In this document: piece after piece, positions 1 to 45,134 of the stretch
Layout: every line of letters begins with the position of its first letter
Numbering within the stretch: the stretch's first letter is position 1
DNA from: a virus
Strand: one strand, 5' to 3'
Virus record (IMG/VR): IMGVR_UViG_3300009428_002659
Span: 1 to 45,134 of that record
Length of the DNA stretch: 45,134 nt
The notes under the pieces: model-generated
The model's input: the letters and a program-made list of their open reading frames with translations, nothing else
What the model was told of the DNA's origin: nothing
Database searches by the model: none
Position numbers and translations under genes: made by a program

Positions 1-184
1 GGATGTCTTTTTTAGTTAGACCAGTACAGGCAACTTCAAAATGAAGTCCTTCATCGTCATAAAAAATATCTAGTGGGTGTGGTTGTTTGTTTTCGAACGT
101 TGTTGGTTGGAAAACTCCGTCTGTCTTGAAAAGATTACGGAATAGTAAGTCGAACGGTGTGCGTTCATTGAATAATGTACTCAT
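1..184 (-). CDS. Hsp20/alpha-crystallin small heat-shock protein, N-terminal part
   Basis: The minus strand opens at the ATG at 184-182 and stays open to the window edge, giving the first 61 residues. They start MSTLFNERTPFDLLFRNLF and continue into PLDIFYDDEGLHFEV followed by TGLTKKDI. This matches the start of the alpha-crystallin domain (P-x-DI-x-E/D-x-x-x-x-x-x-x-V-x-x-P/T-G-x-x-K-x-D-I). Hsp20-like proteins are known in T4-like phages, especially cyanophages, and are thought to act as holdase chaperones during virion assembly. The C-terminus lies outside the window. A late-type motif sits about 75 bases upstream. Confidence 0.75.
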   Translation of the reverse strand, partial: MSTLFNERTPFDLLFRNLFKTDGVFQPTTFENKQPHPLDIFYDDEGLHFEVACTGLTKKDI

Positions 185-258
185 ATCATTTGGTTTTGTG
201 AGGCCGAAGCTCTCTGGTTGTTAAAGAATAAAATCGCTCTAGGGTCAATTTTCTTTAT

Positions 259-266
259 TATAAATA
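259..266 (-). promoter_or_regulatory. Late-type motif TATTTATA upstream of hsp20
   Basis: On the coding strand this reads CTATTTATAATAAAG, the same block found before tail tube, tape measure and other virion genes. It lies in the 97-base gap between the polymerase stop and the hsp20 start. A promoter role is inferred from recurrence. Confidence 0.5.
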
Positions 267-281
267 GGTTAGCTTTAGTTT

Positions 282-2600
282 TTAATGCCCTTCTTTCCAA
301 TTATCAGCTATTTCAGGAGGTGCTTTTAACGTAACTCCAGGTAGTATTAGATTATTCTCCATTATCTCTTGTACTATAGGAGCAAAGTCTTTCGCTTGAT
401 CTTCTCTAATATTAATTATAAGTTGATCATGAACCTGTGCCTGTACAATTGCATCGATATTCATCTCCTTAGCCTTACGGTTAATCTTAAGTGCTGCTCT
501 ATTCACTACAGATGCTGCTAAAGACTGAAGTTGAAAGTTTAAGCAGTTGTTCAAGCCGTTTCTGTAATCTCTGTATACTTGAAGTACCTGGTCCTTACCG
601 TACTGTTCTGATAGTTGGTTTCTAAATCTCCAGTCCATTATCCTTTCTCCAAATTTTTCATAGATTTTAGTAACCTTAGGTAAGTGTCTAATACGTCCTA
701 CATAGTTCTTAATATACCCATGAGCTTTAACTTGCAATCTAGAATCTTCTCTCCATTTTTTAAGATCAGGAAAGCCATCTAAATACCCTGCTACTAATTT
801 TTCTGCTTCTTTAGTAGGTATTCCCAAAGTCATACCCAAAGCATATGCCTCCATTCCGTATGCAATACCTAAAGAGTATGCTTTAGCTTGATTACGTTTA
901 ACTGGGTCTAGTTTCTTTAAGTAGTTGTCAGCTTTTTTATCTGGAGATACTCCTTTTAGTTCTTCAGTTTGTATAGCTACGGTAGAATAAAAGTCCCAGC
1001 CATTATTAAATATCTCCTGTAATTTTAGATCTCCTGTTACTGAGGCAAAGCAGTGAGGTTCTAGTGATTCATAATCCGAATCTATTACCTTTCTATCTTT
1101 TCCAGCAATTAAGAATGCTCTAACAATATTAGTATACTTAACAATAATCGGAGCATCTTCTCCTTCTTCTTTAGGTTTAGGAAGCTGTTGAGCATCCGAA
1201 CCGTAACGGCCTGATACAGTACCGTGTTGTTTAAAGTAAAAATAGTATCTACCGTCTTCGCTATTATCTATAAACCTATCAACATATGTAGATTTAATCT
1301 TAAGTAACTTATTATATATTCTTAAGTTTTCAGCCCAGGCATACGTCTTTGCTAATGATTCTAACATGTCCATATCAAACTGAGCTTGACCTTTTCTTGT
1401 CTTGCTCTTAGCCTTAATCCCCATGTAGTTAAATACAATCTCACCTAAGTGCTTTTTAGACTGTATATTGATATATTCTCCATCGTTCTTCTCTTTCCAT
1501 AGCGACATAGAAATACGAGCTATTTCTAGTTCTTCAAGTATTGAATTATCACCTGTTAGTAGGAACTGCTTTGCAGGACTATCTTCTAATTCTTCGATAT
1601 TCTTTTGAGTAAGAGAATACTTACCTGTTTTCTCAGACTTAGGTAGACATAGTGAGTACCTTTCAGCAAGCTTCTGTGCCCAACTACCTTTATGGTTGGG
1701 AGGAAAATTATCGAATGCAGTATTCATAACCCATTTCTTAGCTTCTGAAGTTGCTAATAAGCTCTTTTTTACTATATCCTTATTCTCTATTAAGTCTTTT
1801 GCTATATTATCGTGAGTTTCTTGCAGTAAGTCCATATCTAAATCTACTCCGTAGTTTTCCATAGGAATAGTTACTTCTTTGTATATAGGCATTACTTCAT
1901 CTTCGAAAAAGAACTTCTCTAAATTCTCTTCTTTAAGCTTTGTTAGGAAGTGATTACATAGACGTAAAGTTAAGTCTGTATCTGCAGATGCATATTTGGA
2001 AAGTATATCAAGATCTGCTTTATAAATTTCAAAGTTAGTTTTAGTAGCTTCTCCTCCATTTTTCTTTATAGAACCTTTTAATTCTATTTGCTCTTCGTTA
2101 GCGGCTTTCTCAACATCTAATCCTATATGTTCCTGTATTGATATAGCAAGAGCTTTAAGTCCGAATACTCCCATACCAGCACCTTCTTCCTGTACTGTAT
2201 GTACTAGTAAAAGAGTCTCTACCCATAAGTCTTCTAGTAAGTCTATTCCAAAGTAGTTCTTAATAAATCTACAGTCAAACGAAGCATTATGCATTACAAG
2301 TTTCTTACCTTTTAACATCTTAAGCAAGTTCTTAGAAATTATCTCCGTACTTTGACCGTTTATTTCCTGTACTACCAGTTCATTAGCTTCATGACTCCAA
2401 ACTAAAGTAGGTAGGTAAAAACCTGTACCTTCAGCTCCGGATATAGACCACCCCACAATCTTACCTTTCCTCATATTCAATGAAGTTGTCTCAGTATCTA
2501 TTGCTATTACTTCTGAATCTTCAATATGCTGGTACATTAGTTTTAGCGTCTCAGTATCTTGGACGGTGTAGTATTTCTTTTCTATATTCATACTATTCAA
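282..2600 (-). CDS. Family-A DNA polymerase with 3'-5' exonuclease domain
   Basis: This is the probable replicative DNA polymerase, 772 aa. The proofreading exonuclease is complete: ExoI DTETTS (residues 35-40), ExoII HNASFD (104-109) and ExoIII YASADTD (near 200). The polymerase half shows motif A DSDYESLEPH, motif B RNQAKAYSLGIAYG and motif C VHDQ (723-726). The family norm for motif C is HDE, so the last acidic residue is replaced by Gln while the catalytic Asp is kept. There is no 5'-3' exonuclease domain; that activity is a separate protein at 19354-20388. The start overlaps the 98-aa gene by 8 bases; a second Met four codons in would reduce the overlap. A second, shorter family-A polymerase lies at 22803-24128. 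Confidence 0.93.
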   Translation of the reverse strand: MNSMNIEKKYYTVQDTETLKLMYQHIEDSEVIAIDTETTSLNMRKGKIVGWSISGAEGTGFYLPTLVWSHEANELVVQEINGQSTEIISKNLLKMLKGKKLVMHNASFDCRFIKNYFGIDLLEDLWVETLLLVHTVQEEGAGMGVFGLKALAISIQEHIGLDVEKAANEEQIELKGSIKKNGGEATKTNFEIYKADLDILSKYASADTDLTLRLCNHFLTKLKEENLEKFFFEDEVMPIYKEVTIPMENYGVDLDMDLLQETHDNIAKDLIENKDIVKKSLLATSEAKKWVMNTAFDNFPPNHKGSWAQKLAERYSLCLPKSEKTGKYSLTQKNIEELEDSPAKQFLLTGDNSILEELEIARISMSLWKEKNDGEYINIQSKKHLGEIVFNYMGIKAKSKTRKGQAQFDMDMLESLAKTYAWAENLRIYNKLLKIKSTYVDRFIDNSEDGRYYFYFKQHGTVSGRYGSDAQQLPKPKEEGEDAPIIVKYTNIVRAFLIAGKDRKVIDSDYESLEPHCFASVTGDLKLQEIFNNGWDFYSTVAIQTEELKGVSPDKKADNYLKKLDPVKRNQAKAYSLGIAYGMEAYALGMTLGIPTKEAEKLVAGYLDGFPDLKKWREDSRLQVKAHGYIKNYVGRIRHLPKVTKIYEKFGERIMDWRFRNQLSEQYGKDQVLQVYRDYRNGLNNCLNFQLQSLAASVVNRAALKINRKAKEMNIDAIVQAQVHDQLIINIREDQAKDFAPIVQEIMENNLILPGVTLKAPPEIADNWKEGH

Positions 2601-2889
2601 ATAAAATTTTAAATCTTGTAACTGACATTCCGGATTTTTCTAAAGCCTCGTTAGTAGCTTTAATCATGTTCTCACCGTAAGTGTAGATCCCTTCTTCGCC
2701 GTTAGTTAATACTCCGATAACTTCTCTTTCTTTAAACCCAATAGAACTTCTAGTCCTACCGAACTCTTCTGCTAAGAGTTCTCGTACAACTTTTACGTCT
2801 TTGTTTTTAATCATTGAAAGGTATCTATCGAAATAAAGTCGACATTCCTCCAATGGCCATTCTTTGTAATGATTTTCTGCTTTTGACAT
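2593..2889 (-). CDS. Hypothetical 98-aa protein co-transcribed with DNA polymerase
   Basis: I do not recognise the family. The protein is charged and mostly helical in composition. A central RTRSSIGFKEREV stretch resembles the second half of a helix-turn-helix (small residues between two amphipathic helices), but this is weak evidence. It is the first gene after a terminator-promoter pair (2914-2945) and overlaps the polymerase start by 8 bases, so it is translationally coupled to it. A replication accessory or regulatory role is possible but only inferred from position. Confidence 0.75.
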   Translation of the reverse strand: MSKAENHYKEWPLEECRLYFDRYLSMIKNKDVKVVRELLAEEFGRTRSSIGFKEREVIGVLTNGEEGIYTYGENMIKATNEALEKSGMSVTRFKILFE

Positions 2890-2913
2890 AATATAACCGT
2901 TTTAATATAATAT

Positions 2914-2923
2914 AATATAAGAA
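2914..2923 (-). promoter_or_regulatory. Early/middle-type promoter motif TTCTTATATT
   Basis: The coding strand reads TTCTTATATTATATTATATT, ending about 25 bases before the start of the 98-aa gene. It is one of about ten intergenic copies of TTC(G/T/C)TATATT. Its first bases overlap the U-tract of the preceding terminator. Confidence 0.6.
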
Positions 2924-2945
2924 AAAAGTTGCAATTAAGCAACTT
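2921..2945 (-). terminator. Intrinsic terminator ahead of the polymerase operon
   Basis: On the minus strand a perfect 7-bp stem AAGTTGC / GCAACTT with a 6-base loop is followed by TTTTTTC. It lies just after the stop of the 86-aa gene and would end the operon that starts at 5000. Confidence 0.75.
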
Positions 2946-2950
2946 CTCTC

Positions 2951-3211
2951 CTAATATTCTCCATAAAGATCAAACTTTTCTGGTTCCGGTTCCTCTATAG
3001 TTACCTCTTTTGTTTTTATAGCAAATAATTTACTATTCAAAGGTTCTAACCTATAATGCCCTTTAAATTCAGTTTTACGCATATACTGATTTAAGGTCGG
3101 TACTAAGCCATTGATAACATTTTTCTTATCGATGACTAGTTCCCATTTATCCCCTGGAGGTATTCTTCTTGCTATAAGTTCGTTAAACTCTACTGTTTCT
3201 TTTTCCATCAA
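2951..3211 (-). CDS. Hypothetical 86-aa protein
   Basis: No family recognised. It is a small mixed-charge soluble protein with a Glu/Pro-rich tail (EEPEPEKFDLYGEY). It is the last gene of the kinase-queF operon, and its start overlaps the upstream 88-aa gene by 29 bases. An intrinsic terminator follows its stop. Confidence 0.7.
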   Translation of the reverse strand: MMEKETVEFNELIARRIPPGDKWELVIDKKNVINGLVPTLNQYMRKTEFKGHYRLEPLNSKLFAIKTKEVTIEEPEPEKFDLYGEY

Positions 3212-3449
3212 AATACTCTTTTAAGAATTCTCTTCTATATAACATTACTTTACCTGTATAAGATTTATTACTTATCTCTCTTATACCCACTGGTTCTTTC
3301 TCTCTTAATGCTGTCTTATATACATCTTTTCCTAATTCAGGTCCTGCTTTTTGTCCTAAGAAATCAAAAAGTGAATATGTTGCATCTAGTACTGACTTAC
3401 CTTCAAATCTTAAACTAGCGAGTTCCTCTTGTAATTTTATATTTTCCAT
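3183..3449 (-). CDS. Hypothetical 88-aa protein
   Basis: No family recognised. It is a soluble basic/acidic protein beginning MENIKLQEELASLRFEGKS. It starts one base after the queF stop and overlaps the next gene by 29 bases, so it belongs to the same transcript. Confidence 0.7.
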   Translation of the reverse strand: MENIKLQEELASLRFEGKSVLDATYSLFDFLGQKAGPELGKDVYKTALREKEPVGIREISNKSYTGKVMLYRREFLKEYFDGKRNSRV

Positions 3450-3450
3450 A

Positions 3451-4362
3451 CTACTGTCTTAAGGTTTTAGCGATTCTAAAATCTGTGTTTGTAAAGAATT
3501 CCGGTATCAAACTTTGGTGGGTTGCTCTTATAGGATTAATATCCAATCCACCTCTTCTAGTATATAAACAAGATACCATCAATTGATCCGGCTTATAAGC
3601 ATCCATTAGATGTTTAAATACCATTTCACAAATCTCTTCATGAAAATGACTAACGGTCCTATGACTAACAATATACTTAGCAAGTGCATCTGCTGCAGGT
3701 ATGTCTCTTCCTTTTATTTTGATAAATACATCTCCCCAATCTGGCTGGTTAGTTACCCTACAGTTAGATCTAAGTAAGTTAGATTTTAACTTAATCTCTA
3801 CAGGCTCATCAACTCTATCTTCTATTGCTAATTGATTTGCATCTGACTGGAAAGCTGTAAAGTCTATTTGATCTAAGTCTACTATAGCACCGAGATCGGA
3901 ATATCCTTCAAAAGAAATAGGAATTCCTTCGCTTTCACAGGCATAAAAAGAAACGGTAGTATTAGTTTCTAGTAACTCATCTAAATCCCTCTTTACTCTT
4001 GCTTCTATAACTGCCATACAGTCTGCAGAATTATCTCCTATCCGTGTCATATTAAAAGAATTCAAGTATAACTTAATAGATTTAGATTCTACGTGATATT
4101 CACTATCTGAAGGGCAAACTATTTTCAACATACCTGCTACCGGAAGTCCTTTAGTAGTAATTGCAGATACTTCATAACAGTTCCAAGTATCTACCCCTAC
4201 AAAACTATCAGACGTAAGTCCGTAACCTTCTCTATTTAAGTACCTTGGTACTTTTACTAACAGTTCAGGAGAGTATGTATCCTTATACCCGTCTCCTCCA
4301 ACTTTTCCTAAATGCTTAGAAGCAATCTCAACTACTTCTTGATAATTCTTAACGTTTGCCAT
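3451..4362 (-). CDS. queF: NADPH-dependent 7-cyano-7-deazaguanine reductase (preQ0 to preQ1)
   Basis: QueF reduces the nitrile of preQ0 to the aminomethyl group of preQ1 using two NADPH. At 303 aa this is the long two-module form (E. coli type). The N-terminal module carries ESKSIKLYLNSFN (residues 92-104), the family signature. The C-terminal module has LRSNC-x-VT-x-QPDWG with the thioimide-forming Cys201, then FHEE (240-243) and RRGGLDINP (269-277). All key positions are present, so it should be active. It sits in an operon with a P-loop kinase. Together with folE, queD, queE and queC it shows that the pathway goes beyond preQ0 to preQ1, as needed for a formylated dPreQ1 base. Confidence 0.95.
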   Translation of the reverse strand: MANVKNYQEVVEIASKHLGKVGGDGYKDTYSPELLVKVPRYLNREGYGLTSDSFVGVDTWNCYEVSAITTKGLPVAGMLKIVCPSDSEYHVESKSIKLYLNSFNMTRIGDNSADCMAVIEARVKRDLDELLETNTTVSFYACESEGIPISFEGYSDLGAIVDLDQIDFTAFQSDANQLAIEDRVDEPVEIKLKSNLLRSNCRVTNQPDWGDVFIKIKGRDIPAADALAKYIVSHRTVSHFHEEICEMVFKHLMDAYKPDQLMVSCLYTRRGGLDINPIRATHQSLIPEFFTNTDFRIAKTLRQ

Positions 4363-4366
4363 AATT

Positions 4367-4885
4367 TTATTTTATAAATTTTAATATTTGCTCTACTCTT
4401 TGCATAGGAGAACCTGTTATCGTCAAATAAGGTTGACTTACACCTTCTAATACATCTTTAAATTCAGCATCAATATCTCTTCTCCAAAGCTCATTGACAC
4501 TTCTTACTCCATCATCTACAGAATCAAATTCTATAGGAAAATAAATGTAGTGGGTGTACTCGTTTTTAATCCTATTCCAAGTAGCGTCTATATATTTCCA
4601 CGTCTCTTCTGATACGTTATCCATAAATCTTGTATATACTACAACATCCATAAAGCATCTATCGAGTACTTGATTGGTAGGTTGTAGTAAAGCTTCTAAA
4701 TGAAAACAACTAATAGCTAATTGAGTAGCATCAGTTCCTTTCTCATTGATAGGAAATCCATAAGAGCCTATTGTTCTAGTAGATTCGTTAACAAAGTCGT
4801 ATTTAGGTAATTTATTTTTTAATAGTTCGTAAACAGTAGTCTTACCTGTACTACTTGCTCCAACTAGTGCAACTCTATTTACCAT
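4367..4885 (-). CDS. AAA_28/NadR-like P-loop nucleotide or nucleoside kinase
   Basis: 172 aa. The N-terminus has a Walker A GASSTGKTT (residues 9-17) followed by a NadR/AAA_28-type kinase pattern: NESTR, a LDR-x-x-x-D lid-like segment (VLDRCFMDVVVYTRF), and an acidic C-terminal half. Relatives phosphorylate nicotinamide riboside or act as small-molecule kinases; the substrate here cannot be read from sequence. It lies directly upstream of queF (4-base gap), so a link to nucleotide or deazaguanine metabolism is possible. The start overlaps the end of the 41-aa gene by 11 bases. Confidence 0.75.
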   Translation of the reverse strand: MVNRVALVGASSTGKTTVYELLKNKLPKYDFVNESTRTIGSYGFPINEKGTDATQLAISCFHLEALLQPTNQVLDRCFMDVVVYTRFMDNVSEETWKYIDATWNRIKNEYTHYIYFPIEFDSVDDGVRSVNELWRRDIDAEFKDVLEGVSQPYLTITGSPMQRVEQILKFIK

Positions 4886-5000
4886 AAAACCTATTTAATG
4901 TATTAAACATTCCTGCAACTCCAAAGTTTCCTCCGTATTTTCTATTTTGCTCTAAAAAAAATACCATTAATCTTTGAAATGAACTACTCTCTTTTTTCAT
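4875..5000 (-). CDS. Small 41-aa protein at the head of the kinase-queF operon
   Basis: The ATG at 5000-4998 opens a 41-codon frame (starts MKKESSSFQRLMVFFLEQNR, ends NRFYGK) that stops inside the kinase start, an 11-base overlap typical of coupled phage genes. It is the first frame after the TTCGTATATT motif at 5029-5038. No family recognised. Confidence 0.6.
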   Translation of the reverse strand: MKKESSSFQRLMVFFLEQNRKYGGNFGVAGMFNTLNRFYGK

Positions 5001-5028
5001 AATATATAACCTTTTATTATTTATATAC

Positions 5029-5038
5029 AATATACGAA
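5029..5038 (-). promoter_or_regulatory. Early/middle-type promoter motif TTCGTATATT
   Basis: An exact copy of the recurrent motif, about 29 bases before the start of the 41-aa gene. Coding strand: ATTTCGTATATTGTATATAA. Confidence 0.55.
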
Positions 5039-5046
5039 ATTATAAA

Positions 5047-5589
5047 CTACTTTCCAACTGCTTTTTTAAGAAAGTTTACCCAAAGAAATAGAGATCTATC
5101 TCTAGTTACCTTCCACATCTCTTCTTCAGTAATATTGAAAGCATTAAATCTCTCTTCTGCTAGAACTTTTCCTTCATCAACTCCTGCAACTACCTTATGA
5201 AGAACACATCCCATCACCGGGTACTTACCTTCAAAAGCTTTCATTTGTGGATCCTTACCTTTTAGTTCTGGATATTCCGTAATAAGTCCTGGATGTCCGT
5301 TAAATATACTATATTTTTCACATATAGAAGGAGGCATAATTCTTAACCATCCGTGTAGTGTTATTACAGGATCCTTATAAAACCCTATAACTTCTTCATA
5401 ATCCTCTACTAAGGGTTTATTTATTGTTGTTGCTAGTAGGTTCTGTTCTAGTAAGTCATTATTTATCTTCCTAATGTTTGAAGGCCTTTCGTTAGTTATT
5501 ATAGCATCAGGCCAATAGCCTATTGCATTAGCTATATCTACTATTTCGGAACCGGTCTGACTGAAAAATGCTATCCAGGGTTTTCTCAT
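5047..5589 (-). CDS. Formyltransferase-fold enzyme, candidate dPreQ1 formyltransferase (DpdN-like)
   Basis: 180 aa with the formyl_trans_N (PurN/Fmt) fold. The catalytic triad is visible: Asn97 and His99 in IFNGHPG, and Asp138 in VAGVDEGKVLAEE. YPELKGKDPQ between them matches the substrate-loop region of PurN. Phage enzymes of this fold are proposed to formylate the aminomethyl group of dPreQ1, giving 2'-deoxy-7-(formylamino)methyl-7-deazaguanine (DpdN). This gene ends the operon that starts with folE and contains dpdA, so that role is the best fit. A purine or sugar formyltransferase is the alternative. Confidence 0.8.
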   Translation of the reverse strand: MRKPWIAFFSQTGSEIVDIANAIGYWPDAIITNERPSNIRKINNDLLEQNLLATTINKPLVEDYEEVIGFYKDPVITLHGWLRIMPPSICEKYSIFNGHPGLITEYPELKGKDPQMKAFEGKYPVMGCVLHKVVAGVDEGKVLAEERFNAFNITEEEMWKVTRDRSLFLWVNFLKKAVGK

Positions 5590-5777
5590 TTTACTATTTG
5601 TTCTATACCTTCATAAGAGATTGGATATAAATGTGCTCCACATCTGATGCTGTATTTAGTATTATAGCTAGAGAAGTTCACATAACCTTCGCTTATTGTT
5701 TCTATAACCCCGACTTCTACTTGGCCAATAAAATTAAATTTTACTTTATCTCCTACCTTATACTGCTCTCTTTCCAT
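5586..5777 (-). CDS. Small 63-aa SH3/KOW-like beta-barrel protein
   Basis: The composition KVGDKVKFNFIGQVEVGVIETISEG resembles a small SH3-like barrel that modulates binding (V-G-D-x-V at the first strand, G-x-I turn, terminal hydrophobic strand). It overlaps dpdA upstream by 20 bases and the formyltransferase downstream by 4, so it is tightly coupled between two DNA-modification genes. A role as a DNA/RNA-binding accessory is inference only. Confidence 0.65.
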   Translation of the reverse strand: MEREQYKVGDKVKFNFIGQVEVGVIETISEGYVNFSSYNTKYSIRCGAHLYPISYEGIEQIVK

Positions 5778-6558
5778 TTGTAAGCCATTTAAATTTATGA
5801 ATATTATTTAGAATTAAATTCGTATCTTCTACTTCAAAATTAATGAGTTCATGAAGCTTTTGTCTTTCTTTTGAGAATAATCCATCTGAACCGTATGGTA
5901 TACCTTTAATGCCATGCACGACAGGGTTACTAGTATCTAAGGAGTAAATCCAAGGGTATTGAGAATAGTAAGAAAACTCTTGAGGTAGTCCACAACCTAG
6001 TAGGTGATGAGGTTTATCTTCATTTATTATACCGTCTCTTACTAAATCTCCAAGTAGCTTAATACGTCCTAGCATCCAGCTAACATACTTGTTAGGATGA
6101 GGTATAGAATCGGTATAATACGAATAGTCAAAAGATATTGCGACCATGTCTACATTAGCAATTTTATCCATATATTCGTAACATGCTGCTATCTGCTTGT
6201 ATGTCTTACCTTGAACTACTCCTATCTTTTTACCGTATACTGATTTTGAATAGTGCATATTCCAGCTAGCCATCTGACTCATAGTTTTCTTAGTATCTTC
6301 TAATGCATCAGGTACTATATACCAAGTTGGTCTTAGCTCATTAATCCAGTAAGCAAATTTATCAGCATCAAAAGCTTCTTCTAATTCAAAAATAGAATTA
6401 TCTAATATAACTTCCCTACCTTTTTTGACTGCTTCTTTAAACTGGTTTAAGTACTCTTCATCTTCTTCTAATAAATGTACTAATGCGTAATCATAATCTG
6501 TATACTGTTGTACATCGTTAAAAATACTTTTAGGACTTTCATGAGCTATTTTAATCAT
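5758..6558 (-). CDS. dpdA: DpdA-like DNA guanine transglycosylase
   Basis: 266 aa with the spaced motifs of the tRNA/DNA guanine transglycosylase TIM barrel. LDNSIFE (52-58, Asp53) replaces the DSGGF block. PDALED is at 83-88. GVVQG (113-117) matches the base-binding QGG loop and LLGCGLP (186-192) the GGL-x-x-GE segment. SLDTSNP (206-212, Asp208) sits at the nucleophile position. The C-terminal tRNA zinc site is absent, as in phage DpdA proteins. The enzyme would swap guanine in phage DNA for a 7-deazaguanine. It is in the folE operon, followed by the formyltransferase-like gene. The subfamily cannot be fixed by eye. Confidence 0.83.
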   Translation of the reverse strand: MIKIAHESPKSIFNDVQQYTDYDYALVHLLEEDEEYLNQFKEAVKKGREVILDNSIFELEEAFDADKFAYWINELRPTWYIVPDALEDTKKTMSQMASWNMHYSKSVYGKKIGVVQGKTYKQIAACYEYMDKIANVDMVAISFDYSYYTDSIPHPNKYVSWMLGRIKLLGDLVRDGIINEDKPHHLLGCGLPQEFSYYSQYPWIYSLDTSNPVVHGIKGIPYGSDGLFSKERQKLHELINFEVEDTNLILNNIHKFKWLTNGKRAV

Positions 6559-6736
6559 CTAATTTTATGTCGTTTATTGAGTTACGTAATTCTGCCATTG
6601 CTTTTTCAAACTCCTCTGCATACTTTTCTACTTCCGGAGTACTTGCTTCTTTAACTGCTTTAATTGCTATAGATAGAGGCACCATTTCCATTTTATGACT
6701 ATCTACATATATCTTATGTTTAGTTAAATCAATCAT
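6551..6736 (-). CDS. Hypothetical 61-aa protein upstream of dpdA
   Basis: Small acidic protein with a helical, coiled-coil-like second half (TPEVEKYAEEFEKAMAELRN). It overlaps dpdA by 8 bases and lies one base after the pyrophosphohydrolase gene. Family not recognised. Confidence 0.65.
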   Translation of the reverse strand: MIDLTKHKIYVDSHKMEMVPLSIAIKAVKEASTPEVEKYAEEFEKAMAELRNSINDIKLDD

Positions 6737-6737
6737 A

Positions 6738-7259
6738 CTAGAAGAATTGCTTTAAGTCTGGTCTGAAGTAATTAATGCTTTTCATTACTTTCCTGTCACG
6801 TGTTCTATAGACAATATACCGTCCCTCATCAATCTTCTCAAAATGGCAGGCCTCACCTTGTTCCTGAGTTCTTTTGCTGACGCTATGTATGGCTTCTTCT
6901 TCAGTTTTGCAAGCTTTTGACATATTACTTGCCTGTACCTCTTGATATGCTGGCCATATCTTATCCTTAAGACCATGTAACATAGTACCGTTCCCAAGGG
7001 AAACATAAGCAATGTCGCACAAAGCGTCCAAAACTTCCACAATGTCTCCGTTTTCGCAAGCTTCTCTATATTCTTCAAGTTCTTCGAGTATGAAGTCATA
7101 TACGAATTGCCATTCTTTCTTAGCCGGTATAGTAGGTTCATAGTTATTAGGTTTATTAAATGTGTCGTTAAATGTTTCTACTTCACTAACAAAAGGTACA
7201 TAGTCTTTTCCAGTTTTAGGATCTAGTATAGGGAATAATGATAATTGTTTTCCTTCCAT
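6738..7259 (-). CDS. PRA-PH/MazG-like all-alpha NTP pyrophosphohydrolase
   Basis: 173 aa. Residues about 48-120 show the all-alpha NTP pyrophosphatase pattern: EELEEYREACENGD, then EVLDALCDIAYV and a NMSKACKTEEEA tail, close to phosphoribosyl-ATP pyrophosphohydrolase-like (PF01503) phage proteins. The E-x-x-E and D-x-x-D metal-binding helices are present. Such enzymes hydrolyse (d)NTPs to monophosphates. It is second in the folE operon, suggesting nucleotide-pool control linked to guanine modification; the actual substrate is unknown. Confidence 0.8.
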   Translation of the reverse strand: MEGKQLSLFPILDPKTGKDYVPFVSEVETFNDTFNKPNNYEPTIPAKKEWQFVYDFILEELEEYREACENGDIVEVLDALCDIAYVSLGNGTMLHGLKDKIWPAYQEVQASNMSKACKTEEEAIHSVSKRTQEQGEACHFEKIDEGRYIVYRTRDRKVMKSINYFRPDLKQFF

Positions 7260-7264
7260 AATAT

Positions 7265-7978
7265 TTAATGTTTACAAATTGAAGCTAATTCTATATTCTT
7301 ATAAAATTCTGCTTTTGCAGAATCTTCGTGTAAAAATGCTCCGGTTAGTTTTGCTGTTTGCATTGAGGCACCACCGTGTTTAACTCCTCTACAGGATACA
7401 CATGCATGAGTAGCATTAACTTGTACTGCAACTCCTAAATTACCTTCACATATCTTATTTACTGCATTATGTATAGCCACAGTAAGTTGTTCCTGAATAG
7501 CTCCTCTTCTTCCGAATTGCTCTACTATTCTATTTAGCTTAGATAGTCCAACTACCTTTCCATCTTCCGAAGCAATATAAGCAATACTTACTGTACCTCT
7601 AATAGCTTGATGATGGTGAGAACACATAGACGTTACTGGTATATTACTCTCCTGTACAATACCGTCATATCCGTCTGAAGGAAATGCTGTAATACGGTCT
7701 AAAGGGTTATACCTTCCTGCCCATAAATCATTAACGTATGCTTTTGCTACTCTATGAGGGGTCTCAGATGAATTAGGATCGTCTTTATAGTTACATCCTA
7801 ATGCAGTTAGAAAATCTGCATAAGCATTTGCTGCTCTTTCTATAATTACTTGTTTCTCATGTTCAGTTAATCTAGCTTCAGGTCCTTCTGCTTTTTGCTT
7901 CTCTGCTAATTGACTTGATATACCGTTTGCATATCCTGCTTTTACTAATTCTGTTCCGTCTATAAACTTTTTAGGCAT
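7265..7978 (-). CDS. folE: GTP cyclohydrolase I
   Basis: FolE converts GTP to 7,8-dihydroneopterin triphosphate, the first step to preQ0. 237 aa. The zinc and active-site block SMCSHHH is at 117-123 (Cys119); the usual CEHH appears as CSHH. GLSKLNRIVEQF is at 144-155, and the second zinc Cys193 lies in HACVSCRGVKHGG. It is the first gene of an operon running through a pyrophosphohydrolase, dpdA and a formyltransferase. Its leader contains a promoter motif and a preQ1-I-like riboswitch, so expression is likely shut down when preQ1 accumulates. Host FolE also serves folate synthesis, but the gene company points to 7-deazaguanine synthesis. Confidence 0.95.
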   Translation of the reverse strand: MPKKFIDGTELVKAGYANGISSQLAEKQKAEGPEARLTEHEKQVIIERAANAYADFLTALGCNYKDDPNSSETPHRVAKAYVNDLWAGRYNPLDRITAFPSDGYDGIVQESNIPVTSMCSHHHQAIRGTVSIAYIASEDGKVVGLSKLNRIVEQFGRRGAIQEQLTVAIHNAVNKICEGNLGVAVQVNATHACVSCRGVKHGGASMQTAKLTGAFLHEDSAKAEFYKNIELASICKH

Positions 7979-7985
7979 AAATTTT

Positions 7986-8014
7986 AATTGTTTTTTTTGA
8001 GGTTCTACGACTCA
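7986..8014 (-). promoter_or_regulatory. preQ1-I-like riboswitch in the folE leader
   Basis: The transcript reads UGAG-UCGUAGAAC-CUCA followed by AAAAAAACAAUU, 7 bases before the folE ATG. It has a four-pair stem, a 9-base loop and an A-rich tail containing ACAA. The T. tengcongensis preQ1-I aptamer has loop UCGCAGUAAC and tail AACAAAACAAGG, so the loop differs by one substitution and one deletion. The element at 11075-11104 is a covarying sibling. The short distance to the start codon suggests translational control. Confidence 0.7.
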
Positions 8015-8027
8015 TTAATATAATAAT

Positions 8028-8037
8028 AATATAAGCA
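8028..8037 (-). promoter_or_regulatory. Promoter motif TGCTTATATT before folE
   Basis: One mismatch to TTC(G/T)TATATT. The predicted transcript start (about 8015-8020) would fall at the 5' edge of the riboswitch stem. Confidence 0.5.
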
Positions 8038-8044
8038 ATTTATT

Positions 8045-8449
8045 TTAATTCTCCAAATAATTTTGAATAGTATTTGAATCTTTTTTCTCCCAAGGGTATA
8101 CTATCCATCCAAAGTCTTTATCTATTTCCTTTGCGTAATAGTCTGGTTCAAATACCGAAGTGATTTTGTAATGTAATGCTCCGTATTTAGGTTTAGGAAA
8201 GTCTTGTTCTAAGTCTTTGAATGTTTTTCCTGAATCTGCTATATCATCTAGTATAAGCATATTGGGGTAATGATTACTCATATAAGGAGTATATTGTATA
8301 TCAAATCTATGTGAAAATAGTATTGCTAATATTGTACCTCCTCTCGGTACACCTGTTACTAATGATATATCTTCTTTACATTGATCATATACTCTATCCA
8401 GTAATTCGTTAACCTCATCCCAGGTAATATAAATTTTCTTTGGTTCCAT
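8045..8449 (-). CDS. Purine-type phosphoribosyltransferase
   Basis: 134 aa. It has the PRPP-binding loop VLILDD-type motif (MLILDDIADSGKTF) preceded by VTGVPRGG, and ends with the WIVYPWE segment seen in xanthine/guanine phosphoribosyltransferases. It would join a purine base to PRPP in salvage. It is at the end of the queD-queE transcript, just before the folE promoter. Salvage of guanine displaced from DNA by DpdA is an attractive but unproven link. Confidence 0.82.
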   Translation of the reverse strand: MEPKKIYITWDEVNELLDRVYDQCKEDISLVTGVPRGGTILAILFSHRFDIQYTPYMSNHYPNMLILDDIADSGKTFKDLEQDFPKPKYGALHYKITSVFEPDYYAKEIDKDFGWIVYPWEKKDSNTIQNYLEN

Positions 8450-8451
8450 TG

Positions 8452-8622
8452 TTATGCTATGTTAGTTGTCCACTTATCACTATCAATAGTATACCTAGTA
8501 GATCCTGTAGATATACTTTTAACTTTATCTTTTAAGTACTGCCACTGCTTGGGTGATACTGAGTAGGTATGTACTCCGTCTACGTATCCTCTTAACCAGT
8601 CAATAAATTCTTTCTCTGTCAT
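8452..8622 (-). CDS. Small 56-aa phage protein
   Basis: The ATG at 8622-8620 opens a 56-codon frame starting MTEKEFIDWLRGYVDGVH, with a SPKQWQYLKDKVK helix. It fills the gap between the nuclease and the phosphoribosyltransferase exactly. Small proteins of this W-L-x-G-Y/F-V-D-G pattern are common in phages; I know no function. Confidence 0.7.
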   Translation of the reverse strand: MTEKEFIDWLRGYVDGVHTYSVSPKQWQYLKDKVKSISTGSTRYTIDSDKWTTNIA

Positions 8623-8625
8623 TTT

Positions 8626-9207
8626 TTAGTCTATTAAGTAGTCAATCCAATTCGTTCCTGATGTATTGGTGTTTGGGAACCTAAATTTTAAATTCTTATC
8701 ACCAAACTTTATAGTCTTTGTAAATTCTTTAGGTATTGCTGCTCCTGTAGGAACTCTTCTGACCTTGTCGTCAAATATTACCTCTATTACTACTTCGACT
8801 TGATAGAAGTTAGCTAGACTTCTTTCGAATTGTTCTAACCTATTCCATACTCCTCTATTTAAACTTTCATGTTGAAGAGCACAGTTAAAGTATAGAAACG
8901 TTTCTCTTAACATCTCCTTAGTACAACTAAATGCTGCTGCAGGAGCAAGATGACCTTTATCCCATACATTGTTAGAGTAGTCTTCTGGTCTAGATGTGAT
9001 CACATTAGGAACGGTTCTAAAATCCATTCCTGCTCTGTCAGCATCTCCTTTAGGACACTGAACTGTGTACCTAACTTCAAGAGGTTGTTTTAAATCTTGA
9101 TCGTACAGTACCTTGTATATCTTTGTTTCTACTTCTATTACTTGACTAACACCTGCAAAAGGTAATAATACTAATAATGTGATAATACTAATTGCTTTTC
9201 TTCCCAT
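8626..9207 (-). CDS. Secreted DNA/RNA non-specific endonuclease (NUC1 family)
   Basis: 193 aa. Residues 1-22 form a Sec signal peptide (MGRKAISIITLLVLLPFAGV, small residues before the predicted cut). The catalytic block DKGHLAPAAAF (the family's DRGH motif, here DKGH) contains the general-base His. LNRGVWNRLE supplies the Mg-binding Asn and conserved Trp/Glu. The enzyme hydrolyses DNA and RNA without sequence preference. A signal peptide on a phage nuclease is unusual: it would act in the periplasm or outside the cell, not on host DNA in the cytoplasm. The start overlaps the upstream gene by 37 bases, but the intact signal peptide supports it. Confidence 0.88.
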   Translation of the reverse strand: MGRKAISIITLLVLLPFAGVSQVIEVETKIYKVLYDQDLKQPLEVRYTVQCPKGDADRAGMDFRTVPNVITSRPEDYSNNVWDKGHLAPAAAFSCTKEMLRETFLYFNCALQHESLNRGVWNRLEQFERSLANFYQVEVVIEVIFDDKVRRVPTGAAIPKEFTKTIKFGDKNLKFRFPNTNTSGTNWIDYLID

Positions 9208-9470
9208 TTGAAACTTTTAATTAATTCTCTATCTGCTTCTGTTTTAAATTTTACTGAATCGAAAGGTATGAAGCTGTCTACTATGTACTTTCTCAGTTCT
9301 CTTAAAGTTACGTACTCTTCTTCTACACCCTCCCAAGGGTCTTCAGATATGAGAAATACAGTATGTACACCTCCCATTTTATAGTCCCAAACTGGGCTTC
9401 CTTCTATAGTAACCGTGTGGTCAAGTCTATCCGGACCTGCTGATTCTATTAATTCTTTTAAGTTAATCAT
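9171..9470 (-). CDS. Hypothetical 99-aa protein
   Basis: No family recognised. It is an acidic soluble protein (MINLKELIESAGPDRLDHTV) with two Trp-containing acidic stretches. The start ATG overlaps the stop of the 44-aa frame upstream, and the end overlaps the nuclease start by 37 bases. Confidence 0.7.
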   Translation of the reverse strand: MINLKELIESAGPDRLDHTVTIEGSPVWDYKMGGVHTVFLISEDPWEGVEEEYVTLRELRKYIVDSFIPFDSVKFKTEADRELIKSFKWEEKQLVLSHY

Positions 9471-9597
9471 TCTCTATATATATTTTTAGTTTATCACATA
9501 GTACCAAAACGTCATCTGGTTCCATAGTAATTGCACAACATGTATTAATGTTTTCTGCTATAGTTTCTAATATTTCTAATGCCTCTTTTTTATCCAC
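9463..9597 (-). CDS. Possible 44-aa protein with GTG start
   Basis: A GTG at 9597-9595 overlaps the queE stop by one base and opens 44 codons (starts VDKKEALEILETIAENIN, ends LKIYIEND), stopping inside the next ATG. The tight packing on both sides supports a real gene, but there is no ATG or visible ribosome-binding site. Function unknown. Confidence 0.5.
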   Translation of the reverse strand: MDKKEALEILETIAENINTCCAITMEPDDVLVLCDKLKIYIEND

Positions 9598-10394
9598 TAT
9601 ACTTCACGTTGATCTTCGAAAGCAATAATGTGCGGTCTCCAAGTCATTCTATAACCATTATCTCTAACCCAATCAAATAATACGGGGTAAGATTTAAATA
9701 GTGCTTCTCTAGAATCTCCAGCAGGCATAAACCAAACTTTATGTTGAGGTACTTCTAAGATACTAATACATTCCATAATCTCGGATAATGCTCCCTCATC
9801 TTTACCGTCCCATACAGGTTTAATATGGTAGTCAGAATGGTAAGTAATTGATTGTTTTATTGCATCATAATTAAGTCTAAACTTATTATGACGTTTTACC
9901 ATTCTTTCGTCGGTAATGGCTCCTTGAGGAGTTTCAACACCAACAACGGGGACACTATTACTAAACTTAGGACTAATGCTAAGCAAATTAATAGGATAAT
10001 CGGTAGGCAGAAAATGAGATCCCTCAGTTTCAATAGTAATGAATATATTGTTTTCATGTGCAAAGTGTGTTAGTTCGTTTACTAAGGCTGGATGCATTGT
10101 TGGTGAACCGCCAGTCAACATCATTTCCTTAATATGAGGATTATCTTCATATGCCTTAATAATATCTTTGAAATTAAAATGTCCCTTTTCCGGATGAATA
10201 CTTGTATACCAACTATCACACCATCCTCCTTCACCGAAGTAGCATCTGTGTGTACATCCTGTTGTTCTAATTACCACTGTAGGATACCCTGCTCTTGAAC
10301 CTTCAGACTGCACTGCTGTATATATTTCTACAATAGGTAAATTCTTATCGTAGTCTTCTACCCTTTTTAACTGTTTATGCGACATAAATTGCAC
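9597..10394 (-). CDS. queE: 7-carboxy-7-deazaguanine synthase (radical SAM)
   Basis: QueE converts 6-carboxytetrahydropterin to 7-carboxy-7-deazaguanine. 265 aa. Near the N-terminus IVEIYTAVQSEGSRAGYPTV is the QueE signature, followed by the radical-SAM cluster Cys47-x3-Cys51-x7-Cys59 in CTHRCYFGEGGWCDSWYTS. The usual spacing in E. coli-type QueE is Cx3Cx2C, so five residues are inserted in the cluster loop. MMLTGGSPTMHP is the SAM-binding GGE-like block. The start overlaps queD by 20 bases; the Met at residue 4 is an alternative. Confidence 0.92.
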   Translation of the reverse strand: MQFMSHKQLKRVEDYDKNLPIVEIYTAVQSEGSRAGYPTVVIRTTGCTHRCYFGEGGWCDSWYTSIHPEKGHFNFKDIIKAYEDNPHIKEMMLTGGSPTMHPALVNELTHFAHENNIFITIETEGSHFLPTDYPINLLSISPKFSNSVPVVGVETPQGAITDERMVKRHNKFRLNYDAIKQSITYHSDYHIKPVWDGKDEGALSEIMECISILEVPQHKVWFMPAGDSREALFKSYPVLFDWVRDNGYRMTWRPHIIAFEDQREV

Positions 10395-10839
10395 TGTTTT
10401 TAGCGTGTTCTCTAAATTCTACTTTAACTATCTTAACTCTTCCGTCAGTTTCTGATTCAATAAATGGATTTATACTTTCGTAAATAAATTTAGCAAAGCT
10501 CTCTGCTCCTGTTGCCGGAACTACTCTTACTTGGGCTACTTTTGCTAAGTCCATTTGCATAAAAGATTCTTTGAACGGATCATCTTCAGCTACTAAAAAG
10601 GTATGATCAAACATATAATCCATCCATGCCTTAGGTGTCATCTTTTCTATAGTCCCTTTAGCTCTTTTCATTCCTCCGAAATCCCAGACCCAATTTCTTT
10701 CATCTAATTCTCCTTCAAACCATATCTTAAACGATACACCGTATCCGTGTAGTTTAGAACAATGTGTAGTTGTTGCTTTCCATTGACGAAATACAGTAGA
10801 GTATCCGTCAAATACTTTTGTTGATTGGTATTTTCCCAT
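10375..10839 (-). CDS. queD: 6-carboxy-5,6,7,8-tetrahydropterin synthase, QueD-like variant
   Basis: 154 aa, 6-pyruvoyl-tetrahydropterin synthase fold. It acts on dihydroneopterin triphosphate to give 6-carboxytetrahydropterin for QueE. HCSKLHGYGVSF (26-37) aligns with the C-x3-HGH block, with Cys27 kept and the second zinc His replaced by Tyr33. The upstream zinc His of the usual F-x-AAH block is replaced by FRQWKA. DHTFLVAEDDP and the late Thr-Gly-Ala-Glu-Ser block are conserved. The FRQW...HC..LHGY pattern looks like a coherent subfamily rather than decay. The pathway role is strongly supported by the overlapping queE gene. Confidence 0.88.
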   Translation of the reverse strand: MGKYQSTKVFDGYSTVFRQWKATTTHCSKLHGYGVSFKIWFEGELDERNWVWDFGGMKRAKGTIEKMTPKAWMDYMFDHTFLVAEDDPFKESFMQMDLAKVAQVRVVPATGAESFAKFIYESINPFIESETDGRVKIVKVEFREHAKNSAIYVA

Positions 10840-10848
10840 AATTATAAT

Positions 10849-11073
10849 TTAAACTAATTCTTCACCAATTCCAACTATTTCTGCTAAAAATAGTCCAATA
10901 AATCCAACTTCAAACATACCAAAGAATCCCAAAGCACATGCTCCCATTCTTATAGCTGATTTAATAAAAGATATTCTTTGATGTAATTTCGGATCAGGTA
11001 TCTTCTGTCCGTCGATTTTTATAGAGTTTCTAATTTCTCTATTCCATAACTCTTTTTGTATTTCTTCTTGCAT
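10849..11073 (-). CDS. Small membrane protein, first gene of the queD-queE operon
   Basis: 74 aa: a hydrophilic N-terminus (NREIRNSIKIDGQKIPDPK) followed by a hydrophobic C-terminal half that could span the membrane once or twice (ALGFFGMFEVGFIGLFLAEI). Its leader carries the second preQ1-I-like element, so it is predicted to respond to preQ1 like folE. Function unknown; a membrane role in precursor handling cannot be excluded. Confidence 0.7.
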   Translation of the reverse strand: MQEEIQKELWNREIRNSIKIDGQKIPDPKLHQRISFIKSAIRMGACALGFFGMFEVGFIGLFLAEIVGIGEELV

Positions 11074-11074
11074 A

Positions 11075-11104
11075 CGTGTGTTTTTAAAGTGGTGCTACGA
11101 CACT
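11075..11104 (-). promoter_or_regulatory. preQ1-I-like riboswitch before the queD-queE operon
   Basis: The transcript reads AGUG-UCGUAGCAC-CACU followed by UUAAAAACACACG, ending at the AUG. Compared with the folE element the stem changes from UGAG/CUCA to AGUG/CACU with pairing kept, and the 9-base loop differs at one base. The UUAA...ACA tail resembles the UUAACAAAACAAGG tail of the T. tengcongensis aptamer. Covariation plus pathway context makes this a strong candidate. Confidence 0.68.
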
Positions 11105-11117
11105 AATTATTACCTAT

Positions 11118-11135
11118 AGTATAATATAGTCAGAA
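11118..11135 (-). promoter_or_regulatory. Probable promoter of the 74-aa gene and queD-queE
   Basis: The coding strand reads GACTATATTATACTATAGG, with TATATT and TATACT boxes 10-25 bases before the riboswitch stem. It diverges from the TTC(G/T)TATATT class (here TTCTGACTATATT). Confidence 0.4.
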
Positions 11136-11168
11136 TATTTCTTATCTCCAACTAAATATACGTTTTTT

Positions 11169-11441
11169 TTATAACGAATTTATAAAATGTATCGTCCAGG
11201 CAATTAATCCGTTTAACTGTAGTGCTACTAAGTTCCACTGTCTACGAATTGCTACCTGTATTAAGACACATCCAAAACCTATTACATACATAGCTGGGTT
11301 AAGTGTCCATTGACCTGCTATTAAAAATCCTACTCCCATATAGCCTATTCTTGTACCTAAACGTTCGGCTGGTGTTAGTCTCCTATCTCTAACCATCTTC
11401 CTTAAGTAGTTATTCCAGTAGCTAGTTTTTACTTTTTTCAT
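11169..11441 (-). CDS. Small membrane protein (90 aa)
   Basis: A basic N-terminus (about 30 residues, rich in Lys/Arg) is followed by two to three hydrophobic segments (IGYMGVGFLIAG, AMYVIGFGCVLIQVAI, LNGLIAWTIHFI). It overlaps the flavodoxin-like gene by 4 bases and is in the lysozyme transcript. Holin-like size and topology are possible, but no family match was recognised. Confidence 0.65.
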   Translation of the reverse strand: MKKVKTSYWNNYLRKMVRDRRLTPAERLGTRIGYMGVGFLIAGQWTLNPAMYVIGFGCVLIQVAIRRQWNLVALQLNGLIAWTIHFINSL

Positions 11442-12025
11442 AGTCCTAAATCTTTTCTAATATCTTCTTTTACTATTCTTAAGTATTTTCTACGTTTTTC
11501 TTTTGATACAAATGGTACTGACCAGAATTGTTTTGTCTTAGTCCATCTGTTTAAGTTCCAGCCAAATACGAATGTATACACTCCCATAACTAGTCTTAAC
11601 TTTACAGAGTTTAAATACAGTGTTATAACTGGTAATTTTGGAGCTCCGTGTGTAATATACGTCCTTACTTTCTTATTACTGAAGAATGGTTTTGGGTATG
11701 CATACTTTCCTACTATTGGTACAAATTTATATGCAAATCCAGGTGTGAATACTTCGTCAAAAAACATTTCTAACTTAGGTGTTAACCTGAACCACCATAC
11801 TGGTGAAACAAAGTACATATGGGTTGACCAAGTAACTAACTTCTTATAGTTTTTTATCAGGTCTTTTTTATCTCTATGTAATTTATCTTCATACAAGTCG
11901 ATAACTCTATATTCCGAGTTATACTTATTCATCTGTCTAATAATGGTTTTGTATATGCCACTATAGCAGAAAGATTTCTGATCAGGGTGGCCTACTATTA
12001 TAAGGTGTTTTGTACTCTTTTTCAT
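11438..12025 (-). CDS. Flavodoxin-fold NAD(P)H quinone reductase-like protein
   Basis: 195 aa, Flavodoxin_2 (NQO1/KefF/MdaB-type) pattern. LIIVGHPDQKSFCYSG is the FMN/FAD phosphate-binding turn, and YFVSPVWWFRLTPKLEMFFDEV followed by PGFAYKF is the conserved W-x-x-x-P-x-x-L-K-x-x-x-D block. Relatives reduce quinones by two-electron transfer. This is unusual cargo in a phage; it may counter oxidative stress or affect host redox state. It lies between a lysozyme-like gene and a small membrane protein. Confidence 0.8.
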   Translation of the reverse strand: MKKSTKHLIIVGHPDQKSFCYSGIYKTIIRQMNKYNSEYRVIDLYEDKLHRDKKDLIKNYKKLVTWSTHMYFVSPVWWFRLTPKLEMFFDEVFTPGFAYKFVPIVGKYAYPKPFFSNKKVRTYITHGAPKLPVITLYLNSVKLRLVMGVYTFVFGWNLNRWTKTKQFWSVPFVSKEKRRKYLRIVKEDIRKDLGL

Positions 12026-12026
12026 T

Positions 12027-12626
12027 TTATAAACTTAGGGTATATCCTCCGAATTTTTTCATATACGTAGTTATTTTTACTCCATTTCCGTCCCTTCTTA
12101 CTCTTCCTGATCTAAACCACTTTTTAACACTTCCTTGTCCGCCTAAATGAGCTGCTGCTAATAATCCTGATTCTGTAACTAATACTCCGTGTACGGTTTT
12201 CCCATCAAACTTATTTATAAGTTTTTGCAATCGTTTTTTATTATGTTTAAGTAAAGCAAACATAGCTTGTTCCTGCAAAACTGTATCTTTCAAGAATACA
12301 GACCGACTTACTCGTATCTTTAACGTTTTTAAAGTAGATTTTCCAAACTGGTATCTTCCCATATATCCGTACCTATTAACTATATTGTACCTATTTCCTG
12401 ATTCTTGGTGACCTAAGTCATTTAAAAACAGTTGATGGTTTTTGATAACTATTTTAGGTATTATAGGTGAATCTAGAGTAGTACTTACTTTAACTTTCTC
12501 AGGTTTAATTACATTAACTTTAACAGTACCTCTTTTTAGTTTATATATTGATGTAAATGCCATTAAAGAAAATAACATTATAGCAAATAAAATTACCTTA
12601 GAGATACTGTCAAGTTTAGTTTTCAT
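12027..12626 (-). CDS. Membrane-anchored lysozyme/lytic transglycosylase-like endolysin candidate
   Basis: 199 aa. Residues 8-27 form an N-terminal signal anchor (ISKVILFAIMLFSLMAFTSI). The enzymatic part begins at LGHQESGNRYNIVNRYGYMG, with Glu75 in the position of the catalytic acid and the G-x-x-QF (GRYQFGKSTL) pattern of lysozyme-superfamily transglycosylases. A GLLAAAHLGGQGSVKKWF segment matches the helix that closes the cleft. The protein would cleave peptidoglycan from the periplasmic side, as in signal-arrest-release endolysins. A late-type motif lies upstream of the preceding 48-aa gene, fitting a lysis role. Confidence 0.75.
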   Translation of the reverse strand: MKTKLDSISKVILFAIMLFSLMAFTSIYKLKRGTVKVNVIKPEKVKVSTTLDSPIIPKIVIKNHQLFLNDLGHQESGNRYNIVNRYGYMGRYQFGKSTLKTLKIRVSRSVFLKDTVLQEQAMFALLKHNKKRLQKLINKFDGKTVHGVLVTESGLLAAAHLGGQGSVKKWFRSGRVRRDGNGVKITTYMKKFGGYTLSL

Positions 12627-12637
12627 AACTGATTGTT

Positions 12638-12784
12638 TTAGATAGAACGGTTTCTTCTTTTACCGTCCCATTGAACTTTTTTACTCTTTCCTAACATAAC
12701 GTACCTATTTACTCTATTATTAAAAGTATTTCTGGTACCGTTAGTGTGGGGTTGACCGTTTTGTTGATCGCTCGTAGTTCTCAT
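12638..12784 (-). CDS. Small 48-aa basic protein
   Basis: The ATG at 12784-12782 opens 48 codons: MRTTSDQQNGQPHTNGTRN, then a basic tail ending GKRRNRSI. It starts 30 bases after a late-type motif and ends 11 bases before the lysozyme-like gene. No family recognised. Confidence 0.6.
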   Translation of the reverse strand: MRTTSDQQNGQPHTNGTRNTFNNRVNRYVMLGKSKKVQWDGKRRNRSI

Positions 12785-12812
12785 TTTTTTACTTTAATTA
12801 ATTAACATGAGC

Positions 12813-13604
12813 TTATAAATATGCAGATAAAACGTTCTCAACGTGTTTTCTCGCTACTTCGTAATCCACTTCTCCAGTTTCATCCTCATACTGTACGGGA
12901 TCTTTTCGGCCAAGGGCAATAAAAGCCTCAATCCTCTCAACACTAGAAGCAGACTTATAATCACTATTTCCTGAAGGATAAGGCTTATAAGAAGTATTTG
13001 TTCTTTTGTATACTTCATCGAAACTAAGACCCAACTTTTTAACCAATCGTTCTCCATCTTGTAAGATTCCAAATTTATCTGTATCTAAGTAAGGTGTAAA
13101 GTACCCTACTCTATCAGCCTCCCAATTACCTTCTCTAAATGCTTTATCATCTGCATCTCTAAATTCTTGTCTACAATCAGGATAAACAGCATGATCACCA
13201 GCATGAATACCTAAAGCAATATCACAAGTTTCTTCTTCTCTATTTGCTATTGATAATGCTACAGCTTGTACAATAGAAGCAAATATTTTATTCCTATTAG
13301 GTACGACAGTATCTTTCATATTTTCATTTTCGTAATGTCCTTCTGGTACATCATTTCCACCTTCTACTAGAGCTGAGTCTAGTAAATCTACTAATCCGTC
13401 TAGTTTAATTTGGCGATAATTTACTTTATGACCTTTATCTGCTAGATAATTAATTAATTCTTGAGCTCTTTCTAACTCTACCCTATGTTTTTGACCATAG
13501 TCAAATGAAATACCAGTTACAGTATCGTATTCTTTTAATGCTCTTAATAATAATGTTGAGGAGTCCATTCCCCCACTAAGACTTACAACTACATGTTTTG
13601 CCAT
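12813..13604 (-). CDS. queC: 7-cyano-7-deazaguanine (preQ0) synthase lacking the zinc cysteines
   Basis: QueC converts 7-carboxy-7-deazaguanine to preQ0 with ATP and ammonia. 263 aa. The PP-loop SGGMDSS (10-16), VPNRNKIFASI (101-111) and GIHAGDHAVYPDCR (132-145) are intact. The C-terminal zinc site normally has four Cys (C-Y then CGxCxxC-x-ER). Here the aligned residues are Ser205, Asp215, Ser218 and Ser221, so all four ligands are missing although the surrounding YK-x-S-x-x-VERIEAF frame aligns. It has its own promoter motif and a leader with a possible preQ1-responsive element. Fold and neighbours still argue for function. Confidence 0.92.
   Translation of the reverse strand: MAKHVVVSLSGGMDSSTLLLRALKEYDTVTGISFDYGQKHRVELERAQELINYLADKGHKVNYRQIKLDGLVDLLDSALVEGGNDVPEGHYENENMKDTVVPNRNKIFASIVQAVALSIANREEETCDIALGIHAGDHAVYPDCRQEFRDADDKAFREGNWEADRVGYFTPYLDTDKFGILQDGERLVKKLGLSFDEVYKRTNTSYKPYPSGNSDYKSASSVERIEAFIALGRKDPVQYEDETGEVDYEVARKHVENVLSAYL
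12814..12821 (-). promoter_or_regulatory. Late-type motif TATTTATA before the lysis genes
   Basis: The coding strand reads GCATATTTATAAGC at the very end of queC, 30 bases before the 48-aa gene. The spacing matches copies before tail genes. Confidence 0.45.
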
Positions 13605-13623
13605 GATTTTTCTTTTTTAATTT

Positions 13624-13645
13624 GCCAGGTATTACGCGTATAGGC
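13624..13645 (-). promoter_or_regulatory. Possible third preQ1-type leader element before queC
   Basis: The transcript reads GCC-UAUACGCGUAAUACCU-GGC, then an A-rich tail (AAAUUAAAAAAGAAAAA) up to the queC start. ACGCGUAAUACC resembles the aptamer core GUCGCAGUAACC, but only three outer pairs form without mismatches and the ACAA tail is missing. Its place before queC, matching the other two operons, is the main reason to list it. Confidence 0.3.
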
Positions 13646-13658
13646 TAACGGTTAATTT

Positions 13659-13668
13659 AATATAAGAA
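13659..13668 (-). promoter_or_regulatory. Promoter motif TTCTTATATT before queC
   Basis: Exact copy of the recurrent motif, 55 bases before the queC start, leaving room for a structured leader. Confidence 0.55.
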
Positions 13669-13684
13669 ATATACTATTAAATTC

Positions 13685-13990
13685 CTACTCTATATTTGTA
13701 AAAGATGATATCTTTTCTTGTATAATTCTCCACTCACTAATATAATCTTTAATAGAAGTATAGTGGTTGCTTTTACTATTTAACAATTGTCTACAGACCG
13801 ATTTTAAGGCTGCATTAAAGGTTGCTGGGTAGCATATAGTTTTAATATAGTGGGTATTATTTTCTCCTTTTATTACTCTTTCATAAAGTGTGTATCCTCC
13901 TGAGGAAGATTTAGCAATAAAAAATGGTTCCATAACCGTGTCTTCAATAACTGTATCCGCTGCTGGGATAGAATCTGGTCTTCTTAACAT
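13685..13990 (-). CDS. Hypothetical 101-aa protein
   Basis: No family recognised. A soluble protein with a GGYTLYERVIKGENNTHY strand pair and a helical C-terminus. It is the last gene of the thioredoxin transcript, before the queC promoter. Confidence 0.65.
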   Translation of the reverse strand: MLRRPDSIPAADTVIEDTVMEPFFIAKSSSGGYTLYERVIKGENNTHYIKTICYPATFNAALKSVCRQLLNSKSNHYTSIKDYISEWRIIQEKISSFTNIE

Positions 13991-14011
13991 AACTTAAATT
14001 TATTTTATTTA

Positions 14012-14356
14012 TTATTTCCAATATAACTGTACCATTACTATCATAAATGCCAGTAACAGTGTAACTCCTGTTTTAACTGTAATACCTTCTCCTAAGTGTG
14101 TATAAGTCAGTATAGCCATTACTACCATACCTGCAGAAAATCCTATTAACCTACCAGGCCATAAAAGTCCATCGAACCCTGCTACCACATACCTTGAAGC
14201 ATAAATTAAAATATAACTAATAGGTATACCTAAACAGGCCATAAGTAATGGTCTTTCCTTTACCCAGTTACTAAAGAACTGAGAGTTAGTCTGGTACCAT
14301 ATCATACTTTGTGCTGCTGTGAACAGTATAATCGCTATAACTATATTTCTATTCAC
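14012..14356 (-). CDS. Hypothetical integral membrane protein (114 aa)
   Basis: Four hydrophobic segments are visible: IVIAIILFTAAQSMIW, PLLMACLGIPISYILIYA, LIGFSAGMVVMAILTY and VTLLLAFMIVMVQLYW. The start overlaps the thioredoxin gene by 8 bases. No family recognised. Confidence 0.65.
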   Translation of the reverse strand: MNRNIVIAIILFTAAQSMIWYQTNSQFFSNWVKERPLLMACLGIPISYILIYASRYVVAGFDGLLWPGRLIGFSAGMVVMAILTYTHLGEGITVKTGVTLLLAFMIVMVQLYWK

Positions 14357-14609
14357 TTCCTATAAATCCTTTTAATCTCTTTTCATCCATTCTTCCGGAT
14401 TCCGATTTAACGTTGTCACCGTCTATTACAACAGTTGTAGGTATTCCATTAACTTTATACTCTGCTGCTAATCCTGTTGTATCTGTTTCAACATTAATAT
14501 TAACAAATTCGTACTTGTCTTTTAATTCTTCTGATACTTTGTCAAAAGTTTTAGCGTATACTTTACAAGGTCCGCACCAGTCTGCGTAAAATTTAATTAC
14601 TTTAATCAT
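14349..14609 (-). CDS. Thioredoxin
   Basis: 86 aa thioredoxin fold with the active site YADWCGPCK near residues 8-16 and the cis-Pro segment NGIPTTVV. It is shorter than cellular thioredoxins (about 105 aa), as is usual in phages. It lies downstream of the ribonucleotide reductase genes and probably re-reduces NrdA, whose C-terminal tail keeps a C-x-x-C pair. Confidence 0.88.
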   Translation of the reverse strand: MIKVIKFYADWCGPCKVYAKTFDKVSEELKDKYEFVNINVETDTTGLAAEYKVNGIPTTVVIDGDNVKSESGRMDEKRLKGFIGSE

Positions 14610-14737
14610 TTTCTACCTCTATCTTTAAAGTTGCTAAATCTTGATTTTTTTCCTGTAGTTGAAGAGGTTTTTATTCCTCTTGTTTTAAGCCACTCTATAG
14701 TCTGTGTATAGAGTTGTTTACTTGAGTTTTTTGACAT
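14606..14737 (-). CDS. Small basic 43-aa protein
   Basis: The ATG at 14737-14735 opens 43 codons (MSKNSSKQLYTQTIEWLKTR ... NFKDRGRK) whose TGA overlaps the thioredoxin ATG by 3 bases. It is the first frame after the promoter motif at 14764-14773. Basic and serine-rich; function unknown. Confidence 0.6.
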   Translation of the reverse strand: MSKNSSKQLYTQTIEWLKTRGIKTSSTTGKKSRFSNFKDRGRK

Positions 14738-14763
14738 ATAACTTTGATTTATGATTATATAAT

Positions 14764-14773
14764 AATATAAGAA
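14764..14773 (-). promoter_or_regulatory. Promoter motif TTCTTATATT
   Basis: Coding strand TTTCTTATATTATTATATAA, about 27 bases before the 43-aa gene. Confidence 0.55.
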
Positions 14774-14792
14774 AAATTATACTAAAAAACAA

Positions 14793-15206
14793 CTATTTTA
14801 CATTATTTCCATCTACGGATATTTCATGCCAAAACACTCTACCTTCTTCAATCGCCTTTTTTATATTCTTCTGTTTTCCCATAAGAAACGCGCTACCGCT
14901 TTTTACTTCTACGAAATGTACCGAGCATTTATTCTTACTTCCAGTATCTTTAAAAGCAACGTAGTCTATTGGCATACCTAAGAACGTACAATCTTCAGGA
15001 GGTACTGGAAAGTCGGTCATAAATGGTACGAAGTGTTCTATAGTCTTACCCCATTGTACAGCACCGGATCTTTTTTTAGCATCTCTTCTTATCTCTGCTC
15101 TTTCACTTTCAAAGTCGGCTTTTAAGTTTGCTATCTTTTTTTTATAGAGTAAAGTAACTCCTCCTAGACTAACTAGGAGAAGTGTAATTAAAATTATATA
15201 TATCAT
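14793..15206 (-). CDS. Membrane-anchored Holliday-junction-resolvase-related nuclease
   Basis: 137 aa. An N-terminal hydrophobic helix (IYIILITLLLVSLGGVTLLY) is followed by a basic coiled stretch and a PD-(D/E)XK-like core: PIDYVAF (Asp), then HFVEVKSGSA (E-x-K) and QKNIKKAIEEGRVFWHE. This order and the F-P-x-x-P start match the PF10107-type 'endonuclease related to archaeal Holliday junction resolvase'. A role in recombination intermediates is known only by similarity. It sits just downstream of nrdA. Confidence 0.75.
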   Translation of the reverse strand: MIYIILITLLLVSLGGVTLLYKKKIANLKADFESERAEIRRDAKKRSGAVQWGKTIEHFVPFMTDFPVPPEDCTFLGMPIDYVAFKDTGSKNKCSVHFVEVKSGSAFLMGKQKNIKKAIEEGRVFWHEISVDGNNVK

Positions 15207-15216
15207 AACTTGTATT

Positions 15217-16935
15217 TTAACCTTCGCAGGCGCTACATGTTAACAGTTCTTGGGAGAATTGCTGTGCAGCATTTAAGTTGTACTGGTAGTATAGTGATTT
15301 GATTCCTTTATCGAAAGCGTCTAAATGAAGTTTAATTACGTCTTTAGGAGCTGAATTAGGGTGGATTGCTAGATTAATAGATTGTCCCATATCTATATGC
15401 TTCTGTCTTTGGGCAGCTAAATTTATTACATCTACTTGAGATATTTCATGGAATAGCTTAAAGACATCTTTTTCATGTTCTGATAGGAAGTCTAAATGTT
15501 GTACAGAACTTCCGTAGTTTAGTATACTCTCCCAAACTTCTTCTGTGTCTTTTCCTTTGCTTCTAAGTAGTGCTTCTAATTCTCTATTCTTCCATTCTAC
15601 TTGTACTTTGGCTACCATTTTTTCTCCATAGTTTATTTTATGAGGTTCAATACCCTCACTGTATGCCATTGTAACTCCTCCATCTATAAAGCTAGTAGAT
15701 TTTTTAGGAGCTTGAGCCATACGACTTGTATTACGCTCTCCGTAACCCTCTAACATTTTAGGTTCTCCGAAATGCTTAGCCATCCACTTAGATGCTCTAT
15801 CTCCTTCTTTCCTCATAGTAGAGAATATATCTCCGTTAACAGTAATAGAAGGTACTGTTCCGAATGCTATACTATTCTTCTGCAGGTAGGAGTGGAATGA
15901 AGAGATTCCCATACCAATTGCTCTATGCTCTTTTGCAAATTTAATAGCAGCTTTAATTGCTGGTATTTTTTCACCTTTCTCTATGTACTCTTCTATAACG
16001 CAATCTAGTAGGATATTCATATCAAACAGAAAGTTAGGGTCTTGTTTTATTTCGTCCCAATGGTATGCGTTTATAGAAGACAAGCAGCAAGCGAATGTCT
16101 TTTCGTAATCTGTATATTCGATAGCTTCAGCACATATGTTAGCGTTACGTATTCTCATACCTTTATCTATATATGCTTGAGAAATACCTTTATTTGAATT
16201 TTCTTCATCTAGAATATACGGAAATCCAGCTTCTTTTCTAGTGTTTAGTATCTTAGTGAATATCTTTCTCTTTTCTTTATCGCCATCCTTTAGTGCTTGT
16301 CTAAAACCTTCAGGAAGTACAACTGCAGTGGTAACTGTAGTCAGAAATCTCTGTTTATCCTTAGGTATACGTTCTGTTCCGATATCTAGGAAATCCATGA
16401 TTTCTGGGTGGTCTGCATCGCAGTAGAAGGTGATAAATCCTCTTCTTTGAGAATTTTGAGCTGTCTTACTCATCATATCTGCGTAGAGTTCTATCCATTC
16501 CATAATACTATTAGCTTCTCCCCCAGATTTAATAGGAGAACCAAGCGGACGTAGGTCAGATACGTTTACAGCAGTACCTGCACCCCTACTTGCTAATATA
16601 CCTGTTTCGTAAAACCTCTTGTAAATACCGTCTATAGAGTCTTCTATTATAGAGTGGTTACAGCTAATTGGTAGGTTGTGCTCTGAGCCGAATGATCTTA
16701 GTACCGGTGTGGAGAATGAAGGCCATCCTTTAGCGGTATAGCTTTCAAATCTCTTACCTATCCCTTTTAGGTATTCTCTTGCTTCTTCTGTCTTTGCTAA
16801 CTGGTTAGAGTATTTTTGTACTGTGTCACATATTGACTGGAACCTCTGTTCTGGTGTTTCTCCTTCATTTAAGTAACCTCTTTTTAACATATCTCTTTGC
16901 TCCTTATCCTTGAGCCATTCCAAATTTAATCCCAT
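15217..16935 (-). CDS. nrdA: Class I ribonucleotide reductase, large (alpha) subunit
   Basis: 572 aa. It reduces ribonucleoside diphosphates to deoxy forms. Visible active-site elements: SCNHS (first redox Cys), NANICAEAIEY (Asn, thiyl-radical Cys, Glu), CCLSSINAY (second redox Cys), SLYYQYN (the Tyr pair of the radical path) and a TCSACEG C-terminal C-x-x-C tail. It is shorter than E. coli NrdA (about 760 aa) and lacks an N-terminal ATP-cone, so dATP shut-off is probably absent. It overlaps nrdB by 10 bases. Confidence 0.95.
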   Translation of the reverse strand: MGLNLEWLKDKEQRDMLKRGYLNEGETPEQRFQSICDTVQKYSNQLAKTEEAREYLKGIGKRFESYTAKGWPSFSTPVLRSFGSEHNLPISCNHSIIEDSIDGIYKRFYETGILASRGAGTAVNVSDLRPLGSPIKSGGEANSIMEWIELYADMMSKTAQNSQRRGFITFYCDADHPEIMDFLDIGTERIPKDKQRFLTTVTTAVVLPEGFRQALKDGDKEKRKIFTKILNTRKEAGFPYILDEENSNKGISQAYIDKGMRIRNANICAEAIEYTDYEKTFACCLSSINAYHWDEIKQDPNFLFDMNILLDCVIEEYIEKGEKIPAIKAAIKFAKEHRAIGMGISSFHSYLQKNSIAFGTVPSITVNGDIFSTMRKEGDRASKWMAKHFGEPKMLEGYGERNTSRMAQAPKKSTSFIDGGVTMAYSEGIEPHKINYGEKMVAKVQVEWKNRELEALLRSKGKDTEEVWESILNYGSSVQHLDFLSEHEKDVFKLFHEISQVDVINLAAQRQKHIDMGQSINLAIHPNSAPKDVIKLHLDAFDKGIKSLYYQYNLNAAQQFSQELLTCSACEG

Positions 16936-17903
16936 GCGTCTTCTGTAATTAAGTTTTGTTTATTATAATCTGTGCTTTTTTGTGCGAAAAAATCGAAGGA
17001 AATTGGTGCTTTTGCCATTCTATCAAAATATTCTGTTGGTTTTAGTAGTTCTTTGTCTACTTCAAACTCTTTCTTATACCCTATCAACTCTAATCCGTGG
17101 TTAAGTCTTTGTTTTGTATATTCTTTAATTACTGCTTTAGGCATAAACTCCAATTCTCCTTTTTCGAACACCCAGTCAATTAGCTCTTCTTCTGCTACAA
17201 GTGCTTTTCGAATATTTCTACGAATCTTATCTTCCATCTCTGCATCAAACCACTCCGGATTTTCGTCTTTAATAATTTTTATCAGTTCTGCACCAAATTG
17301 AGCGTGTATAGCTTCTTCTTTCGAAGTTGCATTAACAACTGTTGTAAAGTTAGTAAACATATTCTTATACTTACCGAATGCTGATATTGTTAGAAAGTTA
17401 GCAAATAAACTTGCATTCTCCACCAGTAGGGTAAATAAAATCAGTGATTTTGTAAACTCTTTATTAGATCTAGATGTATATCCTTTTAAGTACTTATTCA
17501 AATAGCGCACCCTACCTGCTATTTCAGGTATTTCCATAATATCTTCAAACGCTCCGTCTAAACCTAGTAGATCTAACCCCTGTTTATATGTTCTCCTATG
17601 TACAACCTCATTCCCTGCAAATACATGTCCTGCATCTGCTATTTCTGTCTTTGGACACCTAATATCTATCCTAGCCCATGACGTTTTTACTTTATTTTCA
17701 ACTACTCCTATACAGAGCATAGATCTCTTCATTGCTTCTTGCTCATGGGGTTTAAACTTTGTCTTAAAGTCCCTGACATCTCTGTCGTAGTCAAAATGTT
17801 CTGGTGTCCAGAAAGCTTCCCAAATTACGTTTGCATACCTAAGTAAATGTGGGTAATCGTTTCCTCTAACATCTTCGCTTGGTTCGAATATGTTCTTTTT
17901 CAT
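16926..17903 (-). CDS. nrdB: Class I ribonucleotide reductase, small (beta) subunit
   Basis: 325 aa ferritin-like protein. The ligands are visible: VVENKVKTSW (Glu in place of the E. coli Asp84), NEVVHRRTY (Glu, His and the radical Tyr with E-x2-H-x3-Y spacing), LVENASLF (Glu) and SKEEAIHAQFG (Glu and His). The Glu at the first site is common in Bacteroidota/phage NrdB. It follows an intrinsic terminator; no clear member of the promoter classes was seen directly upstream. Confidence 0.95.
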   Translation of the reverse strand: MKKNIFEPSEDVRGNDYPHLLRYANVIWEAFWTPEHFDYDRDVRDFKTKFKPHEQEAMKRSMLCIGVVENKVKTSWARIDIRCPKTEIADAGHVFAGNEVVHRRTYKQGLDLLGLDGAFEDIMEIPEIAGRVRYLNKYLKGYTSRSNKEFTKSLILFTLLVENASLFANFLTISAFGKYKNMFTNFTTVVNATSKEEAIHAQFGAELIKIIKDENPEWFDAEMEDKIRRNIRKALVAEEELIDWVFEKGELEFMPKAVIKEYTKQRLNHGLELIGYKKEFEVDKELLKPTEYFDRMAKAPISFDFFAQKSTDYNKQNLITEDAWD

Positions 17904-17940
17904 AAATTTTAAATTGTTAGTTTGTTAATAGTACTAGATT

Positions 17941-17978
17941 AAAAAATCTCCAATAGAGAGGTACTTTTTATTGGAGAT
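17941..17978 (-). terminator. Intrinsic terminator after the helicase gene
   Basis: A perfect 10-bp inverted repeat ATCTCCAATA / TATTGGAGAT (17946-17978) is followed on the minus strand by TTTTTT. It ends the SSB-UvsX-exonuclease-helicase transcript before nrdB. Confidence 0.88.
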
Positions 17979-18002
17979 GATATCATAAATAGCATATATA
18001 TT

Positions 18003-19349
18003 CTACTTTTTGTCAAATAATTCAGACATCTTTTCTCTAGATAGGGTAAATGTAGGTCCACCGTTACCTCCGTCTAGATCTTCCAAGTCTGTTTTCCCTT
18101 CGAACTCAATATGGCCGTTATTGGTATCCATTTTTAAGTTATAGGTCATACCGTCTTGTCCGTACCTGTTTTTCATAACATGCCATCTACCGGTTCCTAA
18201 TACTTTATCTTCTTTCATTCTAGAAAGAGAGAAGCACATATCAGCTACCATCATTTTATCATAAGATCCGGCTGCTTTATCTCCTTCGATAACTGAGTCT
18301 TTAGCTCCCATTCTATTAACCTGAGACGGAGTAATTATCGGGATTTTTAATTCTTTAGCTAATCCCTTAGTCGCAATAAATACATCATCTATCTCGTCTT
18401 TACGTTCTGAGTATTTTCCTTTTGAAGGTGCTCTTAAGTAGTCTACGTAGTCAATTATTACTAAATCCGGTTTATGTTCCATATCTATACACTTTTGGAT
18501 ATGTGACTTAATTGTATTAACTGTTGCTCCTTTAGGTGCATACTCCTTTACTATAAGCTTACCTTTAAGGTTATCTACATAAATCTGTACATCTTTCCTG
18601 TAATCATTTACTATGTCTATTGAATGCCCTGTAAAGTAGCAGTCAAATCTCTTACCTACATAGTCTTCACCGAGCTCTAAGGTATAGTAGTTTACATTAA
18701 ATCCCATCTTAACCGCATGGGCTGCCATTGCTACACAAGCCCAACTTTTTCCTCCTCCAGGATTTCCAAAAACGATTGCTAAATCTCCAGGACCGAAACC
18801 TCCCTGTATTCCTTCGTTTAGAGTAGGCCAAGGAGTAGGCACTGTTGGCCTATAGTCCGTTCTGTATCTAGATTCTACGTCTTTATTGTACTCGTGCCCG
18901 ATATTCTTATCCATTCCGGCCTTCATAGCCTTTTCTATAGTATTCCTAATACCGTCAAAATCACCGGCTTTTAGTAAATCAGTAGAGTTAAGGATAGCTT
19001 GCTTCATCTCTTGATTCTTACAGAAAGTTGTAAATTCTTCCTGTACGTAATCTAAATCATCTTGAGATGCTTCGTATGAGTTACGTAATTCCTCTTTTAA
19101 TGCTACTTTTAGTATATCATTCTCAATTTTCTGTAACTCGACTTTTAATACGTCCATTGTTACAGTAGTATGATACTTATCGAAGTAACTTATTAGTTCA
19201 TTAATAATCCACTTGTGTGCGTCTGAGTCAAAATAATCTTCTTGTAATACGTCTCTTACGTTAAGAAGAAAGCTTTTGTCTGTTAGTAATGAGCCCAATA
19301 CCTTCAGCTGGAATCCTTTTCCATACTGATTCAATGCTTTTAATGTCAT
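18003..19349 (-). CDS. Replicative DNA helicase, DnaB/gp41-like
   Basis: 448 aa hexameric helicase. An N-terminal DnaB-N-like helical domain (about 1-150) precedes the RecA-like core with Walker A GNPGGGKSW, Walker B PDLVIIDYVDYL, the TPSQVNRMG motif and the KNRYGQDG arginine-finger region. It would unwind the fork and recruit primase; no primase is in the window. It ends at a strong terminator. Confidence 0.93.
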   Translation of the reverse strand: MTLKALNQYGKGFQLKVLGSLLTDKSFLLNVRDVLQEDYFDSDAHKWIINELISYFDKYHTTVTMDVLKVELQKIENDILKVALKEELRNSYEASQDDLDYVQEEFTTFCKNQEMKQAILNSTDLLKAGDFDGIRNTIEKAMKAGMDKNIGHEYNKDVESRYRTDYRPTVPTPWPTLNEGIQGGFGPGDLAIVFGNPGGGKSWACVAMAAHAVKMGFNVNYYTLELGEDYVGKRFDCYFTGHSIDIVNDYRKDVQIYVDNLKGKLIVKEYAPKGATVNTIKSHIQKCIDMEHKPDLVIIDYVDYLRAPSKGKYSERKDEIDDVFIATKGLAKELKIPIITPSQVNRMGAKDSVIEGDKAAGSYDKMMVADMCFSLSRMKEDKVLGTGRWHVMKNRYGQDGMTYNLKMDTNNGHIEFEGKTDLEDLDGGNGGPTFTLSREKMSELFDKK

Positions 19350-19353
19350 AACC

Positions 19354-20388
19354 TTATTTTTTTAAAACCGTTAACCCTCTAAAGTTCTCTAACCAACCTT
19401 CAGTATTTTTAGTTATCCCTTCGATCTTGTCTTGATCTAAAAGATGTAGAAATGCCCCTGATTGTAGATTGGGAATGTCACTCTTTATTATATTTAATAT
19501 ATGATCTTTTTCTTTAGTATCCAACGAAGTTTCATGTAAATCCATTAATTTAAAATTAGTTTCTACACGATCCCATTCTGTTATTATCTTAGGAAAGATC
19601 TTTTTAAATTTCTTGTCTTCTAATTTAGCAGCACACACATCATAAACGTATTGTAATGACATTTTAGGTTTATCAACTAAGTCTGGAAATTCCGATATTA
19701 TCGTTTTTATCCCCAGCCCTTTGACTCCTGCTAAATTATCGGAGTTATCCCCTAATAGTGCCTTCACTAAATTATAATTCTCAGGAAGTACTTTTAGTTC
19801 TTCAAAGATATTATCTTCTTTAAATACTTTCTTTTTTATAGGAGCATATACTTCTACCGTATCGTCTACTAACTGTAAAAAGTCTTTATCAGAGGACACT
19901 ATTGTACACTTCTTAACATTAGAAGCAGAGGCTCTTTTAGCTATGTACGCTATTACGTCATCAGCTTCTAGTTTCTCCATAGATATTTGCTGTACAGGAA
20001 GACATTCAAGGTAATCTTGAGTCCTAAATAGTTGTCCGATTAGAGCTTCTTGTTCTTCTGCTTTAGAATCATATAAGCCCCAGTGTGTAATCCTCGATGT
20101 AGCACGTTGTGCTTTGTAGTTCGGGTCTATATTTTTTCTATTAGCAGATCCACCTTTACCGTCCCATACTATAACCACTCTAGTAGGGTCAAAAGTTCGA
20201 GTTACAAATCCTAAGGATCGCATGAAGCCTACAAGACCACCTATATGGTGGCCTGCGGGGTTCATTGCTTTAAGAAGTGAAAAGCTACGGATTAGCATAT
20301 TCATAGCATCTATAACCAGTATATGGTCATTCAACTCTCTGGGAGGACGTTCTTTTAAGCCGTCTAGTAATTGATCGTATTTAGCCAT
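19354..20388 (-). CDS. 5'-3' exonuclease / RNase H (FEN-like)
   Basis: 344 aa. Acidic metal-binding blocks of the Pol I 5'-3' exonuclease/T4 RNase H family are present: LVIDAMNML, VVIVWDGKGG, EADDVIAYIA, IVSSDKDFLQL and LLGDNSDNLAGVKGLG (helix-hairpin-helix). It would remove RNA primers, complementing family-A polymerases that lack this domain. The stop is 4 bases before the helicase start. Confidence 0.92.
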   Translation of the reverse strand: MAKYDQLLDGLKERPPRELNDHILVIDAMNMLIRSFSLLKAMNPAGHHIGGLVGFMRSLGFVTRTFDPTRVVIVWDGKGGSANRKNIDPNYKAQRATSRITHWGLYDSKAEEQEALIGQLFRTQDYLECLPVQQISMEKLEADDVIAYIAKRASASNVKKCTIVSSDKDFLQLVDDTVEVYAPIKKKVFKEDNIFEELKVLPENYNLVKALLGDNSDNLAGVKGLGIKTIISEFPDLVDKPKMSLQYVYDVCAAKLEDKKFKKIFPKIITEWDRVETNFKLMDLHETSLDTKEKDHILNIIKSDIPNLQSGAFLHLLDQDKIEGITKNTEGWLENFRGLTVLKK

Positions 20389-21461
20389 TAATCTAGTATG
20401 TTTGGAGTTATAGTTTCTTCTTCTAAGTCTCCTTCTTCGATTAAGTCGAAATCTATACTACCTACTAGTTTTAGCCAATGCTCTTTGTGTGCATCTCTAT
20501 ACTTATCAATTGCTTTTTTATCATCTTCGATAAATCCATGGGACGTCATAACAACTCTACCTCTTGACTGCACTCCTCCAATATGGTTCTTTTCAATCTG
20601 TATATTCGTTCTTTTAGCAAACTCTACTTGAAGACCGTTCTTTACAGCTTTAATTTTAGAAGTACCTGGATTAGTGATGTTACCGAAAGTTACTACTAAT
20701 GTAGCATCGTACCACATAGACATTCCACCTTTATTCTGCAACTTAGGTTGACCCATAGGATGCTCTGGTTTCATAGTCCATACCTTATTAATAGCTACTA
20801 ACGTATTTGTATAAGGTGAATTCTCTTTTCTAGATAATAAAATCTTTTGATTTAAGTTATTACCAAATTGAGTAGACATAGCTCCTGCATTCCATTCATT
20901 ATTGTTCTTATTAGAACGTACTGATAAATCACAGGGTATTGATCCGATCGAATCCCAGAAGAAACACATATCATGAGGTAAATTACCTTTTGATTGTTCA
21001 TCGATTAAGTCAGCCATATGTACAGCTACTTCCTCAATTGTGTTTAACGTTCCTCTATCCGCATATAAGAAAAAACCTTCGTAGTCTGTAACTTTCCCGT
21101 TTTCATCTAATACCTCTGTGAATTCTAGTCCCATTTCCTTAGCATGTTCCCATGACCACTTCATCTCTGAGATAATAAATACCGGTAAAACACCTTGCTT
21201 TTGTGCATTAACTGCAGCTTCTAATAGAGCAGTTGTTTTTCCTGTATCACTATGACCTCTTAGTAGGGTAATATGTCCTGTAGGAATACCCGGTAATGAA
21301 GTTATGTCTTGGAATGCTTTCGATAAAGGAATCCATCCCTGTTCTTTAAACTTTACAGATGCATTAGAGAAGCCTTTCTTCTTCTTAAAATTACCTAAAT
21401 TAAAGCCCTTCTTTACTGCCGCGGATGCGGCTGCTTTTACTTCTTTTCTCTGTTTTGCCAT
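20388..21461 (-). CDS. RecA/UvsX-like recombinase
   Basis: 357 aa. Walker A GHSDTGKTT follows the LPGIPTGHITLL block. Walker B is MCFFWDSIGSIP, and the L2-like region is GNNLNQKILLSRKEN. The C-terminal HIGGVQSRGRVV lies after the core. UvsX drives strand exchange and recombination-dependent replication in T4-like phages, on DNA coated by the SSB encoded just upstream. Confidence 0.92.
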   Translation of the reverse strand: MAKQRKEVKAAASAAVKKGFNLGNFKKKKGFSNASVKFKEQGWIPLSKAFQDITSLPGIPTGHITLLRGHSDTGKTTALLEAAVNAQKQGVLPVFIISEMKWSWEHAKEMGLEFTEVLDENGKVTDYEGFFLYADRGTLNTIEEVAVHMADLIDEQSKGNLPHDMCFFWDSIGSIPCDLSVRSNKNNNEWNAGAMSTQFGNNLNQKILLSRKENSPYTNTLVAINKVWTMKPEHPMGQPKLQNKGGMSMWYDATLVVTFGNITNPGTSKIKAVKNGLQVEFAKRTNIQIEKNHIGGVQSRGRVVMTSHGFIEDDKKAIDKYRDAHKEHWLKLVGSIDFDLIEEGDLEEETITPNILD

Positions 21462-21463
21462 AT

Positions 21464-22270
21464 TTACTCGTTGAATAAGTCATCAAATTTACTAACTGTG
21501 TCTTTGTTGCCAGCCGTAGCTGTTTCCAAAGTAAAGTCTGTTTTTTGTTGACCTAAGCTTTCTGGCAGTTTATCCTCTTTAGTAGTACTCGGAGTATCAT
21601 TACTCTCTTCTACTGCATTTGGATCTAAATATGCTTGTAGTTTCTTCTTAATAAACTCGTAATCATACTGGGTATGTACTTCTACCGGGTTAGGTTGAGT
21701 CTTTAACCAAGTATCTACATGTTCGTTGTTATCTGATAATGGAGTTTGTTTTGGTTTAATTCTAACAGTAGTTTCAGGGTAAGGATTACCTTTTTGTTGT
21801 TCTACTACCATATCCCATCCGTTTATTACGTCTGTGAAGTCCCCAATATCTTCATCTTCTGCTAAAGCAAGTAATGCTTTATAGATTGTTACTCCGAATC
21901 CCCATAATCGGACTCCTTTATCCTCTTCTCCTCTTACTATAACTGGTGCAAAAATACGAGTTTTAGGTGAGATCTTTCCCGATAATGACCAATTGTCTTT
22001 ATCACTTGTCTTTCTTAACTCTTTAACAAATTCCTCAATAGGGTCCTGCTTGCCAAAATTGGAAAGTGCTACCATTGGAAATTTACCAATTCCGTAGTGA
22101 AATTTTAACTCCTTAAAGGGAAAAGAAGGATCAGATGCAGACGGTACAATACGTATTGTCTGTTTACCTAATTCTGGTTTCCAAAAGATTTTAGTGTAGT
22201 CTGTTTTTTCTCTCTCCTGACCATTAGAGTTAAGAGCATCTAGTTTAGCTCTGATTGCATTGATATCCAT
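21464..22270 (-). CDS. Single-stranded DNA-binding protein (gp32-like)
   Basis: 268 aa. The N-terminus DINAIRAKLDALN is the gp32-type self-interaction segment. The core contains FWKPELGKQTIRIVP, then FKELKFHYGIGK and LWGFGVTIYKALL, characteristic of phage gp32-type OB folds. The C-terminus is low-complexity and acidic (ending VSKFDDLFNE), as needed for partner binding. The zinc-ribbon Cys of T4 gp32 are absent. It is the first gene of the replication operon. Confidence 0.9.
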   Translation of the reverse strand: MDINAIRAKLDALNSNGQEREKTDYTKIFWKPELGKQTIRIVPSASDPSFPFKELKFHYGIGKFPMVALSNFGKQDPIEEFVKELRKTSDKDNWSLSGKISPKTRIFAPVIVRGEEDKGVRLWGFGVTIYKALLALAEDEDIGDFTDVINGWDMVVEQQKGNPYPETTVRIKPKQTPLSDNNEHVDTWLKTQPNPVEVHTQYDYEFIKKKLQAYLDPNAVEESNDTPSTTKEDKLPESLGQQKTDFTLETATAGNKDTVSKFDDLFNE

Positions 22271-22300
22271 ATAACTGATTTTAAATTATAACTTATTATT

Positions 22301-22310
22301 AATATAGGAA
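22301..22310 (-). promoter_or_regulatory. Promoter motif TTCCTATATT before SSB
   Basis: One-base variant of the recurrent motif, 31 bases before the SSB start and just after a probable terminator. Confidence 0.5.
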
Positions 22311-22338
22311 TAAAAAATCAAAGAGCCAACTAAAGCTC
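22311..22338 (-). terminator. Probable intrinsic terminator
   Basis: On the minus strand GAGCT-UUAGUU-GGCTC (5 pairs including one U-G) is followed by TTTGATTTTTT. It overlaps the stop of the 150-aa gene. Confidence 0.5.
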
Positions 22339-22782
22339 AATAATTTTATATAACTTTGTGTTTACTCTTTTGAGTTCCGGACCTTTAGTAAGAAGTACGC
22401 AATTGCGATAATCAGGCCAGTTTATTCTATAGCTAGTATCTAATGTACCGCCGTTAAGTTCTTTAATTAATGTGTTTAAGGCATTAATAGTATAAAGAGT
22501 ATTAGTTTCTTTCTTTCTATGTACTAGTATAGTGTTATCTATAAAAGCTCCTACATTTCCAAAATCTACATTATATGTACACATATATTCATCTTGACTT
22601 TTAGAATACAGTACAAATATTTTATTATATATAATTTTGTATCTATCTTGAATTGATGTTAAAACCTCTTCAAGTCCTTCTTCTGTCGAAAAGGTACAAA
22701 ACAGCTTATTGCTCATATCGTCGCTGGTAAAAATAGGTTCTATATCGTAATCGAACCTTGGTGTATTAGTTGTTGTTATCAT
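22330..22782 (-). CDS. Hypothetical 150-aa phage protein
   Basis: No function recognised. A soluble protein whose C-terminal half (TLYTINALNTLIKELNGG, then RINWPDYRNCVLL) looks like a conserved phage family, but I cannot name it. It is transcribed between the short polymerase and the SSB, so a replication role is plausible by position only. Confidence 0.7.
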   Translation of the reverse strand: MITTTNTPRFDYDIEPIFTSDDMSNKLFCTFSTEEGLEEVLTSIQDRYKIIYNKIFVLYSKSQDEYMCTYNVDFGNVGAFIDNTILVHRKKETNTLYTINALNTLIKELNGGTLDTSYRINWPDYRNCVLLTKGPELKRVNTKLYKIIEL

Positions 22783-22802
22783 ATATAAATAGTTGTGCTG
22801 AT

Positions 22803-24128
22803 TTATAACACTAAATTAGTGCTATATTTAAATTTTACCGGGTATTTTCCCTGGTTTTCCATTATTGTTTGTATCTCTGATAAAGTCTGTTTACCGTCTT
22901 CTTTACTAAAGTCAAATAAAATCGCATCATAAGTGTACAACGTTATAAATGATTTTTTATCTCTTAAGTACTTTAGTATATCTTTTAATATAATGATATT
23001 ATTTGAGGTCTCCAACGATTGCATCATATAATTCATTAACTTAGCTGGATTCATATCTTGAAGTTTAGTTGTAAATGCTTTTCCTGATTGTGGATTCCAA
23101 ACACACCCTGATTCGGTATAACTCTTCCACATAGCATCTATATACTCCTGTACTTCTTTAAATATTTTAAGATTTTTATGCTCTTCTGGTATCTTCCCGT
23201 ATATGGCATGAAAATTAATCTGTTTAGCTCTGTTATACTCTTCTTCAGATATATCTTGCTTACCAAAATACTGTTTAGCTAACTGCTTATGAGCCGATTC
23301 ATTAGTTAGCGGATAATCTAACTGTTCTGCTAGAAGCCTTAAATGATATCCGTCGAAGTCAAACTCTACAAAAAAGTCATTCTGAGGTTTAAAACATTGT
23401 CTATGTTCTGGTGTCTTAGGTATCGCAGCAAAGTTTACAGAGTTAAATGTATTTGTCGGTCTAGATGTATTATTATATAGGTTATATTCAGTATATACTC
23501 TATTATTTTCTGTATTATATAATGGATTTTTCGGTTTAAACAACTCATTAAATGCATCGTACACTGTACCTACACCGTTCTGTTCCAGTAAGAAGAACAC
23601 ATTTGTAGTCATATTATTATAGAAGTCGAATCCATCTGGTATTGGTAACTCCAGGTATTGCTCTATCTGATCGAATATCTTTTCAGATCTCTGGTAGAGT
23701 TTAACTATGGGAACTATTCTATTAATGTTAGGATTTTCACTGTGGGTTCTATAATACCAGTCAATAGTTGTATTTGATATAGAGTATTCTAATCTCTTAT
23801 AATTACTCATTGAATAAACTAAAGATATGTCTATAGCTCTCTGTAGATTAAAGTGATATAGAAGTGTTTTCTTATTTAAAGTATAAAGTGTTTGTGCTTT
23901 ATTAAGAATGTTGCAGATACGTTCTTTTTCTACATTCAATCCATCCTCATGAGAGATAGGAATGAAGTACCCTTGATTGTCTCCTACAACTCTAATGTAT
24001 ACTCCTACTGTTGAAGTTAATTTAGAGTGGTAATAGAAATTTGTACTAACTACATCTACGTATAGAGGAGAATTAGTTTGGTTTTCCAACCAGTCGATTT
24101 GATCTTTTGATTCTAATATATAAAACAC
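22803..24128 (-). CDS. Second, short family-A DNA polymerase with degenerate exonuclease region
   Basis: 441 aa. Family-A motifs are recognisable: a TSRPTNTFNSVNFAAIPK block (T-x-GR...N-x-Q-x-IP equivalent), motif A FVEFDFDGYHLRLLAEQ, motif B RAKQINFHAIYGK and motif C TLYTYDAILFDF. Both catalytic Asp residues remain, but motif C HDE is YDA. The N-terminal 110 residues look like a decayed 3'-5' exonuclease: LYVDVVSTN stands where D-x-E should be, so no proofreading is expected. It might be a repair, translesion or accessory polymerase, or a non-catalytic partner of the 772-aa polymerase. It has its own promoter motif. Confidence 0.85.
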   Translation of the reverse strand: MFYILESKDQIDWLENQTNSPLYVDVVSTNFYYHSKLTSTVGVYIRVVGDNQGYFIPISHEDGLNVEKERICNILNKAQTLYTLNKKTLLYHFNLQRAIDISLVYSMSNYKRLEYSISNTTIDWYYRTHSENPNINRIVPIVKLYQRSEKIFDQIEQYLELPIPDGFDFYNNMTTNVFFLLEQNGVGTVYDAFNELFKPKNPLYNTENNRVYTEYNLYNNTSRPTNTFNSVNFAAIPKTPEHRQCFKPQNDFFVEFDFDGYHLRLLAEQLDYPLTNESAHKQLAKQYFGKQDISEEEYNRAKQINFHAIYGKIPEEHKNLKIFKEVQEYIDAMWKSYTESGCVWNPQSGKAFTTKLQDMNPAKLMNYMMQSLETSNNIIILKDILKYLRDKKSFITLYTYDAILFDFSKEDGKQTLSEIQTIMENQGKYPVKFKYSTNLVL

Positions 24129-24148
24129 TTGTTTGTAACCTTTATTAT

Positions 24149-24158
24149 AATATACGAA
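24149..24158 (-). promoter_or_regulatory. Promoter motif TTCGTATATT inside an inverted repeat
   Basis: Exact copy, 21 bases before the short polymerase start. Its 5' half is part of the perfect inverted repeat at 24152-24170. Confidence 0.55.
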
Positions 24159-24170
24159 AATATTTCGTAT
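24152..24170. repeat. Perfect 8-bp inverted repeat overlapping a promoter motif
   Basis: ATACGAAA-ATA-TTTCGTAT, directly after the stop of the 220-aa gene. It could be an operator for a dimeric regulator or a short RNA hairpin; there is no U-tract. Confidence 0.6.
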
Positions 24171-24833
24171 CTACAACTCTTTTCCTGGGGAAGGTATAAC
24201 AATATCGTTTATTTGTGGTTTATATTCTGTAGATGTAGGTATAAAGATGTCTTCTACGTATTCCAAAGGACTTTTTATTAATGCTTCTATCACCGGAATC
24301 GTTTTTTTAATTTCCTGTATAGTCTTATTATTAACAGTTTCTAAACCTTCTAGAAAATACCCATTCACAGTTCGATCTTTAGCGGAACCCTTAATATACC
24401 AATCAGCTATAGCCAATACAGTACAGTGGTCTTTATTTATAGATAAATTTTTTAGCTGAGGTTTAGATATCTCCGATGCTTTACCTGTACATTTGTTGTA
24501 GTAGAAACATCTCTTAACTACTCCTTTGTTTCTGTCTGCTGTTGTTGGTGGTAGTTTCAGAGACTTTGCATTTGAATCAGAAGAGAGTGTTGGGTTATCT
24601 TCTGTATCTCTATCAAACTCCTCATCTGATTTTTGTATGAAAAGTTTTTTTGCTTTAGAAAAATCTCCTTTGTCAAAATCAATACCTACTGTGTCGAAGA
24701 TAGTTCCGTAAGCTGTTAAAACTATTTTCTTATTTGATTCTATTAATTCTCCTGCTTGATTTAGCAAAGCTACTACATTTCCAGGTAGTTCGCTCATATC
24801 AGTTAGTTTATACTGTGATTTAGGTAAGTACAT
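24171..24833 (-). CDS. Hypothetical 220-aa protein in the baseplate operon
   Basis: No family recognised. The middle is polar and low-complexity (about 70-110). The C-terminus has IKKTIPVIEALIKSP and a Pro-rich end. It lies one base after the hub gene and is probably virion- or baseplate-related by position. Confidence 0.65.
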   Translation of the reverse strand: MYLPKSQYKLTDMSELPGNVVALLNQAGELIESNKKIVLTAYGTIFDTVGIDFDKGDFSKAKKLFIQKSDEEFDRDTEDNPTLSSDSNAKSLKLPPTTADRNKGVVKRCFYYNKCTGKASEISKPQLKNLSINKDHCTVLAIADWYIKGSAKDRTVNGYFLEGLETVNNKTIQEIKKTIPVIEALIKSPLEYVEDIFIPTSTEYKPQINDIVIPSPGKEL

Positions 24834-24834
24834 A

Positions 24835-27723
24835 TTAGTCTACTAATTTAAGTGTCTTTCCGCCAAATGTTCCGGTAGGAGCATTATTTGCAGTTCTTGT
24901 ATTTTTCATAAATTGCCTTAACCATGAAGATACCGGTCCTTTGCCTGGAGCTGTAAAGTTGGTCTTAATTGTTCCTGTTCTTGAATTTCCACCTGCTATA
25001 TCTACGTGAGTAGATGTACCCTTCATATAATTTGCTCCTGTACCTATACTCTGCACTCCTAATCTTCTAATAGCTTTAAAATACTCCATTGCTTTCGGTG
25101 TCACAGATTCTGCAACGTTTTGCTGTTGTTTTTGATAATATATAGCAAAATCTGCTGCGAATCCATTATCATGTCTATTACTTCCTAATGAATTCTTACT
25201 GTTCACACCGGGTCCTGTAAATAGTGAATTTGCACGTTGTGGTCTTGGTACATTACCAGCTGATGAGATACTTATTGTTACGTCACATTCTTCTGCAGCT
25301 TGTGCTAATATGTCCATCAATTGTTTTTGAACTGGAACAGGTCTTTTCTGCTTTGTAATATTACTTCGATAAGTAACTCTTTGATTTGCCGGTATGTAAA
25401 TATCTGGAGCTGCTTCCCAAGGTGTTCCTTCTACAACTACATTTCCTGAACTTCCTCCTGAAGTTGAAGAACTTGAATTTGTATTTTGATATGGTGCTGC
25501 TTCTGAATTATGTTTTTCGTTAAAGAATGCTATTTCTTCTGGGGTTGGAGGTCGAGTTGAGTAGAATTGTGTCTTAACATCAGTTGTCCATTTACCTTCA
25601 GCAATATTATGTGACAACCCGGTTATAATAAATCCAAAATTTTCTGAGTACTGGAACGGTAGTATACCTTCTGTAACTAAAAATGCTTGTCCTATTTTTA
25701 ATCCTCCTATTCCCATAGTTGTAAAAGAAAGTTCTACTGGAATTACTCCGGGAGCCGGTAAAGGACTGTCTTTTGACTTACTTCTTTTTTCAACAACCCA
25801 CTTCTGGCACCATTCTTTATGGTATCCTTTTATATTTGCTACTGCTGATCGGTCGTAATCTCCATTGTCAAACCAGTTTTCCCCATTAATCTCTTGCCAG
25901 TACTCGTAGTAAGCAAGTGTCCACTTCTTTAATCTTGCATCTTCAGGTGTTTCTCTATTTTCCTTTACTTGTTTGTTATCCTCTGTATTTTTTTGAGTTT
26001 TGTGTATTATGTGCCTGTCCAATAAACCTCTATTCCATTCTAACAAAGGTGCTATATTATCTTTTGTGTGTCCTCCTGTACCTTGAGCTGCGATCGATAT
26101 CATACTACCGATATTTGAACTGATCTTACTAGATATATTCAGCTTAGTAATTGTGGAACCTACTCCTGATAGGCTTATAGTTGGAAGTATGTTACGTAGA
26201 GGAGGTGTTACTTTTCGATCTACTATGTAGAACATATCATCCTGTTCATTGTATATAGTTTCTAAATCATTTATTCCTCCTAATGCCTCGTTTACTGCTT
26301 TTAAAAGTACATTTAGGAAAGAAACCATATCATTACCCTCGTTTTGATCTGAATCCTTATTACTGGAGATAATTTTATCTAATTCCTGTTGTAACATTTG
26401 ACAAGAGACAAGTATATTCAGTACATCATCTGTACCTCCTCTCATTAGTCCTCGTTCTAGTGCTTCTGCTACATTTTTATGAAAGCCATTTTTCCATAGT
26501 AGTCCAGGAGCGTAAGAAGTAGTGTCAAATCCTAACATAGGATCTCTCCACGGTATTATTATTTTCTTAGAGTCATAAAGTTTTATATTATCCACAGACC
26601 TCGGAAGTACACATACCATAGGGTCAATAGAAAAGTGCATTTCGTTTGTAAGAAATTTGCATTCTTTTTGGTATTCTTTTTTGCTGTCATCTTCATCTTG
26701 ATATCCGGTATAAAACTCTGTTAGTTTACGACCAGGTGTATTAGTCCCTTTTTCCGGTTCTGCTGTGGCATCTATTAAGCTGATATACTGGTTGTAGATG
26801 TCCAACATAACATACATGGGTATCCAGTATTCATTTAAATCATCGTTATCAAAAGTACCTGTGTCTTTTTCTTCTATAGACTCTAATCTGAATGCTACAA
26901 ACCCATTTAATGTCTTTTTAAAATGCTCTGCTTGTTTTCTAGTAAAGCTATCTATAGTGTATATTGGTATTCGATCACTAGCTGGAATCTCTCCAGAACT
27001 CTGCTTAGTATTACTATCTTGATTTACTTTATCTGGATCTGTAGGTGTAGTAGAGTTAGGTGAACTGTTAGCGCTGTTTCCTGTACCCTGTTCTGTAGGG
27101 GTATTGCCTGTAGGGTAGTCTGTTAACTTGCCGCCGTAGACTTCATCTACTATACTTTGAACTCTCCAAATAGAATCTACCCTTCTCTGTACTCTCTTTA
27201 TTTCGTCGGTTCCAGGTACTTTGTCTGCTTTGGCTGCATCTCTAAAACGTATTGCTGATCCAGATCTAACATCTAGAAACAGGTACTCTAAACATGCAAT
27301 TACGGGATTAGTCTCACTTTTAAGAATACTTGCAATAGCTTTACCCTTCTTTTCTTTTACTAAGTACTTGATTTGGAAATCTAATTTATCTCTAGTTGAT
27401 TTATCGTAATTAGCTGCTTTTTCTAGTCCTCTTCTCCTGGAAGCAGTCCACTGTATTAACCCATAACCCCCTTTTCCACCTATGTCACTAGAAGCTGAGT
27501 ATCCTGCGGTAGAGCTTACTCTTTCTAATTTTTCTGGGTTAAATGAACTCTCTCTATCTACATTAGATAACACAGCATGTGCTCCTGCTTTAGTGTATCC
27601 TGCGGATTTAAGGCTTTTGCATATATTTATAGCGTTAGGTTTTTCACTAGACGGTAGTTGCTCTACTATCTTAGGTGTAGTATTTAAGTATTTAAGTCCC
27701 TTTTGTGTATACGTACTAGCCAT
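24835..27723 (-). CDS. Baseplate hub protein with N-terminal tail lysozyme and C-terminal M15-like peptidase
   Basis: 962 aa with three visible parts. Residues about 27-190 are phage-tail-lysozyme-like (PF18013 type): AHAVLSNVDRESSFNPE with a candidate catalytic Glu, and GKGGYGLIQWTASRR. The middle is a structural hub region with no clear motif, preceded by a Ser/Thr/Pro linker. Residues about 800-940 resemble an M15-like D-Ala-D-Ala peptidase: SNRHDNGFAADFAIY and, about 50 residues later, STHVDIAGG (zinc His/Asp/His pattern). The two activities would cut glycan and peptide bonds of the wall during injection. It is co-transcribed with other baseplate genes. Confidence 0.82.
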   Translation of the reverse strand: MASTYTQKGLKYLNTTPKIVEQLPSSEKPNAINICKSLKSAGYTKAGAHAVLSNVDRESSFNPEKLERVSSTAGYSASSDIGGKGGYGLIQWTASRRRGLEKAANYDKSTRDKLDFQIKYLVKEKKGKAIASILKSETNPVIACLEYLFLDVRSGSAIRFRDAAKADKVPGTDEIKRVQRRVDSIWRVQSIVDEVYGGKLTDYPTGNTPTEQGTGNSANSSPNSTTPTDPDKVNQDSNTKQSSGEIPASDRIPIYTIDSFTRKQAEHFKKTLNGFVAFRLESIEEKDTGTFDNDDLNEYWIPMYVMLDIYNQYISLIDATAEPEKGTNTPGRKLTEFYTGYQDEDDSKKEYQKECKFLTNEMHFSIDPMVCVLPRSVDNIKLYDSKKIIIPWRDPMLGFDTTSYAPGLLWKNGFHKNVAEALERGLMRGGTDDVLNILVSCQMLQQELDKIISSNKDSDQNEGNDMVSFLNVLLKAVNEALGGINDLETIYNEQDDMFYIVDRKVTPPLRNILPTISLSGVGSTITKLNISSKISSNIGSMISIAAQGTGGHTKDNIAPLLEWNRGLLDRHIIHKTQKNTEDNKQVKENRETPEDARLKKWTLAYYEYWQEINGENWFDNGDYDRSAVANIKGYHKEWCQKWVVEKRSKSKDSPLPAPGVIPVELSFTTMGIGGLKIGQAFLVTEGILPFQYSENFGFIITGLSHNIAEGKWTTDVKTQFYSTRPPTPEEIAFFNEKHNSEAAPYQNTNSSSSTSGGSSGNVVVEGTPWEAAPDIYIPANQRVTYRSNITKQKRPVPVQKQLMDILAQAAEECDVTISISSAGNVPRPQRANSLFTGPGVNSKNSLGSNRHDNGFAADFAIYYQKQQQNVAESVTPKAMEYFKAIRRLGVQSIGTGANYMKGTSTHVDIAGGNSRTGTIKTNFTAPGKGPVSSWLRQFMKNTRTANNAPTGTFGGKTLKLVD

Positions 27724-27729
27724 AATTTT

Positions 27730-29277
27730 TTAATTACCCGGTAATTTACCATTTTCAACTATAAAGTCCATTATATCGTAGGTCTCCTTTCTAGAGCCTG
27801 GAGATGTTAGTGTATTTAGGTCAAAATCTTGTGATCTAGATGCATCTCCTTTTACTGTTATGTTTACATTGTTCCCAATTCCTGTTTTTGTAAACTTAAG
27901 TCCGTACATACCGAATTTTTCTTCTAAGTAGGGTACGACTTTATTTTCACTATATTGAGACAGTGGCATTTCTTTAGTCCAGGTATAGGATGTATTTTTA
28001 TATGTTAATGATCCTCCTCCTACTACTTTATCGTACTTTGCTTTAAAAGTCGTATCCTTTAGTAGAGCTCTTCCTGTAGAGGTTTTCACGTTCTGTAAGT
28101 CCTCGAATGCTGCTTCATCATCTCCTGTAAATATTTCAGTAAAGTCCTCTACTGCTTCTGCGGATGCACTTACAAGTAAATCGGTATTACCTGTTGCTAA
28201 TGCTAATGCTGCTGCTGTTTGTACATCCCCTACAGATTGAGTAAAGTCTACAACGTTTTGTGTAATTTCCTGTACCGATGAATCGGGATCACCTACTAGG
28301 TGTTCAAGTTCTACAAAAAGTTTATGGTAAATAGATCTTCTTTCTTTTTTCCCTTTATCTTTTTTCCAACTTTCCAACTGATCGGGTGGATAAACGTTTG
28401 AAGTATCGAAAGTAACTGCTATTGATTCCAAAACTGTACCTGATGAAATAATTTTAATCATACAGTCGTATCCTCCGTCTTCTCTGAAGGTCCAGTTAAA
28501 GTTTGAAATATAACCTGCCATTGAGTCGTAATTGTAACTTGAATCAAAAGCAATTTCTTTTAAGTCATTTTGTATAGTCTTTTTTGGTACCTTATTTCTT
28601 AAAAACTTTCTATAGTACTGAATATCTTTTATAACTTCTCCGGATTTACTATCTAATTGAAGTGAGTGCCCCCATTCTAGTAGTATGGTAAAGCCGGGAC
28701 GTAGGTATAGAGCTTGCATCATCTCTAAGTCCTCCAATGTCCATACGGTTACGTTTACTTCTGCTTCTCTTAAACTACCGTAAGTACCTTTAGATTTAAC
28801 GGAGACAGAATTAATCCCCGGTGTTGGTCTATGTCCTAAGCTCTCATAGTTGTGGTAAGCACTGTCTTTAGTATCGCCACTAGAAGCGTAGCCGTCCATA
28901 TCAATATTTATTGGACTATGTTTTGATTGATTAACTCCTCCTCCTATTGAAGTAGGTTCGTTAGCAGTACCTTGTTTAACGGTACCGCCCATTATTACAT
29001 TATTATAAGCTAAGTTCTTGTTACCTACTACGTCACTTATTGTTTTATCTCCTGTTGCTAATGCTTCTGTCTCTTCTTTAGTTATTGTGTTAATACTAGA
29101 TACTATCCTTGCCCATGCACCGTTACTATTATAGAATAGTAAATGGTTGTTATCTCTCTTTGTAGAAGCTATAAGGTTTTCACGTGCAATAAGTTGCTCG
29201 ACTACACTTCCATCTATCCCACCTCCTATAACATCTTGAGGTTGGCCTTGAGGCTTATCTTTTCCTTTTTTAGACAT
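27730..29277 (-). CDS. Baseplate/tail hub structural protein
   Basis: 515 aa. A conserved-looking block LYLRPGFTILLEWGHSLQLD (near residues 190-210) is typical of a tail or baseplate structural family in phages, possibly a gp27/gpD-like hub component. The N-terminus is Gly/Gln-rich. It shares one base with the gp53-like gene upstream. The assignment rests mainly on position. Confidence 0.65.
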   Translation of the reverse strand: MSKKGKDKPQGQPQDVIGGGIDGSVVEQLIARENLIASTKRDNNHLLFYNSNGAWARIVSSINTITKEETEALATGDKTISDVVGNKNLAYNNVIMGGTVKQGTANEPTSIGGGVNQSKHSPINIDMDGYASSGDTKDSAYHNYESLGHRPTPGINSVSVKSKGTYGSLREAEVNVTVWTLEDLEMMQALYLRPGFTILLEWGHSLQLDSKSGEVIKDIQYYRKFLRNKVPKKTIQNDLKEIAFDSSYNYDSMAGYISNFNWTFREDGGYDCMIKIISSGTVLESIAVTFDTSNVYPPDQLESWKKDKGKKERRSIYHKLFVELEHLVGDPDSSVQEITQNVVDFTQSVGDVQTAAALALATGNTDLLVSASAEAVEDFTEIFTGDDEAAFEDLQNVKTSTGRALLKDTTFKAKYDKVVGGGSLTYKNTSYTWTKEMPLSQYSENKVVPYLEEKFGMYGLKFTKTGIGNNVNITVKGDASRSQDFDLNTLTSPGSRKETYDIMDFIVENGKLPGN

Positions 29278-29582
29278 TATCTATTTTTATTAACTTCTTC
29301 GTATAACTGTATTGCTGATGTTTTATCTGCCGGGATTCTTAATTGTACTCCTGGTGTTATGTTTAATGAACCTTTTTGGTAGTTGTTTGCAGATGATATA
29401 ATCCACCATAGTTCCGAGTCTTTATAGAATTCTAAAGCTAATGTGTCGTACCTGTCTCCATACTGGGATAGAACATATACATCGTTTTCGTTCAAAGGTA
29501 TTTCTGGATAGATAACGTTTCTTTTGTAAACTGTTCCATCTTTTGTATTAACTGTTGGTATTTTTTTAAATCTTCTACCCAT
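29277..29582 (-). CDS. Baseplate wedge protein with LysM-like domain (gp53-like)
   Basis: 101 aa. YGDRYDTLALEFYKDSELWW followed by IISSANN and a LNITPGVQLRIP segment matches the T4 gp53 / LysM-like baseplate pattern (tail-protein-X family). It would join wedges around the hub. The promoter motif at 29589-29598 lies only 7 bases before the ATG, so it would produce a nearly leaderless mRNA if active. Confidence 0.78.
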   Translation of the reverse strand: MGRRFKKIPTVNTKDGTVYKRNVIYPEIPLNENDVYVLSQYGDRYDTLALEFYKDSELWWIISSANNYQKGSLNITPGVQLRIPADKTSAIQLYEEVNKNR

Positions 29583-29588
29583 ATTTGT

Positions 29589-29598
29589 AATATACGAA
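29589..29598 (-). promoter_or_regulatory. TTCGTATATT motif immediately before the gp53-like gene
   Basis: Exact match to the recurrent motif, but only 7 bases upstream of the ATG. Either the transcript is leaderless or the promoter serves a downstream start. Confidence 0.35.
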
Positions 29599-29610
29599 TT
29601 TTATTTTTAT

Positions 29611-31980
29611 TTATAAACTAATACCGGGGATTCCTTGATTTGTAGTGCTGTCTGTGCTTGCTCCTCTTGAAGAATCCGGGTTTTCTAAAGGACCGGTAAG
29701 TCCGTTTTCCACTAATATAGTATCCTCAGCTGTTTGCTTTGCTTTTGCTGCTTCTTCTTTTTTAGCTGCTTCTTCTTTAGCTAACTTTTCTCTTTTTTCT
29801 GCAGCTGTTTCCGGTATTATAAATTTCCTATCTTCTAAAGGAATGTATACGTCTTTATTACCTTTAATAGGCCTGTGGTTTGTTATAAACGGTGTCACAC
29901 CTACTTCAGGAAGGAAATCATGTATTACTTTAAATGATATACTTACATCTAAAACATGAGGTAGTATTTGATCTTTTCCTCCTTCTTTTTCTGGGTTTTG
30001 GAAAGATATTTCCCAAGGGTAATCTTTTTGCCAAGTATATTGAACTGATTCTATTATGCCTGGTTGTTCGTAAATATAATCTCCTACAGTTACTTTAGCT
30101 ATAGTACCTCTCATAAATCTTCCACCTGTACCGTATGAAGGTGCAGTTACAGAAGCTAAAGTAGCTGCTTTTCTGTAAAGAGGTTTCATTTCCTCTCTTG
30201 ATTGTGCTGCTATTTTAAATCCTATATTTATAGATCTTTCAAATCCATTGTATGTATAGAAACTGTCTGCTCTTCCTAAGTATTTGCTAGAATTCCATGA
30301 AGCATTAAAACTATCGTCAAATGTATCAAGAAAAGCTCTGAAGGCTATATAATATGTTTCCTCTGGTGTTATAACTTGGAATTCCAATTGAATTAAGTCC
30401 CTGTTTTCTTCTATTCCGTCTAAAGGTTTCTCACTTACATCTAGTGCATTAATTTTATCTACTGTATCTGGGTCAGAAACTGTGTAAGATGTTCTAAGTC
30501 TTGATGATTTACCTGGATTGCCTAGGCCTACTCTTCTTTCTTTATTAATACTTATATCATTGTAGTCAAAAGAGTATGTATTTCTTATTCCACCTCCAAA
30601 ATCATCAGTTTCTCTAAAATCTTTTATTTTAGTTGAAGAACTAAGTTGATTATATGTAGCTGATTCTGTATCTAATCTATTCGGTATCGGTTGAGAAGTT
30701 CCTGCAATGGTATCATCATTAAGGTTCACCCTATTTCCTAAACCTGCTGGTATACCGTCTCCATGTTTGAGTATGTTTATGTGATCTTTAGCCTGTTCTC
30801 CTGTATATGTACTACCTGAGGAAAATAGTTGTTTAGACATTTGCCTATCTACAAACTCATCCGGGGTTGGGGATTCAGTTAAGGGTATGTTAATTTTACT
30901 TCCGGTACTTCCAGGTTGTGCTGCTACTATATTACCTTGTGTGTTTAATTTAGTTTTCTTATCCCCTAATTCAAACTTAGTTATATCGGTATTTAATAGA
31001 GATGCTGTATCTCCTTGAACTCCAGTATTTGTTATACCGAATTGCTCCTTTGCGGCTGTTGTCTGTTTACTAAAAGTCTGGTTAAATAGTCCTTCTCCTT
31101 TAGGGTTACTAACTGGGGTTCCAGTACGGACAGCATTTGCATTGTTAGTTGTATCAGTTTCTGTATAGGTAGTATCCGGGCGGTAATTGCTTGAATTTAC
31201 TTTCTCAGGTATATCCCCTATTACATCCTTATTGGACACACCTAAACTTTCTGGTGATGGTGTTGTATTTCTGAGGAGTTCTGATGGTTTAGCTATGCTT
31301 GCTCCGCTTTGAACATTATTAGCATTTTTAACAGTATCTTCTCCTGTAAAGGTCGCATACTGACTGTATTTACTATCAGTACGGCCTATTCCTTCTAGTT
31401 TTCCTTCTGTTCCTATATTTAAACTTCCTAAATCACCTGGTGTAGCAGTTGTGTTGTTAGTTGGAAGTGTTGAGCTAGAATTGACTTCCGACATAGGAAC
31501 GCTCTCACCTTCAAGGGAGTATGTAGACCCGGCAACAGGAGTTTTAAATCCGGTAGATTCCTGTAAGTATGTATCTCTTTTAAATCCTCTAACAAAATGT
31601 GTACCAGTTCCATTGACAGGAATCTGTGCTAGGGTAGACCCTGCAACTAATGCTAAGTGTTCTACTGTTCCAGTTGCTCTTCTAAGAAAATTACCTACAT
31701 CTGTACCGGTATTATATTTGCTGTTTCTTCTTAACTTATCCGTTATCTCTCCCTGCTTAAGTAATGCTTCTTTTGACAAGTGTTTCAGTCCCGGATTGTC
31801 TGTAAGCATTTTTCCCATACGGGCTAGATCGTCAATCCTTTTTGTAATTTGGTCGGATGAACTACCTATTGGCTTAGAAACATAAGGAGCCTCAGTACCA
31901 GTTTCCTTATAGGTTACTGAACGTAAAGTATCCATACGGCCTTCTTCAAAGTCTTTTTTAAGGTTCCTTATAATTGGCAT
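29611..31980 (-). CDS. Tail/baseplate structural protein with repetitive N-terminal half
   Basis: 789 aa. The C-terminal region (about 540-720) has a structured virion-protein look: ETYYIAFRAFLDTFDDSFN, GFERSINIGFKIAAQSREEM, RKAATLASVTAPSYG and KDYPWEISFQNPE. I associate this with phage baseplate/tail families, without a firm name. The N-terminal half is Ser/Thr/Asn-rich and probably extended. It includes two imperfect repeats (202-257 and 263-325) sharing T-x-T-x-x-D-T-x-x-NAN-x-V and G-V-x-x-x-x-V-x-GD. The last 60 residues are Ala/Lys/Glu-rich, probably coiled coil. Confidence 0.65.
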   Translation of the reverse strand: MPIIRNLKKDFEEGRMDTLRSVTYKETGTEAPYVSKPIGSSSDQITKRIDDLARMGKMLTDNPGLKHLSKEALLKQGEITDKLRRNSKYNTGTDVGNFLRRATGTVEHLALVAGSTLAQIPVNGTGTHFVRGFKRDTYLQESTGFKTPVAGSTYSLEGESVPMSEVNSSSTLPTNNTTATPGDLGSLNIGTEGKLEGIGRTDSKYSQYATFTGEDTVKNANNVQSGASIAKPSELLRNTTPSPESLGVSNKDVIGDIPEKVNSSNYRPDTTYTETDTTNNANAVRTGTPVSNPKGEGLFNQTFSKQTTAAKEQFGITNTGVQGDTASLLNTDITKFELGDKKTKLNTQGNIVAAQPGSTGSKINIPLTESPTPDEFVDRQMSKQLFSSGSTYTGEQAKDHINILKHGDGIPAGLGNRVNLNDDTIAGTSQPIPNRLDTESATYNQLSSSTKIKDFRETDDFGGGIRNTYSFDYNDISINKERRVGLGNPGKSSRLRTSYTVSDPDTVDKINALDVSEKPLDGIEENRDLIQLEFQVITPEETYYIAFRAFLDTFDDSFNASWNSSKYLGRADSFYTYNGFERSINIGFKIAAQSREEMKPLYRKAATLASVTAPSYGTGGRFMRGTIAKVTVGDYIYEQPGIIESVQYTWQKDYPWEISFQNPEKEGGKDQILPHVLDVSISFKVIHDFLPEVGVTPFITNHRPIKGNKDVYIPLEDRKFIIPETAAEKREKLAKEEAAKKEEAAKAKQTAEDTILVENGLTGPLENPDSSRGASTDSTTNQGIPGISL

Positions 31981-31984
31981 GAGC

Positions 31985-32194
31985 TTATGCTGGAGGGTTA
32001 TCTGAGTATTTGTCCGGGGTTACTCCATCTAGATCCAGTCCTGAAGGACTTTGATTAATCGCTGGTATGTTATTTAACGATGATTGGTAATGTAGAGTAG
32101 ATTTTCCTTTTGCTCCATTTCTTTGAGGTGGTGTTGCTCCTTTTAAACCTAAGTTCGAATTAGGTAGTTGATTGTCTATTATTCCGTTAGCCAT
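31985..32194 (-). CDS. Small 69-aa low-complexity protein
   Basis: Rich in Asn, Pro, Ser and Gly (MANGIIDNQLPNSNLGLKGA), with no hydrophobic core. It is between tape measure and the 789-aa structural gene and follows a late-type motif. Possibly a virion-associated or assembly peptide. Confidence 0.6.
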   Translation of the reverse strand: MANGIIDNQLPNSNLGLKGATPPQRNGAKGKSTLHYQSSLNNIPAINQSPSGLDLDGVTPDKYSDNPPA

Positions 32195-32219
32195 AATTAT
32201 TAAATTTAGTTTATTTTAT

Positions 32220-32227
32220 TATAAATA
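32220..32227 (-). promoter_or_regulatory. Late-type motif TATTTATA
   Basis: Coding strand CTATTTATAATAAAATAAAC, 26 bases before the 69-aa gene. Confidence 0.55.
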
Positions 32228-32231
32228 GAAG

Positions 32232-35200
32232 TTAAGAAAGTTTATAGTTACCTAGTACCTGTGTCTCTCCTACTTTATCGCCGTCTAGGTATACATTTCC
32301 TCCTGCTGACACTACCGATATAAGAGTATCTAGTTTAGATGATATTTCTGCCATTGAGTTGTCTTTGTCTTCTTCTTCATTTCCAAACAGTCCTCCAAGG
32401 GCTGCTAATGGAGAGGCTACTAAAGCAAAAGCAGATAAAGCGGCTAGAGCCGGTATTGCTGCGATTCCTGAAATGGCTACCATACCTAATCCTGCAGCTA
32501 TAGACATCAATCCTGCTCCTACCATTAGTAACTGTGGTGCTATTGATGCTAATCCGGATAATTTACCTATAATAGATTCTATAGGTGAATTACCTAATAT
32601 GTTAAATGCAAATGCTACTGGTAGTAATGAAGCTCCTAGTAAGGCTATTGCTCCTGCTCCTGCTGCTATAAAGGGAAATAAGAATCCTAAACCTGCTGCT
32701 GCTAATCCTAATAGTGTTAAAGCACCAGCAAATGCAAACATTTGACCTGGTTTAATACCGTCTAGTAAGCTAAATGCGTATGCTGCGGGTATCAAAGCTG
32801 CTCCTAAAATTCCCATTGCTAAAGCTCCTTGTATTACACTTCCTCCAATTTTTCCTAATACTGCTAAGGTCAGTCCTAGCATACTTAATGATCCTGCAAA
32901 TGCAAGCATTTGTGCCGGATCTACATCTTTAACCATTCTTAATGCAAGTGCAAATGAACCTCCAAGAGCTAATCCTGCAACTCCTATTGCTATAGATCCT
33001 TTTATAACATCACCTATCTGTCTACCTATAGATGCCAATCCATCTCCTAGGCCTTTAAGAAATCCTCTGATGCCTGCTCCTGAATCTGCTTTTACGTTTT
33101 TTGTTTTCTTACCTAAATCTCCTACAGTATCGCCTGTTTTCTTTAAACTATCAGGCATTTTAGCTCCTAGTTTTTTTGCATTATCAGCAGATACTAATTT
33201 ACCAGTTGCCTGATCTCTAAATCGATTTATATTTTTATCAAAAGCTACTTTTGTTTTGTCTCCCAACCCTTTACTAAATGAGTCTGTTATGCTTTTCCCT
33301 GCTTTTCCAAACAGACCTTTAACTCCTTCAAGTCCTTTCCCCAGTCCGCCTAGGGATGATCTCATTGCACTAAACCCTTTTATTCCTACACCGACAAAAT
33401 TAGCTATTTTTTTAACTGCGAAAAAACCGGCAATTCCAGTAAGTACTGTTGTTAATGCAATGGATACTGCTTTGAACTTTAAAAGATACCCGACAGCGGC
33501 TGCTATGGGCCTAATTACTGATAATAATGCTTCTACTATAGGAACTACTGCTTCTAAGATTGGAGCAAATGCCTGTGCTAACTTATCCGTAGATTTCGTA
33601 ATTCTGGACTGAATATCCATTTGTTTGGACTGTTCTAAGGTCATTCCTCTGGCGTTTGCAATTTCGTCGTCAGACATATTAGCCATTGCTTTTTTAGTCA
33701 ATACCATCTTACCTAGTTCTTCCCTAGACAATCCCATAGCTTTAGCTAAAGACTGTTGCTGTATACGGTTCATTTTAGCAAATTCTGCTGCAGATGCTCC
33801 GTTTTTTTCTAATTCTTTTGCTACTCCTTCAAGATCATTATTTAATGCTAATTCTCTTGCTTTATTTAAGTTAATATTTTTACCTGTAAGTAGTTGTGCT
33901 TCTAGTTCACTTTCAATAGATGCTTCAAAGTCCAGTAAACCGTCAGCTATTTGATTTACTTTACTTAAATCTAAACCTAGCTTTCTAGCAGCTGATGCTG
34001 CTCTACCTAATGCTTCTACGTTACCGCCTGATGAAGCAACTATGTCATCAGAAGCACTCAATACATCGTCGTAGACTACTTTGTTTGATATTCCTGCATC
34101 TACGTTACGGTATATGGCATTTCCTATATCATCAGCAGACTTACCTGTCTGTTTCATTATCATTCCTAGCTTAACTCCTTGTTCAGCTGAAATGCCTAAT
34201 AATTCTGTAGCATCTGCTATTTGACCTATCTGTTGTGGTGTAAATATAGCGGCTGCATTTAATCCTGTCTGTTTAGTAAAAGCTGCTGCTGTTTTTAACA
34301 AATCAGTCATAGAGGCTACTTCAGTGTTTACTCCACCGAGTGAGGCTGCTGATTGACCTGTTAACTGTATGAATTCTGTTTGTGCTTTATTAACATCAAA
34401 GAACGCGGTTACTATCTTACCTACTATAACTGTCGGATCCCTTAATGCAGGGCCGAAGCCATCTGCTAAAGTTGAAAAACCTTTTGCTGCTATTTTAAGC
34501 TTATTCATAAAGGAAACATTTTCCCCCATGTTTTTTGCCATATCACGCATTTCTTCGTTTGCGTCTTCCATAGCTTGGTGGAAAATACCAGATCTCATAC
34601 CTAGTCTTTCCATTAATGCACCAGTACCTCCTACTAAGGCACCGGCTACACCCATATTTTCATTTATAGACCTTTCTAAATCAAGTCTTTGTTTTGTTCT
34701 AGCTAGAATACCTCCTAATCCTGCATCAAAATCTGCCTGGTATTTTAGTATCTCACTAAGTTTAACAGCTCGGGCTTTATCAGCATCAGATGATTTATTA
34801 GTTATCTTAAGCTGGTCAAGTTGAATTTGAGCAAGGTCGGAGTTTGCACCTAATTGCTGCCTAGTTTTTTCTAAGGTCGCTAATTTAGTATCGAGCTGAC
34901 GTTTGGATAGGTCGGTGATACCTTCATTATCCATTTTTAACTCCTGAGTAATACTTACAACTTTATTTTGAAGAGATTTAGCTTTGGAAATTGCAGAAAC
35001 ATTATTATCTAAAGCTGCTGCATTTTTCTGAACTATTTCTAAAAGGTCTTTAAAAGGAGTGTTTAGTGATTCAGCTTCAGTATTTAACTGTGCTACACGG
35101 CTACGTACTCTTTCCATTTCAGCAGCAGTTCCTGCTACATTTCCTGTTAATGCCGTAAATGCGGCAGTTATAGCATCAATTTCTCTAGGTTTAGCACCTA

Positions 35201-35258
35201 AGTTTTCAAGTTGCCTCTTTAAGAGTATTAGTTCTTTATTTAAATTACCTTCTGCCAT
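32232..35258 (-). CDS. Tail tape measure protein
   Basis: 1008 aa. The N-terminal 250 residues are coiled-coil helices (KELILLKRQLENLGAK and similar heptads). Then comes a helical Ala/Gln/Lys region, and from about 540 and again 700-960 long hydrophobic Gly/Ala/Leu segments typical of tape measure proteins, which exit the tube and insert in the host membrane. It follows the tail assembly chaperone genes, the usual order. Length sets tail length; at about 1.5 Angstrom per residue this suggests a tail near 150 nm (rule-of-thumb inference). Confidence 0.87.
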   Translation of the reverse strand: MAEGNLNKELILLKRQLENLGAKPREIDAITAAFTALTGNVAGTAAEMERVRSRVAQLNTEAESLNTPFKDLLEIVQKNAAALDNNVSAISKAKSLQNKVVSITQELKMDNEGITDLSKRQLDTKLATLEKTRQQLGANSDLAQIQLDQLKITNKSSDADKARAVKLSEILKYQADFDAGLGGILARTKQRLDLERSINENMGVAGALVGGTGALMERLGMRSGIFHQAMEDANEEMRDMAKNMGENVSFMNKLKIAAKGFSTLADGFGPALRDPTVIVGKIVTAFFDVNKAQTEFIQLTGQSAASLGGVNTEVASMTDLLKTAAAFTKQTGLNAAAIFTPQQIGQIADATELLGISAEQGVKLGMIMKQTGKSADDIGNAIYRNVDAGISNKVVYDDVLSASDDIVASSGGNVEALGRAASAARKLGLDLSKVNQIADGLLDFEASIESELEAQLLTGKNINLNKARELALNNDLEGVAKELEKNGASAAEFAKMNRIQQQSLAKAMGLSREELGKMVLTKKAMANMSDDEIANARGMTLEQSKQMDIQSRITKSTDKLAQAFAPILEAVVPIVEALLSVIRPIAAAVGYLLKFKAVSIALTTVLTGIAGFFAVKKIANFVGVGIKGFSAMRSSLGGLGKGLEGVKGLFGKAGKSITDSFSKGLGDKTKVAFDKNINRFRDQATGKLVSADNAKKLGAKMPDSLKKTGDTVGDLGKKTKNVKADSGAGIRGFLKGLGDGLASIGRQIGDVIKGSIAIGVAGLALGGSFALALRMVKDVDPAQMLAFAGSLSMLGLTLAVLGKIGGSVIQGALAMGILGAALIPAAYAFSLLDGIKPGQMFAFAGALTLLGLAAAGLGFLFPFIAAGAGAIALLGASLLPVAFAFNILGNSPIESIIGKLSGLASIAPQLLMVGAGLMSIAAGLGMVAISGIAAIPALAALSAFALVASPLAALGGLFGNEEEDKDNSMAEISSKLDTLISVVSAGGNVYLDGDKVGETQVLGNYKLS

Positions 35259-35275
35259 TTATATAGTAAGTTTAT

Positions 35276-35283
35276 TATAAATA
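35276..35283 (-). promoter_or_regulatory. Late-type motif TATTTATA before tape measure
   Basis: Coding strand CTATTTATAATAAAC, 18 bases before the tape measure ATG and directly after a hairpin. Confidence 0.6.
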
Positions 35284-35285
35284 GT

Positions 35286-35312
35286 AAAGGCTCGCGTTAT
35301 TTACGAGCCTTT
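35286..35312 (-). terminator. Hairpin, probable terminator or processing site
   Basis: Perfect 9-bp stem AAAGGCTCG / CGAGCCTTT with a 9-base loop at the end of the chaperone frame. The U-tract after it is short (CCTTTACTATTT), so termination is probably incomplete. Confidence 0.55.
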
Positions 35313-35563
35313 GTACTGTAAGAAGGTTTCTTTACTTGTCCACCTTTCATTGTCTGGGATTTCTTATTAATTTTATCGTATTCGGCTTTTTCTTTTTCGA
35401 AATGGTCTTGTAATTTCTGAAAGGTGAAGTTTCTTAACCATATAGGCATATTATATACCGTATCGTAATCAAACCCTCCTTTGCCGTGGAATACTATTTC
35501 ATGAATTTGCGTAAATACAGATAACCTATACGACGGCGTCAGGCCAAAGAAAATTAACCCCAA
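35297..35563 (-). CDS. Tail assembly chaperone second frame, possibly made by frameshifting
   Basis: 88 codons if begun at the TTG at 35563. No ATG occurs in the first 30 codons. The text PSYRLSVFTQIHEIVFHGKG followed by YDTVYNMPIWLRNF resembles the C-terminal extension of frameshifted tail assembly chaperones. It overlaps the 247-aa gene by 38 bases, one frame forward, and lies right before tape measure. The shared sequence ATTGGGGTTA allows a +1 slip (GGG to GGG), which would fuse it to the upstream protein (about 323 aa). Independent TTG initiation is the alternative. Confidence 0.7.
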   Translation of the reverse strand: MGLIFFGLTPSYRLSVFTQIHEIVFHGKGGFDYDTVYNMPIWLRNFTFQKLQDHFEKEKAEYDKINKKSQTMKGGQVKKPSYSTKARK

Positions 35564-36269
35564 TTGGGATATCTATCCCCCCTTCTGGACCGTCCTCTGG
35601 ATAGAACTTCATGTCTACGTCTGGTTGAAAGTCTCTAAGGTAGTTTCTAAACGCTCTAGAGTCTCTTGCTAAGAATTGATTATCAACGAATGATCTAACG
35701 GTTTTTTTCTCTGCTTCACCGTTAACTGCCGTAATCATATGCTTTAGTCTAGTAGATAATTCAGCTGATGATTCTTTGTTAATTTTTTTAAGCCCTTTCA
35801 CTTCTTGATCAATCGCTGATTCATCTCCGTGTGCAAGTAGTTTAAATGTAATAACGTGTCCTGTGGTAGGTAGGGTAAAGTTAAAGGCATTTTCAGTTGC
35901 TTTTACAATATCCGTATGTAGTTTCTTATTATCTAGTAAAGATAAATCAACTTTCTCTGTTAATCCGTTATAATTAAACTCATAATCTTTACCGTAGCCT
36001 AAAATACGTGCTGCTATTAGTAGAGCGTTTTTATCTCCCACCAGCAATTCGTTGTAGTTTATAGTCTTATCTACTATAAGAGCTTTAAGTAGTTTATCAA
36101 TTACTATACCTTTTTCTATATAGTTCTGGTTGGTTAAAATATCCTCTTCTTTAGCAGTCATATACTTCATTTCAATTGTACCGCTAGATAGTTGGGATTC
36201 TTTTGGGTAAAGTTTACCCATAGAAGGTAGATCTACTATCTCCGTTGGGAATTTTTGTGTTTGTTCCAT
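35526..36269 (-). CDS. Tail assembly chaperone / T4 gp26-type baseplate protein (PF12322-like)
   Basis: 247 aa. The N-terminus FPTEIVDLPSMGKLYPKESQ then LSSGTIEMKYMTAKEEDILT is the signature of the T4_baseplate (gp26-like) family. In many relatives it precedes tape measure and acts as its assembly chaperone. The C-terminus ends DIPIGVNFLWPDAVV in the overlap with the next frame. It is preceded by a terminator and by overlapping promoter motifs. Confidence 0.8.
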   Translation of the reverse strand: MEQTQKFPTEIVDLPSMGKLYPKESQLSSGTIEMKYMTAKEEDILTNQNYIEKGIVIDKLLKALIVDKTINYNELLVGDKNALLIAARILGYGKDYEFNYNGLTEKVDLSLLDNKKLHTDIVKATENAFNFTLPTTGHVITFKLLAHGDESAIDQEVKGLKKINKESSAELSTRLKHMITAVNGEAEKKTVRSFVDNQFLARDSRAFRNYLRDFQPDVDMKFYPEDGPEGGIDIPIGVNFLWPDAVV

Positions 36270-36298
36270 AAATTTTATTAATTAAAACTAGTTCTTAG

Positions 36299-36312
36299 TA
36301 TAAATATACGAA
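36299..36312 (-). promoter_or_regulatory. Composite promoter: TTCGTATATT overlapping TATTTATA
   Basis: Coding strand TTCGTATATTTATACTAAG. The early/middle-type motif (36303-36312) and late-type motif (36299-36306) share bases, 30 bases before the chaperone gene. This is the clearest place to see that the two motifs may be variants of one element. Confidence 0.5.
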
Positions 36313-36332
36313 GAATACTTTTCTAAAACAAC

Positions 36333-36358
36333 AAAAGCCCGAAATTAATCGAGCTTTT
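36333..36358 (-). terminator. Intrinsic terminator after the tail tube gene
   Basis: On the minus strand AAAAGCTCGA / TCGGGCTTTT forms 10 pairs (one U-G) with loop TTAATT, followed by GTTGTTTT. On the plus strand the same site has a mismatch, so it is better built for minus-strand transcripts. Confidence 0.7.
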
Positions 36359-36377
36359 ATTTATATTAAGGCTTGTA

Positions 36378-36863
36378 TTAGTAATTAAGTACGCAATAAT
36401 CCATTGCTACAGTCATTGATAATTCAACTGCATCTGGTGCTGACCAGTCAAAGTCCCCTTGTGACATAGTTTTGATAAATGCACCTTTAATAATCCATTC
36501 TGATACTACGTCTCCTACTGGACCTAAAACATTAAGTGTTAAGTCTTTTTTGTAGAAATCTGAATACCCTGCACGACCTGTTACTGATTCGTAAGATAGT
36601 CTTGCCCATTCCATTACTGCTTGAGCTCCGGAAGGTGTAATTGGATCATATAATGTCATGTCCATATCATTCCACATTCTCTTCCCTCTAATCTTACGGT
36701 AAGAGTTGATGTGGTCTAGCACAACTTCCCCATCTTCAAACGAAGGAGCTGATACTGTTTTTATCATGAATGATGGAATGTTGTCCATGTACATGATGAA
36801 TCTATTCTGTACCTTCGGTTCGAAGGCTCTAAACATAATTTCGTTTGGATCTAATACTGCCAT
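36378..36863 (-). CDS. Tail tube protein (gp19-like)
   Basis: 161 aa. It has the size and pattern of myovirus tube subunits: RFIMYMDNIPSFMIKTVSAP followed by a VLDHINSYRKIRGKR loop, WNDMDMTLYDPITPSG, and a C-terminal WIIKGAFIKTMSQGDFDW block. It polymerises into the tube inside the contractile sheath encoded just upstream. It has a late-type motif 17 bases before the ATG and a terminator after it, suiting a very abundant product. Confidence 0.92.
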   Translation of the reverse strand: MAVLDPNEIMFRAFEPKVQNRFIMYMDNIPSFMIKTVSAPSFEDGEVVLDHINSYRKIRGKRMWNDMDMTLYDPITPSGAQAVMEWARLSYESVTGRAGYSDFYKKDLTLNVLGPVGDVVSEWIIKGAFIKTMSQGDFDWSAPDAVELSMTVAMDYCVLNY

Positions 36864-36879
36864 TTTATTTATTGTTTAT

Positions 36880-36887
36880 TATAAATA
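36880..36887 (-). promoter_or_regulatory. Late-type motif TATTTATA before tail tube
   Basis: Coding strand GATATTTATAATAAAC, 17 bases before the ATG. Confidence 0.6.
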
Positions 36888-36900
36888 TCTTAATTTAAAT

Positions 36901-39063
36901 TTATCCTGCAAAAGTTGCTCCAGTTGGCTCAATTGTAAAGTCTAGTACTACGAATTCAGCAGTTTTGGCTGGTTGAATGAAGATTTGACCTATTAATTGA
37001 TTTCTGTCTACTACGTCTGCAGTGTTGTTTGTGTCGTCCATTACTACTCTATAAGCATATAGACCCTGTCTTTGTACTACTGACTCTAAGTAAGGATTTA
37101 CTTTAGCTAAGAATCTGTTTCTAGTTGTTAATGTATTTTGTTCGAATACTAAGTTTCTTGATTCGTCTCCAATAAACTTTTTCAACTCAATTAACAATCT
37201 TCTTACATTTACTCTGTCTAATGCTGATGCTTTAGTCTGTAGAGTCTTCTGACCGAATACTGATATTCCTTGTCCTGGGAAAGAAGCTATTGGATTTACT
37301 TTCTTAGAGTATAGTGTATCTCTCTGAGTTCTTGTTAGTCTCTTTTGAGCTTGTATTACTCCTGTAATTCCACCTCTTACTAATCCTGCTGGTGCAAACC
37401 AAGGTGCTGAACTGTTATCTGTGAAAGCATATACTCCTGGAATAACAACTGATGCTGGAATCCATTCGTTTCTGCCTGTTGCAGATTGAGTCTGTAACCA
37501 TGGCCAGTAAGAAGCTGCGTAAGAACTGTTAAGTCCTGCTGCTTGTCCTGTTACTGTTGATTCACCTGTTACTGAGTAGTCTACTAAGTCTACTACTGCT
37601 ATACAATCTCCTCTAGTCTCTGCTAAAGATATAAGACTGTCTATAGGTGTAGTGTGTCCGGTTAAGTTATAAGCTAACCCTGGTGCAGATATAATGTTAA
37701 ATATGTAGTCGTCATTATTTCCTAATACTGATATAACGTCTGAATAGTTTGCTCCGGTAAGTCCTTGTGAATCTACTCCTGTTATTTCTCCGAAAAATTT
37801 AGCATGCCTGTCTCCAAAATGAGCTCCATTTGCTCCAAAGAATGATCCTGATTGTGCTATTGGAAGAGAATTAACATAACTTACTCCTTCTGAATCAGTA
37901 TTAACTGTTGCTCCGTCGTTTGCTAAATAATCTAATGTCTGTGCTGGTACACTAGAAACTCTTATGTAGTTTGATTTATTAACATATTCTCCTTGTGTTT
38001 GAATATATTTCGAACCATCTCCGTCTGTTGCTAGCACTTTTTGTTGATTTCCTATTACGCTCTCTATATAATTTGCTGATTTAGGATCTAGAGATAAGTT
38101 GTTGAATGTTTCTAGTACAATTTTGTTTTTTAAGCTATCATCTCCTTGACGAACACTTAAAGTAAATGTACCTAAATCTTCATTTTTATTACTTACTTCC
38201 CATCTTAAGTTATCAGCACTACCCGATACTAGTGAACTATCTGAGTTTTGTGCTATTGAATTCGTACTAAGTGCATTATTGTATATTTCACCTTCTCCTA
38301 AGGTTGCTAATATAAATGAGTTTGTAGTAGTAGATGTTGTCTGTGTACCTCCTTCTAAGCTAAATAAAATAGAGTCAGGTTCTCCTCCTGCGACAGAACC
38401 GGTAACAAAATTAAAAGAGTTACCTGCTGTTCCTGCTGTAGATGCAACTACTTCAATTTCTGTTGCTGGTGAATGAGTTAGATCAACATCAAAAGGTAGA
38501 TTACTAAGGCTGTTAATTACAGCTCCTAAATTATCAATACTTCCTTCTATATTGGTACCTACATCAAAAAAGTATAGGTTGGAATTTACATTGTTGTCAG
38601 GTAGAATAGCTCCGTTAGTAATTCCTGTAAAGTTATATACCGTATTACTTGAAGTATCTACAACATTGAATTCCTGTCCTGCAATTGCTAAGGAAACAAG
38701 TGCTCCAGAACCTGAAGCTGATGCTGTACCTGTTGCAGTAGTAGTATTACTTATCGTAGTAGATGAAGCAGAATCGAATGATCCTGTTACTACTCTAGAA
38801 ACTAATACTGAGTTACCACCTTGTTGAAAATAATTTTTAACTGCGATAGAAGTTAAGAATTCATAAGAGTTAGATCCTGATGTTAAAGTAGTACCAAATT
38901 TCCTTACATAATCACCGTAAGAGGTAACTAATGTTGGAATTTCTTTTGGTCCTTTTACTGCTGGTCCGATAATTGCAGCGCCTGCTGCTACAGGGGCTGG
39001 TTGGATAAATGAAATATCATTTTCTCTTGTGAATACACCTGGAGAGATAATTGTTTCTGCCAT
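36901..39063 (-). CDS. Contractile tail sheath protein (gp18-like)
   Basis: 720 aa. The N-terminus SPGVFTRENDISFIQPAPVA and the SYGDYVRKFGTT block start the sheath domain. The C-terminal sheath domain has SAPWFAPAGLVRGGITGV, VNPIASFPGQGISVFGQKTL, VNVRRLLIELKKFI and a long FEQNT...V-x-P-x-L segment. The central part is a Ser/Thr-rich insertion of about 250 residues, typical of surface-exposed domains. Two late-type motifs lie upstream. Confidence 0.95.
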   Translation of the reverse strand: MAETIISPGVFTRENDISFIQPAPVAAGAAIIGPAVKGPKEIPTLVTSYGDYVRKFGTTLTSGSNSYEFLTSIAVKNYFQQGGNSVLVSRVVTGSFDSASSTTISNTTTATGTASASGSGALVSLAIAGQEFNVVDTSSNTVYNFTGITNGAILPDNNVNSNLYFFDVGTNIEGSIDNLGAVINSLSNLPFDVDLTHSPATEIEVVASTAGTAGNSFNFVTGSVAGGEPDSILFSLEGGTQTTSTTTNSFILATLGEGEIYNNALSTNSIAQNSDSSLVSGSADNLRWEVSNKNEDLGTFTLSVRQGDDSLKNKIVLETFNNLSLDPKSANYIESVIGNQQKVLATDGDGSKYIQTQGEYVNKSNYIRVSSVPAQTLDYLANDGATVNTDSEGVSYVNSLPIAQSGSFFGANGAHFGDRHAKFFGEITGVDSQGLTGANYSDVISVLGNNDDYIFNIISAPGLAYNLTGHTTPIDSLISLAETRGDCIAVVDLVDYSVTGESTVTGQAAGLNSSYAASYWPWLQTQSATGRNEWIPASVVIPGVYAFTDNSSAPWFAPAGLVRGGITGVIQAQKRLTRTQRDTLYSKKVNPIASFPGQGISVFGQKTLQTKASALDRVNVRRLLIELKKFIGDESRNLVFEQNTLTTRNRFLAKVNPYLESVVQRQGLYAYRVVMDDTNNTADVVDRNQLIGQIFIQPAKTAEFVVLDFTIEPTGATFAG

Positions 39064-39091
39064 GTTTAATGAAGTTTATTTAAATGTCTTT

Positions 39092-39099
39092 TATAAATA
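39092..39099 (-). promoter_or_regulatory. Late-type motif TATTTATA before tail sheath
   Basis: Coding strand GATATTTATAAAAGAC, 29 bases before the sheath ATG. Confidence 0.55.
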
Positions 39100-39121
39100 T
39101 CAGCTTATTTTGTAAACCGTT

Positions 39122-39136
39122 CCTGTAGTGTACAGG
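39122..39136. repeat. Short inverted repeat between tandem late motifs
   Basis: CCTGTA-GTG-TACAGG, a perfect 6-bp inverted repeat in the sheath leader. Possible operator or RNA hairpin. Confidence 0.4.
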
Positions 39137-39148
39137 TAGTTATTTGTA

Positions 39149-39156
39149 TATAAATA
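39149..39156 (-). promoter_or_regulatory. Second, upstream late-type motif before tail sheath
   Basis: Coding strand CTATTTATATACAAAT, directly after the hairpin at 39161-39181 and 86 bases before the ATG. Confidence 0.45.
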
Positions 39157-39160
39157 GGAA

Positions 39161-39181
39161 GGGAAGGTACAAAACCTTCCC
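39161..39181 (-). terminator. Hairpin after the 95-aa gene, probable terminator
   Basis: 7-bp GC-rich stem GGGAAGG / CCTTCCC with a 7-base loop, followed on the minus strand by TTCCTATTT. The U-tract is weak. Confidence 0.5.
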
Positions 39182-39210
39182 CTCTAACCAATATTACTAA
39201 ATTAGTAGAT

Positions 39211-39498
39211 TTACTTTACTTCAGTAACTACTTCTTCTTCTTTAACTTCTTTCGTTGGAATGAATTCCCCGTTCTGTAAATCGATAGATCCTTTACCGTA
39301 TTTCTCTTCTAACTCCTTAACTACAGCAGCTTCTTGCTCTTGTGTTTCTGTTAAGTACTGCTCGATGTTAGTCTTACGAGTTTTTAAATCTATTTCTGCT
39401 AGGCCTACATTTCCTAATTCAGCTCTTACAGCTTGAACTCTTTTTTGGATTTCTTCAATCTTTCCTAACTCTTCTTTTGATAACTTTTGATTTGCCAT
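39211..39498 (-). CDS. Coiled-coil protein (95 aa)
   Basis: Nearly all helical with heptad-like spacing (LSKEELGKIEEIQKRVQAVR and IEQYLTETQEQEAAVVKELE), then a short acidic tail (KEVKEEEVVTEVK). No enzymatic motif. Gene position before sheath suggests a virion or assembly role. It has its own promoter motif and a following hairpin. Confidence 0.7.
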   Translation of the reverse strand: MANQKLSKEELGKIEEIQKRVQAVRAELGNVGLAEIDLKTRKTNIEQYLTETQEQEAAVVKELEEKYGKGSIDLQNGEFIPTKEVKEEEVVTEVK

Positions 39499-39540
39499 TT
39501 TTTAACTTTAAATTAATCGATTAAATTATATATATAATAT

Positions 39541-39550
39541 AATATAAGAA
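39541..39550 (-). promoter_or_regulatory. Promoter motif TTCTTATATT
   Basis: Coding strand GTTCTTATATTATATTATAT, 43 bases before the 95-aa coiled-coil gene. Confidence 0.55.
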
Positions 39551-39593
39551 CTAATATTTAATTCTACAACTTATTTACTATATTTTTTTATTC

Positions 39594-39935
39594 TTAGTCT
39601 TCTACTGTTAGTGTAACTGAAGTTGGTGTTTGAAATTCAGAAATTTGTGAGTCTATCCCTCCATGTATTAAATTGACTTGCGCTTCTCCCATTCCTGCTT
39701 TTACCCAGTTAATAATTGTTGCATGTGCTAGGTCGTCGAATGCAGTAAATGCGCTTCCAGATGTAAACTCTAAGTGTTGTGTTCCTATACTTGTTGCAGT
39801 GTAGGCATTATCGTTTGCGTCTAGTGCATCAGAAGTACCTTCTACTCTCCAATGTACATTATAGATAACGTTTGTTTGTCCTCCTTCTGAAGGGTGTACA
39901 TCTACTGTTTTACAGTCCCAGTTATAAGTATTCAT
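39594..39935 (-). CDS. Small virion-associated protein (113 aa)
   Basis: It begins MNTYNWDCKTVDVHP and has a VIYNVHWRVEGTSDALD strand pair and a helix FDDLAHATIINWVKAGMGE. Similar small proteins (Y-x-W start, FxxL...V-x-x-WV) occur near tail genes in cyanophages and flavophages. I cannot name a function. It follows a late-type motif. Confidence 0.68.
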   Translation of the reverse strand: MNTYNWDCKTVDVHPSEGGQTNVIYNVHWRVEGTSDALDANDNAYTATSIGTQHLEFTSGSAFTAFDDLAHATIINWVKAGMGEAQVNLIHGGIDSQISEFQTPTSVTLTVED

Positions 39936-39978
39936 ATTTTATTGTATTAAGTGTTGAACTTTAGTTTATTGTTCTTTA

Positions 39979-39986
39979 TATAAATA
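39979..39986 (-). promoter_or_regulatory. Late-type motif TATTTATA
   Basis: Coding strand CTATATTTATATAAAGAAC, 44 bases before the 113-aa gene. Confidence 0.45.
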
Positions 39987-40005
39987 TAGTAAAAATAACT
40001 TTAAC

Positions 40006-41544
40006 CTATGGAGTAAAGTTACCTAGCACTTTCTGATGGATTGTCCATGTAAACGGGCTAGTGCCTCCTAATCTCTTCATATAGTATAGATAGTGGCTAC
40101 CATTTTCTATTGATGCAAAATTTCCTTCAACACCTGTTAATGAGTCAGTCTCTTTAAAATCAGCATTGGTTACGCCGTCTTCGTATAAAGTATCGTCAGT
40201 AGCACTGCAATTTATCATATATATTGTTTCTCCGGTCCATAATTCCATTATGCCGATAGAGCCGATTGTTATTGGACCATTAGGTCCGGTTGTTGTAATA
40301 TCATTATATGATGGTGTACCTGCTGTTGATAGGCTCCATGCTGTTGATAGGTCCCACTTAACTATATTTACTTGATTAGGTGAGGAATCTACTGTTACTA
40401 TAGTCAATTCTGTTCCATCAGGACTAAAGTGTAATCCTTTTGGATACCCTCCAAAAGGTACTAAGAAAGATAGGGAAGTTCCGGTAGTTGCCATTGTTGT
40501 TATGTTCCATGCTGTGCTTAACGTATACTGTACAATACTGCTATTGTATCGGATATACGCTTTAGTACCGTCGCTGGACATTTGAAAATGCGTAAAGCTG
40601 GTAGTAAGTGCTGAGCTTATTCCAACGTTGGCAATTGTAGACGATAGGTCGTGTGCCGTTGATATACTTAATTGTCTAATTTTCTTATTGGTATACTCAA
40701 CCACATACAGTTTAGTACCAGTTGGATCAACATACGGTTGAATGTTTGCTGGAGTGTTAGATCCATTTATTAATGAGGTTATATCTTTAGATCCTCCAGT
40801 CGTAATGTCGGATATACTCCAGCTACTTGTACTGCTGTATGGAGTATCTATTACTTTACTTACATTTAATCTTACTACGTCTTTAATTTTGTTTATATTA
40901 GCTGCTATAACACCGTTAACTATTTCACCATACCCAGTATCTAATGTATATTCTAATCTAGGGTAGTAAGAAGAGTTATTGTAATAAAAGGAAGCAAAGT
41001 CGTTTGAAAGTCCTGTTGGATCGACGTCACTGAAGTCATAGGTATGGTCGCATATTGCTAAATTAAAGTTAGCATTACCTACTGCATCAGCTTTAGCATC
41101 CGAGTTTAACGAAATGGTTTTTAAAGTTCCTGATCCTCCTGTTGGCATTGTATATTCAGCAGAGTACGGGGTACTAAAGTCTACGTTATAGTCGGCTGTA
41201 GTTAAAGCAAAGAAGCTTGAATCCCATGTATTACTATTTTTAATTACTATAACGTCTTTGAATGATGTGTATCCGGTAGATTTATATAGTTTTAAATTTA
41301 ACTGTGTTATTGTACCTGTTACCCCAGAGAAATTAAAAGATAACATATCTCTACTTATTTTCCACAAATTTCCTCTACCTCCTGTTTGTTTATAAGCTTC
41401 AGGTCCCATTACTGTTGGGTTAATAGATACTAGTCCAGAACCGGTACTTGCATCTCTAGTATCACTCCAGGTATACCCTGTTGTATCTAGTGAGTGTCCT
41501 ACTGTTCCGTCTATTGACTGTTTACTTGTTGGTATTGTTGGCAT
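40006..41544 (-). CDS. Tail appendage/adhesin with beta-propeller-like C-terminal half
   Basis: 512 aa. The N-terminal 200 residues are Ser/Thr/Gly-rich beta structure. From about 250 the chain shows repeated blade patterns: VDPTGTKLYVVEYTNKKI, MSSDGTKAYIRYN, FSPDGTELTIVTVDSS, each followed by an LSTAW-x-(I/L)-(S/T) strand. This is typical of 40-60-residue beta-propeller repeats. It lies between a methyltransferase and small virion genes next to the fibre, so a receptor- or polysaccharide-binding role is likely. Confidence 0.7.
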   Translation of the reverse strand: MPTIPTSKQSIDGTVGHSLDTTGYTWSDTRDASTGSGLVSINPTVMGPEAYKQTGGRGNLWKISRDMLSFNFSGVTGTITQLNLKLYKSTGYTSFKDVIVIKNSNTWDSSFFALTTADYNVDFSTPYSAEYTMPTGGSGTLKTISLNSDAKADAVGNANFNLAICDHTYDFSDVDPTGLSNDFASFYYNNSSYYPRLEYTLDTGYGEIVNGVIAANINKIKDVVRLNVSKVIDTPYSSTSSWSISDITTGGSKDITSLINGSNTPANIQPYVDPTGTKLYVVEYTNKKIRQLSISTAHDLSSTIANVGISSALTTSFTHFQMSSDGTKAYIRYNSSIVQYTLSTAWNITTMATTGTSLSFLVPFGGYPKGLHFSPDGTELTIVTVDSSPNQVNIVKWDLSTAWSLSTAGTPSYNDITTTGPNGPITIGSIGIMELWTGETIYMINCSATDDTLYEDGVTNADFKETDSLTGVEGNFASIENGSHYLYYMKRLGGTSPFTWTIHQKVLGNFTP

Positions 41545-41566
41545 AACTCTTTTGTTATTATATTAA

Positions 41567-42265
41567 TTATCTTTCGTATTTAGGCATCCAGTACGTATCT
41601 GTTGTATGGTATTTATTACTAGGTACCAATATTCCATGATCGCTCATTTTAATACGTTCATATGTAAGTCCTCGTTTTTTTTGAGTTTTTTCGTCCGGTA
41701 TACTATCTTGCATTGGATTCCACCATGTCATTCTTCCTTTTGGAGCTAGTATTTTAGTAATGTAGTCTTTAATCTTATCTAGATTATTGTCATTATATGT
41801 ATCAATAAAAACTGCATGGTATTGTCTTAATTTTGATTCTTCAAACGTTTTTTGGAATTCTCCATACCAGTCTTTTCCTCCAATAATTTCTACCTTTTTA
41901 TGGGCTGTCGATTTTTTTTGACTAAATAGTTTGTTTTGGGTATTTGCAAATGCTTGTGCTCTTATAACTATCTCTGGGTGTAATTCTACTATTGTGTGTA
42001 TATCTGGAGAGTATTTCTGTATCAGGCCTGCTGCTATCCCCATACCGAATCCTATTTCTAATACGCTTTCTGCTTTACCATCGTTTGTTACCCATTCAGC
42101 TGATCTTTTCATTATCGGAGTTTCCCACTCCATCATTATGTTAAAGGTCTCTAAACCATCGGAAAATGATATTTTATTTTTGCTAAAATTTAATTCCTTT
42201 TCTTTGTAACCGGGCTTATATTCAAACTTGTGATCTGCTTTTTCTATCTTTTTTCCTTCTGGCAT
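41567..42265 (-). CDS. SAM-dependent methyltransferase, guanidinoacetate-methyltransferase-like
   Basis: 232 aa class I methyltransferase. SAM motif I is VLEIGFGMGIAAGLIQ (68-83), with IVELHPE (92-98) as the acidic ribose-binding loop and YHAVFIDTYND as motif post-II. MMEWETP (44-50) upstream of motif I is characteristic of GAMT/Rmt2-type enzymes. The substrate is unknown. It is located between the fibre and the adhesin, so modification of a virion protein or host surface/small molecule is possible; DNA methylation is less likely as there is no target-recognition region or DPPY motif. Confidence 0.8.
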   Translation of the reverse strand: MPEGKKIEKADHKFEYKPGYKEKELNFSKNKISFSDGLETFNIMMEWETPIMKRSAEWVTNDGKAESVLEIGFGMGIAAGLIQKYSPDIHTIVELHPEIVIRAQAFANTQNKLFSQKKSTAHKKVEIIGGKDWYGEFQKTFEESKLRQYHAVFIDTYNDNNLDKIKDYITKILAPKGRMTWWNPMQDSIPDEKTQKKRGLTYERIKMSDHGILVPSNKYHTTDTYWMPKYER

Positions 42266-42293
42266 CTCCTTTATATATTTTATGTTAACTTTA

Positions 42294-45134
42294 CTATGCT
42301 ATTTCTACAAATGTGTTATCTGGGCAGAAGTATATTTCTGATGAAACTCCGGTAGAGTATCCTACTATTCTAGCTATATGTCCTGTAGTACTTGGAATAG
42401 CTGCAGTTGCATTTCCAGCTGTGGCAGTACTTACATATAACGGTAATCCTGCGTTTACAGATTCTGTAAAAGTTGCAGTAGATCTTGAAAAACCTCTTAA
42501 TAGTATCCCATCAGAAGCTTTAGTTCCCAGTGCTACTCCTAAAAGAGCTTTACTTGTTGTACCTGTATCTGCTTTTGCTCTGTTCCAAGCGCCAGAAGTA
42601 TTAAGATACACTAGATCTCCTGCAGTTATTGTACCGTGATTTCCAAAAGTAACTATTTCACCTCTGAATTGATTATTCGCTGTTGGTCTTGTATATGATA
42701 AAGTCTCTCCAACCGATACATCTCCGTAAGCTCTTACCATACCGGTTGAAAGGGACGTTACTGAGTCTCTTATATTTGCAGTACTTTCTGTTGAAACAAC
42801 TAATGATGATTCTGGAATTGCATCTCCAATTAATGTCATTTCTACGGATACATTACTTCCGCCATTCAGTAGTATTTCTACAACTCCTGATGCTGTAATA
42901 CGTATACCTTCTATAAATTTATAGGCAGAATTGGTAGAGCTTACATGTGCATCTAGAATGTTGATATGTGCTGCGCCTCCTGCATATCCCTCTGATGCTA
43001 TGAAAGATAGCGATGTATGAGCATAACTCCTTATATGACATTCTATTGGACAAGAATTGTTGTCCTGTATTTGAAATAACTTATACCAGGCGTCAGTATT
43101 ACTTGTTGCTGCTGTGGTGTAGTTTGTAGTACTTCCTTTTGGGAACGATGATGTTAATGTAGCTGCAAGTGCACTTGAGTTTGTTGAGTTCCATACTGTG
43201 GCTGTGTTTGCAGTAGAAAATCCTGATGGTGCAGAGGTTGATCCGTTACTGTTGCTGTATGGTGTTATCGTTCCATCAGAAATATGTGCTGTAGCTGTGA
43301 TTTCTGAGAATTCACCGTTTCGTATATAAATGTCTGTTGCTGTAGTACTTACATCTACTTGTCCTATTTGAGTAACTACTTGACTAGTTCCGTTAACACC
43401 GTTTGTAAAATCGTAGTAAATTAAATCATAATTATTATCATTATTTAATTGCCCTACAAGTTTTCCATAAGCAGGTATTTGACCATCACCGTAGGAAGCA
43501 GATCTACCTGCAAGTTCTATAATAAACCTGGTGGATTGAGTTGCAGTAATTCTTGCTATTCTATGATAAATATTTGTTCCATTAGTTGTATTTTCTAATG
43601 CTCTCCATGTATAGAATTTAGCATTACCGTCACTACTGAATGAGTCACCTTTTATATCTCCGTCTACTTCTAATTTACTGCTAGGATTAGTCATCCCAAT
43701 ACCAACGTTAATTCCAGTAAAATAGGCGACAGTATTAGAAATATTCAGCCTAGGAACACCGCTTCTTGAGACTTGGAACGCCCCAGTAGTATTGATAGTT
43801 AGTAAGCTACTAGATCCTGTAAACTTAATGGAAGCTGGTTGTGATGCTATTGCTGCTTGATTACCAAAGTAAATTCCTGGGTTACCGTATTGTGATGTAT
43901 ATAGATTAATGTTAGATTCCCCACCGTAGCCGGTAACAGTTCTACTTTCTATTCTTAATTCATTTGCAACTGTACTTGAAGGTACTGGTAATATCGCTGT
44001 ATGCAATAAAGTAGCCGGGCTAGTCACTCCAATCCCAACGTTGCCTGCAGTTATATAGTTACCTGTACCATCTGTGAATAAAGCTATTTTAGTAACTCCA
44101 GCGTCAAGCATTTCTAACCTTGCTCCGTCAGTAGCTTTTTCTCCTAATTTAATTATACTATTTGTATTTCCGTTTGCTTGTATAACTATACCAGATTCAC
44201 CTGAGCTTACTGAATTTGATTTTACAGTTAAAGGTGATACAGGTGTTGCTCCAATACCAACCTGGCCTGTTATAAATACGTCTCCGGAGCTGTCTATTCT
44301 TAATCTTTCACTTGAGTTTGTATTAAATTGTATAGTATCCGCACCGCTAAAACCGAAGTAGGTATTGGAATCTCCGTTGTGTCTTATGTACCTATCTGTA
44401 CCTATATCCCCGCCAACATCTAGAGTGAATATCGGTGTTGCCCCGTTTAGGCCGATACTCATTACTCCATCAACAGTAGCTAGGCCGGTAGCATTTACAT
44501 TAAATATTGGTACTCCTGATATATCTGAGACTGTGAATAAATCTCCTGTTAGATTGTCTGTTATAGAGAATAACTGTCCTTGTGATCCTTGTATGTCTAA
44601 TACTGTCGAACCTGATGCATATACTTCTAATTTACTGCTAGGACTAGTTGTCCCTATACCAACGCTACCACTCGGTGTTATAGTTAGTCTAGCATCACCT
44701 AGATTTGCACTAGTGCTTCCTCCAGGACTATTTAATATGTGTATATTACCTCTTGCATCTCCATGGGCTGCATCATCTCTTTCAAATACAATTGCTGAAT
44801 GCCTGTAGTTTACATTGGCTGCTTCTGAATAACCAAAATGTAAACCGGCGTAAGAACCAGCTGATACTGTACCTCCAATACTTGCTACTGTATTGTTTGC
44901 CAATTTAACGTCAAATTTAGATTGTGGAGTAGTTGTCCCGATACCGACGTTACCTCCTACATCTACTACTAATTCCGATGTACTACTTTGATGACCCAAC
45001 CAAACTTGCTTAGTATCATCAGCCGAAACAAGCATGTTGTTTCCATTGCTAGCCATTTGATAACCCCTAAAAGTTAAATATTGAGAAGCATTGCCTCTAG
45101 TTAACGTTAGTATTGTATTATTGTCAACCCCCAA
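42294..45134 (-). CDS. Tail fibre protein, 5'-truncated by the window edge
   Basis: 946 residues are visible and the reading frame runs off the edge, so the N-terminus is missing. The visible N-terminal half has repeated units built on VGIGTTSPSSKLEV (variants VGIGTTTPQSKFDV, VGIGVTSPATLLHT, VGIGMTNPSSKLEV), spaced 60-110 residues and typical of trimeric fibres with intertwined beta strands. The middle is Ser/Thr/Asn-rich. The last 120 residues (GDLVYLNTSGAWNRAKAD, LLGVALGTKASDGILLRGF and a final CPDNTFVEIA) form a separate domain, likely the receptor-binding or trimerisation tip. Confidence 0.85.
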   Translation of the reverse strand: MGVDNNTILTLTRGNASQYLTFRGYQMASNGNNMLVSADDTKQVWLGHQSSTSELVVDVGGNVGIGTTTPQSKFDVKLANNTVASIGGTVSAGSYAGLHFGYSEAANVNYRHSAIVFERDDAAHGDARGNIHILNSPGGSTSANLGDARLTITPSGSVGIGTTSPSSKLEVYASGSTVLDIQGSQGQLFSITDNLTGDLFTVSDISGVPIFNVNATGLATVDGVMSIGLNGATPIFTLDVGGDIGTDRYIRHNGDSNTYFGFSGADTIQFNTNSSERLRIDSSGDVFITGQVGIGATPVSPLTVKSNSVSSGESGIVIQANGNTNSIIKLGEKATDGARLEMLDAGVTKIALFTDGTGNYITAGNVGIGVTSPATLLHTAILPVPSSTVANELRIESRTVTGYGGESNINLYTSQYGNPGIYFGNQAAIASQPASIKFTGSSSLLTINTTGAFQVSRSGVPRLNISNTVAYFTGINVGIGMTNPSSKLEVDGDIKGDSFSSDGNAKFYTWRALENTTNGTNIYHRIARITATQSTRFIIELAGRSASYGDGQIPAYGKLVGQLNNDNNYDLIYYDFTNGVNGTSQVVTQIGQVDVSTTATDIYIRNGEFSEITATAHISDGTITPYSNSNGSTSAPSGFSTANTATVWNSTNSSALAATLTSSFPKGSTTNYTTAATSNTDAWYKLFQIQDNNSCPIECHIRSYAHTSLSFIASEGYAGGAAHINILDAHVSSTNSAYKFIEGIRITASGVVEILLNGGSNVSVEMTLIGDAIPESSLVVSTESTANIRDSVTSLSTGMVRAYGDVSVGETLSYTRPTANNQFRGEIVTFGNHGTITAGDLVYLNTSGAWNRAKADTGTTSKALLGVALGTKASDGILLRGFSRSTATFTESVNAGLPLYVSTATAGNATAAIPSTTGHIARIVGYSTGVSSEIYFCPDNTFVEIA
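43677..44960 (-). repeat. Coding repeats in the fibre gene (GIG-T-P units)
   Basis: At least six imperfect units, each with a reverse-complement core like CCAATACCAACGTT (for example near 43690, 44030, 44255, 44655 and 44940), encode NVGIG-x-(T/N/S)-x-P. Such repeats allow recombination-driven length change in host-range fibres. Confidence 0.7.

Follow-up and report, generated by a model that had tools for sequence, protein, structure and literature searches.

Putative preQ1-I-type riboswitches ahead of the 7-deazaguanine DNA-modification genes of a phage

The window analysed here is the whole of IMG/VR record IMGVR_UViG_3300009428_002659 (45,134 bases, positions 1 to 45,134), an AT-rich genome with a GC content of 0.35 whose nearest named relatives are Bacteroidota phages. 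It carries the genes of the 7-deazaguanine pathway, and the question that this locus raises is whether the phage regulates them with a preQ1-sensing RNA of its own. The answer that we favour, with a probability of roughly four in five, is that two copies of a short motif in the window are phage-encoded riboswitches, built as a compact variant of the preQ1-I aptamer, through which preQ1 represses translation by feedback; ligand binding, affinity and the direction of regulation are inferred. It seems that a virus of marine bacteria uses preQ1-type RNA sensors to set its output of the modified base that disguises its genome.

The pathway genes all lie on the minus strand, in the order queC; ORF74, queD and queE; and folE, followed by the genes for a MazG-like protein, a DpdA-like protein, a formyltransferase-like protein, a kinase and QueF. 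QueC, the preQ0 synthase, is encoded at 12813-13604 (PF06508, E 3e-38). ORF74 (10849-11073), the first gene after the second copy of the motif, encodes a 74-residue protein of unknown function that has no Pfam or PHROG match, and it is followed by the genes for QueD (10375-10839, PF01242) and QueE (9597-10394, PF04055, and TIGR03365 under the cut-off). The ORF74 protein has a hydrophobic stretch; in relatives the gene often sits between the motif and queD, and in some of them a lipoprotein-like protein of 197 residues follows the motif in its place. A DNA/RNA non-specific endonuclease (PF01223), whose N-terminus is signal-like, is encoded at 8626-9207, also on the minus strand, between the queE and folE blocks. 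The folE block begins with FolE, GTP cyclohydrolase I (7265-7978, PF01227, E 3e-42), the first gene after the first copy of the motif, and continues with a MazG-like/PRA-PH pyrophosphohydrolase (6738-7259, PF01503) and a DpdA-like DNA guanine transglycosylase (5758-6558). The latter belongs to PHROG 19058, of unknown function, and has no Pfam or NCBIfam match; its 77% identical counterpart in Flavobacterium phage immuto carries the annotation DpdA, and that phage shares the window's gene order of folE, dpdA, formyltransferase, kinase and queF.

The next gene encodes a formyltransferase-like protein (5047-5589, PF00551), which we propose to act on the 7-aminomethyl group, the substrate being inferred. 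Cui and colleagues reportedly found in 2023 that a formyltransferase acts on preQ1, giving formylated preQ1 in DNA. The block ends with a P-loop kinase resembling thymidylate kinase (4367-4885, PF13521, PHROG 2107) and QueF, the nitrile reductase (3451-4362). QueF matched TIGR03138 with an E-value of 2e-72 and 244 bits, under the curated cut-off of 293, and PF14819 and PF14489 above cut-off. Because QueF converts preQ0 to preQ1, preQ1 is an expected intermediate.

An earlier note on this DNA had claimed a preQ1-I-like motif in the folE leader, with a UGAG/CUCA stem, a loop and a tail 7 bases from the ATG. The motif was found exactly so at 8014-7986 on the minus strand (copy 1, UGAG UCGUAGAAC CUCA AAAAAAACAAUU). 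Its P1 stem is formed by UGAG (8014-8011) and CUCA (8001-7998), which enclose the loop UCGUAGAAC (8010-8002); an A-rich L3 (7997-7991) leads to a conserved C at 7990, for which the G at 8005 is the proposed pairing partner, and a 7-base gap separates the motif from the folE start at 7978. The note had described a single leader, which holds for the folE copy and is incomplete for the window. A second copy (copy 2, AGUG UCGUAGCAC CACU UUAAAAACACA) lies at 11077-11105 on the minus strand, 3.1 kb upstream of copy 1 in the leader of ORF74-queD-queE, with 3 bases between its end and the ORF74 start codon, and a different RNA element precedes queC. Many relatives have the equivalent of copy 2 at the same place. 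The preQ1-I pocket bases are kept in both copies, and the core pattern GWGTYGNAGMACCWC matches the window twice (in the folE leader and at 11089-11103). Against the covariance model R1, built from 24 rows of which copy 1 is one, copy 1 scored 44.0 bits (E 1.8e-6); copy 2, absent from the training rows, scored 43.9 bits (E 1.8e-6). A third R1 match (15135-15162, 16.9 bits) lies inside an ORF of 137 residues and was rejected. A box, CGTATATTWA, was seen upstream of some copies of the motif and occurs twice in the window.

Conservation of the loop in related phages, which the note had made a test of its claim, was borne out. Among the folE relatives, taken as the best 80 of 598 matching in viral contigs, 57 of the 80 loci have the motif before folE, 55 found by regular expression and two by inspection (L025, which has a single A-A mismatch, and L080, whose loop has 10 bases). 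The motif is absent before folE in the other 23 of these best 80 loci, and eight of those 23 records (G011-G014, G016, G017, G029 and G037) have it elsewhere. The P1 stem occurs among relatives as UGAG/CUCA, UGUG/CACA, GGAG/CUCC, AGUG/CACU and GGUG/CACC. Its covariation score over 24 distinct sequences was 0.457, against a shuffle mean of 0.133, with none of 500 shuffles as high and slid controls of at most 0.172. Double changes occur at two of the five P1 pairs, two others are invariant and one is mostly unformed. Two of the five covariation measures were not above shuffles (2 double-change pairs, 3.0 in shuffles; 3 further pair types, 5.4 in shuffles), because two of the five pairs are invariant and the fifth is formed in only 4 of the 24 sequences. 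When the P1 pairs were followed over a tree of 57 distinct FolE protein rows, for which bootstrap support was not settled, seven or more switches between A-U and U-A were counted at the second pair and five or more changes at the fourth; a single case among 40 was unpaired. The compensatory changes are thus recurrent events and not a single inherited one. Loop position 12 was observed to track the second stem pair, with C beside U-A in 51 and A beside A-U in 20 of 76 distinct rows.

The pocket bases were compared in 38 distinct motifs that had been found by the covariance model and not by pattern. U6 and A10 are invariant in all 38, and G11 and the last loop C in all 37 nine-base loops; since the model was built from such motifs, this invariance is partly by construction. 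The folE leaders that were fetched by protein show the same pocket bases. Position 7 is C in 35 of the 38 motifs and U in three, and the base before the last loop C is A in 36 of 37, so that the loop ends in AC in 36 cases and in CC in one. The loop has nine bases in 37 of the 38 motifs (ten in L080). The consensus thus has a G-C-closed P1 of four pairs, to which a minority of motifs add a fifth; a nine-base loop with U at its start and AC at its end, most commonly UCGUAGAAC or UCGUAGCAC; and an A-rich tail with AAAC, most commonly AAAACA, whose last ACA stands 3-12 bases ahead of the start codons of 7-deazaguanine gene blocks. For a second P2 pair, loop N9 and the tail base three past the C can pair in 28 of 38 motifs, against a mean of 23.3 in shuffles and with as many in 92 of 5000 shuffles, and all five motifs with C9 have G at the partner tail base. 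C9-G33 is the P2 pair of Thermoanaerobacter tengcongensis (Tte). The support for a second P2 pair in the phage motifs, drawn from such base counts, is modest.

Placement was surveyed in 225 sequences, i.e., 224 loci and the window. The motif fits 257 places, 117 of them distinct, after nine further regular-expression matches with an unfit loop or tail had been dropped. At 109 of the 117 distinct places a pathway gene comes next within 4 kb (FolE at 53, QueD at 52, QueE at three and DpdA at one); seven of the remaining eight have less than 700 bases of sequence downstream, and the last is followed by no more than an ORF74-like gene. At the DpdA place (L216) and at one of the seven with little downstream sequence (L135), the first gene after the motif encodes FolE2, a GTP cyclohydrolase of another family (PF02649, E 1e-65 and 2e-25). 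The motif is therefore kept where FolE2 replaces FolE: the RNA tracks the metabolic step rather than the gene that carries it out. The maximum is two copies per record. A bacterial origin was considered and, on the GUG/CAC form of the pattern alone, rejected: that form gave one match in 84,980 species genomes, on the opposite strand of a 242-residue ORF in Calothrix, and it was taken as chance.

The identity of the ligand was approached through QueF, which was surveyed in 90 different records (50 behind folE loci, 38 behind queC loci and 9 more with queC). The 38 are at least 30 kb long and carry the queC element described below; in the 9 it was not found at first, and L419 among them has it. 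QueF and the motif occur together in 40 records, QueF alone in three (G031, G033 and G049), the motif alone in ten and neither in 37; the ten motif-only records all end at most 4 kb downstream of a motif. Fisher's test gave p 1e-12 even with these ten counted against the association, uncorrected for relatedness. The E-value cut-offs of the survey ranged from 0.01 to 0.1, its records include many fragments, some of them shorter than 10 kb, and four QueF calls (G021, G027, G028 and G049) rest on frames of 283-321 residues under the Pfam cut-off. The comparison is also one-sided, in that record ends explain the ten motif-only records and the 37 records with neither were unchecked for being cut. 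Among complete cultured Bacteroidota phages, immuto has QueF and the motif, and phiST, phi13:1 and MA9V-3 have neither. Streptococcus phage Dp-1, which has a QueF match and QueT, gave no R1 match, and a search of 50,000 of its bases against Rfam found nothing at gathering score.

These results bear on the alternative that survives best, namely that a riboswitch of this same fold responds chiefly to preQ0 or to a later product, for instance formylated preQ1. Class I aptamers also bind preQ0, and the preference of the Tte aptamer for preQ1 is given as only 17-fold (PMC10622847, available in part); the formyltransferase-like protein in the gene block would suit a later product. Against this alternative, the motif tracks QueF, the enzyme that converts preQ0 to preQ1. 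All 16 QueF-bearing records among the 38 queC records of at least 30 kb have the motif, whereas of the 22 without QueF, 16 lack it (unchecked for being cut) and the other six end at most 4 kb from it; the element that is present without QueF is instead the one in the queC leader. We regard a ligand other than preQ1 as unlikely, although it remains a live possibility.

The queC-leader element is distinct from copies 1 and 2. In the window it lies at 13621-13652 on the minus strand, with a P1 of CCGU/ACGC (one C-C mismatch) and the conserved AAUACCUGGCA, 16 bases from the queC start codon; the distance is about 20 generally. It scored 49.3 bits (E 3.9e-9) against a second model, R2, the window row being among the training rows. 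In general the element has a P1 of GCGU/ACGC or a variant, GCCUAU in its loop, and 2-5 linker bases before AAUACCUGGCA. The loop GCC could pair with GGC as a pseudoknot, as judged from base complementarity; GCC and GGC are both invariant within the main group. No relevant Rfam match was found for the element. It is present in 72 of 80 queC relatives (71 and L419) and missing from eight. Over 32 distinct sequences its P1 is 99.3% paired and shows double changes at three of its pairs. The covariation score is 0.181 against 0.078, as high in none of 500 shuffles; other measures were less clear (double-change pairs, 32 of 500 shuffles as high; further types, 217 of 500). Of the eight that lack it, L381, L387, L391 and L406 have a similar layout with a GGAU/AUCC stem and GACCC or GGCCC with GGGUC, and the records of these four showed neither QueF nor the preQ1-I-like motif.

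A DNA pattern scan found at least 119 stretches that fit the queC element. Together with the loci, this gives at least 113 distinct places, of which 106 are listed directly before QueC. Of 51 records, 31 of which have QueC, R2 matched 23 with E below 1e-7, in every case directly before QueC; a 24th match (G050) was weak, with E 0.0025, in a record without a QueC match. The element is also present in 16 records in which neither QueF nor the preQ1-I-like motif was seen, although these records may be incomplete. Its presence without QueF suggests an earlier ligand such as preQ0. It is possibly a second, preQ0-type sensor, and on its predicted fold it is a candidate for a new riboswitch class. A wider picture can be drawn only tentatively, and we hold it at somewhat less than an even chance: the phages would have two RNA sensors, a fourth preQ1-I subtype on folE and queDE where QueF is present, and a queC pseudoknot of a new class that senses preQ0 or an early 7-deazaguanine and is kept without QueF, both on mRNAs without Shine-Dalgarno (SD) sequences.

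A search of the folE leader with the Rfam preQ1-I model RF00522 had been proposed as a check, and it did not support the claim: no match at the motif was found in the window, either at gathering score over its whole length or in narrow E-value searches, and three weak matches away from the motif were taken as chance. None of 50 records exceeded the RF00522 gathering score of 39 bits. At E 0.1, these 50 records gave 21 weak matches, none above the cut-off, of which four (G018, G020, G041 and G050) fall exactly on the motif and on the same strand, against 0.014 expected. RF00522 was built without these phage motifs. The expectation assumes uniform placement, a generous null because both models favour A-rich tails, which are common in an AT-rich genome. 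The best score on a motif was 21.8 bits (L080/G050, E 0.0083), in the correct register and with a longer stem; L050 gave no RF00522 match. Three of the 17 off-motif matches were inspected and set aside: one resembles a tRNA arm (L229), one precedes an unidentified gene (L230), and one is a terminator-like stretch about 50 bases upstream of a queD-block motif (L231).

The RF00522 overlap also weighs against reading the hairpin as the operator of a phage RNA-binding translational repressor, its likeness to preQ1-I being convergent. Short conserved hairpins at start codons are indeed the classic phage translational operators, as known for T4 RegA and the coliphage coat proteins. In the present motif, however, the loop, the AC before the 3' strand of P1 and the tail match the preQ1-I pocket, the placement is at pathway genes, and two stem pairs vary freely while the pocket bases do not. 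We therefore give an operator little weight.

How preQ1 would act is inferred from the layout and from known preQ1-I structures. In the preferred reading, free preQ1 would pair with the last loop C (C14), U6 and a tail A completing the pocket, and loop G11 would pair with the tail C to form an H-type pseudoknot. As preQ1 builds up, the pseudoknot would lock the A-rich stretch by the start codon and block ribosome loading. The conserved tail C stands 12 bases from the start codon in copy 1 and 7 in copy 2. Transcription attenuation was rejected as unlikely, the gap from motif to start codon being too short for a terminator; because none can form there, control of translation initiation is the simplest reading. 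The window genes being without SD sequences, the occluded element would be the start region itself. No SD-like 4-mer was found at -20 to -4 before the 42 script-called window ORFs (1.3 in shuffles, not significant alone), and the regions upstream of the window ORFs are A-rich, in keeping with the Bacteroidota phage relatives. The outcome would be feedback repression of folE, with dpdA, the formyltransferase gene and queF behind it, and of queD-queE, so that the base for phage DNA is made only as fast as it is used.

Single-sequence folding energies were no better than those of shuffles (z -0.31 and 0.02); with longer flanks (z 0.93 and 1.13), neither P1 nor a competing hairpin was predicted. 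For copy 2, a competing hairpin, GUGU(CGUA)GCAC at 11092-11103 on the minus strand, is predicted to be favoured over P1 (-2.4 against -1.0 kcal/mol). It is also possible in those copy 2 relatives that have a GUG stem and C12, and it was not seen for copy 1. This predicted hairpin could be the ligand-free state. The opposite direction of regulation, in which preQ1 binding raises expression by activation or by stabilising the mRNA, rests on the inference that the motif may sit close to the start of the transcript, a position from which the folded pseudoknot could protect the mRNA. The preQ1 switches described in the available part of a 2024 review, however, turn expression off when preQ1 is abundant (PMC11625349), and the pseudoknot would cover the ribosome landing zone; we give an activating switch little weight as well. 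Chance likeness in an A-rich leader, to which we attach next to no credence, can appeal to the AT-rich genome and to the frequency of A-rich stretches before genes, but shuffled windows are expected to hold 0.00 matches (100 shuffles) against the two observed, and the stem covariation and the pathway genes after 109 of 117 places leave it, on this comparative evidence, already refuted by conservation.

The claim that the phage encodes a preQ1-I-type aptamer on its DNA-modification genes is thus supported comparatively, by the pocket bases, the stem covariation, the placement, the co-occurrence with QueF and the exchange of FolE for FolE2. If it is true, a virus regulates the supply of a DNA-shielding modified base by a metabolite-sensing RNA. 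A preQ1-sensing phage switch would further imply a pool of free preQ1. Whether the substrate of phage QueF is free preQ0 or a base that has already been built into DNA was not settled by Hutinet et al. 2019 (PMC6884629), as far as the available text goes, and the switch would make this question testable. A cultured phage for such tests is Flavobacterium phage vB_FspM_immuto_2-6A, which has QueF and the folE motif; G032, an IMG/VR record with the motif at the coordinates of immuto, also carries the queC element.

A literature search of titles and the starts of abstracts found no phage preQ1 riboswitch described before, but subscription papers were mostly outside its coverage and absence is unproven. 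The Seurat phage paper (PMC4342423) was considered as a prior report and rejected, since in the part available the word riboswitch occurs only in a reference title. The 2024 review of preQ1 riboswitches (PMC11625349), in its accessible sections, predicts translation-controlling riboswitches in organisms without SD sequences and states that searches for them are hampered; the phage motif looks like one of this predicted kind, and the words phage and virus are absent from the review text.

The gene set FolE-QueD-QueE-QueC-QueF-DpdA resembles that of the phage 7-deazaguanine DNA modification laid out by Hutinet et al. 2019 (PMC6884629, available in part), according to whom the QueF-bearing phages Dp-1 and HVTV-1 carry dPreQ1. 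That paper describes no RNA regulation, and the word riboswitch occurs in its text 0 times. Among preQ1 riboswitches, classes II and III (RF01054 and RF02680) share the ligand family but differ in architecture, and neither reached gathering score anywhere in the window or in five stretches of phage DNA. In known preQ1-I structures, preQ1 is paired to the specificity C that precedes the 3' strand of P1, beneath a C7-G11-C30 triple (PMC11625349, PMC10622847, both available in part). P1 is closed by G5-C16 in Tte (PMC11625349, same sections), and in type III by G5-C15 with the specificity C at position 14 (PMC10622847, same sections). The phage motif is like type II (T. tengcongensis, Bacillus subtilis; RF00522) in its G-C-closed P1, its loop with U first and AC last, the proposed pairing of a loop G with a tail C, the A-rich L3 and its place on preQ1 synthesis genes. 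It differs from type II in having a loop of nine bases and not ten as in Tte, a tail without an SD sequence and a score under the RF00522 gathering threshold, in being phage-encoded, and in that its genes serve the modification of DNA and not of tRNA. With type III (E. coli) it shares the nine-base loop and the AC ahead of the 3' strand of P1; in contrast to type III, however, its loop is not pyrimidine-rich and mostly does not start with UU, its tail lacks the AAGG SD sequence, and it does not precede yhhQ. Because its loop has the length of type III and a sequence nearer to type II, the phage motif fits no existing subtype. In the absence of ligand or expression data, the best reading of this nine-base loop with a type II-like core is a putative variant of the preQ1-I riboswitch in a new setting.
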